From positions 186,001 through 250,000 of the forward strand of contig NZ_JACLHY010000002.1 of assembly GCF_014397245.1 (NCBI RefSeq): a stretch of 64,000 nucleotides of DNA, in the 5' to 3' direction. This DNA comes from Arenibacter arenosicollis (GTDB taxonomy: Bacteria; Bacteroidota; Bacteroidia; Flavobacteriales; Flavobacteriaceae). This document shows, piece after piece, positions 1 through 64,000 of this stretch (the stretch's first letter is position 1; each line of letters starts with the position of its first letter). The translations under genes and the position numbers were made by a program. The notes under the pieces are model-generated. The model had not been told where the DNA came from. It did no database searches and worked only from the letters and a program-made list of their open reading frames with translations.

Positions 1-52
1 TTTCCAGGCGACCTATCTACATCCAATGTAAAAGTACAATGCATTTAACAAA

Positions 53-78
53 AAAACCACGCCATTAGGCGTGGTTTT
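53..78 (-). terminator. Intrinsic terminator of the aromatic operon
   Basis: An 11-bp perfect stem (AAAACCACGCC / GGCGTGGTTTT) with a 4-nt loop is followed on the minus strand by a run of seven T. It lies just past the stop codon of the DAHP synthase gene, the last gene of the pheA operon. Confidence 0.85.
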
Positions 79-100
79 AACGGTCAACCAATAAAATAGT

Positions 101-1183
101 TTATGAGTTTATTATTTTCTCTTGGTGATTAATGGATTCTTGGTGAATTGCCTTAAACATTTTTAAAACAAATTCCTCACTTAAACCCTTAGCTTCACCT
201 TCCAAAATCATATTACCCAAAATAGCATTCCAGCGATTGCTTTGCAATACGGCAACGTTTTTCTGCTTTTTTAGGGCACCAATGGCATCGGATATTTTCA
301 TTCTCTTCCCGAGCATTTCGATTAACTGGCTATCAAGAACATCTATTTGCGCTCTTAGGTTACTAAGTTCAGCATTATACCCTGCCTCTGTATCAGATTC
401 TTTTCTAATTTTCAAATCTCTCATAATCTGGATCAATTTGGCTGGAGTTACCTGTTGGGCAGCATCACTCCACGCATTGTCCGGATCAAAATGAGTCTCA
501 ATCATTAAACCATCAAAATTAAGATCCAAGGCGGTTTGGGAAACATCAAAAATCATTTCCCTATTTCCTGTAATGTGCGAAGGATCATTAATTAAAGGTA
601 AATCCGGAAATTTATTTTGAAATTCAATGGCCAATTGCCATTCAGGGATGTTCCTATATTTTGTTTTTTCATATGTAGAGAAACCTCTATGTATGGCACC
701 TAGATTTTTTATTCCAGCAGTATACAATCTTTCAATTCCACCAAGCCATAAAGCTAAATCGGGATTTACAGGATTCTTTACCAAAACAATCTTATCTGTT
801 CCCTCTAGAGCATCTGCAATTTCTTGCATAATAAATGGACTAACCGTTGAACGGGCACCGATCCACAATAAATCTACGTCATGTTCCAATGCCAACTTTA
901 CGTGAGCAGCATTAGCTACCTCAGTACAGGTTTTCATGCCGGTTTCCGCCTTAACTTTTTGCAACCACTTTAAACCTAAAGCTCCCACTCCTTCAAACAT
1001 TCCAGGACGTGTTCTTGGTTTCCAGATACCAGCACGATAGTAATTTACATCGGTATCTTTTAACTCATTGGCAATTCGAAGCACTTGCTCCTCTGTTTCC
1101 GCACTACAGGGCCCGGCAATTACTAACGGATGGTCCAATTTCATATCGTCCAACCATGTTCTCATTTGTTTTGAATTTTCCAT
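101..1183 (-). CDS. Bifunctional DAHP synthase / chorismate mutase (type II)
   Basis: 360 aa. The N-terminal two thirds (about residues 15-255) is a class I 3-deoxy-7-phosphoheptulonate synthase of the short KDO8P-synthase-like type: it shows GPCSAETEEQV, WKPRTRPGMFEG and DPSHITGNREM. Residues about 268-355 are an AroQ-type chorismate mutase (LRAQIDVLDSQLIEML, KRMKISDAIGALKK). It condenses PEP with erythrose 4-phosphate at the head of the shikimate pathway and also makes prephenate at the branch to Phe and Tyr; the fused mutase usually serves as an allosteric sensor in this family. It is the last gene of the pheA-aminotransferase-tyrA operon, 9 bp after tyrA, and is followed by a terminator. 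The fusion is typical of Bacteroidota. Confidence in function is high; no feedback ligand can be read from the sequence. Confidence 0.95.
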   Translation of the reverse strand: MENSKQMRTWLDDMKLDHPLVIAGPCSAETEEQVLRIANELKDTDVNYYRAGIWKPRTRPGMFEGVGALGLKWLQKVKAETGMKTCTEVANAAHVKLALEHDVDLLWIGARSTVSPFIMQEIADALEGTDKIVLVKNPVNPDLALWLGGIERLYTAGIKNLGAIHRGFSTYEKTKYRNIPEWQLAIEFQNKFPDLPLINDPSHITGNREMIFDVSQTALDLNFDGLMIETHFDPDNAWSDAAQQVTPAKLIQIMRDLKIRKESDTEAGYNAELSNLRAQIDVLDSQLIEMLGKRMKISDAIGALKKQKNVAVLQSNRWNAILGNMILEGEAKGLSEEFVLKMFKAIHQESINHQEKIINS

Positions 1184-1192
1184 TTCTATACT

Positions 1193-2053
1193 CTATTTTT
1201 TGTTAAGTGGTATTCCGTTTAATATTTCCTTTATTTTATTTGTACTGTTCATTTCATTAAATATGCCTTCATAATCATCGGCAATCAACATTGCTTTAAA
1301 CTCTTTCAAATTTTGAATATATTCTCCCAAAGTTTCAACTACATTTTCCTTGTTTTGTTTAAAAATCGGGGTCCACATAGCTGGTGAACTTTTGGCCAAC
1401 CTCACAGTGCTTTCAAAACCACTTCCGGCCATGTCAAAAATATCACGTTCATTCCTCTCTTTCTCAATAACGGTCTTTCCCAACATAAAAGAGCTAATAT
1501 GTGACAAATGTGAAACATAAGCAATATGTTTATCATGTGCCTCCGGATTCATATAACGTATCCGCATACCCAATTGTTGAAAAAGCTCCAGTGCCCTTTC
1601 CTGTAATTTAAAGGCCGTTTTCTCTATTTCACATATGATATTCGTCTTCCCCATAAACAATCCTTCTATGGCCGCAGAAGGTCCGGAAAACTCGGTTCCT
1701 GCAATCGGGTGACAAGCCAAAAAATTTCTTCTTTTAGGATGATTCTCCACAACTTTACAGATCAAGGACTTCGTGGATCCCGCATCCAGCACTATGGCAT
1801 CATCATTTACAGCATCCAATATTTTGGGCAATTCCAGAACCATAACATCCACCGGAATACTCACGATTACAAAATCGGCCAAATGAAGTTGACCATAGTC
1901 CGATTTTTCATCGATCAAAGATAATGACAAGGCCTCATCCAAGTGACATTCATTGGCATCTATTCCGTAAATTTTGGAGTCCGGCCGGTTGCGCTTAATA
2001 TCCTTGGCTAAAGACCCTCCAATTAAACCGATACCGATTACAAATACATTCAT
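1193..2053 (-). CDS. tyrA: Prephenate dehydrogenase
   Basis: 286 aa, cytoplasmic. The N-terminal Rossmann motif GIGLIGGSLA binds NAD(P), and HPIAGTEFSGP near residues 115-125 is the prephenate-binding signature. The helical C-terminal dimerisation domain follows (MAGSGFESTVRLAKSSP). It oxidatively decarboxylates prephenate to 4-hydroxyphenylpyruvate for tyrosine synthesis. No ACT domain is present, so control probably rests on the operon attenuator and the fused chorismate mutase downstream. It sits between the aminotransferase gene, with a gap of about 110 bp, and the DAHP synthase gene. Confidence 0.95.
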   Translation of the reverse strand: MNVFVIGIGLIGGSLAKDIKRNRPDSKIYGIDANECHLDEALSLSLIDEKSDYGQLHLADFVIVSIPVDVMVLELPKILDAVNDDAIVLDAGSTKSLICKVVENHPKRRNFLACHPIAGTEFSGPSAAIEGLFMGKTNIICEIEKTAFKLQERALELFQQLGMRIRYMNPEAHDKHIAYVSHLSHISSFMLGKTVIEKERNERDIFDMAGSGFESTVRLAKSSPAMWTPIFKQNKENVVETLGEYIQNLKEFKAMLIADDYEGIFNEMNSTNKIKEILNGIPLNKK

Positions 2054-2162
2054 CTTTTATTATTATCAGAAAAAAAATGTTAGAAAAAAGACAGAGAATT
2101 ACTCTCAGATACTTTATATTTTCTTCTGTCTTCTCTTTTCTTAATTCTTTCTTATCTACTTT

Positions 2163-3305
2163 TTAAAACCTACCTATTGCTTCCTTAATCTTATCGGCCG
2201 TAACACATAAGGAGAATCGAATATATCCCTCTCCATTTGAACCAAAAATTGTCCCAGGGGTAATAAAAATGTTCTTATCATAAAGGACGGCGTCAATAAA
2301 CTTTTCCGAAGACGAAATCCCAGCCGGTAATTTAGCCCACACGAACATCCCTACTGAATTTCTATCATAGGTACATTTCAACTTATCGGCCAATGCGAAC
2401 ATTAATTCTCTCCTTTCATTATATACCCTATTCAAATCACTAAACCATGATTCACTACTGTTTAAGGCAGCTATGGCCCCTTTTTGAATACCGTAGAACA
2501 TTCCGGAATCCATATTACTTTTCACCTTTAGAACAGCATTAATATGTTCACTATTACCGAAAACCATCCCCACACGCCAGCCTGCCATATTAAAGGTTTT
2601 GCTCAATGAATTTAACTCTAAAGCCACGTCCATTGCACCCTCTATCTCCAAAATACTTATTGGATGTTGGTTCAACACAAAACTATAAGGGTTATCATTC
2701 ACCAATAATATATCGTTTTCCTTGGCGAAAGCAACAAGCTTCGTTAATTGTTCTCTACTTGCCGTCGCCCCTGTGGGCATATGTGGATAACTGGTCCACA
2801 TTATTTTCACTTTAGCAAGGTCTTGGTACCTCAATGCTTCCAAATCTGGAAACCAACCGTTATTATTGGTCAAGTCATAGTACCTTGGTACCGCCCCTAC
2901 CAAATTGGTAACCGATGTATATGTTGGATATCCCGGATTAGGAATCAACACTTCATCTCCTGGATTTAAAAAGGCCAAGCTAATATGCATTATTCCCTCT
3001 TTAGACCCCATCAACGGTAATACCTCAGTCTGAGGATTTACACTTACACCAAATTTATTCTTATAAAATGATGTAAACGATTCCCTTAGTTCGGGCAATC
3101 CTTGATAACTTTGATATTGATGCGCTCCATCATGGCTCAGAGCATCTTTCACTGCATTCTGAACCTCTATGGATGGTTCCAAATCAGGGCTTCCGATACC
3201 CATATTTATTATAGGTCTACCTTCGGCCATTAACCCCCTTACTTCTCTAAGTTTTTTAGAAAAGTAGTATTCTTCAACTGTATTTAATCTATTTGCCCCA
3301 ATCAT
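2163..3305 (-). CDS. Class I/II PLP aminotransferase, probably aromatic/prephenate
   Basis: 380 aa fold-type I PLP enzyme. The Schiff-base lysine is K236 in SLSKTFNMAGWRVG; the cofactor-binding NDNPY (about 204-208) and a C-terminal substrate arginine region (YIRFSL) are visible. The usual NPTGA loop reads HMPTGA, with Met in place of the canonical Asn. Its start codon overlaps the pheA stop by 4 bp (ATGA), so the two are translationally coupled. The operon context points to transamination of phenylpyruvate and 4-hydroxyphenylpyruvate; prephenate itself, or LL-diaminopimelate-like substrates, cannot be excluded. The family is certain, the substrate inferred. Confidence 0.85.
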   Translation of the reverse strand: MIGANRLNTVEEYYFSKKLREVRGLMAEGRPIINMGIGSPDLEPSIEVQNAVKDALSHDGAHQYQSYQGLPELRESFTSFYKNKFGVSVNPQTEVLPLMGSKEGIMHISLAFLNPGDEVLIPNPGYPTYTSVTNLVGAVPRYYDLTNNNGWFPDLEALRYQDLAKVKIMWTSYPHMPTGATASREQLTKLVAFAKENDILLVNDNPYSFVLNQHPISILEIEGAMDVALELNSLSKTFNMAGWRVGMVFGNSEHINAVLKVKSNMDSGMFYGIQKGAIAALNSSESWFSDLNRVYNERRELMFALADKLKCTYDRNSVGMFVWAKLPAGISSSEKFIDAVLYDKNIFITPGTIFGSNGEGYIRFSLCVTADKIKEAIGRF

Positions 3306-4132
3306 AATATTCTGGCATTTTTATATTCTCCCAATACTTTAAATTCTTCCGCCATAATTTCCAACAAGGCTTTTGCTTTGGAAAAATTTTTAAACTTTTC
3401 AAAGGTAACATCTACGAAAAAAGAATACTTCCATGGCGTTTCTATTACCGGTAAAGACTGTATCTTGGTTAGATTCAGATTACAATCGCTCATAACGTTC
3501 AAAATTGCAGCAAGACTTCCTCGTTTATGGTCAGTGATAAAACGCACAGATGCCTTATTAATTTCATTCTCCGGCAAAGCTTTATTCTGGGTCTTCACTA
3601 TTATAAACCTAGTGGAATTATCCTTTATCGTCTGAATTTCCGAATGTATAATCTCCAAGTCGTACAATTCCGCCGCAACTTTTGGCGCAATTGCTGCTAT
3701 TCCCCTTAACTGATTTTCCTGAATTCTTTTTGCCGTCTCCGCCGTATCTACATCCTCCACCAGTTTAATGTGCTTATAATTTTTAAAAAACTCATGGCAT
3801 TGTAGCAGGGCCATGGGATGCGATCTAACCTCTTGTATATCCTCTATCGTCTGACCCTTTAAAACCATTAGGTTATGATGAATATTTAAATACTGCTCAC
3901 CAATAATATGAAGGTTTTTGTGGAACACCAATGCATAATTGGGAATAATGGACCCCGCAATGGAATTCTCAATGGCCATTACCCCTTTATCCGCAGTTTT
4001 ATTTATCAGATGATCCACCAAACTATCAAAGGACGAACATTCAACGAATGTAACATCATCGCCAAAATAATCCTTAGCCACCTGATGGTGGTTAGAACCT
4101 TTTATACCCTGTATTGCAATTTTTAACTTCAC
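3302..4132 (-). CDS. pheA: Prephenate dehydratase with ACT domain
   Basis: 276 aa. Residues about 1-180 form the prephenate dehydratase domain: MAIENSIAGSI in the first lobe and the terminal STRFIIV motif with the catalytic Thr-Arg. Residues about 190-276 form a Phe-binding ACT domain (HKRGSLAAILNVM; the ESRP-type motif reads QSLP). It converts prephenate to phenylpyruvate. It is the first structural gene of the aromatic operon. An ATT-rich 86-nt spacer separates its ATG from an intrinsic terminator, which in turn follows a Phe-rich leader ORF, so transcription into pheA is probably attenuated according to charged tRNA-Phe. Confidence 0.95.
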   Translation of the reverse strand: MKLKIAIQGIKGSNHHQVAKDYFGDDVTFVECSSFDSLVDHLINKTADKGVMAIENSIAGSIIPNYALVFHKNLHIIGEQYLNIHHNLMVLKGQTIEDIQEVRSHPMALLQCHEFFKNYKHIKLVEDVDTAETAKRIQENQLRGIAAIAPKVAAELYDLEIIHSEIQTIKDNSTRFIIVKTQNKALPENEINKASVRFITDHKRGSLAAILNVMSDCNLNLTKIQSLPVIETPWKYSFFVDVTFEKFKNFSKAKALLEIMAEEFKVLGEYKNARIL

Positions 4133-4217
4133 CTTATTACAATTTAATTGCCTGTCTATTAAAGCCTTTCAGCTTTACTACATTTGGATTTTACCATTTA
4201 TTTTGAAAGTTATATCC

Positions 4218-4250
4218 AAAAAAAAAGTCCTGGTTTTCACAGGACTTTTA
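4218..4250 (-). terminator. Leader terminator (attenuator) of the pheA operon
   Basis: A 10-bp perfect stem (AAAAGTCCTG / CAGGACTTTT) with a 7-nt loop is followed on the minus strand by nine T. It lies between the leader ORF and pheA, so it would stop transcription before the operon. A segment of the leader ORF, GGGACT (complement of 4280-4285), can pair with AGTCCT in the 5' arm (complement of 4241-4246) and compete with the terminator, the layout expected of an antiterminator. The terminator is seen directly; the switch is inferred. Confidence 0.85.
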
Positions 4251-4272
4251 TCTATATATACTTTAAAATATG

Positions 4273-4344
4273 CTAGAACAGTCCCCTTCCTCCCTTAAAA
4301 AAGAAGTAAAAATAAAAACCGTTCCAGAAATATTGCTTTGTCAT
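4273..4344 (-). CDS. Phe/Tyr/Trp-rich leader peptide of the pheA operon
   Basis: A 23-codon ORF, ATG to TAG, on the minus strand. Eleven of 23 residues are aromatic: Phe at 6, 10, 12, 14, 15, 16 and 23, Tyr at 5, 11 and 13, Trp at 7. The densest run is residues 10-16 (FYFYFFF). The stop lies 23 nt before the attenuator terminator. This is the arrangement of classical ribosome-mediated attenuation as in enterobacterial pheA: stalling at the aromatic codons when charged tRNA is scarce would favour an antiterminator. No Shine-Dalgarno is seen, as usual in this phylum. A weak promoter-like pair (TTG-N19-TAAATATA) lies upstream. Too short for routine gene callers. Confidence 0.85.
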   Translation of the reverse strand: MTKQYFWNGFYFYFFFKGGRGLF

Positions 4345-4607
4345 TTTTCTTGTAAAACTGCGGCTAAAGTAATAATTATATTTATAAATCATTCCCTAAG
4401 CTACAATTTTTTTATTTAATTTATTATATTTTAAAAAAAATGTGAATTCCGTCCCTAAATTGGCTCAATTTTACGAATTATCAAGTATAAATAAATACAC
4501 CCAGCTTTACAGAAAACAACTATCCAACATTGACCTTCAATATTTTATCAAGAATAAATAAAACTAGATTTCACTAATTTGCATTATTTTTGATAAAAAG
4601 TAAACGC

Positions 4608-5501
4608 ATGTCCATCCTAGTAAAAAACATCACCAAATCCTTTGGTAAACAAATAGCATTGAACAAGGTTTCCTTTACTATTGAAAAGGGAGAAATTGTC
4701 GGCTTTTTAGGACCCAATGGCGCTGGGAAATCCACCATGATGAAAATTTTGACCACTTACCACACCCCGGATGAAGGACAGGCAGCAGTAAATTCATTTG
4801 ACGTACAAAAAGATAAGCAGAGCGTTCAAAAAAGTATTGGTTATCTCCCTGAACACAATCCTTTGTATCTGGACATGTATGTGAAGGAATATCTTGGATT
4901 TAATGCCGACGTATATAAAGTTGACAAGGATATGATCAATACGGTAATTGCCCAAACAGGCCTTACCCCCGAAGCCAACAAAAAGATTGGACAGCTTTCC
5001 AAAGGTTATCGGCAGAGGGTAGGACTAGCCGCCGCACTTTTGCACGACCCAGAGGTTTTGATTTTGGATGAACCAACAACGGGTTTAGACCCCAATCAAT
5101 TGTTGGAAATTAGAAAATTGATCCGGGAAATTGGAAAAGAAAAGACTATTCTACTTTCCACGCACATCATGAAAGAGGTAGAAGCCGTTTGTGACAGGGT
5201 ACTGATAATGAACAAAGGAACCTTGGTAGCAGATAAAAAACTTTCGGAATTAAGGGACGGACAGGACCAGATATTGGTGGTTGAATTCGATTTTAGAGTG
5301 GAAGAAGCATTTCTGAATAAATTGCCCAATGTGACCGCGGTTAAAAATATAGGTGGTTTTGTTTACGAGATTACCTTTAACACTACCAAGGATATGCGCC
5401 CTGTGGTATTCGACTTTGCCCATGATAATCAGTTAAAGACACTTCAATTAAGTAGGAAAAACAAAAATCTGGAGAGCCTATTTACAGAGATGACCGTTTA
5501 A
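4608..5501 (+). CDS. gldA: Gliding motility ABC transporter ATPase GldA
   Basis: 297 aa from the ATG. An in-frame TTG 18 nt upstream is possible, but the protein starts MSILVKNITKSFG like other GldA proteins. Walker A is GPNGAGKST at residues 35-43; the signature is LSKGYRQR, with Walker B LILDEPTTGLDP and the H-loop STHIMKEVEA. The C-terminal GldA-specific tail is complete (NLESLFTEMTV). In Flavobacterium johnsoniae GldA works with the GldF and GldG permeases and is needed for gliding; gldFG are not in this window. It is transcribed away from the aromatic operon and converges with modC. A TATTTTTG -7-like box at 4585-4592 lies just upstream. Confidence 0.9.
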   Translation: MSILVKNITKSFGKQIALNKVSFTIEKGEIVGFLGPNGAGKSTMMKILTTYHTPDEGQAAVNSFDVQKDKQSVQKSIGYLPEHNPLYLDMYVKEYLGFNADVYKVDKDMINTVIAQTGLTPEANKKIGQLSKGYRQRVGLAAALLHDPEVLILDEPTTGLDPNQLLEIRKLIREIGKEKTILLSTHIMKEVEAVCDRVLIMNKGTLVADKKLSELRDGQDQILVVEFDFRVEEAFLNKLPNVTAVKNIGGFVYEITFNTTKDMRPVVFDFAHDNQLKTLQLSRKNKNLESLFTEMTV

Positions 5502-5536
5502 ACCAAGAAATCATTAATATCTGGCAAAACCAATTC

Positions 5537-6409
5537 CTATAATTTTTGAATTATAGGGTTAAAAGCCTTTGAAGCCACAAGAACCTGATCTCCCACCTTT
5601 AAACCATTAGCTTCAGTACGGTCCGAAACCACCTTAATAATATCATTCCCAATAAGTACAGAAATTACATAAATAACATCCTCCCTTTCTATTTTCAGGA
5701 CTTCTCCAGAGAACCTAAATTTAGCACTGGTCTTGTTAAGTCCAAAGAAATCGGCGGCCGCGCCTTTCTTGATTACCTTACCATTTTGAAGCTCAAATAC
5801 GCAATCCGATAATTTTACAATTTCCCCAATATCATGACTTACCAGTATCGTAGTGAGTTTGAATTGTTTATGGATTTGCAGAATGTACTCCTGCAATTTT
5901 ATCCGCATCTTTAAATCTAAGGCTGATAATGGTTCATCCAAAATTAAAATCTCCGGTCTTTGCACCAATGCTCTGGCCAATGCCACTCGTTGTTTTTGTC
6001 CCCCCGAAAGGGTTTCCGGTTTTCTTTGTTGCAATTCGCTGAGCTGTGCAAAATCCAACAACTCCTCAATTATAGATTTATCCTGGTTCCTTTGAAGGGC
6101 ATATTCCAAATTTTGCCTAACCGTCATATTAGGAAACAGGGCGTAGTCTTGAAATACATAACCCACCTTTCGTTGTTGTGGAACAAGATTAATATTCTTA
6201 TTGCTATCAAACCAAGTTATCCCGTCTACAGTAATAGTTCCGATATCTGGTTTCAACAAGCCACTAAGCATTCTTAAAGTAGAGGTTTTCCCGGCCCCGG
6301 ATTCCCCGAACAAGGTAACAAATTGCCCCTTTGCAATGTTCAATTCCAAATCAAGGACCATTTTTCCTCCGGTCGACTTAAGTATTTTTTTTAGGTTTAG
6401 CCGTATCAT
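5537..6409 (-). CDS. modC: Molybdate ABC transporter ATPase ModC
   Basis: 290 aa. Walker A GESGAGKT (35-42), Q-loop QDYALFP, signature LSGGQKQRVALARAL, Walker B LILDEPLSALD and the H-loop VSHD are all present. A C-terminal TOBE-like region (about 230-290) is the regulatory oxyanion-binding part of ModC. The start overlaps the modB stop by 4 bp. It is the last gene of modA-TOBE-modB-modC and powers molybdate import at the inner membrane. Tungstate is a possible alternative substrate. Confidence 0.9.
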   Translation of the reverse strand: MIRLNLKKILKSTGGKMVLDLELNIAKGQFVTLFGESGAGKTSTLRMLSGLLKPDIGTITVDGITWFDSNKNINLVPQQRKVGYVFQDYALFPNMTVRQNLEYALQRNQDKSIIEELLDFAQLSELQQRKPETLSGGQKQRVALARALVQRPEILILDEPLSALDLKMRIKLQEYILQIHKQFKLTTILVSHDIGEIVKLSDCVFELQNGKVIKKGAAADFFGLNKTSAKFRFSGEVLKIEREDVIYVISVLIGNDIIKVVSDRTEANGLKVGDQVLVASKAFNPIIQKL

Positions 6410-7077
6410 GGAACAAAGCGCTTAAAATATCCCCCATTTGCAAGATAAACCAAAAGTAGAATAATGAAGGTTATGGAAAACAATATCAATGAATAACTAT
6501 TGGCAGCGGAGTAATTCATCGCTTCTACCTCGTCATAGATGGCAATAGAGGCTACTTTGGTCTTTCCTGGCATATTACCTCCAATCATTAAAACCACGCC
6601 AAACTCACCAACCGTATGGGCAAAGGACAAGACAATGCCTGTCAAAAGCGCGGGCTTAACATTGGGCAATAATATTTTTATAAGGGTTGTCATTTTTGAT
6701 TTCCCCATGGTGTATGAAGCTTCTTTTAGTGTAGATGGCAGGGAGGAAAGCCCGGCTTGAATAGGTTGTACCATAAACGGAAGGCTATATATGACCGAAG
6801 CCACCACCAAACCGCCAAAAGAAAATATAAGTCTTATTCCCAACCATTCATTCAACCAATTCCCAAAAGCATTTTCCGGACTAAAAGCCACCAACATATA
6901 AAAACCCAATACCGTTGGTGGCAGCACCAAGGGCATGCTGACCAGAGTTTCTATCACTGGCTTTATTTTAGATTTGGTATTGGAGAGCCAATAGGCAATG
7001 GGAATTGAAACCACAAACAATATAGCCGTGGTTATTAAGGCAAGTTTAAAAGTAAGAACCAGAGGTTGCCAATCCAT
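6406..7077 (-). CDS. modB: Molybdate ABC transporter permease ModB
   Basis: 223 aa with about five hydrophobic segments. It begins MDWQPLVLTFKLA as ModB proteins do and carries the ModB signatures PLVLPPTVLGFYML and, as the coupling EAA-type loop, the GEFGVVLMIGGNMPG segment. Its ATG overlaps the stop of the TOBE gene by one base (TAATG), and its own stop overlaps modC, indicating tight translational coupling. Confidence 0.92.
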   Translation of the reverse strand: MDWQPLVLTFKLALITTAILFVVSIPIAYWLSNTKSKIKPVIETLVSMPLVLPPTVLGFYMLVAFSPENAFGNWLNEWLGIRLIFSFGGLVVASVIYSLPFMVQPIQAGLSSLPSTLKEASYTMGKSKMTTLIKILLPNVKPALLTGIVLSFAHTVGEFGVVLMIGGNMPGKTKVASIAIYDEVEAMNYSAANSYSLILFSITFIILLLVYLANGGYFKRFVP

Positions 7078-7478
7078 TATGGTGCCAGTATTATCTCGTT
7101 TAATTTAACCATAATTTTCACTTTCATTTTATCAACCAATCCCAATTGCTTTACACTTAAGCTACTTATTATGGCAACGACTTCACCAATACTGGTTTCC
7201 AAAATTAATCTACTCATTAATACGCCTATTTCGATATTGGTAATAATTCCAGGAATCTTATTCTCTATACTAACGTCCAGTTCTTTTTGCGTACTAATTG
7301 CAACCTCCATTTCCTTAAAAAGGACATTTACCTTGTTGCCCTTTATTAAATATGAGGCTGTTTGAGGCGTATCTATTACTACCGAAATTAGTTCAATTTG
7401 GTTATCTACCTCTACATAAACAATGGACATATTTCCATAAGTTTTAATATCTGTAATATGCCCAGGAAAACTATTCAT
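7077..7478 (-). CDS. Double-TOBE (Mop-like) molybdate-binding protein
   Basis: 133 aa made of two TOBE/Mop-like repeats, residues about 1-65 and 68-133. Each has the small-beta-barrel pattern GxITxI...V.V and a conserved hydrophobic core. Mop proteins bind molybdate intracellularly as oligomers. No DNA-binding domain is present, so it is not a full ModE; storage, or sensing together with ModC, is possible. Encoded inside the mod operon between modA (8-bp overlap) and modB (1-bp overlap). Placement here rather than as a ModE fusion is unusual outside Bacteroidota. Confidence 0.75.
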   Translation of the reverse strand: MNSFPGHITDIKTYGNMSIVYVEVDNQIELISVVIDTPQTASYLIKGNKVNVLFKEMEVAISTQKELDVSIENKIPGIITNIEIGVLMSRLILETSIGEVVAIISSLSVKQLGLVDKMKVKIMVKLNEIILAP

Positions 7479-8259
7479 TCACCAAATATCCAAATTCTTT
7501 TAATATCTCCATGGCATCCTTGGAAAAAAGAAAATCATAAAAGCCCTTGGCTTCATGATTATTATCCCCTTTTAGATTCACAAGCACCACACCTTGACCA
7601 ATGTTGGAATAGAGTGAAGGATCTATTAGAATCCACCTACCTTTACCTCTCATTTCCGGAGATAGTACCGTTGATAAGGCCGTGAATCCAATCTGCGCAG
7701 CTTTGGAGATAATGAATTGATCTGTCTGACCAATGCTTTCCCCAAAAACCAATTTGGGTCCTAAGGTTTCCTGCAATCCGTAGTGCTGCAAAACTTCCGT
7801 GGCAGCAACTCCGTATGGGGCAGTTTTTGGGTTTGCCAAAGCAATGTGTTCTATTTGGGAATTTGATAGCCCAGCAATTGAAACCGGCATATTCTCAATC
7901 ATTGACCAAAGCACCAATTGCCCCTTTGCATAGACCTTAGGAGAACTCATCGCCTTGCCCCCATTAAAAACCGCTTCCGGATATTTCATATTTGCCGCCA
8001 CAAAAATGTCATATGGCGCCCCTTCCAAAATTTGTGCTGTTAATTTACCCGACGAACCCACAACCAATTCAAATTCCAAACTAGATTTGTTGGCATAGAC
8101 TTTTGTCAACTCCTCCATGGCAGAAGCCATATTTGCAGCAGTGGCGACTTTAATTTTTTTAACGTGACTTTCCTGACATGCCACCAAGAAGCAAGTTAAA
8201 AAAATGAATCCCGCCCATCCTTTGACTGGTCCATTTAATATTTTCTGGCTCAAGGTCAT
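7471..8259 (-). CDS. modA: Molybdate-binding lipoprotein ModA
   Basis: 262 aa periplasmic solute-binding protein. A hydrophobic leader ends in the lipobox LVAC (C28). The mature part starts KIKVATAANM and has VVGSSGKLTAQI and APYDIFVAAN, the typical ModA oxyanion-binding loops. It captures molybdate or tungstate and delivers it to ModBC. First transport gene of the operon, 52 bp after the sulfurtransferase gene. A TAAATTTG -7-like box is present on the minus strand at 8271-8278 but has no good -33 partner. Confidence 0.9.
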   Translation of the reverse strand: MTLSQKILNGPVKGWAGFIFLTCFLVACQESHVKKIKVATAANMASAMEELTKVYANKSSLEFELVVGSSGKLTAQILEGAPYDIFVAANMKYPEAVFNGGKAMSSPKVYAKGQLVLWSMIENMPVSIAGLSNSQIEHIALANPKTAPYGVAATEVLQHYGLQETLGPKLVFGESIGQTDQFIISKAAQIGFTALSTVLSPEMRGKGRWILIDPSLYSNIGQGVVLVNLKGDNNHEAKGFYDFLFSKDAMEILKEFGYLVNE

Positions 8260-8311
8260 CTTTTGTTGGACAAATTTAACTTTCTAAAAATAGATTAGGA
8301 ATAATATGAAA

Positions 8312-9121
8312 TTAGTCCGCAACTTGTGCGTACTCCGTCCACGATCCATCATAAACCTTTTTGGTATTTCCGAGGGTCATTTCAGAAGCAAGTAGAACAA
8401 TGCAGGCCGTGACTCCGGAACCGCAACTAAACACCAGAGGCCGCCCTTCCTTTTTTAAATCACTAAAAATCTCCTTCAATTCATTCTCCGATTTATATTT
8501 CCCATCCTTAAGTACAGTTTCATACGGCATATTGATAGAGTTTGGAATATTTCCTCTTCTTAATTCCTTCCTTGGTTCTGGAACAAGGCCAAGGAAGCGA
8601 TCTGAAGAACGGACATCAATTACCAAGGCCTTCTTCTCTTCAATATTATATTTGATTTGTTCATAATCCACTACCAATTCAGGATTGAAGTGTGCTTTAA
8701 AATTACCAATACCAACCTTCTTCCTAATTCCTTTTTCCGACACATACCCCTTGCTATCCCACTCAGGGAAACCACCATTAAGGACACTCACATTGTCATG
8801 TCCCATAACTTTGAACATCCACCAGACCCTTGGGCTTATATATATACCGAAATGATCATAAACCACTATTTTACTGGATTTATTAATACCCAATTTTCTA
8901 CAGGATATTTCGAATTGGGCCGAGCTGGGCAGCATATTCGGAAACGGGCTATTTTTATCACTAAACTCATTTTCCAAATCAAAAATACGTGCTCCTTTGA
9001 CCCTTATATCCTCCATATCCGAATCTGTTGCATCATATCGTAACCGAGCATCCAAAATTACTATTTCGGGCTTATCCAAATGTTCCTTAAGCCAATCGGC
9101 TGATACAAGTATATTTTGCAT
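8312..9121 (-). CDS. Thiosulfate/3-mercaptopyruvate sulfurtransferase
   Basis: 269 aa with two rhodanese domains (about 5-125 and 150-269). The catalytic Cys is C233 in CGSGVTAC; the CGSG(V/I)TA loop favours 3-mercaptopyruvate over thiosulfate in this family. The N-terminal domain keeps the VWWMFKVMGH and LNGGFPEW linker motifs. Likely cytoplasmic, transferring sulfane sulfur. It lies 16 bp after the esterase gene and 52 bp before modA, so it may share a transcript with the molybdate operon; sulfur transfer is needed to make molybdopterin, which would fit, but that link is inference. Confidence 0.88.
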   Translation of the reverse strand: MQNILVSADWLKEHLDKPEIVILDARLRYDATDSDMEDIRVKGARIFDLENEFSDKNSPFPNMLPSSAQFEISCRKLGINKSSKIVVYDHFGIYISPRVWWMFKVMGHDNVSVLNGGFPEWDSKGYVSEKGIRKKVGIGNFKAHFNPELVVDYEQIKYNIEEKKALVIDVRSSDRFLGLVPEPRKELRRGNIPNSINMPYETVLKDGKYKSENELKEIFSDLKKEGRPLVFSCGSGVTACIVLLASEMTLGNTKKVYDGSWTEYAQVAD

Positions 9122-9137
9122 GAATAACTATTTAATT

Positions 9138-10301
9138 TTAATCGATTGATATTTTCAGATATTTTATAACTGCGTCATCACCCTGAAGTGAATTTTTAGG
9201 CCTTGGATTTTCTTTGCCAAAAACCATTAAATCCTCAGGGGCCAAAATTGTAACAAAATCCTCCTTATAACCTTCCTCATAAGGAATATTCCCAGCGTTG
9301 AGATCAAGATGATGGTCAAAGAAATTGTAGAGAGCCGTTCTTTTATTATATCCATAATCGTGTCTTTCGGCCGGCAGATGAACATTTTCAACCTTGTGCT
9401 CAGCATCATATAAGGCATATACCTTTTGAATATAAGGATACTCTACCCTAGGAGTATTCCGTGTCCAATCTGATCCATCCGAAACCAATAGCAAGGGTCG
9501 AGGAGCACAAAGGGCAGCAATTTCCACATTATTGGTCTGGTGGTCTGCACTTTTGTGAATGGGCATTCCACTCTCACAAACGCACCCGCCGAAAAAGTGG
9601 GCAGAAACCTGTACCACGGGTGCTGCAACTTTAATACGATCATCAATAGCTGTTAGGACAAAGGTCTGTGTACCTCCTCCAGAGGCACCGGTCATCCCTA
9701 CACGTTCCTTATCCACATCCGACCTGGATAACAAATATTCCAAGACCCGTTTGCTATTCCAAGTTTGCAACAGCAATGCAATAGGCATCTTGTGGTTCAC
9801 CTGGTTACTTTCGGCATAACCCACCATATCATATGCAAAAACTACCGCTCCCATTCTAGCTAGGGCAGCACAACGCCATTGAATATAGTCCGTATATCTT
9901 TTATCTTTCATATGGCCATGAGGGCTTAAAATAGCCGCATATTTGCCCTCCATTTTAATGGGCCTGTACAAGTTGCCCGTAATATAAAAACCTGGAAAGC
10001 TCTCTATGGCTATATTTTCTACAATATAACCATCCATAGACCTGGTATTTTTAATAATAGGATTGAAATTGCCAGTTATTCTTGGCATCTTATCCAGTTG
10101 CATACCTTCCACAATACCTTTCTTGATTCTCGATGACCTTTGTTCCCAGGATTCCTTGTCGCTCCATTCCGAGGCAAATTTTTTCATCACAATATTTGCT
10201 TCATCCTCGGTCCAATGACTTCCAACACACAACATATTATCCTGACCATATACCATGAAACCAAAAAAAGTAATTGCAACAAGACTAAATATATTTTTCA
10301 T
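9138..10301 (-). CDS. Secreted alpha/beta hydrolase, acetyl-xylan-esterase-like
   Basis: 387 aa with a signal peptide cleaved near VYGQ (about residue 20). The nucleophile elbow is GASGGG (S207) and a late His is in AERHDYGYNKR. The oxyanion region is LSPHGH at 125-130. Architecture matches periplasmic acetyl-xylan or related carbohydrate esterases (DUF-type dienelactone-hydrolase fold). It is divergent from the PVC-type haem lipoprotein gene, a pairing that suggests sugar or secondary-metabolite breakdown in the periplasm. Specific substrate unknown. Confidence 0.75.
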   Translation of the reverse strand: MKNIFSLVAITFFGFMVYGQDNMLCVGSHWTEDEANIVMKKFASEWSDKESWEQRSSRIKKGIVEGMQLDKMPRITGNFNPIIKNTRSMDGYIVENIAIESFPGFYITGNLYRPIKMEGKYAAILSPHGHMKDKRYTDYIQWRCAALARMGAVVFAYDMVGYAESNQVNHKMPIALLLQTWNSKRVLEYLLSRSDVDKERVGMTGASGGGTQTFVLTAIDDRIKVAAPVVQVSAHFFGGCVCESGMPIHKSADHQTNNVEIAALCAPRPLLLVSDGSDWTRNTPRVEYPYIQKVYALYDAEHKVENVHLPAERHDYGYNKRTALYNFFDHHLDLNAGNIPYEEGYKEDFVTILAPEDLMVFGKENPRPKNSLQGDDAVIKYLKISID

Positions 10302-10624
10302 ATTTTAAAAGATTATAGTTGACTTTAGATTTGATTTATTGAAAGATGAAAAGCTTTTTTTACATACCGAACAGTAATACCGTTCACTTTTGTGGTTCCC
10401 AGCATATTTATTCTGCTAACTAAAATAGCGCTTTTCCTCCATTGTTTTAATATTTAGGTGGCAAGTTCAATAAAATCCATACCAAATATGAATAAACTAT
10501 AACTAAATCCAGGCCATTTCTCAGAATATCCCTAGAGAATGTCGCGCTTATAGGTCATTTCATTATTTTTATAATACTTGGTGGTTTTTTGGTAAATTGT
10601 GATGATACAACCAAATACCAACAA
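10302..10624. other. Divergent intergenic region, esterase / haem lipoprotein
   Basis: About 320 bp of AT-rich DNA between divergently transcribed genes. It must contain both promoters, but no clear TTG-N19-TAnnTTTG pair was found on either strand and no ORF is supported. Confidence 0.5.
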
Positions 10625-13600
10625 ATGTTGCAAAACCAAATTACCATCAAAACCCTAGTAATCGTTTTATTTATAACCACCCTATACGGTTGCAAGAATG
10701 AACCTAAAACCCCTATCGATTTTCCAACACTTTCCGAACAGGATAAAAGATTGTCTGAAAATGCTTTGGCCTCTATGGAGGTGGCCGATGGATTATATCT
10801 GGAGCTGTTTGCGTCCGAGCCCATGGTAACCAACCCTACCAACATGGCCATTGATGCAAAAGGTAGGATATGGCTTTGTGAAGCCAGGAATTATAGATTA
10901 TTCGCCAATCCGGATAATAGTTATGACGATACCGGGGATCGTATCTTAATACTTGAGGACACCAATGGTGATGGCAAAGCTGACACCTCCAAGGTTTTCT
11001 ATCAAGGAGAAGACATAAATGCCGCACTGGGCATAGCTGTGTTGGGAAATAAAGTTATCATATCCGTAAGTCCAAATGTTTTTGTCTTTTCGGATGAGGA
11101 TGGGGACGACCTTCCCGATTCGAAAGAAATCTTATTTTCGGGTATAGAAGGTGTAGACCATGACCATGGGGTACATGCCTTTGTTTTTGGTCCTGATGGC
11201 CGGCTATATTTCAACTTTGGCAATAACGGCGAACAATTATTGGACAAAAAAGGTAAGGCCGTAAAGGACATGTATGGACAGGAAATAATAGCCAATGGCA
11301 AGCCGTATCGCGAAGGCATGGCTTTTAGAATGAACTTGGACGGATCAAACCTAGAAGTTCTAGGACACAATTTTAGAAATCCTTTTGAGATTGCTATTGA
11401 CTCTTATGGTGGTCTATGGCAATCAGACAATGACGATGACGGCAATCGGGGAACCCGAATAAACCATATCATGGAATATGGGAATTACGGATATCGGGAT
11501 TTGTCAACAGGGGCCAGCTGGCAAGAAAGAAGAACTGGCTGGGAAATTGAAATACCCAAAAGGCATTGGCATTTAAACGACCCCGGAACCGTCCCAAATT
11601 TATTACAGACCGGATCAGGGTCCCCATGTGGCATACTTGTTTATGAGGATGACATGTTGCCTCAAAAGTTTCATAACCAACTTATACATGCAGAACCAGG
11701 TCACAATGTAGTTCGCTCCTACATTATAGATGAATCTGGGGCAGGCTATACTGCAAAGGTGGAAAATTTAGTAAAAAGTAAGGATGATTGGTTTAGACCG
11801 GACGACGTTACCATTGCCCCGGATGGCTCGCTTTTTATTTCCGATTGGTATGATGGCGGTGTTGGCGGACATAAGGCGGAAGACATTGCCAAGGGAAGGA
11901 TTTACCGTTTGTCCACAAACCAGGAATATCGTCCCGTTTCAATAAATCCAAATACGGAGGATGGAGCAACAAAAGGAATACTCTCGGGAAATATGGACGT
12001 TTTTTATCAGTCCTGGCAAAAATTGTATTCCATGGGCGAAGCTTCAGAACCACTTCTAAAGGGTCTGGTAGCTAAGGGTGGTATTGCAAAAGCACGTGCA
12101 TTTTGGTTAGGGTTGCAAATTCCGACCAAAAGCAACGAATATATAGAAATGGCACTTAAAGATGAAGATCCCAAGTTCCGAATTCAGGGTATTCGTATGG
12201 CGCGATATAAAGGGAAAGAAAATTTGGAAAAATACTTGTCCATACTTACCAACGATAAATCGCAACAGGTAAGGCGGGAGATGGCTATAGCGCTAAGGCA
12301 TATTGGCACTAAAACCGCTGCTGAGCAATGGGCCAATTTGGCCTTACAGCATACTGCCGGTGATCGTTGGTATTTGGAAGCTCTTGGCATAGGAGGCGAT
12401 CTATTCCCTGACCTGTATTTTAATACCTGGAAGAATAAAGTCGGAGACAATTGGAAAAGCGAAGCAGGAAAGGAAATTGTATGGCGTGTCGGTGCCAAAG
12501 AATCGGTTCCTATGATGGTGGACCTAATAGAAGATAAGAATGTACCATCTTCCAAATTGGCCTCCTATTTTAGGGCTTTTGATTTTAAGGATCATCCGAA
12601 TAAAAATAACTATTTAATTAACATGTTGGCCTGGAATCATCCTTTGCAGAACCAAATTCAGGCTTATGCCATAGGCAAGATGGATCCTACATTTGTTCAT
12701 GGGTCCTCAAAACATATTAAAATAGTAAAGGAAGTACTACCCAAAATTGAAGGAACCCCAGAATGGATCATGGCCATTAAAAACCTCGATCTAAAAAATC
12801 AAAATGAGGCATTGTTGCGGGTAGTGGTCAACGGAACCAACAAAGATATTGGAAAGGAAGCTGCAAATATATTGTTCAATAATAACGGCGCTCCTTTGAT
12901 TGATGAATTTCTTAATTCCAAAGTTCCGGAATCCTCTAAAATCGCAGTTATGGACATGCTCAACGGAATATCCAACCCCGCTGCCATTGAACTGTTAAAG
13001 AAAAACATTACAAATAAGGGGTTGAGCCATGCCGTTACCAGAAAAATGATAGAAACCTTGGGAAATACTGGATCTGGACAGCACGAATTATATCAATTAC
13101 TGGAGGATGGTGAATTAGCCGAAGAGTATAAAACAACGGCAGTACTAAAGCTGATGACCAGTTGGAATAATGAGATCAGAACCAAGGCTCCAAAATTCTT
13201 AAGCACTCAAGGAGAGGGAACCTTGAATATTGCTGCCTTGGCAGAACGCAAAGGCAATGCTCTTCATGGTAAGGAAATTTATAGCACTTATTGCAGCTCT
13301 TGCCATTTGGCCGCTGACACAGGAATAGAATTTGGACCGGAATTATCGGATATTGGCAATAAGCTCTCAAAACAATTCCTATACTCCAGTATAATTTACC
13401 CTAGTACGGGTATCAATTTTGGCTTTGAAGGGTACTCCTTCAAAATGAAAGACGGCAAGGCCTATACGGGTTACATATTAAGCAGGACCGAAGATGAAAT
13501 TACTATAAAAATGATGGGAGGCACCCAAAAGACATTGGAATTAAAGGATATTGCCGAACAGGAGGCCCTGGAACAATCTTTAATGACACAAGGTCTGGCC

Positions 13601-13675
13601 CAAATAATGCTAGAACAGGATTTAGTGGATCTCGTAGAATACTTGGGAACACTAAAGGTAGACGCCTTGGAATGA
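10625..13675 (+). CDS. PVC-type haem-binding dehydrogenase lipoprotein
   Basis: 1016 aa from the ATG chosen because it gives a proper lipoprotein signal (lipobox LYGC, C23); an in-frame TTG lies 36 nt upstream. Residues about 40-420 are a six-bladed propeller of the membrane-bound dehydrogenase (sorbosone/glucose dehydrogenase-like) family, with calcium-type loops such as DTNGDGKADT and SDEDGDDLPDS. Residues about 430-860 are helical HEAT-like repeats. The C-terminal domain carries a single c-type haem motif C890-S-S-C-H894 followed by a PVC-type terminal region. Known mainly from Planctomycetes and Bacteroidota, probably oxidising sugars or polyols in the periplasm. Monocistronic. Confidence 0.85.
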   Translation: MLQNQITIKTLVIVLFITTLYGCKNEPKTPIDFPTLSEQDKRLSENALASMEVADGLYLELFASEPMVTNPTNMAIDAKGRIWLCEARNYRLFANPDNSYDDTGDRILILEDTNGDGKADTSKVFYQGEDINAALGIAVLGNKVIISVSPNVFVFSDEDGDDLPDSKEILFSGIEGVDHDHGVHAFVFGPDGRLYFNFGNNGEQLLDKKGKAVKDMYGQEIIANGKPYREGMAFRMNLDGSNLEVLGHNFRNPFEIAIDSYGGLWQSDNDDDGNRGTRINHIMEYGNYGYRDLSTGASWQERRTGWEIEIPKRHWHLNDPGTVPNLLQTGSGSPCGILVYEDDMLPQKFHNQLIHAEPGHNVVRSYIIDESGAGYTAKVENLVKSKDDWFRPDDVTIAPDGSLFISDWYDGGVGGHKAEDIAKGRIYRLSTNQEYRPVSINPNTEDGATKGILSGNMDVFYQSWQKLYSMGEASEPLLKGLVAKGGIAKARAFWLGLQIPTKSNEYIEMALKDEDPKFRIQGIRMARYKGKENLEKYLSILTNDKSQQVRREMAIALRHIGTKTAAEQWANLALQHTAGDRWYLEALGIGGDLFPDLYFNTWKNKVGDNWKSEAGKEIVWRVGAKESVPMMVDLIEDKNVPSSKLASYFRAFDFKDHPNKNNYLINMLAWNHPLQNQIQAYAIGKMDPTFVHGSSKHIKIVKEVLPKIEGTPEWIMAIKNLDLKNQNEALLRVVVNGTNKDIGKEAANILFNNNGAPLIDEFLNSKVPESSKIAVMDMLNGISNPAAIELLKKNITNKGLSHAVTRKMIETLGNTGSGQHELYQLLEDGELAEEYKTTAVLKLMTSWNNEIRTKAPKFLSTQGEGTLNIAALAERKGNALHGKEIYSTYCSSCHLAADTGIEFGPELSDIGNKLSKQFLYSSIIYPSTGINFGFEGYSFKMKDGKAYTGYILSRTEDEITIKMMGGTQKTLELKDIAEQEALEQSLMTQGLAQIMLEQDLVDLVEYLGTLKVDALE

Positions 13676-14018
13676 CGTTGAATAGGGTAAGATCATGAAA
13701 GGGTGTTCATGTCGATATCTCTTGTTATATCCTTTTAAAACGCTTAGGGCCCTACCCTTTTACTGGTTTTCAAAGGAATTTTTTATAAATTTTCCCAAGT
13801 CCATTCCAAATAACAAATCAGCATTAACAAAGACTTAGCACCAGTAATAAGCCACGGGTTAAAACCGCTAGAGCCCATATAAAAAAGATATTTTTAAAAT
13901 TATCTACTCAAGCATCTAGACACTGTACGCATATTAATCCCGCCGAAAAGTAGGATCAGCCCAAGCAACTGCTTTAAATTCGAGGCAAAGCAATTTTTTA
14001 AAACAGCGTTTCACAAAC
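13676..14018. other. Intergenic region after haem lipoprotein
   Basis: About 340 bp between converging genes. Only a short palindrome (AGGGCCCT near 13747) and scattered A/T runs are seen; no ORF, tRNA or convincing plus-strand terminator. Confidence 0.5.
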
Positions 14019-14047
14019 AAAAAAAGCCATGCAATTGCATGGCCTTT
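14019..14047 (-). terminator. Intrinsic terminator of the bamA-ompH operon
   Basis: Perfect 18-nt palindrome GCCATGCAATTGCATGGC at 14026-14043 flanked by A and T runs; on the minus strand it is followed by seven T. It lies 22 bp past the distal ompH stop codon. Confidence 0.8.
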
Positions 14048-14069
14048 TCCTATTTATTTAATTCCCTGA

Positions 14070-14579
14070 CTAGAAGCCTAATTGCTTCTTAACATCTGGT
14101 AATATATCCTTTCCTTTGGCCACGATCAATCCACCTCCTTGGGTAGCATCCATAACGTAGTCGATTCCTAAAGCTGCAGCTACAGATTCTATAGCTTTTT
14201 TAGCCTTTTCAGTGATTGGACCTAAAAGTTCAGCTTGTTTCTTTTGCAATTCTTGTTGAGCCGTTTGCTGTGCCTCACCAATATTCTTTTCAAAACCTTG
14301 AAGTTCCAAAGCTCTTTTTTGGTTTTCCTCTTCAGATTTGGAAGAAGACTCATTTGAATACTGCGTGTACTTATTTTTTAGTTCTGTCATAGAACTTTCA
14401 ATATCCGCCCTATAGGTTTCCTGTAATTTTTTAAGTTCCGCATCCGCTGCTTTCATTTCCGGCATTTCAGACAACAATTTCTGTACATCTATATGCGCAA
14501 TTTTTGCCTGTGCGTTAACAAAACTGGATGCTGCTACGAACAAAACTATGGCTACTGCTATTTTTTTAATTTGTTTCAT
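14070..14579 (-). CDS. OmpH/Skp family periplasmic chaperone (distal copy)
   Basis: 169 aa. Signal peptide ends at VNAQ (about residue 24). The mature protein starts AKIAHIDVQKLL, followed by a long charged coiled-coil arm (about 45-130) and a C-terminal beta segment (LGIDYVMDATQGGGLIVAKG), the Skp pattern. It is expected to hold unfolded outer-membrane proteins for BamA. Second of two ompH genes downstream of bamA, 79 bp after the first. Confidence 0.9.
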   Translation of the reverse strand: MKQIKKIAVAIVLFVAASSFVNAQAKIAHIDVQKLLSEMPEMKAADAELKKLQETYRADIESSMTELKNKYTQYSNESSSKSEEENQKRALELQGFEKNIGEAQQTAQQELQKKQAELLGPITEKAKKAIESVAAALGIDYVMDATQGGGLIVAKGKDILPDVKKQLGF

Positions 14580-14658
14580 GATTTTAATTAATGTTTGAGT
14601 GTTAATTTAAAGATTTAGTTATATAAAAGTAATTTGGTTTATAATTAATTCAATGCTA

Positions 14659-15507
14659 TTAATTTTCTTTTGATTCTTCTCCATCATCTTCCTTTGAGTC
14701 GCTTTTACCACTTCTCTCTTCTATTTCCTTTTTTCTTTTGGCCTCTCTTTCCTCCAATAATTTTTTCCTTCTTTCCTCGTAAGCCTTTTTCCGTTCTTCT
14801 CTAATCCTAAGCTGTTCTGCCCTATTTTCTTCTGCGGTCTTGGTCCTGGCCTCTTCCGCCTGCTTTGCCTTTTCCTGTCTTTCCAACAGTGCATCGCTTA
14901 TATTTTCCTCCGCTTCCTCTTCTTCAAGATCCTCAAAATTATTTCTTACCCCCTGTTTTTTATTGGGTGCACTTATTTTTCTGGTCCTTGATATTCCTCT
15001 TAAAACAAGATCGCTAATATCGTGTCTTTTCTCGGAATACAACATTACAACATCTGCCGATTTATCAAAAATAAAATCATATTTTTTATTTGCCCCTATT
15101 TTCTGAACTTCATTAAAAACTTGATCTTGAATAGGCTGGATCAATCGTCTTTTTTGAAGAACCAAATCGCCCTCGGGACCAAATCTATCCTGCTGATAAT
15201 CGAACATCTCCTTTTCCAAAATCTGGATTTCTTCCTGACGTTCTGAAATCAATTCCTCCGTTAACAGCACTTTCTCTGCCATTAAATCCTTCTTCATCTG
15301 ATCAATTTCACCCTTCTCCTTATCCAGCTCCAATTTCCATTTCTGCACTTTGGTGGCCAGTTGCTCATTAGCCTCCCTGTACTCCTCCACATTCTCTAGG
15401 ATATATTCCATATCCACATAACCAATCCTAACCCCTCTTTGCGCTGAAATAGTAGCAACAAACGTAGTTGCAACTAGGAACAAAAGTACTTTTGATTTAA
15501 TTCTCAT
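14659..15507 (-). CDS. OmpH/Skp family chaperone with long charged tail
   Basis: 282 aa. Signal peptide to about ISAQ; the mature part RIGYVDMEYIL... is Skp-like with a coiled-coil arm. Residues about 185-282 form an extra highly charged Glu/Lys/Arg coiled-coil tail (EEEEAEENISDALLERQEK, RKKAYEERRKKLLEE) not found in short Skp. The tail may extend the chaperone or reach the peptidoglycan; that is speculation. Second OMP-biogenesis gene after bamA, 99 bp downstream. Confidence 0.88.
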   Translation of the reverse strand: MRIKSKVLLFLVATTFVATISAQRGVRIGYVDMEYILENVEEYREANEQLATKVQKWKLELDKEKGEIDQMKKDLMAEKVLLTEELISERQEEIQILEKEMFDYQQDRFGPEGDLVLQKRRLIQPIQDQVFNEVQKIGANKKYDFIFDKSADVVMLYSEKRHDISDLVLRGISRTRKISAPNKKQGVRNNFEDLEEEEAEENISDALLERQEKAKQAEEARTKTAEENRAEQLRIREERKKAYEERRKKLLEEREAKRKKEIEERSGKSDSKEDDGEESKEN

Positions 15508-15606
15508 GCTATCTTCTTTTTATACTATAGAAAATATCGTGCCAAAATAACTAAATATTTTAGAATGAACCATTTAACATATAAAACAATTGCAAATTTC
15601 TATATA

Positions 15607-18186
15607 TTAAAACTGTTGTCCAATGATGAAGTGGGTTTGCCAACCGCTAGGACCAGTCGAATTGGGGTTGTAATCTTGATCAAATCCATATCCAAAATCA
15701 ATTCCCAATAATCCAAATGCTGGCATAAAAATACGAAGTCCCACTCCGGCAGATCTTTTCAATTCAAACGGATTAAAGTCTTGAAAATTGTTGAAGGCAT
15801 TTCCAGCCTCTAAAAATACCTGCCCATAAATGGAAGCTGACGGCTTTAGCGTCAACGGATATCTTAGCTCCAAAGAATATTTATTATATACAACACCGCC
15901 ATCCTGTACTTGTCCGCCACTTAATGGATCTGTACTATAAGGCGTTAAGGATTGATTTTCATAACCCCTCAAGGAAATAACATCCCTTCCGTCCAGAGTA
16001 TAGGAACCCATTCCGTCACCACCTACGAAAAATCGCTCGAAGGGAACCTTGCCAACATCTTCATTATAATTTCCTAGAAATCCGAATTCGGCATTGGTCC
16101 TCAAAACTAATTTATCTACTAAAGTAGTATACCAATCTCCCTTAAAATTAACCTTATAGAATTCCAACCACCTAAAGCGTTCTTGATCTATGCGCTCAAT
16201 TTCGTCACTATCCAACTCCTCAATGGCTACCTCCTGATCTTCATTAAGTTGCTTATAATCTATATTATTAAACAAAGAAAATGGAGGGGTAAACTTAGCT
16301 GTCAGCTCAAAATTAGACCCAGTTCTTGGATAAATACGGCCACCGCCAGTAGCATTTCTCGAGATTCCAAGGGTATATGCTATTGAATTCGATTTTCCAT
16401 TTCCGAAATTGAAAAGTCCTAAATTATAATCTTGGAAATTATATAATTGATATCCCAAAGAGTGAGATATGGTAAAGAAATCATCTGGCCATTGCACCCT
16501 TTTTGCCAAACCGGCCGTAATGCCAGTGATGGAAAATTGCTTGCTCTTATCCGGTTTACTACTTACGTAAGGGTTATAATAAAACTGTTGGGTTCTGGAA
16601 AGGGACATATTAAACCTTACCGGCTTTTTACCCCCTAGCCATGGCTCGGAGAAATTTAAACTATACACCCTATAGGTCCTACTCGCTTGCAAACGCAGGG
16701 CAAATGTCTGCCCATCACCCATAGGTACCGGCTTATATGCCTCCCCATTAAATAAATTCTTCATGGAGAAATTACTAAAAGACAGTCCCAACGTACCTAT
16801 AAAACCACCTCCTCCATAACCACCTTGGAGCTCTATCTGGCTGGAGCCTGCCTCCACCAAATTATAAGCGATATCCACTGTTCCAGCATTTGGATCAGGG
16901 TTTTGGATATCCGGCTTTATCTGTTCAGCATCAAAGAATCCCAATTGTCCCAATTCCCTGATACTTCTAATGATATCCGATTTATTGTATCGTTGGCCCG
17001 GTCTGGTACGCAACTCCCTAAAAATAACGTGGTCATTGGTTTTATCATTACCAACTACGGTCACATGATCAAGGAACGTCTCTTTACCTTCTATAATTCT
17101 AATTTCAAAATTGATGGTGTCATTTTCTGCAGAGATCTCGACGGGGTTGATACTGGAAAACAGATAACCAAAATTTTGGTACATATTGGTCAAGTCCTCG
17201 GCATCCGGTTTTGTATCATCTGCGATTCGTTTCCTCAACAATACCCCATTATAGGTATCCCCCTTTTTAATCCCAAGCATTTGAGCCAATTGACGGTCCG
17301 AATAAACAGTATTTCCTACAAAATCTATATCGCCAAAATAATATTTATTCCCCTCCTCTACCTTGATTTTCACATCGATTAGATCATCAGAAACCTTTAC
17401 AAAGGTATCCGATATAATTCGGGCATCCCTAAAACCTTTTTCAGCATATTTATCTACTAGGGAAACAAGATCGGTTTTGTAATCTTCTTCGATATACTTG
17501 GATTTTTTCCAAAATCGGTAGAACTTTCTTTTCTTGGTCTTTTTCAAGGCCTTACTAAGTTGCTTGTCGGACAACTTTTCGTTTCCTTCAAAAACAATAT
17601 CGTTGATTTTCACCTTGTCACCTTGCTTAACATTGATGACCATAGTCTGGGTATTGGCATCGGTAGTATCCTTTGCCGTAGCTATGGTAACCTTCGCATT
17701 AAGGTAACCTTTCTTTTTGTACTTGTTCTGGATGTAATTCTTGGAATTGGCAATTAAACTCTCGGTTATCTTCTTCCCTTTCTTAAGATCCGTATCCTTT
17801 AAAATTTCATCTATCTTTCTTTTCTTAACCCCGTAAACGGTTACATTGGAAAGGGTAGGCCTCTCAATTATATTAAGTTCAAGAAAAACATTTTCACCTT
17901 CAATATTGGTAATATAAAAGCTAATGTCCGTGAAAAGTTCCAGTCCCCATAATTTATTGATAACGGCGCTGATTTCATCGCCAGGTACGGTTATGGGCTG
18001 CCCAATCCTTAAGCCCGTATAGGTCTTTACGGTCTGTTCATTGTAACTTTGCAATCCGGTTACCTCCAATCCTCCAAGTATATACCTTTTACCATCTTCA
18101 TAGGAGGAATCCTGTGCCGAGATAACTGTAGTAAAAATTAAGAATAAAAGTGTAATAAAAAGTTCAAGGGACATGAACCTATTCAT
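15607..18186 (-). CDS. bamA: Outer membrane protein assembly factor BamA
   Basis: 859 aa with the start taken at MNRFMSLELF, 4 bp after the uppS stop; a longer frame overlapping uppS is open but would bury the signal peptide (FLIFTTVISAQ). Five POTRA domains span about residues 25-440 and a 16-strand barrel follows, with the conserved loop-6 type VRGYE-like segment (here LRGYENQ) and a C-terminal aromatic residue (GQQF). Essential insertase for outer-membrane beta-barrel proteins. Operon CBS-nadK-DUF6089-uppS-bamA-ompH-ompH is the usual flavobacterial arrangement. Confidence 0.95.
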   Translation of the reverse strand: MNRFMSLELFITLLFLIFTTVISAQDSSYEDGKRYILGGLEVTGLQSYNEQTVKTYTGLRIGQPITVPGDEISAVINKLWGLELFTDISFYITNIEGENVFLELNIIERPTLSNVTVYGVKKRKIDEILKDTDLKKGKKITESLIANSKNYIQNKYKKKGYLNAKVTIATAKDTTDANTQTMVINVKQGDKVKINDIVFEGNEKLSDKQLSKALKKTKKRKFYRFWKKSKYIEEDYKTDLVSLVDKYAEKGFRDARIISDTFVKVSDDLIDVKIKVEEGNKYYFGDIDFVGNTVYSDRQLAQMLGIKKGDTYNGVLLRKRIADDTKPDAEDLTNMYQNFGYLFSSINPVEISAENDTINFEIRIIEGKETFLDHVTVVGNDKTNDHVIFRELRTRPGQRYNKSDIIRSIRELGQLGFFDAEQIKPDIQNPDPNAGTVDIAYNLVEAGSSQIELQGGYGGGGFIGTLGLSFSNFSMKNLFNGEAYKPVPMGDGQTFALRLQASRTYRVYSLNFSEPWLGGKKPVRFNMSLSRTQQFYYNPYVSSKPDKSKQFSITGITAGLAKRVQWPDDFFTISHSLGYQLYNFQDYNLGLFNFGNGKSNSIAYTLGISRNATGGGRIYPRTGSNFELTAKFTPPFSLFNNIDYKQLNEDQEVAIEELDSDEIERIDQERFRWLEFYKVNFKGDWYTTLVDKLVLRTNAEFGFLGNYNEDVGKVPFERFFVGGDGMGSYTLDGRDVISLRGYENQSLTPYSTDPLSGGQVQDGGVVYNKYSLELRYPLTLKPSASIYGQVFLEAGNAFNNFQDFNPFELKRSAGVGLRIFMPAFGLLGIDFGYGFDQDYNPNSTGPSGWQTHFIIGQQF

Positions 18187-18190
18187 GTCG

Positions 18191-18922
18191 CTAGGTGAGT
18201 TGTTCGCTAGTTTTTCCAAATCTTCGTTCTCTGTTCTGGTAATTTTTAATGGCTTCCAATAAATGCTGCTCCGAAAAATCCGGCCAAAATACATCAATAA
18301 AATACAATTCTGCATATGCAATCTGCCAAAGTAGAAAATTACTGATTCGATGCTCTCCGCTGGTTCGAATCATCAAGTCTACATCCGGTAAATTGTGCGT
18401 GTAAAGATGGGTATTAATAATGGTTTCGTCAATATTTTCGGGAGAAATTATATTATTTTTAACTTTGATACTTATCTGTTGAACAGCATTTTTTATCTCT
18501 TCCCTAGATCCATAACTAAGTGCAAGGGTCAAAGTCATACCGGTATTCGCACTGGTTTTCGCCATCACATCCAACAATTCCTTATGGGCACTTTTAGGCA
18601 AGGAGGCTATATTGCCAATGGTATTTAACTTTATATTATTGTCGTTCAAGGTTATTAATTCCTTTTTAAGGGAAGACACCAATAACCGCATTAGGGTATC
18701 CACTTCCAGCTTGGGCCTGTTCCAATTTTCAGTAGAAAAGGTATACAGGGTAAGATACTCCAATCCCAATTTAGCACAGTCCTCGACAGTTCTTTTAACT
18801 GTTTTAACTCCTTGTTCATGGCCAAATACCCTTAATTTTCCTTTCTCTTTAGCCCATCTCCCATTACCATCCATTATTATGGCTAAGTGTCTTGGCAATG
18901 ATTTCATTTTCACCTCTTCCAA
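18191..18922 (-). CDS. uppS: Isoprenyl (undecaprenyl) diphosphate synthase
   Basis: 243 aa. The cis-prenyltransferase signature MDGNGRWA near residues 17-24, the STENWNRP motif and RTSGEHRISNFLLWQ near the C-terminus bind the substrates. It makes the C55 lipid carrier precursor for peptidoglycan and polysaccharide. Two in-frame starts exist (MEEVK and MKSLP, 15 nt apart); either is plausible. Gene spacing on both sides is short (16 and 4 bp). Confidence 0.95.
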   Translation of the reverse strand: MEEVKMKSLPRHLAIIMDGNGRWAKEKGKLRVFGHEQGVKTVKRTVEDCAKLGLEYLTLYTFSTENWNRPKLEVDTLMRLLVSSLKKELITLNDNNIKLNTIGNIASLPKSAHKELLDVMAKTSANTGMTLTLALSYGSREEIKNAVQQISIKVKNNIISPENIDETIINTHLYTHNLPDVDLMIRTSGEHRISNFLLWQIAYAELYFIDVFWPDFSEQHLLEAIKNYQNRERRFGKTSEQLT

Positions 18923-18938
18923 ACTATTTATTTTAAAA

Positions 18939-19625
18939 TTACTGAAAGCAATCCTGACAAGGTTTCCTTCCGAACGTATACGTTAAAGTAACCCCTGAGA
19001 AAACATACCAATCATCACTAAAAATATTTCCAAATCTAAACTCTTCATAATTGGACCCTTCTGGATTACTTGCATCCAGATTATCCGTAAACGTATATCT
19101 AGCCCCTATTTCGGCACCGACTATAAAAAACTGACTAATCCTTAATTTTGCTCCAACCGTCATAGGTACCGCAAATGACCCATCTTTTTGTCCAATATCC
19201 TGCAATTGTGCCGCATCAAAATAATGATAACCATATCTAAAATAGGTGACACCTGTATATAGATAAGGTGTAAATGCCGGACCTAATTGGTGCAAATTAT
19301 ACTCTACAAAATTAAACTCCAAACCTGCCGACGCCTCCAAAACACTATTGTCCATTATAAAATTCCGCTGTTGTCTAGACGGGATATCCGATTTGGCATC
19401 GTCCGCCGTAAACTCGCCATAAATTATACTGGCTCTCCATGCATAGCGCTTACTTTTGTTCCATTTAAACAAACCACCAAAAGCCGGACCCGATGGTAAA
19501 ATAAAATTAGACCTTCCAACATCACCTATATTATTGGCACCCCCAGCAAATAGGCCAACTTCGTATGTCTGTCCCTTAGTTTCACTAAAAATGAAAAGCA
19601 GAATTGCCGCAAAAAATAACCTCAT
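18939..19625 (-). CDS. DUF6089 family outer-membrane beta-barrel protein
   Basis: 228 aa with a signal peptide (cleavage near SETKGQ) and a pattern of alternating hydrophobic beta strands ending in a C-terminal aromatic-rich strand (VFSGVTLTYTFG). This family is conserved beside uppS and bamA in Flavobacteriia, but its role is unknown. A likely Bam substrate located in the outer membrane. Cys-containing tail PCQDCFQ at the very end is unusual and of unknown meaning. Confidence 0.8.
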   Translation of the reverse strand: MRLFFAAILLFIFSETKGQTYEVGLFAGGANNIGDVGRSNFILPSGPAFGGLFKWNKSKRYAWRASIIYGEFTADDAKSDIPSRQQRNFIMDNSVLEASAGLEFNFVEYNLHQLGPAFTPYLYTGVTYFRYGYHYFDAAQLQDIGQKDGSFAVPMTVGAKLRISQFFIVGAEIGARYTFTDNLDASNPEGSNYEEFRFGNIFSDDWYVFSGVTLTYTFGRKPCQDCFQ

Positions 19626-19742
19626 TATTTATAAAAGTTTGCAAATATAACAATTTCAGTAGTTTAGACTAGTAAATTATTACATTCATGTTCTCACTTG
19701 ATAAACAGATTTTGTCCTATTTTATTGTCGCACCAAAAACAA

Positions 19743-20624
19743 TCAATTACGTCTATCTTCGCCCCACAATAATTTATTTCGCAACGTTTTTAGAAAACTT
19801 TCGGAAGTATACTCGATCATTTTAATGGTAAAAGGGGCCTTTCGTATAAAAATCTCCTTACCACTTGCCACTGTAGCTATTCTTGAGTCAAGGGACACCA
19901 AATGACTTTCTTCACGCCCCGAAACCTTAAGCCTTATAAGCGTATCATCGGAAATCACCAAAGGTCTGGCATTGAGATTATGGGGGGCAATTGGGGTAAG
20001 TATCAATGATTTTGCAGTGGGGGCAATAACCGGCCCACCACAACTAAGGGAATAACCTGTTGAACCAGTTGGGGTTGCAACAATTAAGCCGTCGGCCCAG
20101 TAAGAGGTTAAATATTCATCATTCAGGTGAGTTTCTACAGTAATCATAGAGGTAGTATCTTTCCTGCTCACCGTAATTTCATTTAGCGCAAAATTTAATA
20201 TCTTAAATTCGGGAATATTGGACTGGGAACTTACCTCCACCAAACTTCGCTCCACTATTGTATAGGCGCCAGATACAAATTCCTTGACCACCTTACGCAC
20301 TTCTTCTTTCCTAAATGTGGATAGAAAACCCAATCTACCCGTGTTTACCCCTACTATAGGTATCCCTAGATCACGAACGTAGGTCGTTGCCCTTAAAATT
20401 GTACCATCCCCACCAAAACTGACAAACATGTCAAAAGTGGAATCCAGGCCATTGGAATCCGTAAATACAGGAAATTCACCCACATTCCGCTTGGCCATTA
20501 TTAGCTTGTAAAAATCTTTTTCAAAGTAAATTTCGGCATTTTCCTTGTGAAGTTCGTCCAGCAACTCTACAATATAATCCAATGCACTATTCTGACAGGT
20601 AAGTCCGTAAATGGCAACTTTCAT
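19743..20624 (-). CDS. nadK: NAD kinase
   Basis: 293 aa. The catalytic GGDGT is at residues 71-75 and is followed by GVNTGRLGFLSTF; the second motif PTGSTGYSLSCGGP lies near 180. It phosphorylates NAD to NADP with ATP. It follows the CBS-domain gene by 5 bp, so the two are co-transcribed. Confidence 0.95.
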   Translation of the reverse strand: MKVAIYGLTCQNSALDYIVELLDELHKENAEIYFEKDFYKLIMAKRNVGEFPVFTDSNGLDSTFDMFVSFGGDGTILRATTYVRDLGIPIVGVNTGRLGFLSTFRKEEVRKVVKEFVSGAYTIVERSLVEVSSQSNIPEFKILNFALNEITVSRKDTTSMITVETHLNDEYLTSYWADGLIVATPTGSTGYSLSCGGPVIAPTAKSLILTPIAPHNLNARPLVISDDTLIRLKVSGREESHLVSLDSRIATVASGKEIFIRKAPFTIKMIEYTSESFLKTLRNKLLWGEDRRN

Positions 20625-20629
20625 AGGAG

Positions 20630-21286
20630 TTAGACATTTAGGTATTTATCCAGGTAATCGGACCTCTGTTTTAAATCCTCAATAAATAAATCATCGTTAT
20701 TACCGTAAAGTATGGTATAGTTATACCTTCTAAAAGATTGTATAATTTCATTTAAATGGGAAGTACCTATTTTAACGGTAATCTGAATAACATCATTGCG
20801 AATATCCGTAATAAAACCACCTAAAAGCTTAACGTTATTACTTTCCACTATTTGGGCAATTTCACTAAAAGAGTAGTCCTTTACACCTTTTGCCAAGACT
20901 AGGATTCCCCCTGGCTCGGTGAAAAATGGCGTGTCTATAAACTCATCAACAATATCTATTAAATCGTAATAACCAACCACCTGGCCTTCCTCGTCCAGGA
21001 TTGGCAATAAGTTGGCCTCATTTTTGGAAAATATTTCCAATACATCGAGCCAAGAGGTTTCTTTTCGGACAAAAAAAGTTTCCAAGTTATATCGGTAATC
21101 CTCTATCTTTTTATCCGCTTCATAGTTATCAAGATCCTTTTCATCCAAAACACCTATAAATAAATTCTCTTCTACCACTGCAATATGGGAATAGGTCGAG
21201 TTCTTAAAGAATTTGATCACTTTTTTCAAGGAATCACCTACTTTAAAAATCGGCAATGTGGCAATTATGTTGTTTTGAATATTCAT
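20630..21286 (-). CDS. CBS-domain protein
   Basis: 218 aa: a tandem CBS pair at about residues 1-125 (HIAVVEENLFIGVL, ANLLPILDEEGQVVGYYDLID) plus a C-terminal ACT-like region at about 135-218 (GILVLAKGVKDYSFSEIAQIVESNNVKLLGG). CBS pairs bind adenosyl ligands; the gene is always next to nadK in this lineage, so it may sense ATP, ADP or NADP status. Function is not established. Its upstream region (21287-21578) is shared with the divergent pdxJ. Confidence 0.85.
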   Translation of the reverse strand: MNIQNNIIATLPIFKVGDSLKKVIKFFKNSTYSHIAVVEENLFIGVLDEKDLDNYEADKKIEDYRYNLETFFVRKETSWLDVLEIFSKNEANLLPILDEEGQVVGYYDLIDIVDEFIDTPFFTEPGGILVLAKGVKDYSFSEIAQIVESNNVKLLGGFITDIRNDVIQITVKIGTSHLNEIIQSFRRYNYTILYGNNDDLFIEDLKQRSDYLDKYLNV

Positions 21287-21546
21287 AACTTCATATTATA
21301 ACGCAAAATACTAATAAAAATTTCTAAGAACCCTAAACTTCCAAAGTATTATTGTCAAAAGACAGTGTCTTTTAACAGCTATAAAAAATCAATCCAGATT
21401 AATTATTAATACTCCAAACTCTTTCTTACCCTTATGTTTAAAATGCCCACCAATTAATAATTTACAAAAGTGCATCCTATGGACAAAGTAAGGTCTGGAA
21501 AACGAATTCTTTCATACTAAAAAGAGCAAAAGGTATGCCTAATTTG

Positions 21547-21554
21547 TATTTTTG
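21547..21554 (+). promoter_or_regulatory. Putative pdxJ -7 box
   Basis: TATTTTTG followed by C matches the Bacteroidota -7 consensus TAnnTTTG and would give a 5' leader of about 18 nt. No clear -33 TTG is seen at the right spacing. Confidence 0.4.
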
Positions 21555-21578
21555 CTTTTTTAATTATACTAAAGTCCT

Positions 21579-22292
21579 ATGACAAAGCTTAGCGTTAATG
21601 TAAATAAAATTGCAACATTAAGAAATTCACGAGGGGGAAACGTGCCCAATCTGTTAAAAGTAGCCCAAGACATTGAAGATTTTGGAGCACAGGGCATCAC
21701 CATACACCCTAGGCCGGATGAAAGACATATTAAATACCAAGATGCCAGGGATTTAAAGAAAGTGGTCCAAACGGAATATAATATTGAAGGAAACCCTATA
21801 AGGTCCTTTATAGATTTGGTTTTGGAAGTAAAACCAACACAAGTAACCTTAGTACCCGATGCTGTTGACGCCATTACTTCCAACGCCGGATGGGACACTG
21901 TAAAGCACAAGGATTTTCTAAAAGAAGTAATTGATACCTTTAGAAATAATGGAATCAGAACTTCCATTTTCGTGGATGCCAATATTAAAATGATAGAAGG
22001 GGCAGCCTTAACCGGGGCCGACCGTATTGAACTTTATACCGAAAGTTATGCCCATGAATATGCCAAAGGAAACAAAAATGGGGTAACTCCATTTACGGAA
22101 GCTGCCAAAGTGGCCTATCAATTGGGATTGGGACTAAATGCCGGACACGACCTTAGTTTGGATAACATTAAATATTTTAAGGAAAATATCCCTCACTTAT
22201 TGGAGGTCTCCATTGGCCATGCCCTAATATGCGAATCCCTCTATCTAGGTCTGGAAAATGTAGTTAATATGTATCTAAACAAGTTAAAATAA
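21579..22292 (+). CDS. pdxJ: Pyridoxine 5'-phosphate synthase
   Basis: 237 aa TIM barrel. Family motifs [17 protein letters not shown] at the N-terminus, [11 protein letters not shown] near 45-56, [10 protein letters not shown] and [12 protein letters not shown] are all present. It condenses 1-deoxyxylulose 5-phosphate with 3-amino-2-oxopropyl phosphate in vitamin B6 synthesis. The stop codon overlaps the start of the next gene by one base (TAATG). Confidence 0.95.
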
Positions 22293-23059
22293 TGCCTATT
22301 TTACATTCCAATATTTTAGGGGAAGGTCAACCTATAATTATCTTACATGGATTTCTAGGAATGTCGGATAATTGGAAATCGATGGGAGCAAAATATGCCG
22401 AAGAGGGTTTTCAGGCCCATCTTGTAGATTTGCGCAACCATGGAAAAAGCTTCCATTCCAATGAGTTCAATTATGAAGTATTGGCAGAGGACCTAAAACA
22501 GTACATGGAACACCATCATTTGGGAAGCGCCATTATACTCGGTCATTCTATGGGAGGAAAAACTGCCATGCTTTTTGCCTGTCACTACCCAAATTTAACA
22601 TCAAAGCTTCTTGTAGCCGATATTGCACCAAAATACTACCCACCCCATCATCAAGAAATTATCAATGGCCTCAATGCCATAGATATTGGCCATATTAGCT
22701 CTAGAAATGACGCTGACGAACAATTGTCCAAATACATCGGAAATGTCGGGATTCGCCAATTTTTATTAAAGAATCTGTACTGGAAGGAAAAAGGAGTTTT
22801 GGGTTTTCGTTTCAATCTCAAGGTTTTAAGTGGAAAAATGGAGGAAATTGGTGAAAACATCGGGTCTACGGACACCTATACAGGCCCAACACTTTTTTTA
22901 AGGGGAGACAAATCAGAGTACATAACACAAGAGGACCTGGCCACTGTAAAAAGACATTTCCCATTGGCTACTATAGGAACAATAGATAATGCGGGGCATT
23001 GGCTGCATGCGGAGAATCCAAGCCAGTTTTTAGAGAAATCACTTAAATTTGTCAAGTAG
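22292..23059 (+). CDS. Alpha/beta hydrolase (YbfF-like esterase)
   Basis: 255 aa, no signal peptide. Oxyanion motif LHGFLGMSDNW, nucleophile elbow GHSMGG (S86) and a late His in DNAGHWLHAENP mark an active alpha/beta hydrolase of the YbfF type. Translationally coupled to pdxJ, a pairing that is conserved in Flavobacteriia. Substrate unknown; a short-chain acyl ester or acyl-CoA has been seen for relatives. Confidence 0.85.
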   Translation: MPILHSNILGEGQPIIILHGFLGMSDNWKSMGAKYAEEGFQAHLVDLRNHGKSFHSNEFNYEVLAEDLKQYMEHHHLGSAIILGHSMGGKTAMLFACHYPNLTSKLLVADIAPKYYPPHHQEIINGLNAIDIGHISSRNDADEQLSKYIGNVGIRQFLLKNLYWKEKGVLGFRFNLKVLSGKMEEIGENIGSTDTYTGPTLFLRGDKSEYITQEDLATVKRHFPLATIGTIDNAGHWLHAENPSQFLEKSLKFVK

Positions 23060-23215
23060 AACTGGGTATTTTTCAGGATAGAATTTAGAGCGGGCATTTA
23101 AATCCACGAAATCCAGCCCGGTAAGATCTTATTATAACTGAAGAAATAAATGTTTACTTTTAATGATATTATTCCCTTGTCCAAAACAATTGTTTAACTC
23201 AAAAAAAATAGAAAT

Positions 23216-23566
23216 ATGAATCTAATTTTAAGAATTCTCCTTAGTGCCATAGCCGTTGTTATTTTGGCAAAAATATTACCTGGGGTCGGTGTGGACTCTT
23301 ATACCACGGCCATCATTGTCGCCATTGTACTAAGTTTATTAAATTTTATAGTAAAACCAATTTTGGTCATTTTAACGCTACCGGTCACCATTCTCACCCT
23401 AGGACTATTCTTACTCATCATAAACGCCGTAATAATCCTTTTGGCCGACTATTTTATTGATGGTTTTCAGGTAAATAATATATGGTGGGCACTACTTTTT
23501 AGCCTTTTACTATCCTTTCTACAATCTATATTTTATTCATTTCTAAATGATGACAAAAAAATATAG
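23216..23566 (+). CDS. Four-TM small membrane protein (phage-holin-4 family)
   Basis: 116 aa with four hydrophobic helices and the family motifs NFIVKPILVILTLP and NAVIILLADYFIDGF. The domain name (Phage_holin_4_2) comes from sequence similarity; this is a chromosomal housekeeping family and no phage genes are nearby. Function unknown. Confidence 0.8.
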   Translation: MNLILRILLSAIAVVILAKILPGVGVDSYTTAIIVAIVLSLLNFIVKPILVILTLPVTILTLGLFLLIINAVIILLADYFIDGFQVNNIWWALLFSLLLSFLQSIFYSFLNDDKKI

Positions 23567-23598
23567 GGTACCTTTTTGACATTCAGTAATTTAAAAAC

Positions 23599-23629
23599 TT
23601 GTTGGAGATTAGAAAATGTAGTACTTTTG
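23599..23629 (+). promoter_or_regulatory. Promoter of tig
   Basis: TTG at 23599-23601 (alternative 23602-23604), then N20 and TACTTTTG at 23622-23629 fit the Bacteroidota sigma-ABfr consensus. The predicted start lies about 30 nt before the tig ATG. Confidence 0.6.
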
Positions 23630-23664
23630 CATCCCATTTTATTTTAGCAAAATTAGACATAGAA

Positions 23665-24987
23665 ATGAACATCACTAAAGAGCAGATTGACGAACTAAAT
23701 GCAGTAGTAAAAGTTGCGGTAACCAAAGAGGATTACTACGACAAGGTAGAAACAATCTTAAAAGACTACAGAAAACAAGCAAATATACCAGGTTTTAGAA
23801 AAGGTCAAGTACCTATGGGATTGATCAAGAAACAATATGGAAAAGCCGTTTTGGTTGATGAAGTAAATAAGCTTTTGCAAGACAATCTCAACAAATATCT
23901 TACGGAAGAAAAGTTGGATGTTTTGGGAAATCCACTTCCTAAACAACAGGACAACTTTAATTGGGATTCTGAAGAATTCGCATTTGAATTTGAATTGGGA
24001 CTTGCTCCAAATTTCAATGTAGACCTTAAATCGAAAAAGGCCATAACCCACTACAAGATTACTGCCGACAAAAAAATGATCGATGAGCAAGTGGAACGTA
24101 TCCAAAAGCAATACGGCAAATTGATCAGCAAGACTGAAGTAGGAAAAAAGGATGAAGTAAATGGTGTTTTCAAGAACGAAGCGGAGGAAATAGACAATAA
24201 GACCGTTATCGAGATTGAAAAAATAAAAAGTAAAAAAGCACTTGAAAGCCTATTGGGCAAAAAAGTGGGCGATGTTGTTACTTTAAAAACAAAAGGGTTG
24301 TTCAAGGAAGATCATTTACTGGGCAGTTCCTTAGGTATCGACGGTGAAAAATCCGAAAAATTGGATATCGATGTTACCTTCACTATTGAGGAAATAAACG
24401 AAAAGGAACCTGCAAAATTAGATCAGGAGCTTTTTGACAAGTTATTTGGGAAGGATGCCATTAGCTCTGAAAAGGAACTTAGGGCGCGGATCAAAGAAGA
24501 TTCCGAAAAGCAATTTGAGCAACAATCCGATCAGAAGTTGCTAAATGATGTTACGGAACATTTTATAGAAAATATCAAATTTGACCTTCCTACCGAATTC
24601 CTGACCAAATGGATTCAGATGACAGGTGAAAAACAATTGACAGAGGAAGAAGCGAACGAAGAATTTGAAAAATCCGAAAAAGGGTTGCGCTATCAACTTA
24701 TCGAAGGCAAAATCATCCAAGAAAACGGTATTCAAATCCAATTTGACGAGCTTAAAGAATTTGCGAAGGGCTTTATAAAGCAACAGATGGCACAATTTGG
24801 CCAGTTGGATCCCAAAGAGGAAGAATTGGATAGTATTGCTGCAAGGGTCCTTTCCAACCAAGATGAGGTAAAACGACTATCGGAGCAATTAATGAGTCAA
24901 AAACTATTGACCCTTTATAAGGAAAAGGCAAATTTAAAACCAAAAGAAGTTACATACGAAGACTTTGTGAAGGAAGTATACGGGTAA
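23665..24987 (+). CDS. tig: Trigger factor
   Basis: 440 aa. The start is the ATG of MNITKEQIDE; an upstream in-frame extension of 22 codons runs through the promoter and is rejected. The ribosome-binding loop reads GFRKGQVPMGLIKKQYG (residues about 40-57; usual GFRxGxxP). A PPIase-like middle domain (about 150-240) is divergent, as in other Bacteroidota, and the helical C-terminal chaperone arms follow. It folds nascent chains at the ribosome exit. Followed by its own terminator, then clpP and clpX, the common tig-clpP-clpX order. Confidence 0.92.
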   Translation: MNITKEQIDELNAVVKVAVTKEDYYDKVETILKDYRKQANIPGFRKGQVPMGLIKKQYGKAVLVDEVNKLLQDNLNKYLTEEKLDVLGNPLPKQQDNFNWDSEEFAFEFELGLAPNFNVDLKSKKAITHYKITADKKMIDEQVERIQKQYGKLISKTEVGKKDEVNGVFKNEAEEIDNKTVIEIEKIKSKKALESLLGKKVGDVVTLKTKGLFKEDHLLGSSLGIDGEKSEKLDIDVTFTIEEINEKEPAKLDQELFDKLFGKDAISSEKELRARIKEDSEKQFEQQSDQKLLNDVTEHFIENIKFDLPTEFLTKWIQMTGEKQLTEEEANEEFEKSEKGLRYQLIEGKIIQENGIQIQFDELKEFAKGFIKQQMAQFGQLDPKEEELDSIAARVLSNQDEVKRLSEQLMSQKLLTLYKEKANLKPKEVTYEDFVKEVYG

Positions 24988-25072
24988 TTCAATTTAGTTG
25001 AACATTACATTTTAATTACGCCGAGATAAGAGCTATTAAAATCAAGTTTCACTAAAAATAAGTATATTTACA

Positions 25073-25104
25073 GTGTCGAAGATTTTATTTTCGACACTTT
25101 TTTT
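25073..25104 (+). terminator. Intrinsic terminator of tig
   Basis: Stem GTGTCGAA / TTCGACAC with a 9-nt AT loop, followed by seven T. It lies between tig and clpP, so clpP has its own promoter or depends on read-through. Confidence 0.85.
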
Positions 25105-25130
25105 ATTTTAAAAAACTATTGATTAAAAAT

Positions 25131-25811
25131 ATGGATTACGGGAAAGAATTCAAAAACTACGCTATTAAACATCAGGGAATAAATAGCATGTATTACGATA
25201 CTATTCTAAGTAGTATGTACCCCACCAACCTTACTCCAAACATTATTGAAGAAAGACAGCTAAATGCAGTAGCAATGGATGTTTTCTCCCGATTAATGAT
25301 GGACCGTATTATTTTCCTGGGAACAGGAATCAATGATCAAGTTGCCAACATTGTACAAGCACAGTTATTATTCTTGGAAAGTACCGATGCTTCCAAGGAC
25401 ATACAAATATATATCAATTCGCCTGGCGGAAGTGTTTATGCCGGTTTGGGCATCTATGATACCATGCAGTTCATAAAACCAGATGTTGCCACCATATGTA
25501 CAGGAATGGCGGCTTCTATGGGAGCTGTACTTCTTTGCGCGGGAGAAAAAGGAAAGCGCAGCGGGTTAACCCATTCCAGGGTAATGATCCATCAACCTCT
25601 AGGCGGTGCCCAAGGACAGGCCAGTGATATCGAAATTACGGCTAGGGAGATATTGAAACTTAAAGATGAATTGTACCAGATAATTGCAAAACATTCAGGA
25701 CAACCCCTTGAAAAAGTCAGTGATGATAGCGATAGGGATTATTGGATGAAAGCAGACGAAGCCAAGGAATATGGCATGATCGATGAGATCTTAGTAAGGG
25801 ATAAGGATTAG
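25131..25811 (+). CDS. clpP: ATP-dependent Clp protease proteolytic subunit
   Basis: 226 aa from ATG (an in-frame TTG lies 12 nt upstream). The triad is S129 (GMAASMG), H154 ([12 protein letters not shown]) and D203 (DRDYWM), with spacing as in E. coli ClpP. A 30-residue N-terminal extension precedes the mature handle. Forms the tetradecameric peptidase that works with ClpX encoded 97 bp downstream. Confidence 0.95.
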
Positions 25812-25908
25812 AGACGACTAAAAGTATCGAAAAATCACTGTTCCTTCGTTTATGGATGAACCAAAATGTAGATTTTTTCGTTACTATTATTGAAAGTGAT
25901 AAAATGAT

Positions 25909-27144
25909 ATGGCAAAAGAAAATTTAGAATGCTCTTTTTGTGGTAGGAAAAAGCCAGAAACCAATTTATTGATTGCTGGCCTGGATGCGCATATATGTGA
26001 TCGTTGTATAGAGCAGGCACATGGAATAGTTGCAGAGGAATCCAAGCAGACCAAGAACAATGACCTTTCCTCTGAGCTAACATTAAAAAAGCCTTTGGAA
26101 ATAAAGGAATTTTTGGATACGTATATTATTGGTCAAGACCGTACCAAAAAAGTAATGTCGGTTGCAGTTTACAACCATTACAAAAGATTGCTACAACCAA
26201 AGAGCAAGGAGGACGATATAGAAATCCAAAAGAGTAACATAGTAATGGTAGGTCAGACCGGGACCGGTAAGACCCTAATGGCCAAAACTATAGCCAGAAT
26301 GCTAAATGTTCCTTTGGCGATTGTTGACGCTACCGTTCTTACCGAAGCAGGTTACGTAGGGGAAGATGTGGAAAGTATACTTACCCGTTTACTTCAGGCT
26401 GCGGATTATAATCTGGAAAAGGCAGAACGCGGTATCGTGTTTATTGATGAAATTGATAAAATTGCACGTAAAAGCGACAACCCTTCTATTACCCGAGATG
26501 TATCCGGAGAAGGCGTACAGCAAGGACTTCTTAAATTGTTGGAGGGTACCGTAGTTAATGTACCGCCCAAAGGAGGCAGAAAGCACCCAGATCAAAAATT
26601 TATAGAAGTAAATACAGAAAATATTTTGTTTATTGCCGGAGGTGCCTTTGACGGAATTGAAAGGCACATCACCAAAAGGTTGAACATGCAGGCCGTAGGC
26701 TATAGCGCGTCCAAAGCTGAAGAAAAGGTAGACAACGAAAATATTTTACAATACATTGTACCCAAGGATCTAAAGGATTTTGGATTAATACCTGAGATTA
26801 TTGGTAGACTACCCGTACTCACACATATGAATCCGTTGGATAAGGAAACCTTAAGGGCCATTTTAACGGAGCCTAAGAACGCCATAATTAAACAATACGA
26901 AAAATTGTTTAAGATGGATGGGATTTCCTTTAAAATAACGGATCAGGCATTGGACTATATTGTAGAAAAGGCCATAGAATATAAGTTGGGTGCAAGAGGT
27001 TTGCGCTCCTTATGTGAAGCCATTTTCACAGACGCAATGTTCGAATTTCCAAGTACGAACGAAACCGAATTTAAGGTAACAAAACCTTATGCCGAGGAGA
27101 AATTATCCTTTGAAACTATTAAAAAGCTAAAAGCAGTCTCATAA
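25909..27144 (+). CDS. clpX: Clp protease ATP-binding subunit ClpX
   Basis: 411 aa. Zinc finger at residues 5-30 ([10 protein letters not shown]...CDRC), Walker A GQTGTGKT, Walker B VFIDEIDK, the pore loop region YVGEDVE and sensor-2 motif GARGLRSL are all present. Unfolds substrates for ClpP. The stop codon sits in the loop of an 18-bp terminator hairpin, so translation end and transcription end coincide. Confidence 0.96.
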
Positions 27145-27161
27145 GACTGCTTTTAGCTTTT
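27122..27161. terminator. Bidirectional terminator between clpX and the convergent hydrolase gene
   Basis: An 18-bp perfect stem (AAAAGCTAAAAGCAGTCT and its complement) with a 4-nt loop, A/T-flanked on both sides. The clpX stop codon TAA overlaps the loop. It can serve both convergent genes. Confidence 0.9.
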
Positions 27162-27202
27162 ATTAATTATATTCCTTCTTCTCAAAAGAAGAATTCAGGT
27201 CA

Positions 27203-27748
27203 TCAGGCCACGGATTGCTTTTGCATTACCTTAGCCAACAAATCTTGGCATACTTTGCTGATTATTTTCTCGTCGGTATATAGTTCATGTCCAAAATTCT
27301 TAACAATTTCCAACTCTACACCTAATTGAACCGACCATTCCGTGGTTGGTCTAAACTCATCATGTTGTCCATAAAGCAATTGTGCATTCCCTTGTGGTTT
27401 GTGGTTTTCCAGACGCAATCTTGTACTGGAAATGGCATAAAGCGATTTCATCGGCAATCCCTTAAGTGCAGCTTTCCATGCAATGGTGCCTCCTATGCCA
27501 AAGGCCAAATAATGACTAGGTTCATTTTCCTTTTTTAGCAAATGGGCCACCGCTGTTTCCACTCCACCATCTATAAATTCCTTTTGGATATTTTCTGGAG
27601 AGTCCACCGCCAAACTTATATCAGCCAAATGCTGACAATCGTAAAACGTAATATTATAATATTGCTGTAGGTAACCTAAATAAGAAGTAATCCATAGCCC
27701 TTTTTTAGACCCCCACATATCCGACAATATTACTAATCTATTCGCCAT
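27203..27748 (-). CDS. Alpha/beta-hydrolase-like protein lacking the nucleophile
   Basis: 181 aa, no signal peptide. The fold is suggested by VILSDMWGSKKG near the N-terminus, an elbow-like LAFGIGGTIAW and the late LLYGQHDEFRP and FGHELY segments, resembling short alpha/beta hydrolases such as BioG or YheT relatives. The elbow position that should be Ser is Gly (FGIGG), so the protein is probably not a classical esterase. Lies 74 bp downstream of the GH3-family gene on the same strand, possibly co-transcribed. Function unknown. Confidence 0.6.
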   Translation of the reverse strand: MANRLVILSDMWGSKKGLWITSYLGYLQQYYNITFYDCQHLADISLAVDSPENIQKEFIDGGVETAVAHLLKKENEPSHYLAFGIGGTIAWKAALKGLPMKSLYAISSTRLRLENHKPQGNAQLLYGQHDEFRPTTEWSVQLGVELEIVKNFGHELYTDEKIISKVCQDLLAKVMQKQSVA

Positions 27749-27822
27749 AATAAAAAGTTTAAAAAGTTAACGGGAAACATTTGATACCTCTAAGATGAAC
27801 ATAAAGAGAGTGTTAACCTCAT

Positions 27823-29337
27823 TTATTTGTTCATCTGAAGCAATTCCTCGATGTAGTCCCTTTTATTGGATAATCTTGGAATTTTATGTTGCCCTCCCAA
27901 CTTGTCTTTGGATTTTAGCCAATCATAGAATAGATTTTGTCTTGCAATATGCACCTTGGGAAGCTTTAAGGTAATATTGTTATAACGCTTGGCCTCATAG
28001 TCTGAGTTCAAGGATTTTAGTGCATTATCAAGAATTTCGGTAAAATATGCCAATTCTTCAGGGGCCGTTCTAAATTCTATGATCCACTCGTGCGCGCCCT
28101 TTTCTTTACCATCCATAAATATAGGTGCCACGGTATAATCCTTTATTTCGGACCCTGTTTTTTTACATATTGTTTTCAATGCCTCTTCCGCATTTTCGAT
28201 AATCAATTCTTCCCCGAATACATTAATATGATGCTTGGTTCTGCCAGTAACCTTGATTCTATATGGGTTGATAGAGGTGAATCTTACCGTATCACCAATC
28301 TTATAACGCCATAGCCCTGCATTGGTCGTAATTATTACCGCATAGTTTTGATCTATCTTCACCTTCCACAATGGAAGTGTAATTTGTTCATCTGTGCCAT
28401 ATGTTTCCATGGGAATAAATTCATAGAAAATACCATAATCCAACATCAGCAAAAGATCGTCCGCATGATTTCTATCCTGAATGGCAAAAAAACCTTCCGA
28501 GGCATTGTAGATTTCATAGTAGTTGAAATTCTTCCTGGGCAATAATTTGGAATATTGGTCCATATACGGATTAAAACTAACCCCTCCATGAAAGTAAACT
28601 TCCAAATTCTCCCAAACCTGAAAAAGGTGATTCTTCCCAGTTTCCTCCAAGACATTATTCAACAGCACCAACATCCATGAGGGCACCCCCGCAAGACTTG
28701 TCACATTCTCCTGAACACTTTCCCTAATAATTGCCTGTAGTTTAGTCTCCCATTCGCTCATAAGCGACACCTTGTTACTTGGTGTACTACTCAATTCCGC
28801 CCAGAATGGCATATTATCTATAAGAATTGCCGAAAGATCACCAAAAATGGTGCCGTTATCCTGATACAATTCCTTACTCCCACCCAACCGTAAACTCTTC
28901 CCGGTAAACAATTGCGAGTTTTCATTGTTGTTCAAATACAGACATAGCAAATCCTTACTGGATTTATAATGGCAATCCTCCAAGGCTTCCGAACTCACCG
29001 GAATAAACTTACTTTTGGCATTGGTAGTACCACTACTCTTTGCAAACCACTTAATGGTGGTTGGCCAAAAAATATTTTGCTCACCTCTTCTTGACCGCTC
29101 TATCAAAGGTTCTACCTCCTCATAACAGACAATAGGCACCCGCTCAATAAAAGTTTCATAATTTTTGATAGATTCGAAATCATACTTTTTTCCTATTTCC
29201 GTATCCTCGGCGAAGGACAACAACTGGTGCAACACCTCATCCTGTACCTCCTCAGGGTACTTTAAAAAAAGTTCTATCTGATGATAACGCTTTTTCAACA
29301 GCCAAGAAGCGATGGAATTGAATAATGTTATTGGCAT
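27823..29337 (-). CDS. GH3 auxin-responsive-promoter family acyl-adenylating enzyme
   Basis: 504 aa. ANL-type features: the P-loop-like KSSGTTNAKSKFIPVS (about residues 98-113), YNASEGFFAIQ and YRIKVTGRTKHHINVFGEEL match the plant GH3 / bacterial GH3 family that adenylates a carboxylate and conjugates it to an amine. The bacterial members have no assigned substrate. Cytoplasmic. The name refers to homology and does not imply a link to auxin here. Confidence 0.85.
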   Translation of the reverse strand: MPITLFNSIASWLLKKRYHQIELFLKYPEEVQDEVLHQLLSFAEDTEIGKKYDFESIKNYETFIERVPIVCYEEVEPLIERSRRGEQNIFWPTTIKWFAKSSGTTNAKSKFIPVSSEALEDCHYKSSKDLLCLYLNNNENSQLFTGKSLRLGGSKELYQDNGTIFGDLSAILIDNMPFWAELSSTPSNKVSLMSEWETKLQAIIRESVQENVTSLAGVPSWMLVLLNNVLEETGKNHLFQVWENLEVYFHGGVSFNPYMDQYSKLLPRKNFNYYEIYNASEGFFAIQDRNHADDLLLMLDYGIFYEFIPMETYGTDEQITLPLWKVKIDQNYAVIITTNAGLWRYKIGDTVRFTSINPYRIKVTGRTKHHINVFGEELIIENAEEALKTICKKTGSEIKDYTVAPIFMDGKEKGAHEWIIEFRTAPEELAYFTEILDNALKSLNSDYEAKRYNNITLKLPKVHIARQNLFYDWLKSKDKLGGQHKIPRLSNKRDYIEELLQMNK

Positions 29338-29481
29338 TTTTAGGTATCTTTATCCCTTATTAGAGCAGGGTTTTGGGTTAAGAACAAGTTTAAAAATTTA
29401 TAAACAGGCCCTAAGTTAAATTAGCTAAAAATAGCTTTAATTGAATTCATATTCAAATAGATTTTACATTAAGCAAAAAAT

Positions 29482-30276
29482 ATGCAGTATCAAGGTGTTT
29501 TAAGAAAAATGGAAACCGAATTGGCAGATCCCATACAATATTACTTAATATTTGAAGGGGACTTTTTAAACCTCAACCAAGTATTGAACAAAGAAATTAA
29601 AATTACTTTTATTAAACACCAATGTCTCAATTGTGGCGAGGATCGTCCCATTTTTAGACAAGGTTTCTGCAGAACATGTTTTTACGAAACTCCGACCGCG
29701 GGGGACTGGATCATGAGGCCCGAATTGAGTACCGCACATTTGGACAAGGAAGATCGTGATTTGGAATACGAAAAAAAGGTGCAGTTACAACCACATATCG
29801 TTTACCTTGCCAATTCCAGCAATATTAAGGTAGGTGTAACACGAAAATCCCAGGTCCCTACCCGATGGATAGACCAAGGCGCCCATGAAGCAATAGAAAT
29901 TGTTGAAGTCCCCAATCGCTACTTGGCCGGAGTTACAGAGGTGGCTTTAAAAGAACACATTGGCGACAAAACAAATTGGAGAAAAATGTTGACCAATGAG
30001 GTTGACGATGAGGATTTAGTGGAATATAGAAATAAATTAAAAAAATATATTCCGGAGGAGGCTGCCCACTATTATATAGAAAGCAATACAGAAACCCATT
30101 TGGAATTTCCAGTGCTACAATATCCGAAAAAAGTAAAAAGCCTTAACTTGGACAAAACACCAATATATTCAGGGGTATTAAAAGGCATTAAAGGTCAGTA
30201 TCTGATTTTTGGGGACAATACAGTCTTTAACGTTAGGGGGAGTGAGGGGTATGTTGTGGGGTTGGAAGTACATTAG
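29482..30276 (+). CDS. DUF2797 family zinc-finger protein
   Basis: 264 aa. A Cys4-type cluster near 54-75 (CLNCGEDRPIFRQGFCRTC) is followed by NSSNIKVGVTRKSQVPTRW, reminiscent of the GIY-YIG-like core of DUF2797, and a C-terminal beta-rich half. The family is widespread in bacteria but uncharacterised. Monocistronic, transcribed from a 144-bp gap divergent to the GH3-family gene. Confidence 0.8.
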   Translation: MQYQGVLRKMETELADPIQYYLIFEGDFLNLNQVLNKEIKITFIKHQCLNCGEDRPIFRQGFCRTCFYETPTAGDWIMRPELSTAHLDKEDRDLEYEKKVQLQPHIVYLANSSNIKVGVTRKSQVPTRWIDQGAHEAIEIVEVPNRYLAGVTEVALKEHIGDKTNWRKMLTNEVDDEDLVEYRNKLKKYIPEEAAHYYIESNTETHLEFPVLQYPKKVKSLNLDKTPIYSGVLKGIKGQYLIFGDNTVFNVRGSEGYVVGLEVH

Positions 30277-30453
30277 ATAATTTAATAAAAGGGCGGCAAG
30301 CGCTGAGCAATTAAACATTAAATTAATGTGCTAATGAATTAATTGCTTATTACCCTTAAATAATAAATAGCATTATGGTTTAAACAAAAAAGCTCGACTC
30401 CCATTGCTCTCCAAACCATGACATCAAATTAATTGTAATAAATCTAAAATATT

Positions 30454-31785
30454 GTGCCAGAAAAAAGCCCTCCAGACATTTCAACAGCCTCCAATGACCA
30501 AAGACCAATTTCTATTTTTTGGTTTAGACGCGATTTAAGAATCGAGGACAATACAGCACTTGCAGAAGCGCTGGACAACAACCTTCCCGTCCTGCCCATT
30601 TTTATCTTTGACAGCCATATTTTAAATGAATTACCAAAAGATGATGCCCGTGTTGGTTTTATCCATCAATCAATTCTAAAAATAAAAGATTCCTTAAAGG
30701 CCCAAGGTTCGGACATATTATGTTTACACGGAGAGCCATATACAGTGTGGTTGGAGTTGATCTCCAAGTTTAATATTACCAATGTTTATACGAATAAGGA
30801 TTATGAACCTTATGCCATAGCCAGGGACAAAGAAATTTCTGAATTACTCAACAAAAAAGGGATTAATTTTTTGAGTTTTAAAGATCAGGTTGTATTCGAG
30901 GAAAATGAAATTTTAAAAAGCAATCAAGAACCATATACTGTTTTTACACCCTACAAAAATAAATGGCTTACTAAATTTCAAGGGGATAACCCCAAACAGC
31001 TAAAGGATTCAAAGCTTAATAATCTTTATCAGGCTAATTACACCACAATGTCTTTGGAAGAAATTGGGTTTAAAAAGTCGGAAATAAAAGTGAAGGACTT
31101 TGATTTATCACAGTTGCATCTCTATGGGGACAAAAGGGATTTTCCCTATGAAGATATTACAAGTTACCTAAGTCCTCATTTAAGATTTGGGACAATAAGC
31201 ATTAGACAGATAATTTCCAGAATTGATAAAAGCAATGCCGTATTTTTAAGTGAATTAATTTGGCGCGAATTCTTTATGCAAATACTATTTCATTTTCCCA
31301 AGGTAATCACTGAAAATTTTAGGTCTAAATACGATAATATTAAGTGGAGAAACAACAAGGAAGAGTTCTCACTATGGTGCCAAGGCAAAACAGGTTATCC
31401 TATGGTGGATGCCGGAATGAGGCAACTTAATACAACTGGTTTTATGCATAACCGGGTAAGGATGGTTACAGCGGGCTTTCTATGCAAACATTTACTAATC
31501 GATTGGCGTTGGGGAGAGAGTTATTTTGCCGAAAAATTGTTGGATTATGAATTATCGTCCAACAATGGTAACTGGCAATGGGCAGCAGGGACTGGCTGCG
31601 ATGCAGCTCCTTATTTTAGAATTTTCAACCCCTTATCCCAACAAAAAAAGTTTGACAAGGATTACAAATATATAAAAAAGTGGATTCCTGAGTTTGACTC
31701 CCTTGAATATCCCGAACCCATAGTGGAACATAAATTTGCTAGGGAAAGAGCTTTAGCCGCTTATAAAAGCGGAATTGAGGGGTAA
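30454..31785 (+). CDS. phr: Class I deoxyribodipyrimidine photolyase
   Basis: 443 aa, starting at a GTG; no ATG precedes the conserved IFWFRRDLRIEDN. N-terminal antenna-binding domain to about residue 160, then the FAD domain with the class I core NWQWAAGTGCDAAPYFRIFNP and RMVTAGFLCKHLLIDWRWGE. It repairs pyrimidine dimers with blue light; a cryptochrome-type role is less likely because the repair core is intact. It stands beside the carotenoid genes and a B12-type photoreceptor regulator, so a light-stress link is plausible, but no TTAGACA box is found upstream. Confidence 0.9.
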   Translation: MPEKSPPDISTASNDQRPISIFWFRRDLRIEDNTALAEALDNNLPVLPIFIFDSHILNELPKDDARVGFIHQSILKIKDSLKAQGSDILCLHGEPYTVWLELISKFNITNVYTNKDYEPYAIARDKEISELLNKKGINFLSFKDQVVFEENEILKSNQEPYTVFTPYKNKWLTKFQGDNPKQLKDSKLNNLYQANYTTMSLEEIGFKKSEIKVKDFDLSQLHLYGDKRDFPYEDITSYLSPHLRFGTISIRQIISRIDKSNAVFLSELIWREFFMQILFHFPKVITENFRSKYDNIKWRNNKEEFSLWCQGKTGYPMVDAGMRQLNTTGFMHNRVRMVTAGFLCKHLLIDWRWGESYFAEKLLDYELSSNNGNWQWAAGTGCDAAPYFRIFNPLSQQKKFDKDYKYIKKWIPEFDSLEYPEPIVEHKFARERALAAYKSGIEG

Positions 31786-31952
31786 TAGCGAATATAATAT
31801 TGTGATGTTCCACATATATAAACAATAGGAAGAATGCCTTGAGGGATTATTTATCCTGATATGGGGTTGCATGGCGTTACCTAGACCAATTCGGATAGAA
31901 ATCGAATTAGAAGTTATTTTATCAACCTAATTTGGAAAAACTTTCTTCAGTT

Positions 31953-32399
31953 TTACCTAAAGTATTTTTTGGGGACCAATAACATCCCAAAACATTCCCC
32001 ATCTTCCTTACCCATGTTCTTATGATGAATTTTATGGGCTTTCCTCAAAGCCAGTAGATATTTATTTTTGACATTATTAAACCACTTAAACCTTTGGTGA
32101 ATCAGCACATCATGAACTAAAAAATAGGCCATGCCGTAAAGAAGGACCCCCAAGCCAATAAAAAACAAATAGTTAAGTGTTGGGGAAACTCCAAAATAAA
32201 AAAGCGCAATACTGGGAATGGCAAAAATCACAAAAAATGTATCGTTTTTTTCAAATATGTGCGGGTATTTGGGCTCGTGGTGATCTGCATGTAAAGTCCA
32301 TAAGAAGCCATGCATTACAAATTTGTGGGTACACCAGGTAACTACTTCCATAAAAAGAAAAGTCACCAATGTAATAAGCAAGTATATTATAGCTACCAT
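31953..32399 (-). CDS. crtZ: Beta-carotene hydroxylase CrtZ
   Basis: 148 aa membrane protein with the eight-His di-iron set of the fatty-acid-hydroxylase/CrtZ family: HKFVMH, HADHHEP, HDVLIHQR and HKIHHK. It hydroxylates beta-carotene to zeaxanthin, the main flavobacterial pigment. It follows crtB at a distance of about 93 bp on the same strand and probably belongs to the fasciclin-crtB-crtZ transcript. Confidence 0.92.
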   Translation of the reverse strand: MVAIIYLLITLVTFLFMEVVTWCTHKFVMHGFLWTLHADHHEPKYPHIFEKNDTFFVIFAIPSIALFYFGVSPTLNYLFFIGLGVLLYGMAYFLVHDVLIHQRFKWFNNVKNKYLLALRKAHKIHHKNMGKEDGECFGMLLVPKKYFR

Positions 32400-32492
32400 C
32401 TACTTCTATTAATCTAATTCATGTTTTTAATAAGGGCCTTATCGTTATGGGTATTGGAGTAGTACCATTACTTGGAAATTTCGAAATAATCA

Positions 32493-33329
32493 CTAAATAG
32501 CGTTTAACTTATACCTCAGGTAGCCCTTTGCCAATATTACCATTTTCATAGGATTGGAAATATGTATTCTATCTGTCAGTATTTTTTCGGATTTGGTATT
32601 TTTAAGTTTTCTCAAGAGATTTGAATAATACTTATAGGCAATATAGACCCCGAGTCTGCTTTCAATCGGCAATTGAACCAGTCCTTGATAGGCCTTTTCA
32701 AAGTCTTGCTCAATATCCGCAATGATTTCCTGTTTCACTTCATCGGTCAATTCCTTTTGATGTACATTGGGAAAGTAGGACCTGCCCAAACTTTCAAGAT
32801 CTTCTTTAATATCCCTCAAAAAATTAACCTTTTGAAATGCTGACCCAAGATATTTGGCTGACGATTGAAGGGAATTGAACTTTTCATTATCATTATCCAC
32901 AAACACCCTTAAACACATAAGACCAACAACATCGGCCGATCCATAAATATAATTTTCATAAGCTTCTTTTGTGGTGTATTCACATACCTCCAAGTCATAT
33001 TGCATCCTCTCTAAAAAAACATCGGCATATTCATAAAGTTCAAATTTATGTACCACGGCCTGAAAAGAATTGATAATTGGATTTAGGCTAATTTTTCTTT
33101 TCAAGGACAGTTTATATTCCTGGATAAATTCGGTCAGCAATTCCTCTTGATCGTAGTCGTGAAATGAATCCACGATCTCATCGGCATATCTTACAAAACC
33201 ATAAATGGCGTAGATTGCAGGTCTTATTTTGGGCGCGAATAATCTAATGCCCAAAGAAAATGAAGTACTATAGGTACGGGTAACCAATTTACTGCACCTT
33301 AAACTAGAAGAATCGAAGAGCGCTTTCAA
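32493..33329 (-). CDS. crtB: Phytoene synthase CrtB
   Basis: 278 aa. Two aspartate-rich substrate motifs are present: DEIVD (50-54) and DIKED in NFLRDIKED. It condenses two geranylgeranyl diphosphates to phytoene. crtI (phytoene desaturase), usually directly before crtB in Flavobacteriia, is not present in this window; its place upstream is taken by the fasciclin gene. The pathway must be completed by genes elsewhere. Confidence 0.93.
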   Translation of the reverse strand: MKALFDSSSLRCSKLVTRTYSTSFSLGIRLFAPKIRPAIYAIYGFVRYADEIVDSFHDYDQEELLTEFIQEYKLSLKRKISLNPIINSFQAVVHKFELYEYADVFLERMQYDLEVCEYTTKEAYENYIYGSADVVGLMCLRVFVDNDNEKFNSLQSSAKYLGSAFQKVNFLRDIKEDLESLGRSYFPNVHQKELTDEVKQEIIADIEQDFEKAYQGLVQLPIESRLGVYIAYKYYSNLLRKLKNTKSEKILTDRIHISNPMKMVILAKGYLRYKLNAI

Positions 33330-33445
33330 AATATAAGATATTTAATGTTTAAATAATATTAATAAGGTGAATTATTAAAAGAAACCGACGACCATTGAAT
33401 GGCCGTCAGTTTCGGTAACCAAACTAAAGCATACTAACCCTAATC

Positions 33446-34981
33446 TTAATGCAATAGGGCATCTATTGCTTCTTGTGGCAATAATACTTTGTCAATCACA
33501 TGTACCACCCCGTTACTGGCAGCAATATCGGCCGGAGCCACGGCTGCGTCCACATCGGTTTTATCCTGTATAAAGACTCCTCCGGTCAAACTTACCGTTA
33601 CGGATTCTCCCTGGGCGGTCTCTATCATTTGATCATTGGACAGATCTCCAGAAAAGGCTGCCGTTCCAGCGACTACGTGATATTTTAAGATCTGTGCCAA
33701 CAATGCTTTTTCCTCAGTAGTGTCAAAGTCGGCCAAACTGTTGTAGTCATCGCCCAATGCTTCCAAAAGGGCAGCAAAGGCGGTATCGGTGGGTGCGAAC
33801 ACTGTAAATGGACCATCGGTCTGCAACAGGTCTACCAAACCGGCATCGGCCTGCACCAATCCTCCTACCAATAGAGATAAAAATTCGGTATCCATTGCCA
33901 ATTCAACAATATTTGGTGTTGATGACATTAAAGCATCCAATGCTTCCTGTGGCAATAACACTTTATCAATCACATGTACCACCCCGTTACTGGCAGCGAT
34001 ATCGGCCGGTGCCACGGCCGCGTCCACATCGGTTTTATCCTGTATAAAGACTCCTCCGGTCAAACTTACCGTTACAGATTCTCCCTGGGCGGTCTCTATC
34101 ATTTGTTCATTGGACAGATCCCCAGAAAAGGCTGCCGTTCCTGCGACTACGTGATATTTTAAGATCTGTGCCAACAATGCTTTTTCCTCAGTAGTGTCAA
34201 AATCGGCCAAACTATTGTAGTCGTCACCCAATGCTTCCAATAGAGCAACAAAGGCGGTATCGGTGGGTGCGAACACTGTAAAAGGACCGTCTGTCTGCAA
34301 CATGTCTACCAAACCGGCATCGGCCTGTACCAAGGCTCCTACCAATAGAGATAAAAATTCGGTATCCATTGCCAATTCTACAATGTTAGGCATTGGTTCA
34401 GGCGTTAAGGCGTCCAAAACTGCTTGAGGAACCAATACTTTGTCTATTACATGGACTATACCATTGGAAGCCATGACATCTGCAGGCCCTACTTTTGCAT
34501 CCGTATCGGTTGGATCCTGTACGTAAACATCTCCGTCTATTCTAACCGTGATTTTTTCTCCTTGTAGGGTGGTAAATTCTTGACCATTGGTAAGCGAACT
34601 AGAAGTAGCCGCCGCTCCTACCACTACATGATATTTCAATATCATAGCAAGAAGTTCCCGTTCTTCCGGTGTATCAAAGTCGCTTAAGCTATCAAATCCA
34701 TCCAAACTTGCCAAGAGCGCAGTAAAGGCTCCATTGGTAGGCGCAAAAACGGTAAAAGGTCCATTACCATTCAATGCTCCTATCAAATCTGAATCAGCGT
34801 TTTCATCCGCCTTTGCCAAAGCAGCAACAAGGCTACTTAAAATGTCCGTGTCCTGAGCCGTTTCCACAATGGTGGTCAAAGTGGGCTCATCAATTATGTT
34901 ATTGTCATCATCATTACTACATGATACAACCAGTAACAGAGAACTGAATAATGCTAAAAAGTAAATGCTAATTTTTGTCAT
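33446..34981 (-). CDS. Fasciclin lipoprotein with three FAS1 domains
   Basis: 511 aa. Lipobox LVVSC (C21) followed by SNDDDNN, the acidic surface-export pattern seen in Bacteroidota lipoproteins. Three FAS1 domains follow at about 35-190, 199-355 and 357-511, each with the H-box-like YHVV and (V/I)VHVIDKVL. Domains 2 and 3 are near-identical and match a 474-bp DNA repeat, whereas domain 1 is diverged. FAS1 proteins are surface adhesins. First gene downstream of the promoter at 35010-35039 and upstream of crtB, so it may be co-regulated with pigment synthesis. Confidence 0.88.
   Translation of the reverse strand: MTKISIYFLALFSSLLLVVSCSNDDDNNIIDEPTLTTIVETAQDTDILSSLVAALAKADENADSDLIGALNGNGPFTVFAPTNGAFTALLASLDGFDSLSDFDTPEERELLAMILKYHVVVGAAATSSSLTNGQEFTTLQGEKITVRIDGDVYVQDPTDTDAKVGPADVMASNGIVHVIDKVLVPQAVLDALTPEPMPNIVELAMDTEFLSLLVGALVQADAGLVDMLQTDGPFTVFAPTDTAFVALLEALGDDYNSLADFDTTEEKALLAQILKYHVVAGTAAFSGDLSNEQMIETAQGESVTVSLTGGVFIQDKTDVDAAVAPADIAASNGVVHVIDKVLLPQEALDALMSSTPNIVELAMDTEFLSLLVGGLVQADAGLVDLLQTDGPFTVFAPTDTAFAALLEALGDDYNSLADFDTTEEKALLAQILKYHVVAGTAAFSGDLSNDQMIETAQGESVTVSLTGGVFIQDKTDVDAAVAPADIAASNGVVHVIDKVLLPQEAIDALLH
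33468..34389. repeat. 474-bp tandem duplication inside the fasciclin gene
   Basis: The blocks 33468-33915 and 33942-34389 are near-identical at a 474-bp (158-codon) period, covering FAS1 domains 2 and 3. The few differences are mostly synonymous-looking. A recent in-gene duplication that can expand or contract by recombination. Confidence 0.9.
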
Positions 34982-35127
34982 GTCTAATTATTTTAGGGTT
35001 ATACTTAGACAAATATAGTCTTTATTTTCTTTTGTACAACTTTCTTAAACACAAACTTAGACACTTTAACTAAATGCCCCTCTGATTTATAATATTTGTT
35101 TAACTTTACACTATAATTTATTAGACA
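34981..35127. promoter_or_regulatory. TTAGACA boxes, candidate CarH-type operator
   Basis: Four copies of the 7-mer TTAGACA lie in about 150 bp between the divergent fasciclin and regulator genes: 34981-34987 (inverted), 35004-35010, 35057-35063 and 35121-35127. Related TTGTACA (35032-35038) and TTAAACA (35045-35051) fall between them at 12-13 bp spacing. The first two copies form an inverted repeat that spans the predicted transcription start; the last lies 6 nt before the regulator's ATG. Likely operator for the divergent MerR/B12 regulator; not shown experimentally. Confidence 0.55.
35010..35039 (-). promoter_or_regulatory. Promoter of the fasciclin-crtB-crtZ genes
   Basis: On the minus strand TTG (35037-35039), N19, TATATTTG (35010-35017) match the Bacteroidota primary-sigma consensus exactly. 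The predicted start falls about 20 nt before the fasciclin ATG, inside an inverted pair of TTAGACA boxes. Confidence 0.7.
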
Positions 35128-35132
35128 ATACT

Positions 35133-36020
35133 ATGAGCAGGTATTCCATGGCACAAATCGTTTCCTTAACAGGAATTAATTCACATACCTTGAGAAAATG
35201 GGAAAGTAGATATGATTTTTTAGTTCCGGAAAGAACTGAAACCAATATTCGATTTTATACGGACAGTCAATTAAAGAAGTTATTAAACATAAGTATCTTA
35301 AGAAGTCAAGGAGTTCGATTATCGGCAATAGGAAAGATGTCCGACGAAGAAATTCACAAAAAAGTTGCAGAATCTTTAATCAACTCAAGCCAAGAGGATG
35401 AAGTAAAGGCCTTGGTATTAAGCATGATTAATTTGGATGAACAGGAATTTGACAATATAATTAAATCCCAAATTATTAAAAATGGCATATTGACCACCTT
35501 TACCGAGGTAATTTATCCATTTCTACATAAAGTTGGAGTTCTTTGGGGTATAAATAAGATTATGCCGGCACAGGAGCATTTTGTTTCAAATTTAATCCGT
35601 CAAAAAATATGTTCTGCAATAGATTTATTGCCGATCGCTCCGGACAACGCACCAAAGATAATCTTGTTCCTTGCCGAAGGGGAAAACCATGAAATAGGAT
35701 TATTATTAGCTTCCTTTATTGCAAAAAAACTGGGTTGGAGGGTTTTTTACCTCGGACAAAATGTACCATATGACAACGTAAAGACCATGGCAGAGCTGGT
35801 AAAGCCCAATTATCTATTAACCTTTTTTATTACCACAACCCCTTCAGTGGTTGAAGAAAAGCTTCATAGATTATCATCGGAGACCAAAACCCCCCTTTTA
35901 TTCTCTGGAAGTCCAATTAATCTTGAAAGAGAAAACAATGACAAAATGGTAACCTACCTGAAAAGTCCAAAGGATTTAATTACAGTTTTGGAAGAGGTTT
36001 TGTCATCAACTCAGGATTAA
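35133..36020 (+). CDS. CarH/LitR-like MerR regulator with B12-binding domain
   Basis: 295 aa. MerR-type winged helix at 1-70 (TLRKWESRYDFLVPER), helical B12-binding-2 cap at about 85-165 and Rossmann cobalamin-binding domain at about 172-290. The cap has W138-x9-E148-H149, the adenosylcobalamin signature of CarH, and the base-off ligand motif is E184-x-H186-x-x-G189. The residue after W138, a His in Thermus CarH that becomes the light-state ligand, is Gly here. CarH proteins repress carotenoid genes in the dark and release DNA when light breaks AdoCbl. Divergent from the carotenoid-linked operon, with repeated boxes between, so autoregulated control of that operon is likely. Confidence 0.85.
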   Translation: MSRYSMAQIVSLTGINSHTLRKWESRYDFLVPERTETNIRFYTDSQLKKLLNISILRSQGVRLSAIGKMSDEEIHKKVAESLINSSQEDEVKALVLSMINLDEQEFDNIIKSQIIKNGILTTFTEVIYPFLHKVGVLWGINKIMPAQEHFVSNLIRQKICSAIDLLPIAPDNAPKIILFLAEGENHEIGLLLASFIAKKLGWRVFYLGQNVPYDNVKTMAELVKPNYLLTFFITTTPSVVEEKLHRLSSETKTPLLFSGSPINLERENNDKMVTYLKSPKDLITVLEEVLSSTQD

Positions 36021-36074
36021 AACACCACCACTGAGCGATCTTAACATTGGAGCAACTATTATGACTAAATATTA

Positions 36075-36115
36075 AATAGGTGCATTCCAATCCTCCATAT
36101 TGGTATGCACCTATT
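36075..36115. terminator. Hairpin between convergent regulator and AsmA genes
   Basis: A 16-bp stem with one mismatch (AATAGGTGCATTCCAA / TTGGTATGCACCTATT) and 9-nt loop between convergent genes; flanks are A/T-rich but T tails are weak. Probable bidirectional terminator. Confidence 0.55.
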
Positions 36116-36175
36116 AATTTACACCCTTAAACAATTAAAATATTGCATTTAGGATTTAAATCATCCAGTATTTGA

Positions 36176-38911
36176 TTACTGTACGCTATCTTTTGGTTTT
36201 TCTGCTACTTGTTTCTTTTTGCTCAAAAGCCCGCCCAATATTTTTTTAGCCACTTCTTTCTGGGCTTCCTTTTTAGCTATGACCGCAGTATCCGTTTTCC
36301 CTGTGGAGTCTACCTTTTTGGTTGTGCCCCCCAATAGGCCTCCGATAACCTCTTTGGCGCTCTCTTGATTTTTCTTTTTGGTGGAATCTGTTGCTTTCTG
36401 ATTTTTAGTGATCAGTTCCCCAATAAAATCCTTGGCCTTGTCCTTGCCCTTATTTATCAATTTTTGTTTCTCAATCTCAACAAGTTGGGCCGTTAAATTT
36501 TTAATGCCCGAAGTAAGGTCGGTTGTCACCGTAGGACTGGTATACCCACCACCTATATTGGCTGTCACTGGAATTGTTAAATTTTCCAGGGATTTCTCAT
36601 CAATTTTAGCGATTAAATTGGTAATATCCTTTCCCAAATATTTAGCAGGCACTTCAATGGTTGCCGCATAGTTCAATTTTTGATCAAATGTGTGGCTACC
36701 GGCTACATTTATGGCAAAATCTTGATATTTAATCGTAAATGGCTTAACCTTTACCACACCGTCCTCGAACGTCAAGGTCGTTTTCAAATCCTTTAAATTT
36801 AATTTTTCAAGATTCAAAAAACTTAGCTTACTATCCAACTCACTAAGCAAAGGTGCGCTTTTGGCATCAATTTGGTTGGTCATTAACTCGGCCAAAATAT
36901 TACCAGAAATGGTACTTAAATTGGGAGTAAAATCATCATTTAAACTTCCTGATATCTGCACATCTGAATTTAAGGTTCCCTGAAGAATCTTAGCTATAGG
37001 CGCCAATGTCCTAAACATTTCCAATGCCTTGAAGGTCTCCGCGATCTTAAAACTTTCCATCCCCAATTTCATGGCAAAGGTAGGTGTAGCATCCTTGGTG
37101 GACACCTCACCGTTCAAGGCCAATTTACCATCGAATATTGAAGATGTCATATTGCTCAGAATGGCCTTCTCGTCCTTAATTCGTAGAGTTCCTTTTACAT
37201 CTTTTAAGGTAAGATTGTCATAGATTACGGTATTGGCGCTGGCATTTATGGTACAATCCAAAAAGGAAGGTATCTTTATTTTTTCCTCTGTAGATGTAGT
37301 TGGGGACCCATTTTCTCCTCCACTTTTCCCAGTGGCTGTTTCAGCCACCATAAAATCATTAATGGCAAAAGTGTTGGACTTTAGATTGAAATTGCCCTCA
37401 ACATTCTCATTGTTGAACATAAATCCCAGTAGATTATTGATGGTCCCGGAGGCATCAAAATCGGTCTTGCCAGTTGCCCCTTCCAATTTGTTTAGGGTTA
37501 CCGTGGCTGGATTAAAAGTAACTGAAGTGCTTTTTAAAATAATAGGGTTTGGAAATTCATCAGATTTATATTCAAAGTCCTTTAAATTTAGGGTACCGTT
37601 GGTCTTAGTATTCTCATACTTCTTTTTTTCTATGGATGCCATATCGAAAGCAGTGGAAATATCGGCATTCAAAATTCCCTTTAAATTTAAATCGGCCGGC
37701 ACCGGATAAGCTTTGGAAATATTTGCCAAATTCATCTTACCATCTATCTTGGCATTCACCTTAGTATTACCCATAAGGTCACTTATTTTGGCAACCATAT
37801 TAAATTTGTCCTCGTCTATCATAAAGGATAACTTACGGATATCTACATAAGTATCTTCCACAATTCCAGTATTATTGGAAATTTCAGTATCTATAAATAC
37901 GTTTCGAACTGATTTTGGCAAGTCTGGATATTTAAAGGAAGCATTATCAGAATTTATATCGATTTTGAACTGGGGAATATGATCATCGTCCACATTGCCC
38001 TTAAACTCACCCGCAACCGTAAAGTTTCCGGTAGTGGATACCTGTTCTATATTTTTGGAATATGCCGCTGGGATAACCGCTAAAAAGTTTTTAAAGTCGG
38101 AAGAAGGTGTTTTAAAACTAATGTTCACCTCCTGATTATCTTCATTCAATTTAACAAAACCTTCAAATATCAAGGCCAGTTGATTTACCATGGCCTCATT
38201 CTTTAAAAAGGAATATTTATTTTCTTTTAAATCCACCCCAATAAGGGCCTTCAATTGAACCGGATTCTTATTTAGGTATTGTGTGCTGTCCATTTCGAAG
38301 GAAACCAAACCGCTGGTCTCTGTATCCAATTCAGAATTCTCCAAGGAAAGGTCACCATTACCACTATGGTTCATTTCAGAAATCACAAAGGATATTCCAC
38401 TTGAAAGGTCATTATATTTTATATTCGCATTATTAATTGCATAGGATTCCATGGACAAGGTAAAACCACTTTCTGTGGAAGATGTATCCACTGAGGAAGA
38501 ACCGTCGTTAATGGCAATATCATAGTTTGCCTTTTCTTCCTTGTCCACTTTCACATTTAATTGTGGACCATCCAGGATTAAACTTTTTATTATAATTGGC
38601 TCATTGGCATCCTTAAAAAGTTCCTTTATAGACATATCCAAGGTTACCTTGTTGGAAGCAAATAAAGTATCCCCCAGAAAAGGTGGCTTATTAATTAAGG
38701 TTATATCATTTAAGGTAACGGTGGCATTGGGAAAACTTCTGAATAGACTTAAATCCGCTTCGGAAAAATCGAACGTGGCCTTAATACTATTATTCACCTT
38801 ATTCTTAATTATATCCGCAATTTTGCCCTTTAAGAAAAATGGGGTTGCAATTAGCAATAAAACTATTACCAAAAAAAAGCCTCCAACAATCTTTAAAATT
38901 TTCTTTTTCAT
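36176..38911 (-). CDS. AsmA-family envelope protein
   Basis: 911 aa. An N-terminal membrane anchor (residues about 7-27) is followed by a long AsmA-type beta-rich body with repeated short segments such as LKGILNADISTAFDM and the C-terminal AsmA-like domain (about 560-790). The last 100 residues are Lys/Glu/Asp-rich low complexity. AsmA-like proteins are thought to bridge the periplasm for lipid transport; the role is not proven here. Isolated, converging with the MerR gene. Confidence 0.8.
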   Translation of the reverse strand: MKKKILKIVGGFFLVIVLLLIATPFFLKGKIADIIKNKVNNSIKATFDFSEADLSLFRSFPNATVTLNDITLINKPPFLGDTLFASNKVTLDMSIKELFKDANEPIIIKSLILDGPQLNVKVDKEEKANYDIAINDGSSSVDTSSTESGFTLSMESYAINNANIKYNDLSSGISFVISEMNHSGNGDLSLENSELDTETSGLVSFEMDSTQYLNKNPVQLKALIGVDLKENKYSFLKNEAMVNQLALIFEGFVKLNEDNQEVNISFKTPSSDFKNFLAVIPAAYSKNIEQVSTTGNFTVAGEFKGNVDDDHIPQFKIDINSDNASFKYPDLPKSVRNVFIDTEISNNTGIVEDTYVDIRKLSFMIDEDKFNMVAKISDLMGNTKVNAKIDGKMNLANISKAYPVPADLNLKGILNADISTAFDMASIEKKKYENTKTNGTLNLKDFEYKSDEFPNPIILKSTSVTFNPATVTLNKLEGATGKTDFDASGTINNLLGFMFNNENVEGNFNLKSNTFAINDFMVAETATGKSGGENGSPTTSTEEKIKIPSFLDCTINASANTVIYDNLTLKDVKGTLRIKDEKAILSNMTSSIFDGKLALNGEVSTKDATPTFAMKLGMESFKIAETFKALEMFRTLAPIAKILQGTLNSDVQISGSLNDDFTPNLSTISGNILAELMTNQIDAKSAPLLSELDSKLSFLNLEKLNLKDLKTTLTFEDGVVKVKPFTIKYQDFAINVAGSHTFDQKLNYAATIEVPAKYLGKDITNLIAKIDEKSLENLTIPVTANIGGGYTSPTVTTDLTSGIKNLTAQLVEIEKQKLINKGKDKAKDFIGELITKNQKATDSTKKKNQESAKEVIGGLLGGTTKKVDSTGKTDTAVIAKKEAQKEVAKKILGGLLSKKKQVAEKPKDSVQ

Positions 38912-39349
38912 CTGTTGTTATTTATAATTTTCCTATATATCTGACCTACGTTGGTTATACAGGCTCACTTAGCCTTTTGTTTTACTAATTAGAACAACCC
39001 CATTAGTTGGGGTCATTAGATATTTATATCTTGTATTTTCAACTATTTGAGAAATATATTAGAACCTAAAATATCCCTAAGCAATCCCAAATCGTCCATC
39101 AATATATTGCTTCATTTAAACCTAATGCCATATTATACTTAAAACACGGACATTAGATTAAACATATGCATTAAAATATTGACGCAATTCTACAATAAAT
39201 CGCCAAGCAAAATTCAAATTCCCATCCAGTTTAAATAATATTTAACACTAAGACAAATAACGGTCTTAGCTTGGACCCCTACCATTATAACCCTAGATAA
39301 TAATTACAATATTGGGCTATTCGTTAAGAACAGAGAAAAGCAAGTTTTA
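38912..39349. other. Intergenic region between AsmA and VUT genes
   Basis: 438 bp, AT-rich, holding the AsmA promoter region but no recognised ORF, RNA or strong hairpin. Confidence 0.5.
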
Positions 39350-40075
39350 TTATGCTTCAAGATCAATTTCCTGGTTTACTTTCAAATTAAACCGCCTTCT
39401 AAATAGATATACGAAAAAATACAGAAAAGGGGTGTCGAAGAAGGCCACAATTACTTTAAAAACAAAACCACTTACAACGAGTCCGTAGAACATGGACCAT
39501 GGCAACACTTCAAATATACACAGAAGACCCACTACCGTAAAGGTGTCGATGAATTGGGAAAGAAAAGTCGAAAAATTATTACGTAGCCAAAGATGTTTCC
39601 CGTTGGTCAATTTTTTCCAGAAATGATAAATACCTATATCTATATATTGGGCAAAAAGATAGGCCAACATTGAAGCAAGAACGGCAATTGGAGATAGTGC
39701 AAAAACATGGCTAAACACTTCATCGCTAACCGGTGAATTCGGCAATGCAGGCACCCAGTTGGCCAACAATACAATCCCCATAGAAAAAAAGGATGCGAAA
39801 ATTCCCGCAGTAACAATTTGGTTCGCCTTTTTTCTACCATATATTTCCGAAATAAGGTCGGTGATCAAAAAAGTAAGGGGATAGGGCAAAATACCAACCG
39901 AAATTTCAAATAAGGAAGCTCCTAAAACGGTAACATCCCCAAAAGGCCTCCAATAAAAAAACTTTTGAAAAATTAGATTGGAAACTACCAAGGAGGTAAT
40001 GAACAAAGCTCCCAAATAAAGATAAATCCTAAAAGCCAGCTTCTTATCCTCTTCCTTTAAGACCGAATTCCCCAT
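39350..40075 (-). CDS. VUT family transporter (queuosine precursor transporter)
   Basis: 241 aa with about six membrane helices and the Vut_1 family core: PYPLTFLITDLISEIYGRKKAN and DTFTVVGLLC. E. coli YhhQ of this family imports queuosine precursors. No preQ1 riboswitch motif was seen in the upstream 137 bp. Substrate is assigned by family only. Confidence 0.85.
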   Translation of the reverse strand: MGNSVLKEEDKKLAFRIYLYLGALFITSLVVSNLIFQKFFYWRPFGDVTVLGASLFEISVGILPYPLTFLITDLISEIYGRKKANQIVTAGIFASFFSMGIVLLANWVPALPNSPVSDEVFSHVFALSPIAVLASMLAYLFAQYIDIGIYHFWKKLTNGKHLWLRNNFSTFLSQFIDTFTVVGLLCIFEVLPWSMFYGLVVSGFVFKVIVAFFDTPFLYFFVYLFRRRFNLKVNQEIDLEA

Positions 40076-40212
40076 AGAAAAATTAAAAATTTTAACATAT
40101 TATAATTTAATCCCAATTAAAGCGTTCCTACAATTTGACGCTTGAAAAAACTCAAATTTACGAGAACAGGGGGCGATTAACAATAAAAAAGAAATAAACT
40201 AAATTTTTAAGC

Positions 40213-42291
40213 ATGAACAAAAGTATTTTAGTAGCATTCCTAATTCTATTTACCACAATGGTGAAGGGCCAATCCTATATTGGACTAGGCACTGACAATT
40301 ACAATGGGGTACATGGCATAATTTCCAATCCGGCCAATATAGTGGACTCTAGATTTAAGACGGATATAAACCTTATAGGGGTAAGCGGCTTAATAGGAAA
40401 CGACTATTACAGTGCAAAGTTTGGAGATATCTTTAAGGACAGTTTTGATTTTGATGATGATGGAACAAAATCACCAAAAAATGCCAATAACGCTTATGGC
40501 AATGTTGATATTTTGGGACCTTCATTTATGTTCAACATCAATTCCAGAAATTCATTGGCTGTCTTTACTAGAGGCAGGGTATTTTTCAATGTTAACGAAA
40601 TAAATGGCGATACCTATGATAATATTTCCAATGAGTTCGACGAAAATGAAGATTTCAATGTGAATGAAGGCGACTATCAAATGAGCGCCAATGCCTGGGC
40701 AGAAACAGGAATCACCTATGCCACAGTGCTAATGAACGAGGAACAACATTTTCTTAAGGGAGGTATCTCTCTAAAATACTTAATGGGATATGGCAACGCT
40801 TATTCAAGCGGAAAGAATATAGTTATAGATTATGATGCGGACGGTTCCGGAACTACAGGAAGCATTGATTCCCAAGGTGAAATATCCTACGGTAATAGTG
40901 ATAACATAACTAACGATTTTGAAGACTATGAATTTGTTAAGAGTGCAGACGGCTTTGGAGTAGACCTAGGTTTTATTTATGAATGGCGCCCTAATTTTGC
41001 AGACTATACGGTTACTGACAAGGATGGCAACCCCTATGCTGCAAAAGATATCAATAAATACAAATTGAAATTTGGACTATCCTTAACAGACCTAGGTAGC
41101 CTAAAATATAAAGGCACAGAAAATGCCTATGACATTACCAATTCTATAAGTGAAGACGATTTTGACAACGATGAAGGATTTGAAGATAAACTAAACAACC
41201 TTTACACACAAATCAGGTCTGGAAACGCATCAAAAGCAGTTTTGCCTACAGCCTTACATCTAAATGCTGATTGGAATATCAACAATCATTTTTATATGAA
41301 CCTAAATACCGATTTATCAATAACTTCAAAAAGCAATACCAATACCAATAGTATTGCCAACATTGTCTCGCTTACCCCTAGGTTTGAAACCAAGTGGTTT
41401 AGTTTTTATTCTCCTGTAAGCTATGTACAAAACTTAGGCGTACAGTGGGGAGCTGGATTAAGAGCAGGACCACTGTATGTTGGTTCTGGTTCCATTTTAA
41501 CAGTATTGACCAGTGACAAATCCAAAGGTGCGGATGTCTATGCAGGATTAAAAATTCCAATTTACCAATCCAGACCAAAAGACAAGGACGAAGATGGCGT
41601 ATTGGATAAGGTAGATGGATGTCCTGAGGTTCCAGGACCTGTAGAAAACAATGGTTGTCCTTGGGAGGATACAGACGATGACAAGGTGTTGGACAAGGAC
41701 GACCAATGTCCAGAGGTTCCAGGACCTGTAGAAAACAATGGTTGCCCTTGGGAAGATACGGACAATGATGGTGTATTGGATAAGGACGACAACTGCCCGG
41801 AAGAAGCGGGAGTAGCCGATAATAATGGATGCCCTTGGCCTGATACGGACGGTGACGGAGTACTGGATAAAGATGACAATTGCCCTGATGTAGCTGGAAC
41901 AGTAGCCAACAACGGGTGTCCCGAAGTTACTGAGGAGGTACAAAAAACCTTAAACGAGTATGCCAAGACCATTTTGTTCAATTCTGGAAAGGCCACGATC
42001 AAAATTGAGTCTACTAATGTTTTAGTAGATATCATAAAAATACTTAACGAATATCCCAATGCCAAATTCACGGTCGAGGGGCATACAGATAGCATAGGCA
42101 GTGTGCCGTTCAATCAGAAACTATCCGAGGAAAGGGCACTTTCCGTTAAAAACTTCTTAGTTGAAAAAGGAATCGACAGCTCTAGATTGACTTCCATTGG
42201 ATATGGCGAAAGCAAACCAATTGCTACCAATATGTACAAAGCAGGACGTGCAGAAAATAGGCGTGTGGAAATAAACTTGGTGAAAAACTAA
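40213..42291 (+). CDS. DUF5723/OmpA outer-membrane protein with TSP3 repeats
   Basis: 692 aa. Signal peptide ends near VKGQ. Residues about 20-455 form a DUF5723-type beta barrel ([17 protein letters not shown]). Residues about 455-575 hold four thrombospondin type 3 calcium-binding repeats (D-x-D-x-DGVLDKxDxCP pattern, each ending NNGCPW-like). Residues about 580-692 are an OmpA peptidoglycan-binding domain ([20 protein letters not shown]). It tethers the outer membrane to peptidoglycan. Its own terminator follows. Confidence 0.9.
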
Positions 42292-42315
42292 TAAATAATT
42301 AAACCCAAATAGAGT

Positions 42316-42349
42316 AAGGCCGTTCCACAAATAGTGGGATGGCCTTTTT
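42316..42349 (+). terminator. Intrinsic terminator of the OmpA/TSP3 gene
   Basis: 13-bp stem with G-T pairs (AAGGCCGTTCCAC / GTGGGATGGCCTT), 5-nt loop and a T5 tail, 25 bp after the stop codon. Confidence 0.8.
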
Positions 42350-42395
42350 ATTATATCAATTTCAAAGCTTAAATGCGAAACTTAGGTTTCTAAAA

Positions 42396-43289
42396 TTAAA
42401 AATCCCTATCCCTATCCTCAATTTTCCTGTATTTTGTGGTGAAAAAATCATCGACAACTTTATTAAATTCATCTGTATGGGTCACCAATGTATAATGCCC
42501 GGAATTTGGCAAAATCCACAAATATGAATTAGGAATATTGTGAAATATCTTTAAGGTATGATCTGGTTTAATAACATCGTGATCTCCTCCGATAACCAGT
42601 GTTGGTACGGTTATTTTATGTAGTTGGTCCACCGTTATATTTGGCTGTTCCACCAATAACTTTATATACTTATAAACTATGGAATCCAGTGGAGTTTTAG
42701 CATCTTTTGTACTAAACATTTCCTCAAACATATTATATGTCTTGGCAACCCTTTTCAATACATCCGGTGAAACTGCCGTAGAATCCGGTTGCAGGTTAGC
42801 TCCTGTTATAGCCAACTTTTTTACTTTTTCAGGGTGTCTTATCGCCATTAGCAAACCATTTACACCTCCGTCACTCCATCCCAAAACGTAAGCGGAATCA
42901 ATTTTCATTTGCGAAAGTAAGGCGGCGTAATCATCTGCCATCATTTCATAGGAAAGGGAATCCAACTTATCTACAGATTGACCGTGATTTCTGCTATCGG
43001 CGACAATAACCTTATACTTTTTTGAAAAGAAGGGTATTTGTTTAACAAAAGCACTGATACTTGCTCCGTTGCCGTGAATTAAAAGCAATGGATGCCCTTC
43101 ACCATAAGTTTCGCAATACATTTTAAAGCCCCGGATGTCATAATATTTTCCTGTATCCGGATTGTTGCCATAATTACAGTTTTTTGTTAAACTGTCATAT
43201 TCCTTCTTAATTTCATCCAATGATTTCTGTCCTAAGGAAACAAAACTGGAACATAAAAAAAATATACACATCAAAGTTGTTTTAGTCAT
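42396..43289 (-). CDS. Secreted alpha/beta hydrolase
   Basis: 297 aa. Start taken at MTKTTLMCIFFLC because it yields a signal peptide cleaved near SLGQ; a longer in-frame reading upstream is rejected. Oxyanion loop LLLIHGNGAS, nucleophile elbow GWSDGG, acid region GGDHDVIKP and late His NSGHYTLVTH complete the triad. Similar to proline iminopeptidase or haloperoxidase-like hydrolases; substrate unknown. Confidence 0.82.
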   Translation of the reverse strand: MTKTTLMCIFFLCSSFVSLGQKSLDEIKKEYDSLTKNCNYGNNPDTGKYYDIRGFKMYCETYGEGHPLLLIHGNGASISAFVKQIPFFSKKYKVIVADSRNHGQSVDKLDSLSYEMMADDYAALLSQMKIDSAYVLGWSDGGVNGLLMAIRHPEKVKKLAITGANLQPDSTAVSPDVLKRVAKTYNMFEEMFSTKDAKTPLDSIVYKYIKLLVEQPNITVDQLHKITVPTLVIGGDHDVIKPDHTLKIFHNIPNSYLWILPNSGHYTLVTHTDEFNKVVDDFFTTKYRKIEDRDRDF

Positions 43290-43500
43290 CGTACCTAATG
43301 ATTTAATTTGTGTTAAACCTAAAGAACATAATCTCTTTCCGAAATCGCATAAAGATGTGATTTTGGACGTATCACAAAAATCTAAGTAATGGTTCAATTG
43401 ATGATTACCGTAAGGGGCAGCCCTGCTATTTGAAACATCAGAAACTTTGGGGCAAAAATTAAGATTATATTGCTTAAAACCGAAAGTCCCGAAACTTATT

Positions 43501-43543
43501 AAAAATAAAAAAAGACCGTCCAAATGTTTTTGAACGGTCTTTT
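43501..43543 (-). terminator. Intrinsic terminator of sppA
   Basis: 10-bp stem (AAAAGACCGT / ACGGTCTTTT) with a 14-nt loop; on the minus strand the stem is followed by an extended T-rich tail. It lies 31 bp past the sppA stop. Confidence 0.8.
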
Positions 43544-43574
43544 GGTCTCAATCCATTTTTGGATTAAATATTTT

Positions 43575-45335
43575 CTATTTGATATTCAATGTAAAAGGCA
43601 TTCTGGCCTGAACCCCTTTATTTTCCATTGCGGATTTTATTTCCTTAAGAATTGCATAGGCTTCCAGTCCAATTTCCTGCTGAATAAAAATCTCTTTGCT
43701 TTTGGCACTGGCACCTCCCATATCTTCCATAAATTTCTCAAAATCCGATTTATACTTTGGAAGTTTTTTAACTCCATAATTGTCTAGTTTTGCCATTTTA
43801 GCTGCCTCGGCAATAGCCTCATCCAGTCCACCCAATTCATCTACCAGACCCAGACGCAAAGCATCCACCCCACTCCATACGCGACCTTGGGCCAAACTAT
43901 CTGCCTGGGCCATGGAAATACCCCTGCCCTGAGCTACCCTATCCAAAAACGTTTCGTAAGTTGCCTCTATCCCCTCAAGTACATTCTTTCTGAAATTATC
44001 GTTCATGGGTTCAAATAGGGAATACTCCACTGAGTTTCTGTTGGTACCCACTTGTTCCGCATTTACACCCATATTTTTGGCCAATTCACTAATATTGGGT
44101 ATGGTACCAAAAACACCTATAGACCCAGTAATGGTAGTGGGTTCCGCAAAAATTTTATCGGCTCCTGCAGCAATATAGTATCCTCCAGAAGCGGCTACGT
44201 CGCCCATAGAAACCACAACTGGTTTGGACTCCTTGGTAATTTCAATTTCGCGCCAGATAATATCGGAAGCCAATGCACTTCCTCCTGGAGAATTCACCCT
44301 CAGCACTATTGCTTTAACATCATCATCTTCCCTGGCCTTTTTGAGTGCACCATTAATAATTCCTTGACCAATTACATCCGAACCACCCTCACCGTACCAT
44401 ATTTCGCCTTGGGCATAAATCACCGCAATCTTATCCTTGCCACTATTGATTTTTATTTTGCTTGCGGTATTAATATAATCTGATATGGCAACATAGTTAA
44501 TATCCACATCATCCTCAATTGCCAAAGCCTCTTTGATCTTTGATTCATATTCATCAAAAAATATGACATCATCAATCAATCCCGACAAAGCCGCGTATTT
44601 TGGTGTCCTGGTCCCTAAGGTATCCGCAATATGATTTAAATTTTCAATTGAAATATTCCTACTATCGGAAATATTGGTAAGCATTGAATCCCACAAAGCA
44701 TGTAATAATTCCTTGATCTGTGTCCTATTGGCGTCGCTCATTTCGTTCGACAAAAAAGGCTCAACAGCACTTTTGTATTTCCCATGGCGAATTACCTCCA
44801 TTTTAATACCGGTCTTTTCCTGAAGATCCTTGAAAAATAACACTTCCGTGGACAGTCCCTTAAAATCCAGCGCTCCCACTGGATTAAGAAATACCTCGTT
44901 AGCTACACTGGCCAAATAATAATCCTTCTGAGTATAGAAATCTCCATAGGCGTATATAAATTTTCCACTACCTTCAAAATCTTTTAAGGCATCGCGTATA
45001 GCCTTAGTTTGTGATAAGCCCGCCATAAGCACATTATTATTTAGACTTATCCCCTTTATCTTGTTATCTTCCCTGGCCACACGAATGGCGTGCAGTATCT
45101 CGTCCAATCCTTGTTTTACACTGAAAAGCCCTGCAAAAGGGTTGGATTCGTCCATTCCAACATAATCGTTGATAGGGGTTTGCAATTGTATTTCCAAAAC
45201 GGAATTATTCTTGACCACAACAGTATCTTCTCCGCGCCCGATAAGCGCTGCCAAAACAAGAAACATTACAAACATGATTCCAAAGGCTATGAGACAACCT
45301 ATAATTGCCGCTAATAAATTTCTTAAAAAGTTCAT
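43575..45335 (-). CDS. sppA: Signal peptide peptidase SppA (67-kDa type)
   Basis: 586 aa, one N-terminal membrane anchor (about 7-32). Two S49 peptidase domains. The Lys is K188 in GKYKSAVEPF (first domain) and the nucleophile S383 in GDVAASGGYYIA (second), the classic SppA dyad. It cleaves remnant signal peptides in the membrane. Divergent from folK; TATCTTTG at 45362-45369 is a plausible -7 box for it. Confidence 0.93.
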   Translation of the reverse strand: MNFLRNLLAAIIGCLIAFGIMFVMFLVLAALIGRGEDTVVVKNNSVLEIQLQTPINDYVGMDESNPFAGLFSVKQGLDEILHAIRVAREDNKIKGISLNNNVLMAGLSQTKAIRDALKDFEGSGKFIYAYGDFYTQKDYYLASVANEVFLNPVGALDFKGLSTEVLFFKDLQEKTGIKMEVIRHGKYKSAVEPFLSNEMSDANRTQIKELLHALWDSMLTNISDSRNISIENLNHIADTLGTRTPKYAALSGLIDDVIFFDEYESKIKEALAIEDDVDINYVAISDYINTASKIKINSGKDKIAVIYAQGEIWYGEGGSDVIGQGIINGALKKAREDDDVKAIVLRVNSPGGSALASDIIWREIEITKESKPVVVSMGDVAASGGYYIAAGADKIFAEPTTITGSIGVFGTIPNISELAKNMGVNAEQVGTNRNSVEYSLFEPMNDNFRKNVLEGIEATYETFLDRVAQGRGISMAQADSLAQGRVWSGVDALRLGLVDELGGLDEAIAEAAKMAKLDNYGVKKLPKYKSDFEKFMEDMGGASAKSKEIFIQQEIGLEAYAILKEIKSAMENKGVQARMPFTLNIK

Positions 45336-45521
45336 TCGATATAAGTATTGCTAATAACTTACAAAGATAGCCAAAGTGAAATTTATGCTATTATAAATAT
45401 TGAATTATATCCCCCATAGCAATTAGAATTAGTAACTTGAATAAGGCTGATAAAATTTACCAGTGTTTTTGGAATTTCCCTTTATGAAGTAAATTACTTT
45501 TGTTTACTTTGCTCGCTTAAT

Positions 45522-46667
45522 ATGAACAAGACCGCAACAACATATCTATCACTTGGAAGTAATTTAGGGGATAAACTAAACCACCTGCAGGAGGTGGTGT
45601 TTTTAATCCATTCCACTATTGGAAATGTTGTTAAGATATCACCGATCTATGAAACACCGGCATGGGGTTTTGAGGGGGAAGATTTTTACAATTGCTGCAT
45701 TGCCGTAGAAACCTCCTTAATGCCATTGGATTTGTTAAAAAAATTATTGGAAATAGAAACAAGGCTGGGTAGGGAGCGAAATGAAGGGGCTGGGTACGCT
45801 TCCAGAACTGTGGATATTGATATAATATATTATGAAAGGGAAATAATCAATTCCGCGGCGCTGACCATCCCCCACCCTAGTCTGCAGTTGAGAAGGTTTG
45901 TTTTAAGGCCTTTGGCGGACATAGCCCCACAGTTCTATCATCCTGTTCTAAACAAGGATACTAGAAATCTTTTACAGGAATGCAAGGACAAAAGTAATAT
46001 AACCAGAACCCATCATAAGCTATACACTACCAGATCACAGCTTTTCTCCCAATTGCAATATATTGCGATAGAGGGAAATATTGGTGCCGGGAAAACCACA
46101 TTAGCCCATAAGATAGGACAGGATTTCAACGCTAAATTGGTTTTGGAACGATTTGCGGACAACCCTTTCCTTCCTAAATTTTATGAAGATCAAAGTAGGT
46201 TTGCCTTTCCCTTGGAAATGTCCTTTTTAGCCGACCGCTACCAGCAGTTTATGGACGATACCTCCCAATATGATCTGTTCAAGAATTTTATGGTAAGCGA
46301 TTACGACATTAACAAATCCCTCATTTTCGCCAAAGTTACCCTACAGGAGGAGGAATTTAAACTCTACAGAAAGCTTTTTAATCTCATGCATAAAGAAATT
46401 AAGAAGCCAACGATGTACATCTATTTATACCAAAACACAGAACGACTATTACAAAACATTAAGCAAAGGGGAAGAGATTACGAACAGAATATTGCCCCAG
46501 AATACTTAGAGAAGTTAAACCGAGGCTATTTCGACTTTTTAAAAAGCTTTCCCGAGCAGAACAATCTAATTGTGGATGTTAGTGAATTGGATTTTGTTGA
46601 AAACCTTGACGATTATGAGGTGATATTGGACCAAATCCAAAAATTTGCGGTAAAACTATCATTTTAA
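45522..46667 (+). CDS. folK: FolK-deoxynucleoside kinase fusion
   Basis: 381 aa. Residues 1-150 are hydroxymethyldihydropterin pyrophosphokinase (LSLGSNLGDK, GYASRTVDIDIIYY). Residues about 178-381 are a deoxynucleoside kinase: Walker A GNIGAGKTT at 185-193, ERFADNPFLPKFY and lid RGRDYEQN. The two activities, folate synthesis and deoxynucleoside salvage, are not usually fused outside Bacteroidota. A single uninterrupted frame joins them with a short linker, so the fusion is real in this sequence. Confidence 0.92.
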   Translation: MNKTATTYLSLGSNLGDKLNHLQEVVFLIHSTIGNVVKISPIYETPAWGFEGEDFYNCCIAVETSLMPLDLLKKLLEIETRLGRERNEGAGYASRTVDIDIIYYEREIINSAALTIPHPSLQLRRFVLRPLADIAPQFYHPVLNKDTRNLLQECKDKSNITRTHHKLYTTRSQLFSQLQYIAIEGNIGAGKTTLAHKIGQDFNAKLVLERFADNPFLPKFYEDQSRFAFPLEMSFLADRYQQFMDDTSQYDLFKNFMVSDYDINKSLIFAKVTLQEEEFKLYRKLFNLMHKEIKKPTMYIYLYQNTERLLQNIKQRGRDYEQNIAPEYLEKLNRGYFDFLKSFPEQNNLIVDVSELDFVENLDDYEVILDQIQKFAVKLSF

Positions 46668-46722
46668 GATAATTTTCACATATTATTTGCACAGAACAAA
46701 TCAATTTATTTACTTGCGCCTC

Positions 46723-46840
46723 CAATAAAGCCGTTTTGAGTCGTAATAGGCTTTCAAAAATTACGACGGAAAGACTTTAAGGTTTTGAACTAACTAACTC
46801 AAACTATATATTGCCAACCCAACCATTCGGTTGGGTTTTT
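46723..46840 (+). ncRNA. Candidate small RNA between folK and the methyltransferase gene
   Basis: A TTG-N19-TTTACTTG pair (46687-46716) is followed after about 120 nt by an intrinsic terminator (46816-46840), with no ORF between. The interval has an 8-bp perfect stem GTCGTAAT / ATTACGAC around 46742-46770. The -7 box departs from consensus in two places. It could equally be the folK 3' UTR. No known RNA family was recognised. Confidence 0.3.
46816..46840 (+). terminator. Intrinsic terminator after folK / candidate RNA
   Basis: 9-bp stem AACCCAACC / GGTTGGGTT with a 4-nt loop and a T5 tail. Confidence 0.85.
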
Positions 46841-47125
46841 GGTTTTATATGAACTTTATTTTTGTTTCCTTCCCAAATAGTTCCATGTGTGCATATGGCA
46901 GAATCAAGCCGATAACAAATCATGCTTAACTGTTGTGTTTTTTAGATTTTTTATATTGTTTATCGGGAAGAATCGAGTAAAACTTATGTTGAAAATATTT
47001 TTTTTATACATAATTCGCTTTCGTGAATCTTCGATTTCTTTGTTTACCCAATGAAACCGATGAAGTAGGTACATGAATACCTTCTTCTTTCATTTTCTTT
47101 GCTTGTCCAAAGAAAACGAAACAAA

Positions 47126-47145
47126 CCTGCCTGCCGGCAGGCAGG
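47126..47145. repeat. REP-like perfect 20-bp palindrome
   Basis: CCTGCCTGCC and its exact reverse complement abut at 47126-47145. Palindromes built on CCTGCC/GGCAGG are a dispersed intergenic repeat in Bacteroidota genomes. Much more GC-rich than its surroundings. Confidence 0.75.
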
Positions 47146-47199
47146 AGAAAAGACCCTTCTTCACTAGGTGGCCCATAAAATCTTAGGATTTCATGGACC

Positions 47200-47256
47200 G
47201 ATGCCATGGCCTAAATTATTTCCAAGGCTTCAATAATTCTTTACGGCCATGGCATC
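47200..47256. repeat. 12-bp inverted repeat hairpin
   Basis: GATGCCATGGCC (47200-47211) and GGCCATGGCATC (47245-47256) are perfect complements around a 33-nt AT-rich loop that can itself pair partly. Probably part of the same repeat region as the palindrome; function unknown. Confidence 0.6.
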
Positions 47257-47406
47257 TCCACAACGGAAGAAGCTGGACCAAACCATAAACTTTGATTACA
47301 ATGTTCAATGGTAACCTATAGCGGACAATAATATTTTGACACTAAAAGGTTAAAGGAACGGCTTATTTTCAATTTGGTTTTAAGCAGGTTTCTCTTTTAA
47401 TTGATT

Positions 47407-47970
47407 TCACCCTTTTAATTTTGCCCAGAGATCCCAAACCACGATTCCCACGCTTACTGAAATATTCAACGAGTGCTTGGTACCGTATTGCGGAATTTCC
47501 AATACCCCATCACTATTTGAAACTACATCTTGGGAAACTCCTTTTACTTCGTTCCCAAAAATTAAGGCATATTTATCATTGTTATCCACTTCAAAATCAT
47601 TTAACATGACTGCATTTTCTGCTTGTTCTACAGAAAGAGAAATATAACCCACATGCTTTAGTTCCTCCAATAATTCCAATGTGTTTTCCCGGTATTCCCA
47701 GGCAACACTATCAGTTGCTCCCAAAGCAGTTTTATGAATGTCCTTGTGAGGTGGGGTTGCAGTAATTCCGCACAAGTAGATTTTCTCGATCAAAAAGGCA
47801 TCCGCTGTTCTAAAAACCGATCCAATATTGTTCAAGCTCCTTACATTATCCAAAACAATACAAATAGGAGTCTTTTCCACCTGTTTAAACTCATCCACAT
47901 TAAGTCGGTCCAATTCGCTATTCTCCAATTTACGCATACAATCCAATATTTTTTTTAATTCTAACGCCAC
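47407..47970 (-). CDS. TrmH/SpoU family RNA 2'-O-methyltransferase
   Basis: 187 aa. SPOUT motifs: LNNIGSVFRTADAF (motif 1), LIFGNEVKGV (motif 2) and IPQYGTKHSLNISVSVGI (motif 3). A deep-trefoil-knot SAM enzyme modifying tRNA or rRNA ribose; the target is not assignable. Divergent from mutS. Confidence 0.88.
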   Translation of the reverse strand: MALELKKILDCMRKLENSELDRLNVDEFKQVEKTPICIVLDNVRSLNNIGSVFRTADAFLIEKIYLCGITATPPHKDIHKTALGATDSVAWEYRENTLELLEELKHVGYISLSVEQAENAVMLNDFEVDNNDKYALIFGNEVKGVSQDVVSNSDGVLEIPQYGTKHSLNISVSVGIVVWDLWAKLKG

Positions 47971-48106
47971 TTATATTTTGACATAAATTCCTCTCCAACC
48001 GGCATAAAGTTATCCCCAAAATATCAACAATAGTGTACATTCCAGTAGATAAACCTTACATTCGTTGTTTCAGAAAGGAATGCAAAAATAAGTTAATAAA
48101 ATCGCT

Positions 48107-50722
48107 TTGGCCGACTCAGGAAAAACAAAAAAGGTAACCCCTTTAATGAAACAGTACAATACAATTAAGGTGAAATATCCTGATGCTCTACTATTGTTCC
48201 GTGTCGGGGATTTTTATGAAACTTTTGGGGAAGACGCCGTTAAGGCCTCTAAGATACTGGGCATTATTCTCACCCACCGTAACAACGGGGGGGACCGAAC
48301 GGAATTGGCCGGTTTCCCACATCATTCCTTAAATACCTATTTACCAAAACTGGTGAAAGCAGGGCAACGTGTGGCCATATGCGATCAGCTTGAAGATCCA
48401 AAACTCACCAAGACCATAGTTAAAAGGGGCGTTACCGAACTGGTGACCCCGGGAGTGGCAATGAACGACGATATTCTATCGGCCAAAACCAATAATTTTT
48501 TATGCGCGGTCCATTTTGGCCGAAAGAGATTAGGTGTATCCTTTGTTGATATATCAACAGGCGAATTTTTAACTTCGGAAGGAAATGAAGAACAGATAGA
48601 CAAACTACTTCAAAATTTCTCACCTAACGAGATATTGGTATCAAAAGCCAATAAAAAGGAATTCCTGGAAGTATTTGGCAAAAACTTCCATACATTCTTT
48701 ACTGAAGACTGGATTTTTCAGGATGACTATGCCCTTGAAACCCTAACCAATCATTTTAAGACAAAAAGCTTAAAAGGTTTTGGCGTAGACCATTTGTCCC
48801 ACGGTATAGTAGCCGCAGGGGTGGTATTACATTACCTTTCAGACACCCAGCACCGACAATTACAGCATATCAACACCCTTCAACGCATTGCAGAAGAAGA
48901 ATATATTTGGATGGATCGGTTTACCATAAGAAACTTGGAACTCTACCATTCCAACAACCTAAATGCGGTTACACTTTTAGATGTAATAGACAAAACCATT
49001 TCGCCTATGGGCGGAAGAATGCTAAAAAGGTGGTTGGCACTTCCCCTAAAGAATATAGAAAAAATCCGTAGAAGGCATCAGGTAATTACCCATTTAACCG
49101 AAAATGAGGTTGCCCATCATAAATTGCAGAGCGGCATTAAGATGATCGGGGATTTGGAAAGATTAATTTCCAAAGTGGCCACGGGAAAAATAAATCCCAA
49201 GGAAGTGGTTCAGCTTAAAAATTCCTTGGAGGCCATTGTACCTATAAAGCAAATCACTACTAAAAGCAAAAATGAAGCGCTAAACCTTATTGGTGATCAA
49301 TTGCATACCTGTGATATGCTAAGGACCAAGATTAAAGAGATGATCAGTGAGGAGGCACCAGTGAATATGCTAAAAGGCAGTACTATTGCAAAAGGATATT
49401 CTGCCGAATTGGACGAATTGAGAGGCCTTGCTTTTTCTGGAAAGGACTATCTGGATAAAATGCTGCAAAGGGAAACCGAACACACGGGCATTAGCTCCCT
49501 AAAAATAGCCTCCAACAATGTCTTTGGTTATTATATAGAAGTAAGGAATACCCATAAGGACAAAGTGCCGGAGGACTGGATCCGAAAGCAGACATTGGTA
49601 AATGCAGAACGCTATATCACCGAGGAGCTAAAAGAATATGAAGCCAAAATATTGGGTGCGGAAGAGCGAATTCTAAGTTTGGAGCAACAATTGTTCTCAC
49701 AATTGGTAGTTTGGATGCAGGAATATATTGCACCAGTACAAAATAATGCCTATCAAATAGCCCAACTGGATTGTCTTTGTGGCTTTACCCAGTTGGCCAA
49801 GGAAAACAATTATGTTTCCCCGGACATGGATGATTCCACCGAACTGTCCATTATTGGAGGAAGGCATCCTGTTATTGAAAAGCAATTGCCCTTGGGAGAA
49901 GCATATATTGCCAATGATGTAACCTTAAATAGGGACGAGCAGCAGATTATTATGATTACCGGTCCCAATATGAGTGGTAAATCGGCCATATTAAGACAAA
50001 CAGCGCTAATAGTATTGTTGGCTCAAATGGGAAGTTTTGTACCGGCCGATGCTGCTAAAATTGGTTATGTAGATAAAATTTTTACACGGGTTGGTGCCAG
50101 CGACAATATTTCTATGGGGGAATCTACCTTTATGGTGGAAATGAACGAAACCGCCTCCATTCTAAACAACCTCTCCGAGCGAAGTTTGGTGCTTTTGGAC
50201 GAAATAGGAAGGGGCACCAGCACTTATGACGGTATCTCTATAGCCTGGGCCATTTCAGAATACCTGCATGAACATCCTGCCAGAGCCAAAACCTTATTTG
50301 CCACCCACTACCACGAGCTCAATGAAATGACCTCTACATTTAGTCGCATTAAAAATTTCAATGTATCTGTAAAGGAATTGAAGGACAATGTGCTCTTTTT
50401 ACGAAAATTGACCCCTGGGGGCAGTGAGCATAGTTTTGGTATACATGTTGCCAAGATGGCGGGTATGCCGCAACAAGTAATCCATAAAGCGAATAAAATT
50501 CTTAAAAAGCTGGAAAAATCACATTCCAGCGAAGAGCTTTCCGATAAATTACAATTGGTGCAAAACGAAATGCAACTTAGCTTTTTTAATTTGGACGATC
50601 CTTTATTGGAACAGATAAAAGAAGAAATTACCCATTTGGATATCAACACCTTAACCCCTGTGGAAGCCTTGATGAAACTAAATGAAATTAAGCGTTTGCT
50701 CACCAAAAAGAAAAATGCCTAG
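48107..50722 (+). CDS. mutS: DNA mismatch repair protein MutS
   Basis: 871 aa, starting at a TTG ([17 protein letters not shown]...); the first in-frame ATG would cut the N-terminal domain, so the TTG is chosen. Mismatch-wedging Phe-x-Glu is F36-Y-E38 in [10 protein letters not shown]. Walker [12 protein letters not shown] near residue 619, then [14 protein letters not shown] and the DEIG / THYHEL motifs of the ABC ATPase. Binds mismatches and starts repair. It converges with no gene; the two tRNAs follow. Confidence 0.95.
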
Positions 50723-50819
50723 GAGTTAATATTGTAGGCCTGCGCGACTATATTTCCAATCTAATATATTCACCTTGGGCGTATTATAATTATTTTGATT
50801 CTTTTTAGTGAAAAGTTCT

Positions 50820-50848
50820 TTGCTTTTTATAGAATTATATTAAATTTG
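50820..50848 (+). promoter_or_regulatory. Promoter of the tRNA-Gly-tRNA-Leu pair
   Basis: TTG (50820-50822), N18, TAAATTTG (50841-50848) followed by C match the Bacteroidota consensus. The predicted start lies about 35 nt before tRNA-Gly. Confidence 0.65.
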
Positions 50849-50888
50849 CTCCCGCATCTGAAAAGGATGCTACGTTCATTTTTAAATT

Positions 50889-50961
50889 GCGAAAATAGCT
50901 CAGTTGGTAGAGCGCCACCTTGCCAAGGTGGAGGTCGCGGGTTCGAATCCCGTTTTTCGCT
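50889..50961 (+). tRNA. tRNA-Gly (GCC)
   Basis: 73 nt cloverleaf: acceptor GCGAAAA / TTTTCGC, D-arm AGCTCAGTTGGTAGAGC, anticodon stem CCACC / GGTGG with GCC at 50922-50924, and T-arm GGTTCGAATCC. CCA is encoded at 50962-50964. Confidence 0.97.
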
Positions 50962-50995
50962 CCATTGTAAAATCTCTACTGCCTTGAGCAGTTAG

Positions 50996-51079
50996 GCTCG
51001 AGTGGTGGAATTGGTAGACACGTTGGACTTAAAATCCAATGGACATTAGTCCGTGCGGGTTCAAGTCCCGCCTCGAGTA
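50996..51079 (+). tRNA. tRNA-Leu (UAA)
   Basis: 84 nt with a long variable arm. Acceptor GCTCGAG pairs with CTCGAGT, anticodon TAA at 51030-51032, T-arm GGTTCAAGTCC. No CCA is encoded. Its 3' end (from 51066) is the integration site of the adjacent element; the gene remains intact because the element's end restores it. Confidence 0.96.
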
Positions 51080-51083
51080 CAAA
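51066..51083. repeat. attL, 18-bp core at tRNA-Leu
   Basis: TCCCGCCTCGAGTACAAA, the tRNA-Leu T-arm/acceptor 3' side plus 4 nt; identical copy at 59556-59573. Confidence 0.92.
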
Positions 51084-51086
51084 GAG

Positions 51087-51127
51087 AAACCGTAACAACT
51101 TTATTATTAAAGTGTTACGGTTTTTTT
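51087..51127 (+). terminator. Element-borne terminator replacing the tRNA terminator
   Basis: 11-bp stem (AAACCGTAACA / TGTTACGGTTT) with a T7 tail just inside the left end of the element. It ends the tRNA transcript after insertion displaced the native terminator to the right end. Confidence 0.85.
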
Positions 51128-51245
51128 ATTTACAATCATGCCAACCATTTGCCAACCGATTAAAAAAACAAGTTCAAAAAGCCTATTATAGTTCCTTCTA
51201 TTTGATGGTTAACTTTTTTGCTCGATTTGTTAATTCCCATATCTA

Positions 51246-51818
51246 TTAAACCTTTATGTGGAATTTAAATTTCTTATTTGAATCTCCTAGCCTGTCTATA
51301 ACATATACAAAAATTTCCCCTGAATTTTCTTTATCTATAGGAACAAACGACATGTTCGTCCATAAGTCCAGCATAGAGCTTGACGGCACGCTAGGTGAAC
51401 CCCCTGTCAATTCTTTCCTTATTAGTTCTGTTTCATCATCGGAATCCATAACTATAACTGTAAAGTTCTCCAGTTTAGCAGAATCTAAAGTTATTCTTCC
51501 TAAATAAATATAAATAACCCCTCCCTGTGCTATCTCCTTATATCCAACTATTGTTTTATCGGTTTTTTCCTTTGTCCACATTTCGGACTTTGCTTTATTC
51601 TGGGTTTCATCAATTAATTGCTCAATGGTTTTAATGCCTATGTTGGTGACCGTATAAGTGTCATTGTACCCCTCGAGCCTAGTCACAGGATTATTGAATA
51701 TTGTTTTTTCCTTACCTACCTTCCAATTTCTTTTTGTGAATTCCTTATCAAATTGGGAATATGCCAATGTAATTGGCACTAGAAATAAAATTGAAAATAG
51801 TTGCTTTTTAATTTTCAT
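51246..51818 (-). CDS. Secreted hypothetical protein, element cargo
   Basis: 190 aa with a signal peptide ending near AYSQ, then a mostly beta-rich, charged mature part (GYNDTYTVTNIGIKTIE, GGVIYIYLGRITL, SGEIFVYVIDRLGD). No family is recognised. First gene inside the left end, transcribed toward attL. Likely periplasmic or surface; function unknown. Confidence 0.6.
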   Translation of the reverse strand: MKIKKQLFSILFLVPITLAYSQFDKEFTKRNWKVGKEKTIFNNPVTRLEGYNDTYTVTNIGIKTIEQLIDETQNKAKSEMWTKEKTDKTIVGYKEIAQGGVIYIYLGRITLDSAKLENFTVIVMDSDDETELIRKELTGGSPSVPSSSMLDLWTNMSFVPIDKENSGEIFVYVIDRLGDSNKKFKFHIKV

Positions 51819-52025
51819 AATGATTAGTTTGGATTAGTATTTAATTAATGCTCGTTTATTATACTGTTACTAGACGGTATTTATTCGTTACAACACAACA
51901 ACATTAACGGTAATAGTAACCGTTTCCACAGCATTAATTTACAAAATCATTTGTAACTTTTACTATTTTCAAAATTCCTTACCGATATTACATATTAAAG
52001 TATTTTCCTGCCATTTCCTTGTCGT

Positions 52026-52043
52026 AACCTTGCCCTAAACTCA
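52026..52043. repeat. Composite repeat copy R1 (partial)
   Basis: AACCTTGCCCTAAACTCA, matching the AACCTTA-sss-TAATCTTA part of copies at 52311 and 55011. Two further related boxes, CGCGTTCAGATA (52117-52128) and CGCGAACAGATA (52226-52237), follow. Confidence 0.5.
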
Positions 52044-52310
52044 CCGTTTCCTTGAGGTTAACTTGAGGCGCTCTCGAGGTTTTAGTATCGTTCTAATATC
52101 GTTGCCGTTCTTCTTGCGCGTTCAGATAGTGGGTTATTAAATCAATCGTTGATTTGAAACCCTTTTTAAGTAGTTAAATTCGTAAGAAAATATATTAGTT
52201 GATAGATACATTTTTCTAATTCCCACGCGAACAGATACCCATATATTTTATTTTCAAAATCTGAATAATAGTTAAATTTTAAATGGTCTTTTTATTCTAA
52301 TCCTTGGGGT

Positions 52311-52400
52311 AACCTTAGGGTAATCTTAGTGCGATTTAAGTTACCACTGATTACCATACGCACGTTATGACCCCAAAAAAGTCTTTCATTTTGTAACCTC
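52311..52400. repeat. Composite repeat copy R2
   Basis: AACCTTAGGGTAATCTTA (52311-52328) followed by a 38-nt block (52363-52400) that is identical to 54097-54134 except at two positions. On the minus strand the block opens with ATGAAAGACTTTT and reads as a 12-codon ORF. Confidence 0.7.
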
Positions 52401-52741
52401 TAAAAACCTTTTTTTTCCATTGATATATAATTTATCTACAACCAAAATTTATATGTGAATTTTTATTTTTAGTTTCAGATAATTATGTAAATTGTTTGTC
52501 CGATAAAGTAATATACAAAAAGAACTGCTGTTCGAAGTTGTACTCACTATTAGAGGACAGGGATGACTAATAGATAAATATCATGTAGTTCGAAATGTAT
52601 TTATTTAATTGTTCCTAAAGACAAAACTTCCCCCAAAAATTTGGTATAATCCTCCCGTAATCACTTAGTGGTTGGGGTGTGTGATAATAATAATTTTCAA
52701 TTATAGTACTCTAACATTAACAACTATAAACACAAACCAAA

Positions 52742-53524
52742 ATGAAACAACTGCCATTATTTTTAGCCCTCCTATTAATTGGATGCAACAAGGATACCCT
52801 CGAAACCAGACCTTTAGAATTTGGATCGATAGCCTTTTCGGTATCAGCACCAAAAATTAAGGGAACGACTGAAAAAGTTCCATCCTGTAAGAACATAGAG
52901 CCTTATCAGGTACTTTATAACTTGACTAATAATAGAGGTGAGGACTACACCTATACAGCCCCTATATCTTTGGTAGGTGGTAGATACGTAAGCAATCCAG
53001 ATGCAACTTTGCCTTTTGGTAATTACACTATTGACGATGTTCTGTTAATGAACGGCAATGATACCATTTACGCCTTGCCACATGATGATGAACTGGATTT
53101 ATCGCCCTATTGGGACACTACCCTGCCAATGGACATTTTGGTCAATGGGGAAGAAACGGTAAGCGGCACTGTATTCTGCTTTAATGATTACACCGCCCCT
53201 GATTTAGAGGGTGTTATTAAAAGTGGATTTGATTCCAAGAGACTACAGACAATGTTTATTTCCATTCTAAATGAAAAATGTGTTGATTCCGTTAGTGTAA
53301 TGGTGAGTCTTGACACCCTGCCGCCTTTATATCCTAGTGAAGAACTTATTCAAAAAATAGTAATTCCTTTAGAATATGGCTGGATAAATATACACGGATA
53401 CCATGAAGGGGAAGTTATACAAGTGTTCTTTTTTAACGGTGGAGACCCAACCGCACCACGTTATAATGGGGATGGGATAATGACCAAAGACGATGTTCTG
53501 ATATTCGATTATAACTGCATATAA
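52742..53524 (+). CDS. Hypothetical lipoprotein, element cargo
   Basis: 260 aa with lipobox LIGC (C15) and a beta-rich, acidic extracellular-type body rich in Thr/Asp/Gly. Four further Cys (PSCKN, VFCFND, EKCVDS, YNCI) could form two disulfides. No family recognised. Forms a likely unit with the split gene that starts 9 bp downstream. Confidence 0.65.
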   Translation: MKQLPLFLALLLIGCNKDTLETRPLEFGSIAFSVSAPKIKGTTEKVPSCKNIEPYQVLYNLTNNRGEDYTYTAPISLVGGRYVSNPDATLPFGNYTIDDVLLMNGNDTIYALPHDDELDLSPYWDTTLPMDILVNGEETVSGTVFCFNDYTAPDLEGVIKSGFDSKRLQTMFISILNEKCVDSVSVMVSLDTLPPLYPSEELIQKIVIPLEYGWINIHGYHEGEVIQVFFFNGGDPTAPRYNGDGIMTKDDVLIFDYNCI

Positions 53525-53533
53525 ACAAAAACT

Positions 53534-54034
53534 ATGAGACTAATATTTATTTTACTGTTTACCGTAGCCCTGAACGCACAACATGATTTTAAGATAGAAT
53601 CCAACGACCTTATTTGGCAAAAGGTGTATGAATCCAGCCTATCAAAAGAAGATGTATTTGCATCCCTTAAAACGTCTGGTAAATTTGAGAATTTGGAAAT
53701 TATAGGAAATTCTATCATAGCCGATATATCAAAATTCCCTTTGGATTTGAATTGAGAAAACAGAATGAGCCTACCTATCTATATGACAACCTCAAACTTT
53801 ATAGGGAGGGTTACAATAGACTTTAAGGATAAAAGGTATAGGATAACTGTAAGGGATATTCAACTACTTGAAATAATGTCCAATTTGCGATTTGCCACCG
53901 ATATAGAAAAATTGGAAGTGTACGCCACTAGAGGTGATGAATTTAAGCCTAGATTTGAAAGAAAGGATATTTACTTATTTCAGGATAACTTTAATTCTTT
54001 GTTCGAGTTATCGGCTGTTGATAATGATTGGTAA
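53534..54034 (+). pseudogene. Secreted protein gene split by an in-frame TGA
   Basis: Two consecutive frames, 53534-53755 and 53765-54034, are in the same reading frame, separated only by TGA at 53753-53755 and three sense codons before the second ATG. The first half has a signal peptide (to NAQ), DLIWQKVYESSLSKEDVF and KIIADI-like NSIIADISKF; the second half has GRVTIDFKDKRYRITV and an acidic tail. Together they make one complete secreted beta-rich protein of a Bacteroidota family (DUF4468-like pattern). A nonsense mutation is most likely; programmed read-through or a re-start at 53765 are alternatives. Confidence 0.75.
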
Positions 54035-54083
54035 GAAGAAACTACGCTACACTTGCGCTGTTAACTTAAAATAAATTATTTCC

Positions 54084-54135
54084 CTATCTGTTCGCGCGTT
54101 ATGACCCCAGAAAAGTCTTTCATTTTGGAACCTCA
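54084..54135. repeat. Composite repeat copy R3
   Basis: TATCTGTTCGCG (54085-54096) directly followed by the 38-nt block shared with 52363-52400. It lies 65 bp upstream of the XRE-like gene. On the minus strand a 15-codon ORF starts at ATGAAAGAC. Confidence 0.7.
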
Positions 54136-54198
54136 ACAACCAAACTAAATGTATAGATTAATTTAGTAAAACTCCACAACCATTTTTAAACTAATGAA

Positions 54199-54558
54199 AT
54201 GTCACTAAAAAGCATTATCAAAGAAATTAAAGAAAGAGGGTTAACGGCTTATGAGATAGCAAAGGAAACCCCTTTAACAGAAGCAGGAATAAATAAAATT
54301 TTGAATGGAAATTCAAAGAACCCCCATAAAGGGACTATTGAAATATTGGAGAAATATTTGTTTCACAAACCAAACATGCAAGACCCTAACGACCTATACT
54401 TAACAAATAAAAATATTGCCGAAAAATTAAGGGATATAACCACCCCAGAATTGCTACACATGTTAATAGTCAGGTTCGATGAGTTAATGGATTATCCAAC
54501 TTTCAAAATACTAATTGAAAGGGAAGTATTGAAAAAACAAGTAGAAAACCAACATTAG
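54199..54558 (+). CDS. Small XRE-like HTH regulator
   Basis: 119 aa. Residues about 1-55 form a lambda-repressor-like HTH (TAYEIAKETPLTEAGINKILNG). The C-terminal half is helical with no clear domain. A candidate element regulator; composite repeat R3 lies directly upstream and might be its site. Confidence 0.65.
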   Translation: MSLKSIIKEIKERGLTAYEIAKETPLTEAGINKILNGNSKNPHKGTIEILEKYLFHKPNMQDPNDLYLTNKNIAEKLRDITTPELLHMLIVRFDELMDYPTFKILIEREVLKKQVENQH

Positions 54559-54612
54559 AATTAATGTTTGAATATCATCATTAAAAATTTTGGCTTCCAC
54601 CACATTAGTCTT

Positions 54613-54903
54613 TCATTTTGCTACCCCGAAATACTCTTTAACATTGGCTATTCTATAACCGTGATATTTTGAATATTTCACCTCAACCTCAAACCCAAGT
54701 TGCACCAACAAGTTAAGATATCTTTGAACAGATTTTTCATGTATGTTCAAAAAACTCTTTATCTGATTGATTGTTCTAAACTCGGAAAGATATTTGACTA
54801 GTTGTATTGTCCGTTCTACTCGCCTTGTATTACTTATAGGCTTACCATTAAATACTCTTTTTCTAATTGGGGGATGAGGTTTTACTCCATGTGTTGACTT
54901 CAT
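54613..54903 (-). CDS. Small winged-helix regulator
   Basis: 96 aa. A basic N-terminus (KPHPPIRKRVF) precedes a winged HTH at about 25-85 (YLSEFRTINQIKSFLNIHEKSVQRYLNLLVQLGFEVE). Its C-terminus, NVKEYFGVAK, resembles the start of the adjacent degraded frame at 55015-55212. A repeat fragment (AGTCTTTCATTTTG, 54610-54623) overlaps its 3' end. Confidence 0.6.
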   Translation of the reverse strand: MKSTHGVKPHPPIRKRVFNGKPISNTRRVERTIQLVKYLSEFRTINQIKSFLNIHEKSVQRYLNLLVQLGFEVEVKYSKYHGYRIANVKEYFGVAK

Positions 54904-55010
54904 TTTTTATGGGTATAAAATTCAACTGATTTTGCTACTTCATTAATAAATCGAAACAATACGCGCGCGAAGTTGTTAATTAATATACCTAATTACATTA
55001 TCATAAAAAC

Positions 55011-55110
55011 AACCTTACCCTAATCTTACCGTTCGTGCGTATGTTGTGATTCCCGAAAAATCTTCATTGGTATCTGTTCGCGTGCGTGCACTGACTTCAA
55101 AATACTCTTT
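55011..55110. repeat. Composite repeat copy R4
   Basis: AACCTTACCCTAATCTTA (55011-55028), a degenerate copy of the 38-nt block (to 55068) and GGTATCTGTTCGCGT (55069-55083), an exact inverted match to 52225-52239. The central CCC/GGG of the first box is inverted relative to R2. Confidence 0.6.
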
Positions 55111-55212
55111 AATAAAAACTCTTTTATAGTTTCCGATTCTTCCGTTTTCTTTAATGACGTAAGGTTCGTTTGAATCGCGCGCGCGTATAGTTTTACTTTT
55201 GAAAGAACTTGA
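55015..55212 (-). other. Protein-like open frame without a start codon
   Basis: A 66-codon frame on the minus strand has no ATG, GTG or TTG but reads like protein (NEPYVIKENGRIGNYKR, then KEYFEV near the middle, EDFSGITTYART near the end) and shares KEYF-V with the C-terminus of the 54613-54903 gene. A competing frame (TTG start, 55026-55220) looks less protein-like. Possibly the remnant of a duplicated regulator gene. Confidence 0.4.
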
Positions 55213-55298
55213 TTAATCAAAGGTCAGGTTATTATAAATCCCCTTTTCTGTAAGTTGTTCGATTGATGGAAAAATGAATTAAAAAGTTAGGATTTACT

Positions 55299-56126
55299 TC
55301 ATTCCTTTAATTTACTTTTAAGACATACCAAATTAACTAATTTGCGCCCTCCTGGGGTTTGAACCAACGGCAATAATTTTTTGATTTTATTGGTTTGATA
55401 GGTTGCCTTTGTATTATTACCCAGCCGTTTTTTTAATTCTGCCACCATAAGTCCATAATTGCCGTTACATTGTTCAAATAAGAGTTTAGTACGTGCATAG
55501 TCATCTAGTTGGGAAATGGTCTTAAACTGTCCTAAATCAAGTTTGGGAGTTTCCATTGATTGTCCTTTTAATATGTTCATGAGCATTATGTAATTAGTGT
55601 TTTTTTGTTGGAGAATATCGTGCATATTCCTAGTGCCTAAATACTTTTTTACCGTTCGCCAGTCATTCAATCGGCTCTCCATTCTAGACAGCCCTTTAAA
55701 GTCCTCAAAATTAATATCCAACCCCTTGTACTTCGATTTATTGGCTTTGGTCATTTCATAGTGTTTGCCATAAACATTGACAGCCATTTTATCACCTTTA
55801 TTTATACTTTCAAATGTTATCCCATTATCCCTTATTACCTTAAAGAATTTACTAGGTGTTATCAATTCCAATTCTGAAATTATATCATCAATATCTATGT
55901 CAAAATCGTTTTTAACATGGGCTAAATTTAAAACTGATTCTTTAATAAAATCTTCATGAAGTAATAGACCGTTCTTTTTTAAAATATCCCTTAACTGGTC
56001 AACAGTATTTAAACAAAATCCCTGTTTATAGTTTTCATTCAATAATCTTGCGTTTGCACTAATAGAAACTTGTGTATTACCTATACCAAGACTTTCCAAC
56101 CCTATTGGTCTATCAATCATTTTCAT
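55299..56126 (-). CDS. Rep-like replication protein with missing normal start
   Basis: 275 aa from the first ATG, but the frame is open and protein-like for 42 more codons upstream to 56252 (DNIRFKFSNDYIVDWNSSKF, VTYKKDREST), with no ATG, GTG or TTG there. The gene therefore either uses a rare start (ATA or similar) or has lost its 5' end. Features recall phage gene II/X and plasmid Rep proteins: GNTQVSISANARLLNENY, a DFDID acidic segment and SRMESRLNDWRTVKKYLG. Family assignment is tentative. It may replicate the element by a rolling circle. Confidence 0.5.
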   Translation of the reverse strand: MKMIDRPIGLESLGIGNTQVSISANARLLNENYKQGFCLNTVDQLRDILKKNGLLLHEDFIKESVLNLAHVKNDFDIDIDDIISELELITPSKFFKVIRDNGITFESINKGDKMAVNVYGKHYEMTKANKSKYKGLDINFEDFKGLSRMESRLNDWRTVKKYLGTRNMHDILQQKNTNYIMLMNILKGQSMETPKLDLGQFKTISQLDDYARTKLLFEQCNGNYGLMVAELKKRLGNNTKATYQTNKIKKLLPLVQTPGGRKLVNLVCLKSKLKE

Positions 56127-56282
56127 ATAGGTACTTTCCCTATCCTTTTTATACGTAACAACCTCATCGAATTTGGAACTATTCCAATCAACAATATAGT
56201 CATTGCTAAACTTGAACCTTATGTTATCTAGTGAAGTGATAGGTATTAATTTTTAACCCTTTTTTACTTTATACTATACTAG

Positions 56283-56333
56283 CAGTAAAAACTCCTACCT
56301 TTGGGATTAGGTAAGGCGTTGCCAGTTTTACTG
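56283..56333. promoter_or_regulatory. Nested hairpin upstream of the Rep-like frame
   Basis: An outer stem CAGTAAAACT / AGTTTTACTG (one bulged A) encloses an inner hairpin CCTACC / GGTAAGG (one bulge) at 56294-56316. It sits between the Rep-like frame and the upstream gene's terminator. It could be a replication or transfer origin, or an RNA regulator of the Rep-like gene; nothing proves either. Confidence 0.4.
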
Positions 56334-56348
56334 AACATTTGAACAAAC

Positions 56349-56374
56349 AAAAGAGGGTTTTTACGCCCTCTTTT
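56349..56374 (-). terminator. Hairpin after the small element gene
   Basis: 9-bp stem AAAAGAGGG / CCCTCTTTT with an 8-nt loop, 13 bp past the stop of the 56387-56776 gene; T tail on the minus strand is interrupted by G. Confidence 0.65.
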
Positions 56375-56386
56375 ATGTTTTCCATA

Positions 56387-56776
56387 CTAACTGTTGATGT
56401 ACTGCGATACGTTTCTTAAATCGCCTGTGAAGTAGTCTTGAAAGTATTTTATAACTAATGTACTTCCATTGTCCAAAAACTCAAATATTAGAAGGTTCCT
56501 TTTTCTTTGAGTATCTCCCTTAAAAACATTTTTATATTCGGTCTTAAACAATCCCGTTAACCTAGGCTTTATCCATTTTTTACCATCATGGATTTGCAAC
56601 CAATAAACGGGTAAAGATTTTGCACAGTTTCTATCCTTACTTAAATTGAGAAGTTTGGTCAATTGCACATTATTGCTAGATGCTTTTATAAGTTCGTAGT
56701 GTTTTACGCTCCTATATTTACCCTCGTTAATTTCCTTGTAAACGTGGGTTATGGGTTGAGGTGTCTGCGTTGCCAT
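56387..56776 (-). CDS. Small basic hypothetical protein
   Basis: 129 aa from ATG at 56776, directly after the excisionase-type gene (4-bp gap); a longer frame overlapping that gene is rejected. Basic, mixed alpha/beta (YWLQIHDGKKWIKPRLTGL, STLVIKYFQDYF). No family recognised. Positioned between excisionase and Rep-like genes, as such small proteins often are in Bacteroidota elements. Confidence 0.55.
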   Translation of the reverse strand: MATQTPQPITHVYKEINEGKYRSVKHYELIKASSNNVQLTKLLNLSKDRNCAKSLPVYWLQIHDGKKWIKPRLTGLFKTEYKNVFKGDTQRKRNLLIFEFLDNGSTLVIKYFQDYFTGDLRNVSQYINS

Positions 56777-56780
56777 TGCT

Positions 56781-57059
56781 TTACTGTTTAAGTTCAACAA
56801 TTGCACCTTCCACCTCTGAACGCTTGTAGTAGACGCGCCCGCCAATCTGATTGGCTTTCAATATGCCTTTCTTTGTCCAATTGTGAACACTTGACAAGTC
56901 AATTTTAAGCATCTTACTAACCTCCAACCGTGTAAGTAGTTCGTCTGGTGTCTTAGGCTCGAAATGTTTCTTTAAATCATTTAATTGAAGTTTTACGCCC
57001 TCAATAATGGCTGTTTGTAGTTGTTCAGGTGTTATACCTAATAATTGAATTTGTACCAT
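56781..57059 (-). CDS. Excisionase-type helix-turn-helix protein
   Basis: 92 aa from ATG at 57059 (a GTG three bases earlier is possible). Residues about 42-92 are a MerR/Xis-like winged HTH: TRLEVSKMLKIDLSSVHNWTKKGILKANQIGGRVYYKRSEV. Typical recombination directionality factor of Bacteroidota elements. Between RteC-like and Rep-like genes. Confidence 0.75.
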   Translation of the reverse strand: MVQIQLLGITPEQLQTAIIEGVKLQLNDLKKHFEPKTPDELLTRLEVSKMLKIDLSSVHNWTKKGILKANQIGGRVYYKRSEVEGAIVELKQ

Positions 57060-57135
57060 CACTTAATCTTTTTAGAATTAATTATGGTATAAATTTGCGA
57101 TACTTTAAAGGTTACTAAAGGTTACTAACGCTTAA

Positions 57136-57909
57136 CTAACGTCTATTTTCTTTTGTAAGATAATTGAATAAACTCGTTCGTAATTTATCAATAAAAAGAG
57201 TTTCACTACCACTATTGCGGTTCTTTATATCTGTTATTAATTTATTTGGGTATGCGATTTCAATATCAAAAACTGAGGAAAAGTACTCTATAATTTCTTG
57301 TTGTACTCCTACTACATTTCCATTTTCAATTAAGGCTTTTGCCAATTCTATTAATTCAGTTTGAGAAATATGCCATTTTATATTTTTTGCTGAATTTATT
57401 TTTTCAACATTGCGAGAAAAACCAAATCTATCCATTAAATCATTATAGATATAATACTCATTAACTAGAGCCAAGCCTTTTGCAAAATCATATAATAAAG
57501 CATTATTATATTTACTCTTATTAACAAATTGAGCCAATGAAATATTCGTTTCTAGTTTCAATAAATTCAAATCTTCTTCGTGAATTGTATTTTCAAAAAA
57601 ATTAATTAATATCTGAGGGTCAAATATTAATGTTTGGTGTGTTGTTAATTTAAACTTCTTGTAATAAATGGCGTCAATAAATTCAGATATAGTGCACGCA
57701 ACCATCCCCTTTAATTTGGTTAAATTTTCTTCGACCTCATTTAATCGGTTAATTAAAGATAATTTTCCTCCATCTTCACCCTGACTAAGAGTTACTCTCA
57801 AACCAAACTGAAACACATTATCTTCTAATAAAGAATCAACTTCATTATCTATAATCTCTATTAGTTTATAGTAAGGACTCTCATCATCCAACGGGTTTTT
57901 ATTTATCAT
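57136..57909 (-). CDS. RteC-domain protein
   Basis: 257 aa. The C-terminal half (about 175-250) matches the RteC pattern: IKWHISQTELIELAKALIENG and VFDIEIAYPNKLITDIKNRNSG, ending LRTSLFNYL. RteC controls excision genes in Bacteroides conjugative transposons. Placed between integrase and excisionase as in those elements. Confidence 0.65.
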   Translation of the reverse strand: MINKNPLDDESPYYKLIEIIDNEVDSLLEDNVFQFGLRVTLSQGEDGGKLSLINRLNEVEENLTKLKGMVACTISEFIDAIYYKKFKLTTHQTLIFDPQILINFFENTIHEEDLNLLKLETNISLAQFVNKSKYNNALLYDFAKGLALVNEYYIYNDLMDRFGFSRNVEKINSAKNIKWHISQTELIELAKALIENGNVVGVQQEIIEYFSSVFDIEIAYPNKLITDIKNRNSGSETLFIDKLRTSLFNYLTKENRR

Positions 57910-58034
57910 TCGAATATTGTTTGTATTGCCTTACTAAATACAGAATTTAATTCAAGCATTGAATTTAGTAAAAATTCTACCCCCCTGCATTATACAGGAC
58001 GATACCTAAATTCTACAAATATAATTTTAGTTAG

Positions 58035-59351
58035 TTAATTTGTTGAGATGTTTTTTACAACAAATAATTTTGGCTCTTTCTTCTCCTTTATTGCTTGCAA
58101 AGTGTAGAAATCTGCAATCTGTTGGGCATAGTCCAATGTATTTTTACCTATATAGTTTAATAGTAACCGTTCGGAACTATGTGCCGTTATTTGCATAATT
58201 AAAGGTGTAGGTAGTGTTCCGTAAAGATTGGATGCAAAAGAACGTCTGCAAACGTGTGAAGCCATTAATTGCCACTTAGGGTAAACCCCATCAATTTTAC
58301 GCTTTTGTTTATTCCCTTTGCCTTTTTCCGTAACTTCAATTTTACTTCCTTTTATCATTTCATTTAATTCTGCTTTTTGGCATATCACTTTGATATATTC
58401 ATTAAACTTTTGTATTGAAATCTTATATGGCAATCCACTTTTAATTATTTCTTTGGTAGTATCAAGTACAGGTATAGTTACATTTTTACCAGTCTTCTGT
58501 TGTTTCAGTTCAATTACCTCATATCCGTTACGAGTTACAAAGTTATTTTCATTTAGTTTTAGCAAATCACCCCCCCTTTGCCCCAAGTTACAGCCCAATA
58601 AAAGCCATTTACGGGCGTTCTTATGCGCTTCGTTATCTAATTCGGCCTCTTTTATCTTTAGAAGTTCAGAGGGGCTTAAATAGATTATATTTTCATTATT
58701 GGTTTTACTACTTTCAATTTTCTTGTATTGTATGTTAGTTTCTATACCGCTTAATTCCGCATCACTGCAAACTGTTTTTATATCTGCCAATTTTTTTAGC
58801 GCTGTACTCTTTTGGTATTTCTTGGTATGAAGTAAGTAATTTAAAAAATCCTTCCCAAATTTTACATTAACATCCTTTACTTTATATCTCTTCCCTTTTT
58901 GATACTCCGTTAATACATTTTTTAAAGATATATAGGCATTTTTTCTGCTTTTGGATAACCCAATACCACCCTTTGCGTTTTTCCTAGTGGAAACCTCATC
59001 AATAATACTTTGTATCGCATCGGTTAAATACTCGCTTGTGCTATCCTCATTCTTACGTTTAAAGAACACATCGATATTATGCTTTAACCATTCTATATTA
59101 ATTGTAGCCCCTTCAATACTCGCCACATTAAACTTTTCAAAGATGTAAGTTTTTAAGTTCTGCAATTCAGCAGAAAGATTTTTGTTTGCACTGGTTGTTT
59201 GTTTTGGTAATCCAGTTTTATCGCTCCAATCTTTAGGGTTTATATAAAGTCCCGTTTTGGTACGAGGGGATAAATTTCTATTTATCGAAAGTCTTAAATA
59301 AATAGGGGCGTTTTCTGCTTTGCCCAATAATTGAAGTTTTATAGTTGCCAT
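58035..59351 (-). CDS. Tyrosine integrase of the element
   Basis: 438 aa Bacteroidota-type integrase with an N-terminal arm-binding domain (about 1-90), SAM-like core-binding domain (about 105-205) and catalytic domain. The catalytic set is R259 (NLGQRGGDLL), H366-x-x-R369 (SHVCRRSF), H391 (ITAHSSERLL) and Y400 (LLLNYIGK). It sits 205 bp from attR, reading away from it, as expected for the element's own integrase. Confidence 0.93.
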   Translation of the reverse strand: MATIKLQLLGKAENAPIYLRLSINRNLSPRTKTGLYINPKDWSDKTGLPKQTTSANKNLSAELQNLKTYIFEKFNVASIEGATINIEWLKHNIDVFFKRKNEDSTSEYLTDAIQSIIDEVSTRKNAKGGIGLSKSRKNAYISLKNVLTEYQKGKRYKVKDVNVKFGKDFLNYLLHTKKYQKSTALKKLADIKTVCSDAELSGIETNIQYKKIESSKTNNENIIYLSPSELLKIKEAELDNEAHKNARKWLLLGCNLGQRGGDLLKLNENNFVTRNGYEVIELKQQKTGKNVTIPVLDTTKEIIKSGLPYKISIQKFNEYIKVICQKAELNEMIKGSKIEVTEKGKGNKQKRKIDGVYPKWQLMASHVCRRSFASNLYGTLPTPLIMQITAHSSERLLLNYIGKNTLDYAQQIADFYTLQAIKEKKEPKLFVVKNISTN

Positions 59352-59555
59352 GGTTTAGAATATTTGAACGTTTAAATATAAGCATTAAAACAATTCATGC
59401 CAACCATTTGCCAACCATTTTACTATTATTATCAATAATTTTAAAGTATATTACATTTTTGAAAATTGCCTTAAACCATTGTATTTATTGATATTATATG
59501 TCTTACTTATCGTAAATAGAATATTCACATGTAACCCCTATAGAGTAGTTTCAGT

Positions 59556-59573
59556 TCCCGCCTCGAGTACAAA
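59556..59573. repeat. attR, 18-bp core
   Basis: Exact copy of the attL core. Confidence 0.92.
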
Positions 59574-59582
59574 TGAAGAAAG

Positions 59583-59608
59583 ACCAAAGTGAAAGCTTTG
59601 GTTTTTTT
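59583..59608 (+). terminator. Displaced original tRNA-Leu terminator
   Basis: 7-bp stem ACCAAAG / CTTTGGT with a 6-nt loop and T7, 10 bp past attR, in the position it would hold behind tRNA-Leu before insertion. Confidence 0.75.
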
Positions 59609-59730
59609 GTGCCTTCATTTTTGCCAAATTTATTTGGGTAAAAATGCAGGAAGCAAAAATAGTAGTCCTGCAAGGACTGGTCTTTTCTTATGAACATGTT
59701 CGAACGGGACTCGCCGCAAGGCAATTGTAG

Positions 59731-59744
59731 CCTCGAGTATAAAA
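59731..59744. repeat. Degenerate second att-like copy
   Basis: CCTCGAGTATAAAA differs from the att core CCTCGAGTACAAA at one position. The stretches 59645-59691 and 59745-59786 around it are also diverged direct repeats of each other, suggesting an older insertion scar or duplicated tRNA flank. Confidence 0.45.
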
Positions 59745-59770
59745 GCAGGGAACAAACATACTGGCCAAGG

Positions 59771-61588
59771 CTAGGCTTTCTTAACTACCAGGACCACCCA
59801 GTCTTGGTCTTTTTCTTTTGGAGGCATTCCCAAGGATTGAGAACCACTACCGGAGATGGTCTTTATCTTTCCTTGTTTTAACGGGCCACCCTTTCTAGGG
59901 TTGTACCACTGTACTTCATACTCCAGCTCATAATTACCTAGGTCCAAGGTAGATTCACCTCCATTTTTAAGGAATACCACATAGGTATGACCAGGTTTGG
60001 CCAAAACATAATCTCCTTGCGTTGAAATAAGGGAATCATTGGATTCCATTTCCCAAACGGGAACTTCATTGTCTTTAAAGAATTCCAAGCAGAATCGGCC
60101 TTGGTCCCAGAAGAGATCACGTGAACGGAAGTCTTGACAACTAAGGTCCGAGTGTGGGTGTTTGTATCCAAAATACCACTCCGTACCCCAGGCCCCGGCC
60201 ATCATAGCTCCCCATAATCCGTTTTTCCGTGCATCGTCGTGTTTTGGGTCCTCCGCATCCGTAATTAGAGAGTGCTGTGCATCCCCAGGTTCGTCGCAGG
60301 CTACGGCCCAAATTTTCCCGGTATTCTTAGATTCCTCGAGTATTCGCAAAACCGATTTGTGTACATTACTAAAATCCTCCTTATTGGTCTGCAAGGAAGC
60401 TCCTGTAAATTTGGAATCGGGACCATATAGACCATCAAACCAATCGCCATTGTGAATTACGATATGATGTTTATAAGGATCAATGGAAGAGAGGTATTCG
60501 GCCAACCTCAGCCTTTCCGCCACATCAACGGGAAAAGTGGGAGGCGCAGCGGTCCAATCACCTGTTTCCTCTGCCAAATTCCAGTTAAGTGCCAAATGAT
60601 GCCCGAAGCGGGCAATTAGTTCTCGAAAGTACAATTTGGTATATAGACCTGTCCCTCCATTGTCGAGTAGCCCCTGGTTTTCGTGCTCCAAGGTTTTAAA
60701 ATGCAAAAACATTCCGAGTTTATCGGCATGCTCAAAAAGTACTTCCCATTGATCTAATTTAGAGGTATCAAAACGATCGTAGGTGTCATAATCAACATAT
60801 GGGAAGACGTTTTGATCATCACCTGCAATATTCATGGTAAGAAATGAAAATGCATTCATCCCTTTAGAGGCCAAATAATTGATAGCACCAACAAGCTCCT
60901 TTCCCTTTCCATCCTTCCAAGTAGGGTCTCCTTCTCTCCAGTCCTGGCGATGTGCCTCCCAAGTTTTAACCAAATCATCTTTATGGCCATCGCTGTGGAA
61001 AGTACCATCAAACTGATCATATGCCAATAAATTTTCCGGAGCATCGGAACCGCATTTTAGAAAGTACTCCCCTGTTTCGGCAAATTTGAGGTAGCGCTCC
61101 CCTACGTATTGCAATATGCCCTTGCCCCTTAAATCCCGACCCGACTTATTGGATTCTGCAATGTTGAAGCCTCCAGTTGCCCCATCCATATATTCACCGC
61201 TTGATAGCTTTTCCGAGGTCCGGACAGCAGCCCATTTCCCTCTCTTAAAATCTACTTTATAGGTCCACTCCCCAATTTCATCTGGGGCAAAATGAACTTT
61301 CCAACTATTTCCCGCAATTGCACTAGTGTTACCGGCATTACCATCGGCTGCATAGTATCCAGGAATTTGATAAGTCTTACCCGTTTTTACGTGCTTAAAG
61401 ACCACATTTAAACGATAATTCAGAAATGGATTGTCAACGGCTGTTTCAGAGGTCTCGGGTCCCTCAAAATTAAAGGTTACCTTATGCCATTTTTTAAGCT
61501 CTCCTGTTATTTTTTGCCCTATTACGCCACTGTGAACGAAAAAGATAAATAAGCCAGTTAGAAAAAAAGTAGATTTAAATGATTTCAT
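59771..61588 (-). CDS. DUF5060 glycoside-hydrolase-like protein
   Basis: 605 aa. Signal peptide (to VIGQ), N-terminal DUF5060 beta-sandwich (about 27-120), a TIM-barrel domain (about 160-490) and a C-terminal sandwich (Collagen-binding-2-like, about 510-605). Likely catalytic acids are in NWNLAEETGDW and VACDEPGD. Such proteins are found in polysaccharide utilisation loci; the glycan is not assignable. Next to the heparinase-like lyase and SusD of the same strand. Confidence 0.75.
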   Translation of the reverse strand: MKSFKSTFFLTGLFIFFVHSGVIGQKITGELKKWHKVTFNFEGPETSETAVDNPFLNYRLNVVFKHVKTGKTYQIPGYYAADGNAGNTSAIAGNSWKVHFAPDEIGEWTYKVDFKRGKWAAVRTSEKLSSGEYMDGATGGFNIAESNKSGRDLRGKGILQYVGERYLKFAETGEYFLKCGSDAPENLLAYDQFDGTFHSDGHKDDLVKTWEAHRQDWREGDPTWKDGKGKELVGAINYLASKGMNAFSFLTMNIAGDDQNVFPYVDYDTYDRFDTSKLDQWEVLFEHADKLGMFLHFKTLEHENQGLLDNGGTGLYTKLYFRELIARFGHHLALNWNLAEETGDWTAAPPTFPVDVAERLRLAEYLSSIDPYKHHIVIHNGDWFDGLYGPDSKFTGASLQTNKEDFSNVHKSVLRILEESKNTGKIWAVACDEPGDAQHSLITDAEDPKHDDARKNGLWGAMMAGAWGTEWYFGYKHPHSDLSCQDFRSRDLFWDQGRFCLEFFKDNEVPVWEMESNDSLISTQGDYVLAKPGHTYVVFLKNGGESTLDLGNYELEYEVQWYNPRKGGPLKQGKIKTISGSGSQSLGMPPKEKDQDWVVLVVKKA

Positions 61589-61685
61589 AACAAACAGTTA
61601 AATGGTTTTAATTTTGCAATTCAATATAGGAATAATAAGCACCGCTGCTTTAATTCCCTCCTATAAAATGCCTTTCCAGCATCGT

Positions 61686-61814
61686 TTATCCGGCATCCAA
61701 GTCCAACACAAAATCGACACTTATGTATTCCTTATCGATTTCCTTTACCTTGGCTTTTCTCAACCGTACAATTTCTAAACACTCGGTGTGGGTGGCCTTA
61801 ACGGACAACTTCAT
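61686..61814 (-). CDS. Small 42-aa open frame in PUL spacer
   Basis: ATG to TAA, with codon use like neighbouring coding regions and protein-like content (KATHTECLEIVRLRKAKVKE, SVDFVLDLDAG). The stop codon before it in frame shows it is not the tail of a longer gene here. It may be a decayed fragment of a lost PUL gene or a small protein; no family recognised. Apart from this frame, the 384-bp gap 61589-61972 holds nothing clear. Confidence 0.3.
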   Translation of the reverse strand: MKLSVKATHTECLEIVRLRKAKVKEIDKEYISVDFVLDLDAG

Positions 61815-61972
61815 TTAGAGCCATATTTCAGACCTTTCAAAAATAATCCCATCTGTCCAAAATGGCCATCATATTCGACTGAAAGGATATTTCAGCTATT
61901 TACATAATACTGATAACCCGCGGTTCTAATCACCTTCACCTCTAATATGGAATGAAACACCTGCTGTTATTA

Positions 61973-63859
61973 TTAGTCCCCTGAAAGACGTACCCGAAGA
62001 ATAGTTTTACGGTCGTTAAGGGTGTATGCCGGCAGTCGCAGTTCGATACGTTTTAAGCTCTCTATTTGTCTATCCAATTCCAATGGCGCCGGATGTACAG
62101 CAACAACTGATACCGTTATTTCGGGATGGGATAGATTTTCCAACTTTAATTGCTTCCCGTCTTGACGTAAAATTGCGCCTCCTTTAACAATCTCTACATC
62201 CGCCACTGTAAGCATTTGCCAAGTGACCAATTGCGTTGAATCGGAGGCTACTAAGGAGTCCTCTATAAGCAAGGATGTAGGGCTATCTTTAACAAAGCGA
62301 CGTTGGGCACTTTTTAATTGACCTTCAAAGGCAGCACTAAGATCTATTGTGGCCTCTGGTTGATCTCCGTCTTTAAAGTCAGTAAAAAAAGCCATTCCAT
62401 CTACTTCATGATGTTGATTGTTTACGGTCAATGTACTATGACCAAAATTATTTTTCGTTAAAAGCGACCAGCGCTCGCACTCCTGGCACCTATGCCAGAG
62501 GTCAAAGCCTGTCTTTTCCAAATTATGATAATTTTGGTTTCCTGCATCTATAGACCAACGTACCCCGTTAAGTTCAAATATGAAAGATCCTCCATCCATA
62601 TTCCCATGATTTACTGTTCCCCTACCCCCTTTTCCTCCGAAATAGTATTGGTGCGGGTCGTTAGCAACCGATTTAAAAATTACTATAGGGTTATCTCCAT
62701 CACCTTTCCAGGCCAATGGGGTTTTTTGGTCGTCTTTTTCCTTAAATTGAGAAACCCACACCAGTCCAGCACCAGCATTTCTAGCCAATTTTCCCATACC
62801 TTCGGCGGGAGCTAAAAACCTATCTTCTTCAAAAAAAGCCTTATTGCCTGTTTTCGAAGCGAACCAAGCCAAAGTAATATCTCCTTGTTCGCTACGTTTA
62901 TCACCACAATCGGCAAAATTATAATACCAACCGGACGGAGCGTTGCAAAGCAATCTGAAATTAGCACTTTCCAAAAAAGCAGGAAATTCGGACAATCCGA
63001 AGTCAGTATCAAATGCACTCTCGAACATAGCAGCAGTAAACACCGTAAAAGAAGTACCATAGGACCAATAGGTTGAGCCTTCTGGATAAATACCATCGGG
63101 ACCATAGGAAACAAGAGCTTGAGGAATACTATCCAAAGCCCTACTGATGGTCCTGGCCGCCAATTCCGGATCTTTATCGGCTGTAACTATAGCAGCGGCT
63201 ATCATACCGCCATGACATACTTGATTCCAATTATTGTTGCCTCCTACCCAGCCTGTATTGCCTTTTTCATTGTAACTAGGTTTGATACCTTTCTCGATAA
63301 GTGAAACTTTGGCCAGTTCAACGGTACTTGAAGGCAATGCCTCACCTGCCCAATCAATACCGAATGCAACGGCCATCGACATTTCTGCTACATCGAGGTA
63401 ATGTGATGGGTTCCAGTCCGAAAAATTACACACGGCTTTTAGTTCCTCATCGATACGCGCAAGAATAACCGGATCTTTTTCAATACGATACACCATCCCC
63501 AAAATATTGATACGATACAACATTTCCCGTGACACATGAAGCAAACGTCTGCCTTCCAACTCCCTTATCAACAACGGCTCTTTTTGAATTTCAACGGCGT
63601 TGGCTTGTATGGCCTTGTACAAATTCCGGACAACTGGATCTGTTTTCAGCTTCTTTATTAGGTTTTTTTCAATTTTAGGGTTTAAGACCAATTTTGGCCC
63701 TGCCTTTTTTAGCTTTTTTTGAAGGTAATGTACACTTATAGGGTTTTGAAGCTTTGGCAGATTACTATTAGCCTCCTCTTGGGCCCATGTAATCTGGACT
63801 GTTAACAAGCATATTAGTGGTACAGAAAATAAAAACCGTTGGACTTTTTTGTATGGCAT
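61973..63859 (-). CDS. Heparinase II/III-type polysaccharide lyase
   Basis: 628 aa with a signal peptide (to ITWAQ). An alpha/alpha toroid (about 60-360) includes GNNNWNQVCHGGM and SYGPDGIYPEGSTYWSYGTSF (Tyr/His catalytic region). The beta-sandwich heparinase II/III domain (about 390-600) carries HGNMDGGSFIFELNGVRW and DAGNQNYH. It would beta-eliminate a uronate-containing glycan such as alginate, heparinoid or ulvan-type; the exact substrate is unknown. It follows the SusD gene after a terminator. Confidence 0.82.
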   Translation of the reverse strand: MPYKKVQRFLFSVPLICLLTVQITWAQEEANSNLPKLQNPISVHYLQKKLKKAGPKLVLNPKIEKNLIKKLKTDPVVRNLYKAIQANAVEIQKEPLLIRELEGRRLLHVSREMLYRINILGMVYRIEKDPVILARIDEELKAVCNFSDWNPSHYLDVAEMSMAVAFGIDWAGEALPSSTVELAKVSLIEKGIKPSYNEKGNTGWVGGNNNWNQVCHGGMIAAAIVTADKDPELAARTISRALDSIPQALVSYGPDGIYPEGSTYWSYGTSFTVFTAAMFESAFDTDFGLSEFPAFLESANFRLLCNAPSGWYYNFADCGDKRSEQGDITLAWFASKTGNKAFFEEDRFLAPAEGMGKLARNAGAGLVWVSQFKEKDDQKTPLAWKGDGDNPIVIFKSVANDPHQYYFGGKGGRGTVNHGNMDGGSFIFELNGVRWSIDAGNQNYHNLEKTGFDLWHRCQECERWSLLTKNNFGHSTLTVNNQHHEVDGMAFFTDFKDGDQPEATIDLSAAFEGQLKSAQRRFVKDSPTSLLIEDSLVASDSTQLVTWQMLTVADVEIVKGGAILRQDGKQLKLENLSHPEITVSVVAVHPAPLELDRQIESLKRIELRLPAYTLNDRKTILRVRLSGD

Positions 63860-63905
63860 TTGGAATTGGTTTAAGAATTAATAAAATCGTTCAGGTAATT
63901 AAAAA

Positions 63906-63934
63906 ACAAAGCCATCTACTTTGGATGGCTTTGT
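63906..63934 (-). terminator. Intrinsic terminator after susD
   Basis: 11-bp perfect stem ACAAAGCCATC / GATGGCTTTGT with a 7-nt loop, followed on the minus strand by a T-rich run. It separates susD from the lyase gene. Confidence 0.8.
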
Positions 63935-63954
63935 CTTATTAAATATAACTTCTG

Positions 63955-64000
63955 TTACCACCCTGGGTTTTGCCCTAGGTCGGGGTTTTGAGAAATTTCC
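63955..64000 (-). CDS. SusD-family protein, C-terminal end only
   Basis: The last 14 codons before the window edge read ...ISQNPDLGQNPGW-stop, the typical QNPGW-like end of SusD/RagB lipoproteins. SusD binds glycan at the cell surface with a SusC transporter, expected beyond the window. It marks the lyase and glycosidase as part of a polysaccharide utilisation locus. Confidence 0.8.
   Translation of the reverse strand, partial: EISQNPDLGQNPGW

Follow-up and report, generated by a model that had tools for sequence, protein, structure and literature searches.

A candidate ribosome-mediated attenuator with an aromatic-rich leader peptide upstream of pheA in Arenibacter arenosicollis and other Flavobacteriaceae

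Introduction

The trp, phe and his attenuators of enterobacteria share a common build, in which a short open reading frame rich in codons for the operon's product is combined with RNA segments (1 to 4) that form alternative helices, and with a terminator that precedes the operon. An earlier note on DNA from Arenibacter arenosicollis claimed a full set of such parts ahead of pheA. This locus therefore raises the question of whether pheA in Flavobacteriaceae is governed by a translated leader and, if so, which amino acids that leader would sense. The window referred to below is the whole stretch of 64,000 nucleotides that was analysed, and positions count from its first letter.

Results

The locus and its parts

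The leader ORF has the 23 codons and 11 aromatic residues proposed in the earlier note, and its stop codon lies the stated 23 nt from the terminator hairpin; all parts are on the minus strand, the note having named no strand. The terminator also lies ahead of pheA as described, but the distance from the hairpin's end to the GTG start at 4132 is 90 nt rather than the 86 nt given previously, which may have been counted from further into the U run. The GGGACT segment near the leader stop, singled out as a possible partner for the terminator's 5′ arm, can indeed form this pairing. Downstream, Pfam and NF006307 matches identify the expected operon of pheA, an aminotransferase gene (AT), tyrA and a gene for a bifunctional DAHP synthase/chorismate mutase (DAHPS/CM), all of which are listed in Table 1. 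This gene order is found in 78 of 80 named relatives; for the two exceptions, one or two genes at the operon's end were not found in the stretch examined. The PheA protein itself shares 99% identity with its counterparts in Arenibacter sp. F26102 and A. hampyeongensis.

Table 1. Features of the pheA attenuator locus in the window, and further amino-acid leaders of the same genome
Feature	Position	Strand	Remarks
Putative promoter −7-like element TACTTTAG	4371-4364	−	19 nt before leader ATG; kept in 9-row alignment (Arenibacter and two near genera)
Leader ORF MTKQYFWNGFYFYFFFKGGRGLF*	ATG 4344 to TAG 4273	−	23 codons, 11 F/Y/W
Region 1 CUGGAACGGUUUUU	4314..4327	−	Within aromatic codons; predicted to pair with region 2 absent ribosome
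Region 2 GGGGACUGUUCUAG	4273..4286	−	Last leader codons and stop; predicted antiterminator 5′ side, GGGACU at 4285-4280
Region 3, terminator 5′ arm AAAAGUCCUG	4240..4249	−	Hairpin and pairing evidence
Region 4, terminator 3′ arm CAGGACUUUU	4223..4232	−	Further U after arm
Intrinsic terminator hairpin AAAAGUCCUG-N7-CAGGACUUUU and U run	4249-4223	−	23 nt from leader stop codon
pheA, prephenate dehydratase (PDT)	3302..4132	−	GTG start 4132; Pfam PF00800, E 1.9e-57
Class I/II aminotransferase (AT)	2163..3305	−	PF00155, E 1.2e-62
tyrA, prephenate dehydrogenase	1193..2053	−	NF006307 above its cut-off, E 7.4e-117
Bifunctional DAHP synthase/chorismate mutase (DAHPS/CM)	101..1183	−	PF00793 and PF01817
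Nearest large ORF upstream of leader	4590-5501	+	By eye ABC transporter ATPase; divergent from pheA operon
Trp leader MKNMVSNTWWWSNLRTTS (WWW) and terminator	L306:729-842		A. arenosicollis C7; before trpE and downstream genes
His leader MKNNRTHHHHFFTCSQAS (HHHH) and terminator	L305:1185-1297		A. arenosicollis C66; before hisG
Ile/Val leader MKINVNIINVVIIVP and terminator	L310:1028-1139		A. arenosicollis C66; before ilvD

The −7-like element resembles the TAnnTTTG box of Bacteroidota, and no −33 element could be established beside it. No Shine-Dalgarno-like sequence was seen, by eye, before the leader ORF. Translation initiation in Bacteroidota is thought not to rely on Shine-Dalgarno sequences. 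Since the nearest large ORF upstream of the leader is divergent, the terminator can act only on the operon's own transcript. Also in the window, at 5537-8259 on the minus strand, are four ORFs, for an ATPase, a permease, a small protein and a binding protein, that appear by eye to form a cluster for an ABC transporter of the molybdate type.

Conservation upstream of pheA

The check suggested in the earlier note, a search upstream of pheA in related genera for a conserved aromatic ORF and terminator, was carried out on a family sample of one genome per genus. The PDT domain was found in 130 of 149 genomes, and 128 upstream regions were examined. A region was scored as positive when an ORF 8-45 codons in length held 7 or more aromatic residues within 12 codons and was followed by a hairpin with a U run, no more than 420 nt from pheA. 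Leader and terminator occur together in 123 of the 128 genera, as compared with 0/128 for the antisense strand and 3/2560 for dinucleotide shuffles, and the pairing between them covaries (see below). The 7-in-12 threshold was chosen after the first results; thresholds of 5, 6 and 7 each give 123 genera, and a threshold of 8 gives 120. If the terminator is not required, an aromatic-rich ORF of the same density appears in 79 of the 2560 shuffles. The joint occurrence of leader and terminator upstream of pheA is thereby confirmed as real and beyond chance.

Two of the five misses (L192 and L235) possess both parts further upstream, and no leader was found upstream of pheA in the remaining three of the 128 genera (L161, L187 and L216). 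Two PDT-bearing genera, G065 and G084, fell outside the 128: G084 has a leader with 6 aromatic residues in 12 and a terminator, and none was seen in the roughly 140 nt of upstream sequence from G065. Within the Arenibacter genus, every genome (18/18) carries leader and terminator. All 123 family leaders start with ATG and are 18-29 codons long; the stop codon lies 20-26 nt from the hairpin in 92 of them, and its distance from pheA varies from 48 to 178 nt over the whole set.

When the same rule was applied to genomes of the class outside Flavobacteriaceae, 17 of 34 were positive (families f3, f4, f5, f8, f34 and f45). Five more genomes (L264, L290, L296, L297 and L299) show an aromatic run and a hairpin by eye, the shape of the hairpin having been missed by the scanner, and a looser threshold of 6 in 12 with a terminator recovers 5 of 8 further class genomes. 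The leader was not found in two genomes of f2, another family of the same order, in four of f44, or in two of the four from f8. Outside the class, the count of 4 positive genomes in 58 (L277, L461, L472 and L476) is a rough lower bound, because many of these genomes were picked on their domain scores and the actual upstream region may be masked where genes are fused. Near genera share a strongly conserved peptide, and the peptide sequence outside the aromatic run varies between families; over distance, it is the aromatic codon run and the pairing that persist rather than one RNA sequence.

Alternative helices and covariation

Pairing was assessed in an alignment of 49 rows (A1), chosen for having a called leader and terminator. 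RNAalifold recovers from it, unprompted, both the 3:4 terminator and a 1:2 helix that joins the aromatic codons to the end of the leader. In the 1:2 helix, 95.2% of cells are paired, with two-sided changes at 2 of 12 pairs. The 2:3 antiterminator helix is paired in 95.6% of cells and shows two-sided changes at 4 of 7 pairs, and its pairing drops to 22-57% when it is slid by 1-3 columns. The 3:4 helix reaches 98.9%, with two-sided changes at 5 of 9 pairs, in rows that had been selected for a terminator. One of five measures, that of further pair types, is not unusual, being reached by 27/500 shuffles for 2:3 and by 107/500 for 1:2 plus 3:4.

The pairing of region 2 with the terminator arm was further examined over six core bases in 144 more diverse leaders, all with a called terminator. 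Full 6/6 pairing of region 2 with its own arm, G-U allowed, is present in 108 of 144, in comparison with 22% for swapped arms and 10% for shuffled leader ends, and the remaining 36 lack a full six-pair region 2 under the rule used. If only Watson-Crick pairs are counted, the figures are 59/144, 2.2% and 0.6%, respectively. Furthermore, the middle base of region 2 tracks the arm in 77 of 78 leaders: an arm of GTCCCG is accompanied by G in 24/24, and an arm of GTCTCG by A in 53/54. This last comparison covers the two commonest arm types (96 of the 144 rows), minus 18 rows without the motif. The PheA protein tree requires only 3 arm changes, so that independent covariation events are few; two independent pairs fall on starred branches, and a sign test is not significant. 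Together, these data point to an antiterminator, with its 5′ side at the leader end, whose formation would exclude the terminator, as is characteristic of attenuators of the trp, phe and his type.

In two leaders, L056 and L087, the stop codon is shifted upstream and the GGG(A)CTGTTGTAG segment is retained past it. This retention suggests that in these two cases the RNA segment, rather than the C-terminal peptide, is under selection.

Spacing and folding

Spacing was counted in the 108 leaders with a called terminator and a full match, the 36 without a full match being left out. The start of region 2 lies, at the median, 16 nt beyond the first base of the final aromatic codon (14 nt beyond that of the run's last codon in the Arenibacter leader), and in 88 of 108 its end lies 4-14 nt short of the stop codon's end. 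In 98 of 108, segment 2 ends somewhere from 14 nt upstream to 3 nt downstream of the stop codon's end, a position at which a ribosome on the stop codon is expected to mask it. With the footprint of the ribosome taken at its generally known size, region 2 would thus lie just past a ribosome stalled on the final aromatic codon, and would be covered by one that has reached the stop codon.

Folding of the window sequence gives a corresponding picture. With the codon for F14, F15 or F16 in the A site, the antiterminator is the lowest-energy fold even when the terminator is complete; with the stop codon in the A site, it is the terminator, and with no ribosome it is the 1:2 helix plus the terminator. 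Across the 123 family leaders, the antiterminator forms in 121 stalled leaders before the 3′ arm has been made (shuffled spacers, 458/615), and the terminator forms in 123/123 when the ribosome is at the stop (shuffled spacers, 613/615). Once the full terminator is present, only 17 of 123 stalled leaders still have the antiterminator as their lowest-energy fold (shuffled spacers, 5/615), and the switch would therefore have to be kinetic in most genera. Equilibrium folding was dropped as a sole test of the switch, termination being favoured in 106 of 123 stalled leaders with the full terminator.

Leader codons and residue specificity

In A1, variation at codon positions 1, 2 and 3 averages 0.037, 0.063 and 0.133, such that third positions are two to four times more variable than second and first positions, and at ten aromatic sites 28 of 36 replacements are to another aromatic residue. 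Judged by this coding-type variation, the leader is kept as a coding frame. With regard to the claim that one leader senses all three aromatic amino acids, Phe and Tyr hold up well, both being encoded in 123/123 leaders, and Trp does so weakly, W being encoded in 85/123. The W site of the 49 rows holds W in 37, Y in 6, F in 5 and G in 1, and W makes up 3.1% of leader residues as against 1.2% of the four operon proteins. The codon content hence suggests a sensor chiefly of Phe and Tyr, with Trp as a minor input.

Leaders built in this way are also present in the genome of A. arenosicollis for Trp, His and Ile/Val (Table 1). An automatic scan of Flavobacteriaceae found a WWW leader with terminator in 16 of 30 trpE regions, and a leader with at least 3 His in ten with terminator in 16 of 30 hisG regions; 30 loci were taken for each, from the 39 (trpE) and 33 (hisG) genomes with a match. 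In the 128 pheA regions, such ORFs contain no more than two W and one His. This agreement of leader residues with the operon's product (F/Y for pheA, WWW for trpE, His for hisG) is the strongest hint of function that the sequences provide.

A model of the leader RNA (R1) gave a single strong match within the A. arenosicollis genome, that at pheA (143.8 bits), and thus no strong sign of a second copy of the element there. Weak overlapping matches to the model, of 37.6 and 35.5 bits, lie on both strands at G000:C1:480583-480753. In 60 genomes, the model has matches at E 0.01 in 52, which include many weak ones away from pheA, and no count was taken from them.

Genomes that lack prephenate dehydratase

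A PDT match is absent in 19 of the 149 Flavobacteriaceae genera, from which we infer Phe auxotrophy. DAHPS/CM was found in 16 of these 19 genomes, and in 6 of the 16 it is preceded by a Trp-Trp leader and then a terminator (L402, L404, L406, L407 and L412 by scan, L405 by reading); Trp-Trp occurs in none of the 123 pheA leaders. In one PDT-less genome, G050, the leader RNA model finds the element directly before DAHPS/CM, with the leader MTNNNTWWSNSKFYLKR. Among the other loci, L403 shows by eye a candidate leader that contains one W and is followed by a terminator, and in L401 DAHPS/CM still lies behind tyrA; L416 offers no upstream sequence, and no leader was seen at six others. L408 runs against the Trp-Trp rule in having, by eye, an F/Y-type ORF, MRLFSYNSQSFYFIS, before DAHPS/CM with at best a weak hairpin, yet this genome is rated only 86% complete, so that PDT may merely be absent from the assembly.

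In a tree of DAHPS/CM, the six Trp-Trp genomes occupy two positions. G050 branches as sister (99, starred) to G064, where the operon is retained behind the leader MSNNIWNSFYFYFYFSNKG; the remaining five belong to a group made up of ten PDT-less rows (support 92, not starred). TrpE was searched for in two of the six, G044 and G050, and is present in both. We lean towards a view of the leader as an evolvable pan-aromatic sensor, with codons that follow the products the operon can still supply: Phe, Tyr and to some extent Trp before the full operon, and Trp-Trp before DAHPS/CM after the loss of PDT, a change made at two or more separate points within a single family's tree. If true, this would be a natural series tying pathway loss to the re-tuning of an attenuator.

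In the class sample, 110 of 149 genomes are without a PDT (PF00800) match, as are 99 of the 137 rated at least 90% complete and no more than 5% contaminated. Either many of these organisms are Phe auxotrophs, or another enzyme is used.

Discussion

A ribosome-mediated attenuator

The earlier note's reading of this locus as an attenuator is supported, leader, terminator and antiterminator pairing being both conserved and covarying. The sequence contains the features that define the trp/phe/his type: an ORF of product codons, a terminator between this ORF and the first gene, an antiterminator, and a stop codon placed so as to mask it. Based on these parts, on their conservation, covariation and spacing, and on residue specificity, it is highly probable that the region upstream of the pheA operon is a ribosome-mediated transcription attenuator.

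In such an attenuator, RNA polymerase would start shortly before the leader ORF, probably 10-20 nt as judged from the −7-like element, with a ribosome following close behind. Should charged tRNA-Phe or tRNA-Tyr be short, the ribosome would stall within the aromatic run (codons 5-16) and leave region 2 free, allowing 2:3 to pair before region 4 is made and transcription to enter pheA-AT-tyrA-DAHPS/CM. With plentiful charged tRNAs, the ribosome would instead reach the stop codon and cover region 2, and the 3:4 terminator would form. In the absence of translation, 1:2 would form, and the terminator would be expected to form as well.

A variant of this mechanism, compatible with it, is that Trp has no role, only the Phe and Tyr codons counting and W being an aromatic filler. 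This variant is a serious contender, if not quite the favoured one: 38 of 123 leaders have no W, W, Y and F interchange at the W site, W7 sits nine codons ahead of the run's end, and trpE of the same genome has its own WWW leader. Conversely, the enrichment of W in leaders over the operon proteins, the DAHP synthase at the operon's end, which also feeds Trp, and the Trp-Trp leaders that precede DAHPS/CM in some PDT-less genomes would all be at odds with a Trp codon devoid of function.

Other mechanisms fit the evidence less well. The strong conservation of the peptide among near genera would be in keeping with a TnaC-like arrest by the nascent peptide, free Phe or Tyr being the ligand, or with translational attenuation. 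Yet the peptide outside the aromatic run varies between families, which is unlike arrest peptides as they are generally known, and the leader is followed by a U-run terminator to which region 2 is complementary; such a mechanism is improbable. Still less credence is given to control of the terminator by a ligand-binding RNA (riboswitch or T-box) or an RNA-binding protein, with an incidental ORF. Riboswitches, too, typically show conserved 5′ structure together with a terminator, and PMC9723704 lists the pheA region among structured 5′ elements in its text. In the whole window, however, the only Rfam matches at gathering score are two tRNAs, no riboswitch or T-box being among them nor among the 16 sub-threshold matches of a permissive local scan; moreover, an aromatic codon run and a pairing are kept over distance rather than one RNA sequence, and leader residues follow the operon. 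Lastly, that a chance ORF merely adjoins an ordinary terminator without regulatory role is scarcely credible, for although F and Y codons are AT-rich in an AT-rich region and aromatic-rich ORFs alone are not very rare in shuffles (79/2560), leader and terminator are found in 123/128 genera as opposed to 3/2560 shuffles, the leader varies as a coding sequence, and the divergent upstream ORF leaves the terminator no neighbouring gene to end on the minus strand.

The attenuator reading, taken together with the comparisons between genera, indicates that textbook ribosome-mediated attenuation is probably the usual arrangement before pheA in Flavobacteriaceae, and that it also occurs in other Bacteroidota families. 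The leaders could be considered for annotation and as an Rfam family, and comparing them between genomes offers a way to study how leader codons adjust to the content of the pathway.

Comparison with known systems

The region upstream of pheA has been pointed to before. A 2021 study of Flavobacterium psychrophilum (PMC9723704) describes in its text a 5′ element upstream of pheA that is conserved in other Flavobacteriaceae genera, and it reports clues of leader-peptide attenuation at amino acid operons, with conserved pheA and hisG elements that have no Rfam matches. The gene and the family are the same as here; the text section on this element does not describe a peptide, a pairing, covariation or any occurrence outside the family, some of which Table S7 or appendix D9 of that work may hold. 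Among the matches listed in a literature search, judged by title and abstract opening and including few subscription papers, this study was the only one that appeared to concern an aromatic leader in Bacteroidota.

Naville and Gautheret (2010; PMC2965389) knew of no leader-peptide systems demonstrated outside Proteobacteria and Actinobacteria, other than ermC, and they added Firmicutes; the available text of that paper has no mention of Bacteroidet-, Flavobacter- or pheA. Within Bacteroidetes, a transcript map of B. thetaiotaomicron (PMC7366714) likens sORFs in long 5′ UTRs to leader peptides, pheA not being mentioned in the available text, and Korolev 2016 (PMC4833913), in the text available, counts short leader genes by distance and not as attenuators. 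Closer in content is the uORFC-13-1 motif upstream of aroF in Acholeplasma, described in the text of PMC8632094, where a Phe-coding uORF lies just before a terminator. It likewise combines a Phe-coding uORF and a terminator ahead of an aromatic gene, but belongs to another phylum and is described there as having at least one Phe codon only. The kind of attenuator is therefore old and the pheA region has already been pointed to, whereas the comparative series across PDT loss was not met with in the parts of the literature examined; this re-tuning of codons is the most interesting part of the present analysis.

The Rfam model of the E. coli Phe leader (RF01859) scores the Arenibacter element at 18.7 bits (E 0.97), below its gathering cut-off of 55, so that the element does not belong to that family by score. 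No common descent with E. coli pheL is claimed, and the likeness appears to be one of build. Like E. coli pheL-pheA (RF01859) and trpL, the Arenibacter locus combines an ORF of product codons, predicted alternative helices 1-4 and an intrinsic terminator before the operon. Unlike pheL and trpL, its leader mixes codons for Phe, Tyr and often Trp, has no visible Shine-Dalgarno sequence, and would govern the whole of pheA-AT-tyrA-DAHPS/CM.
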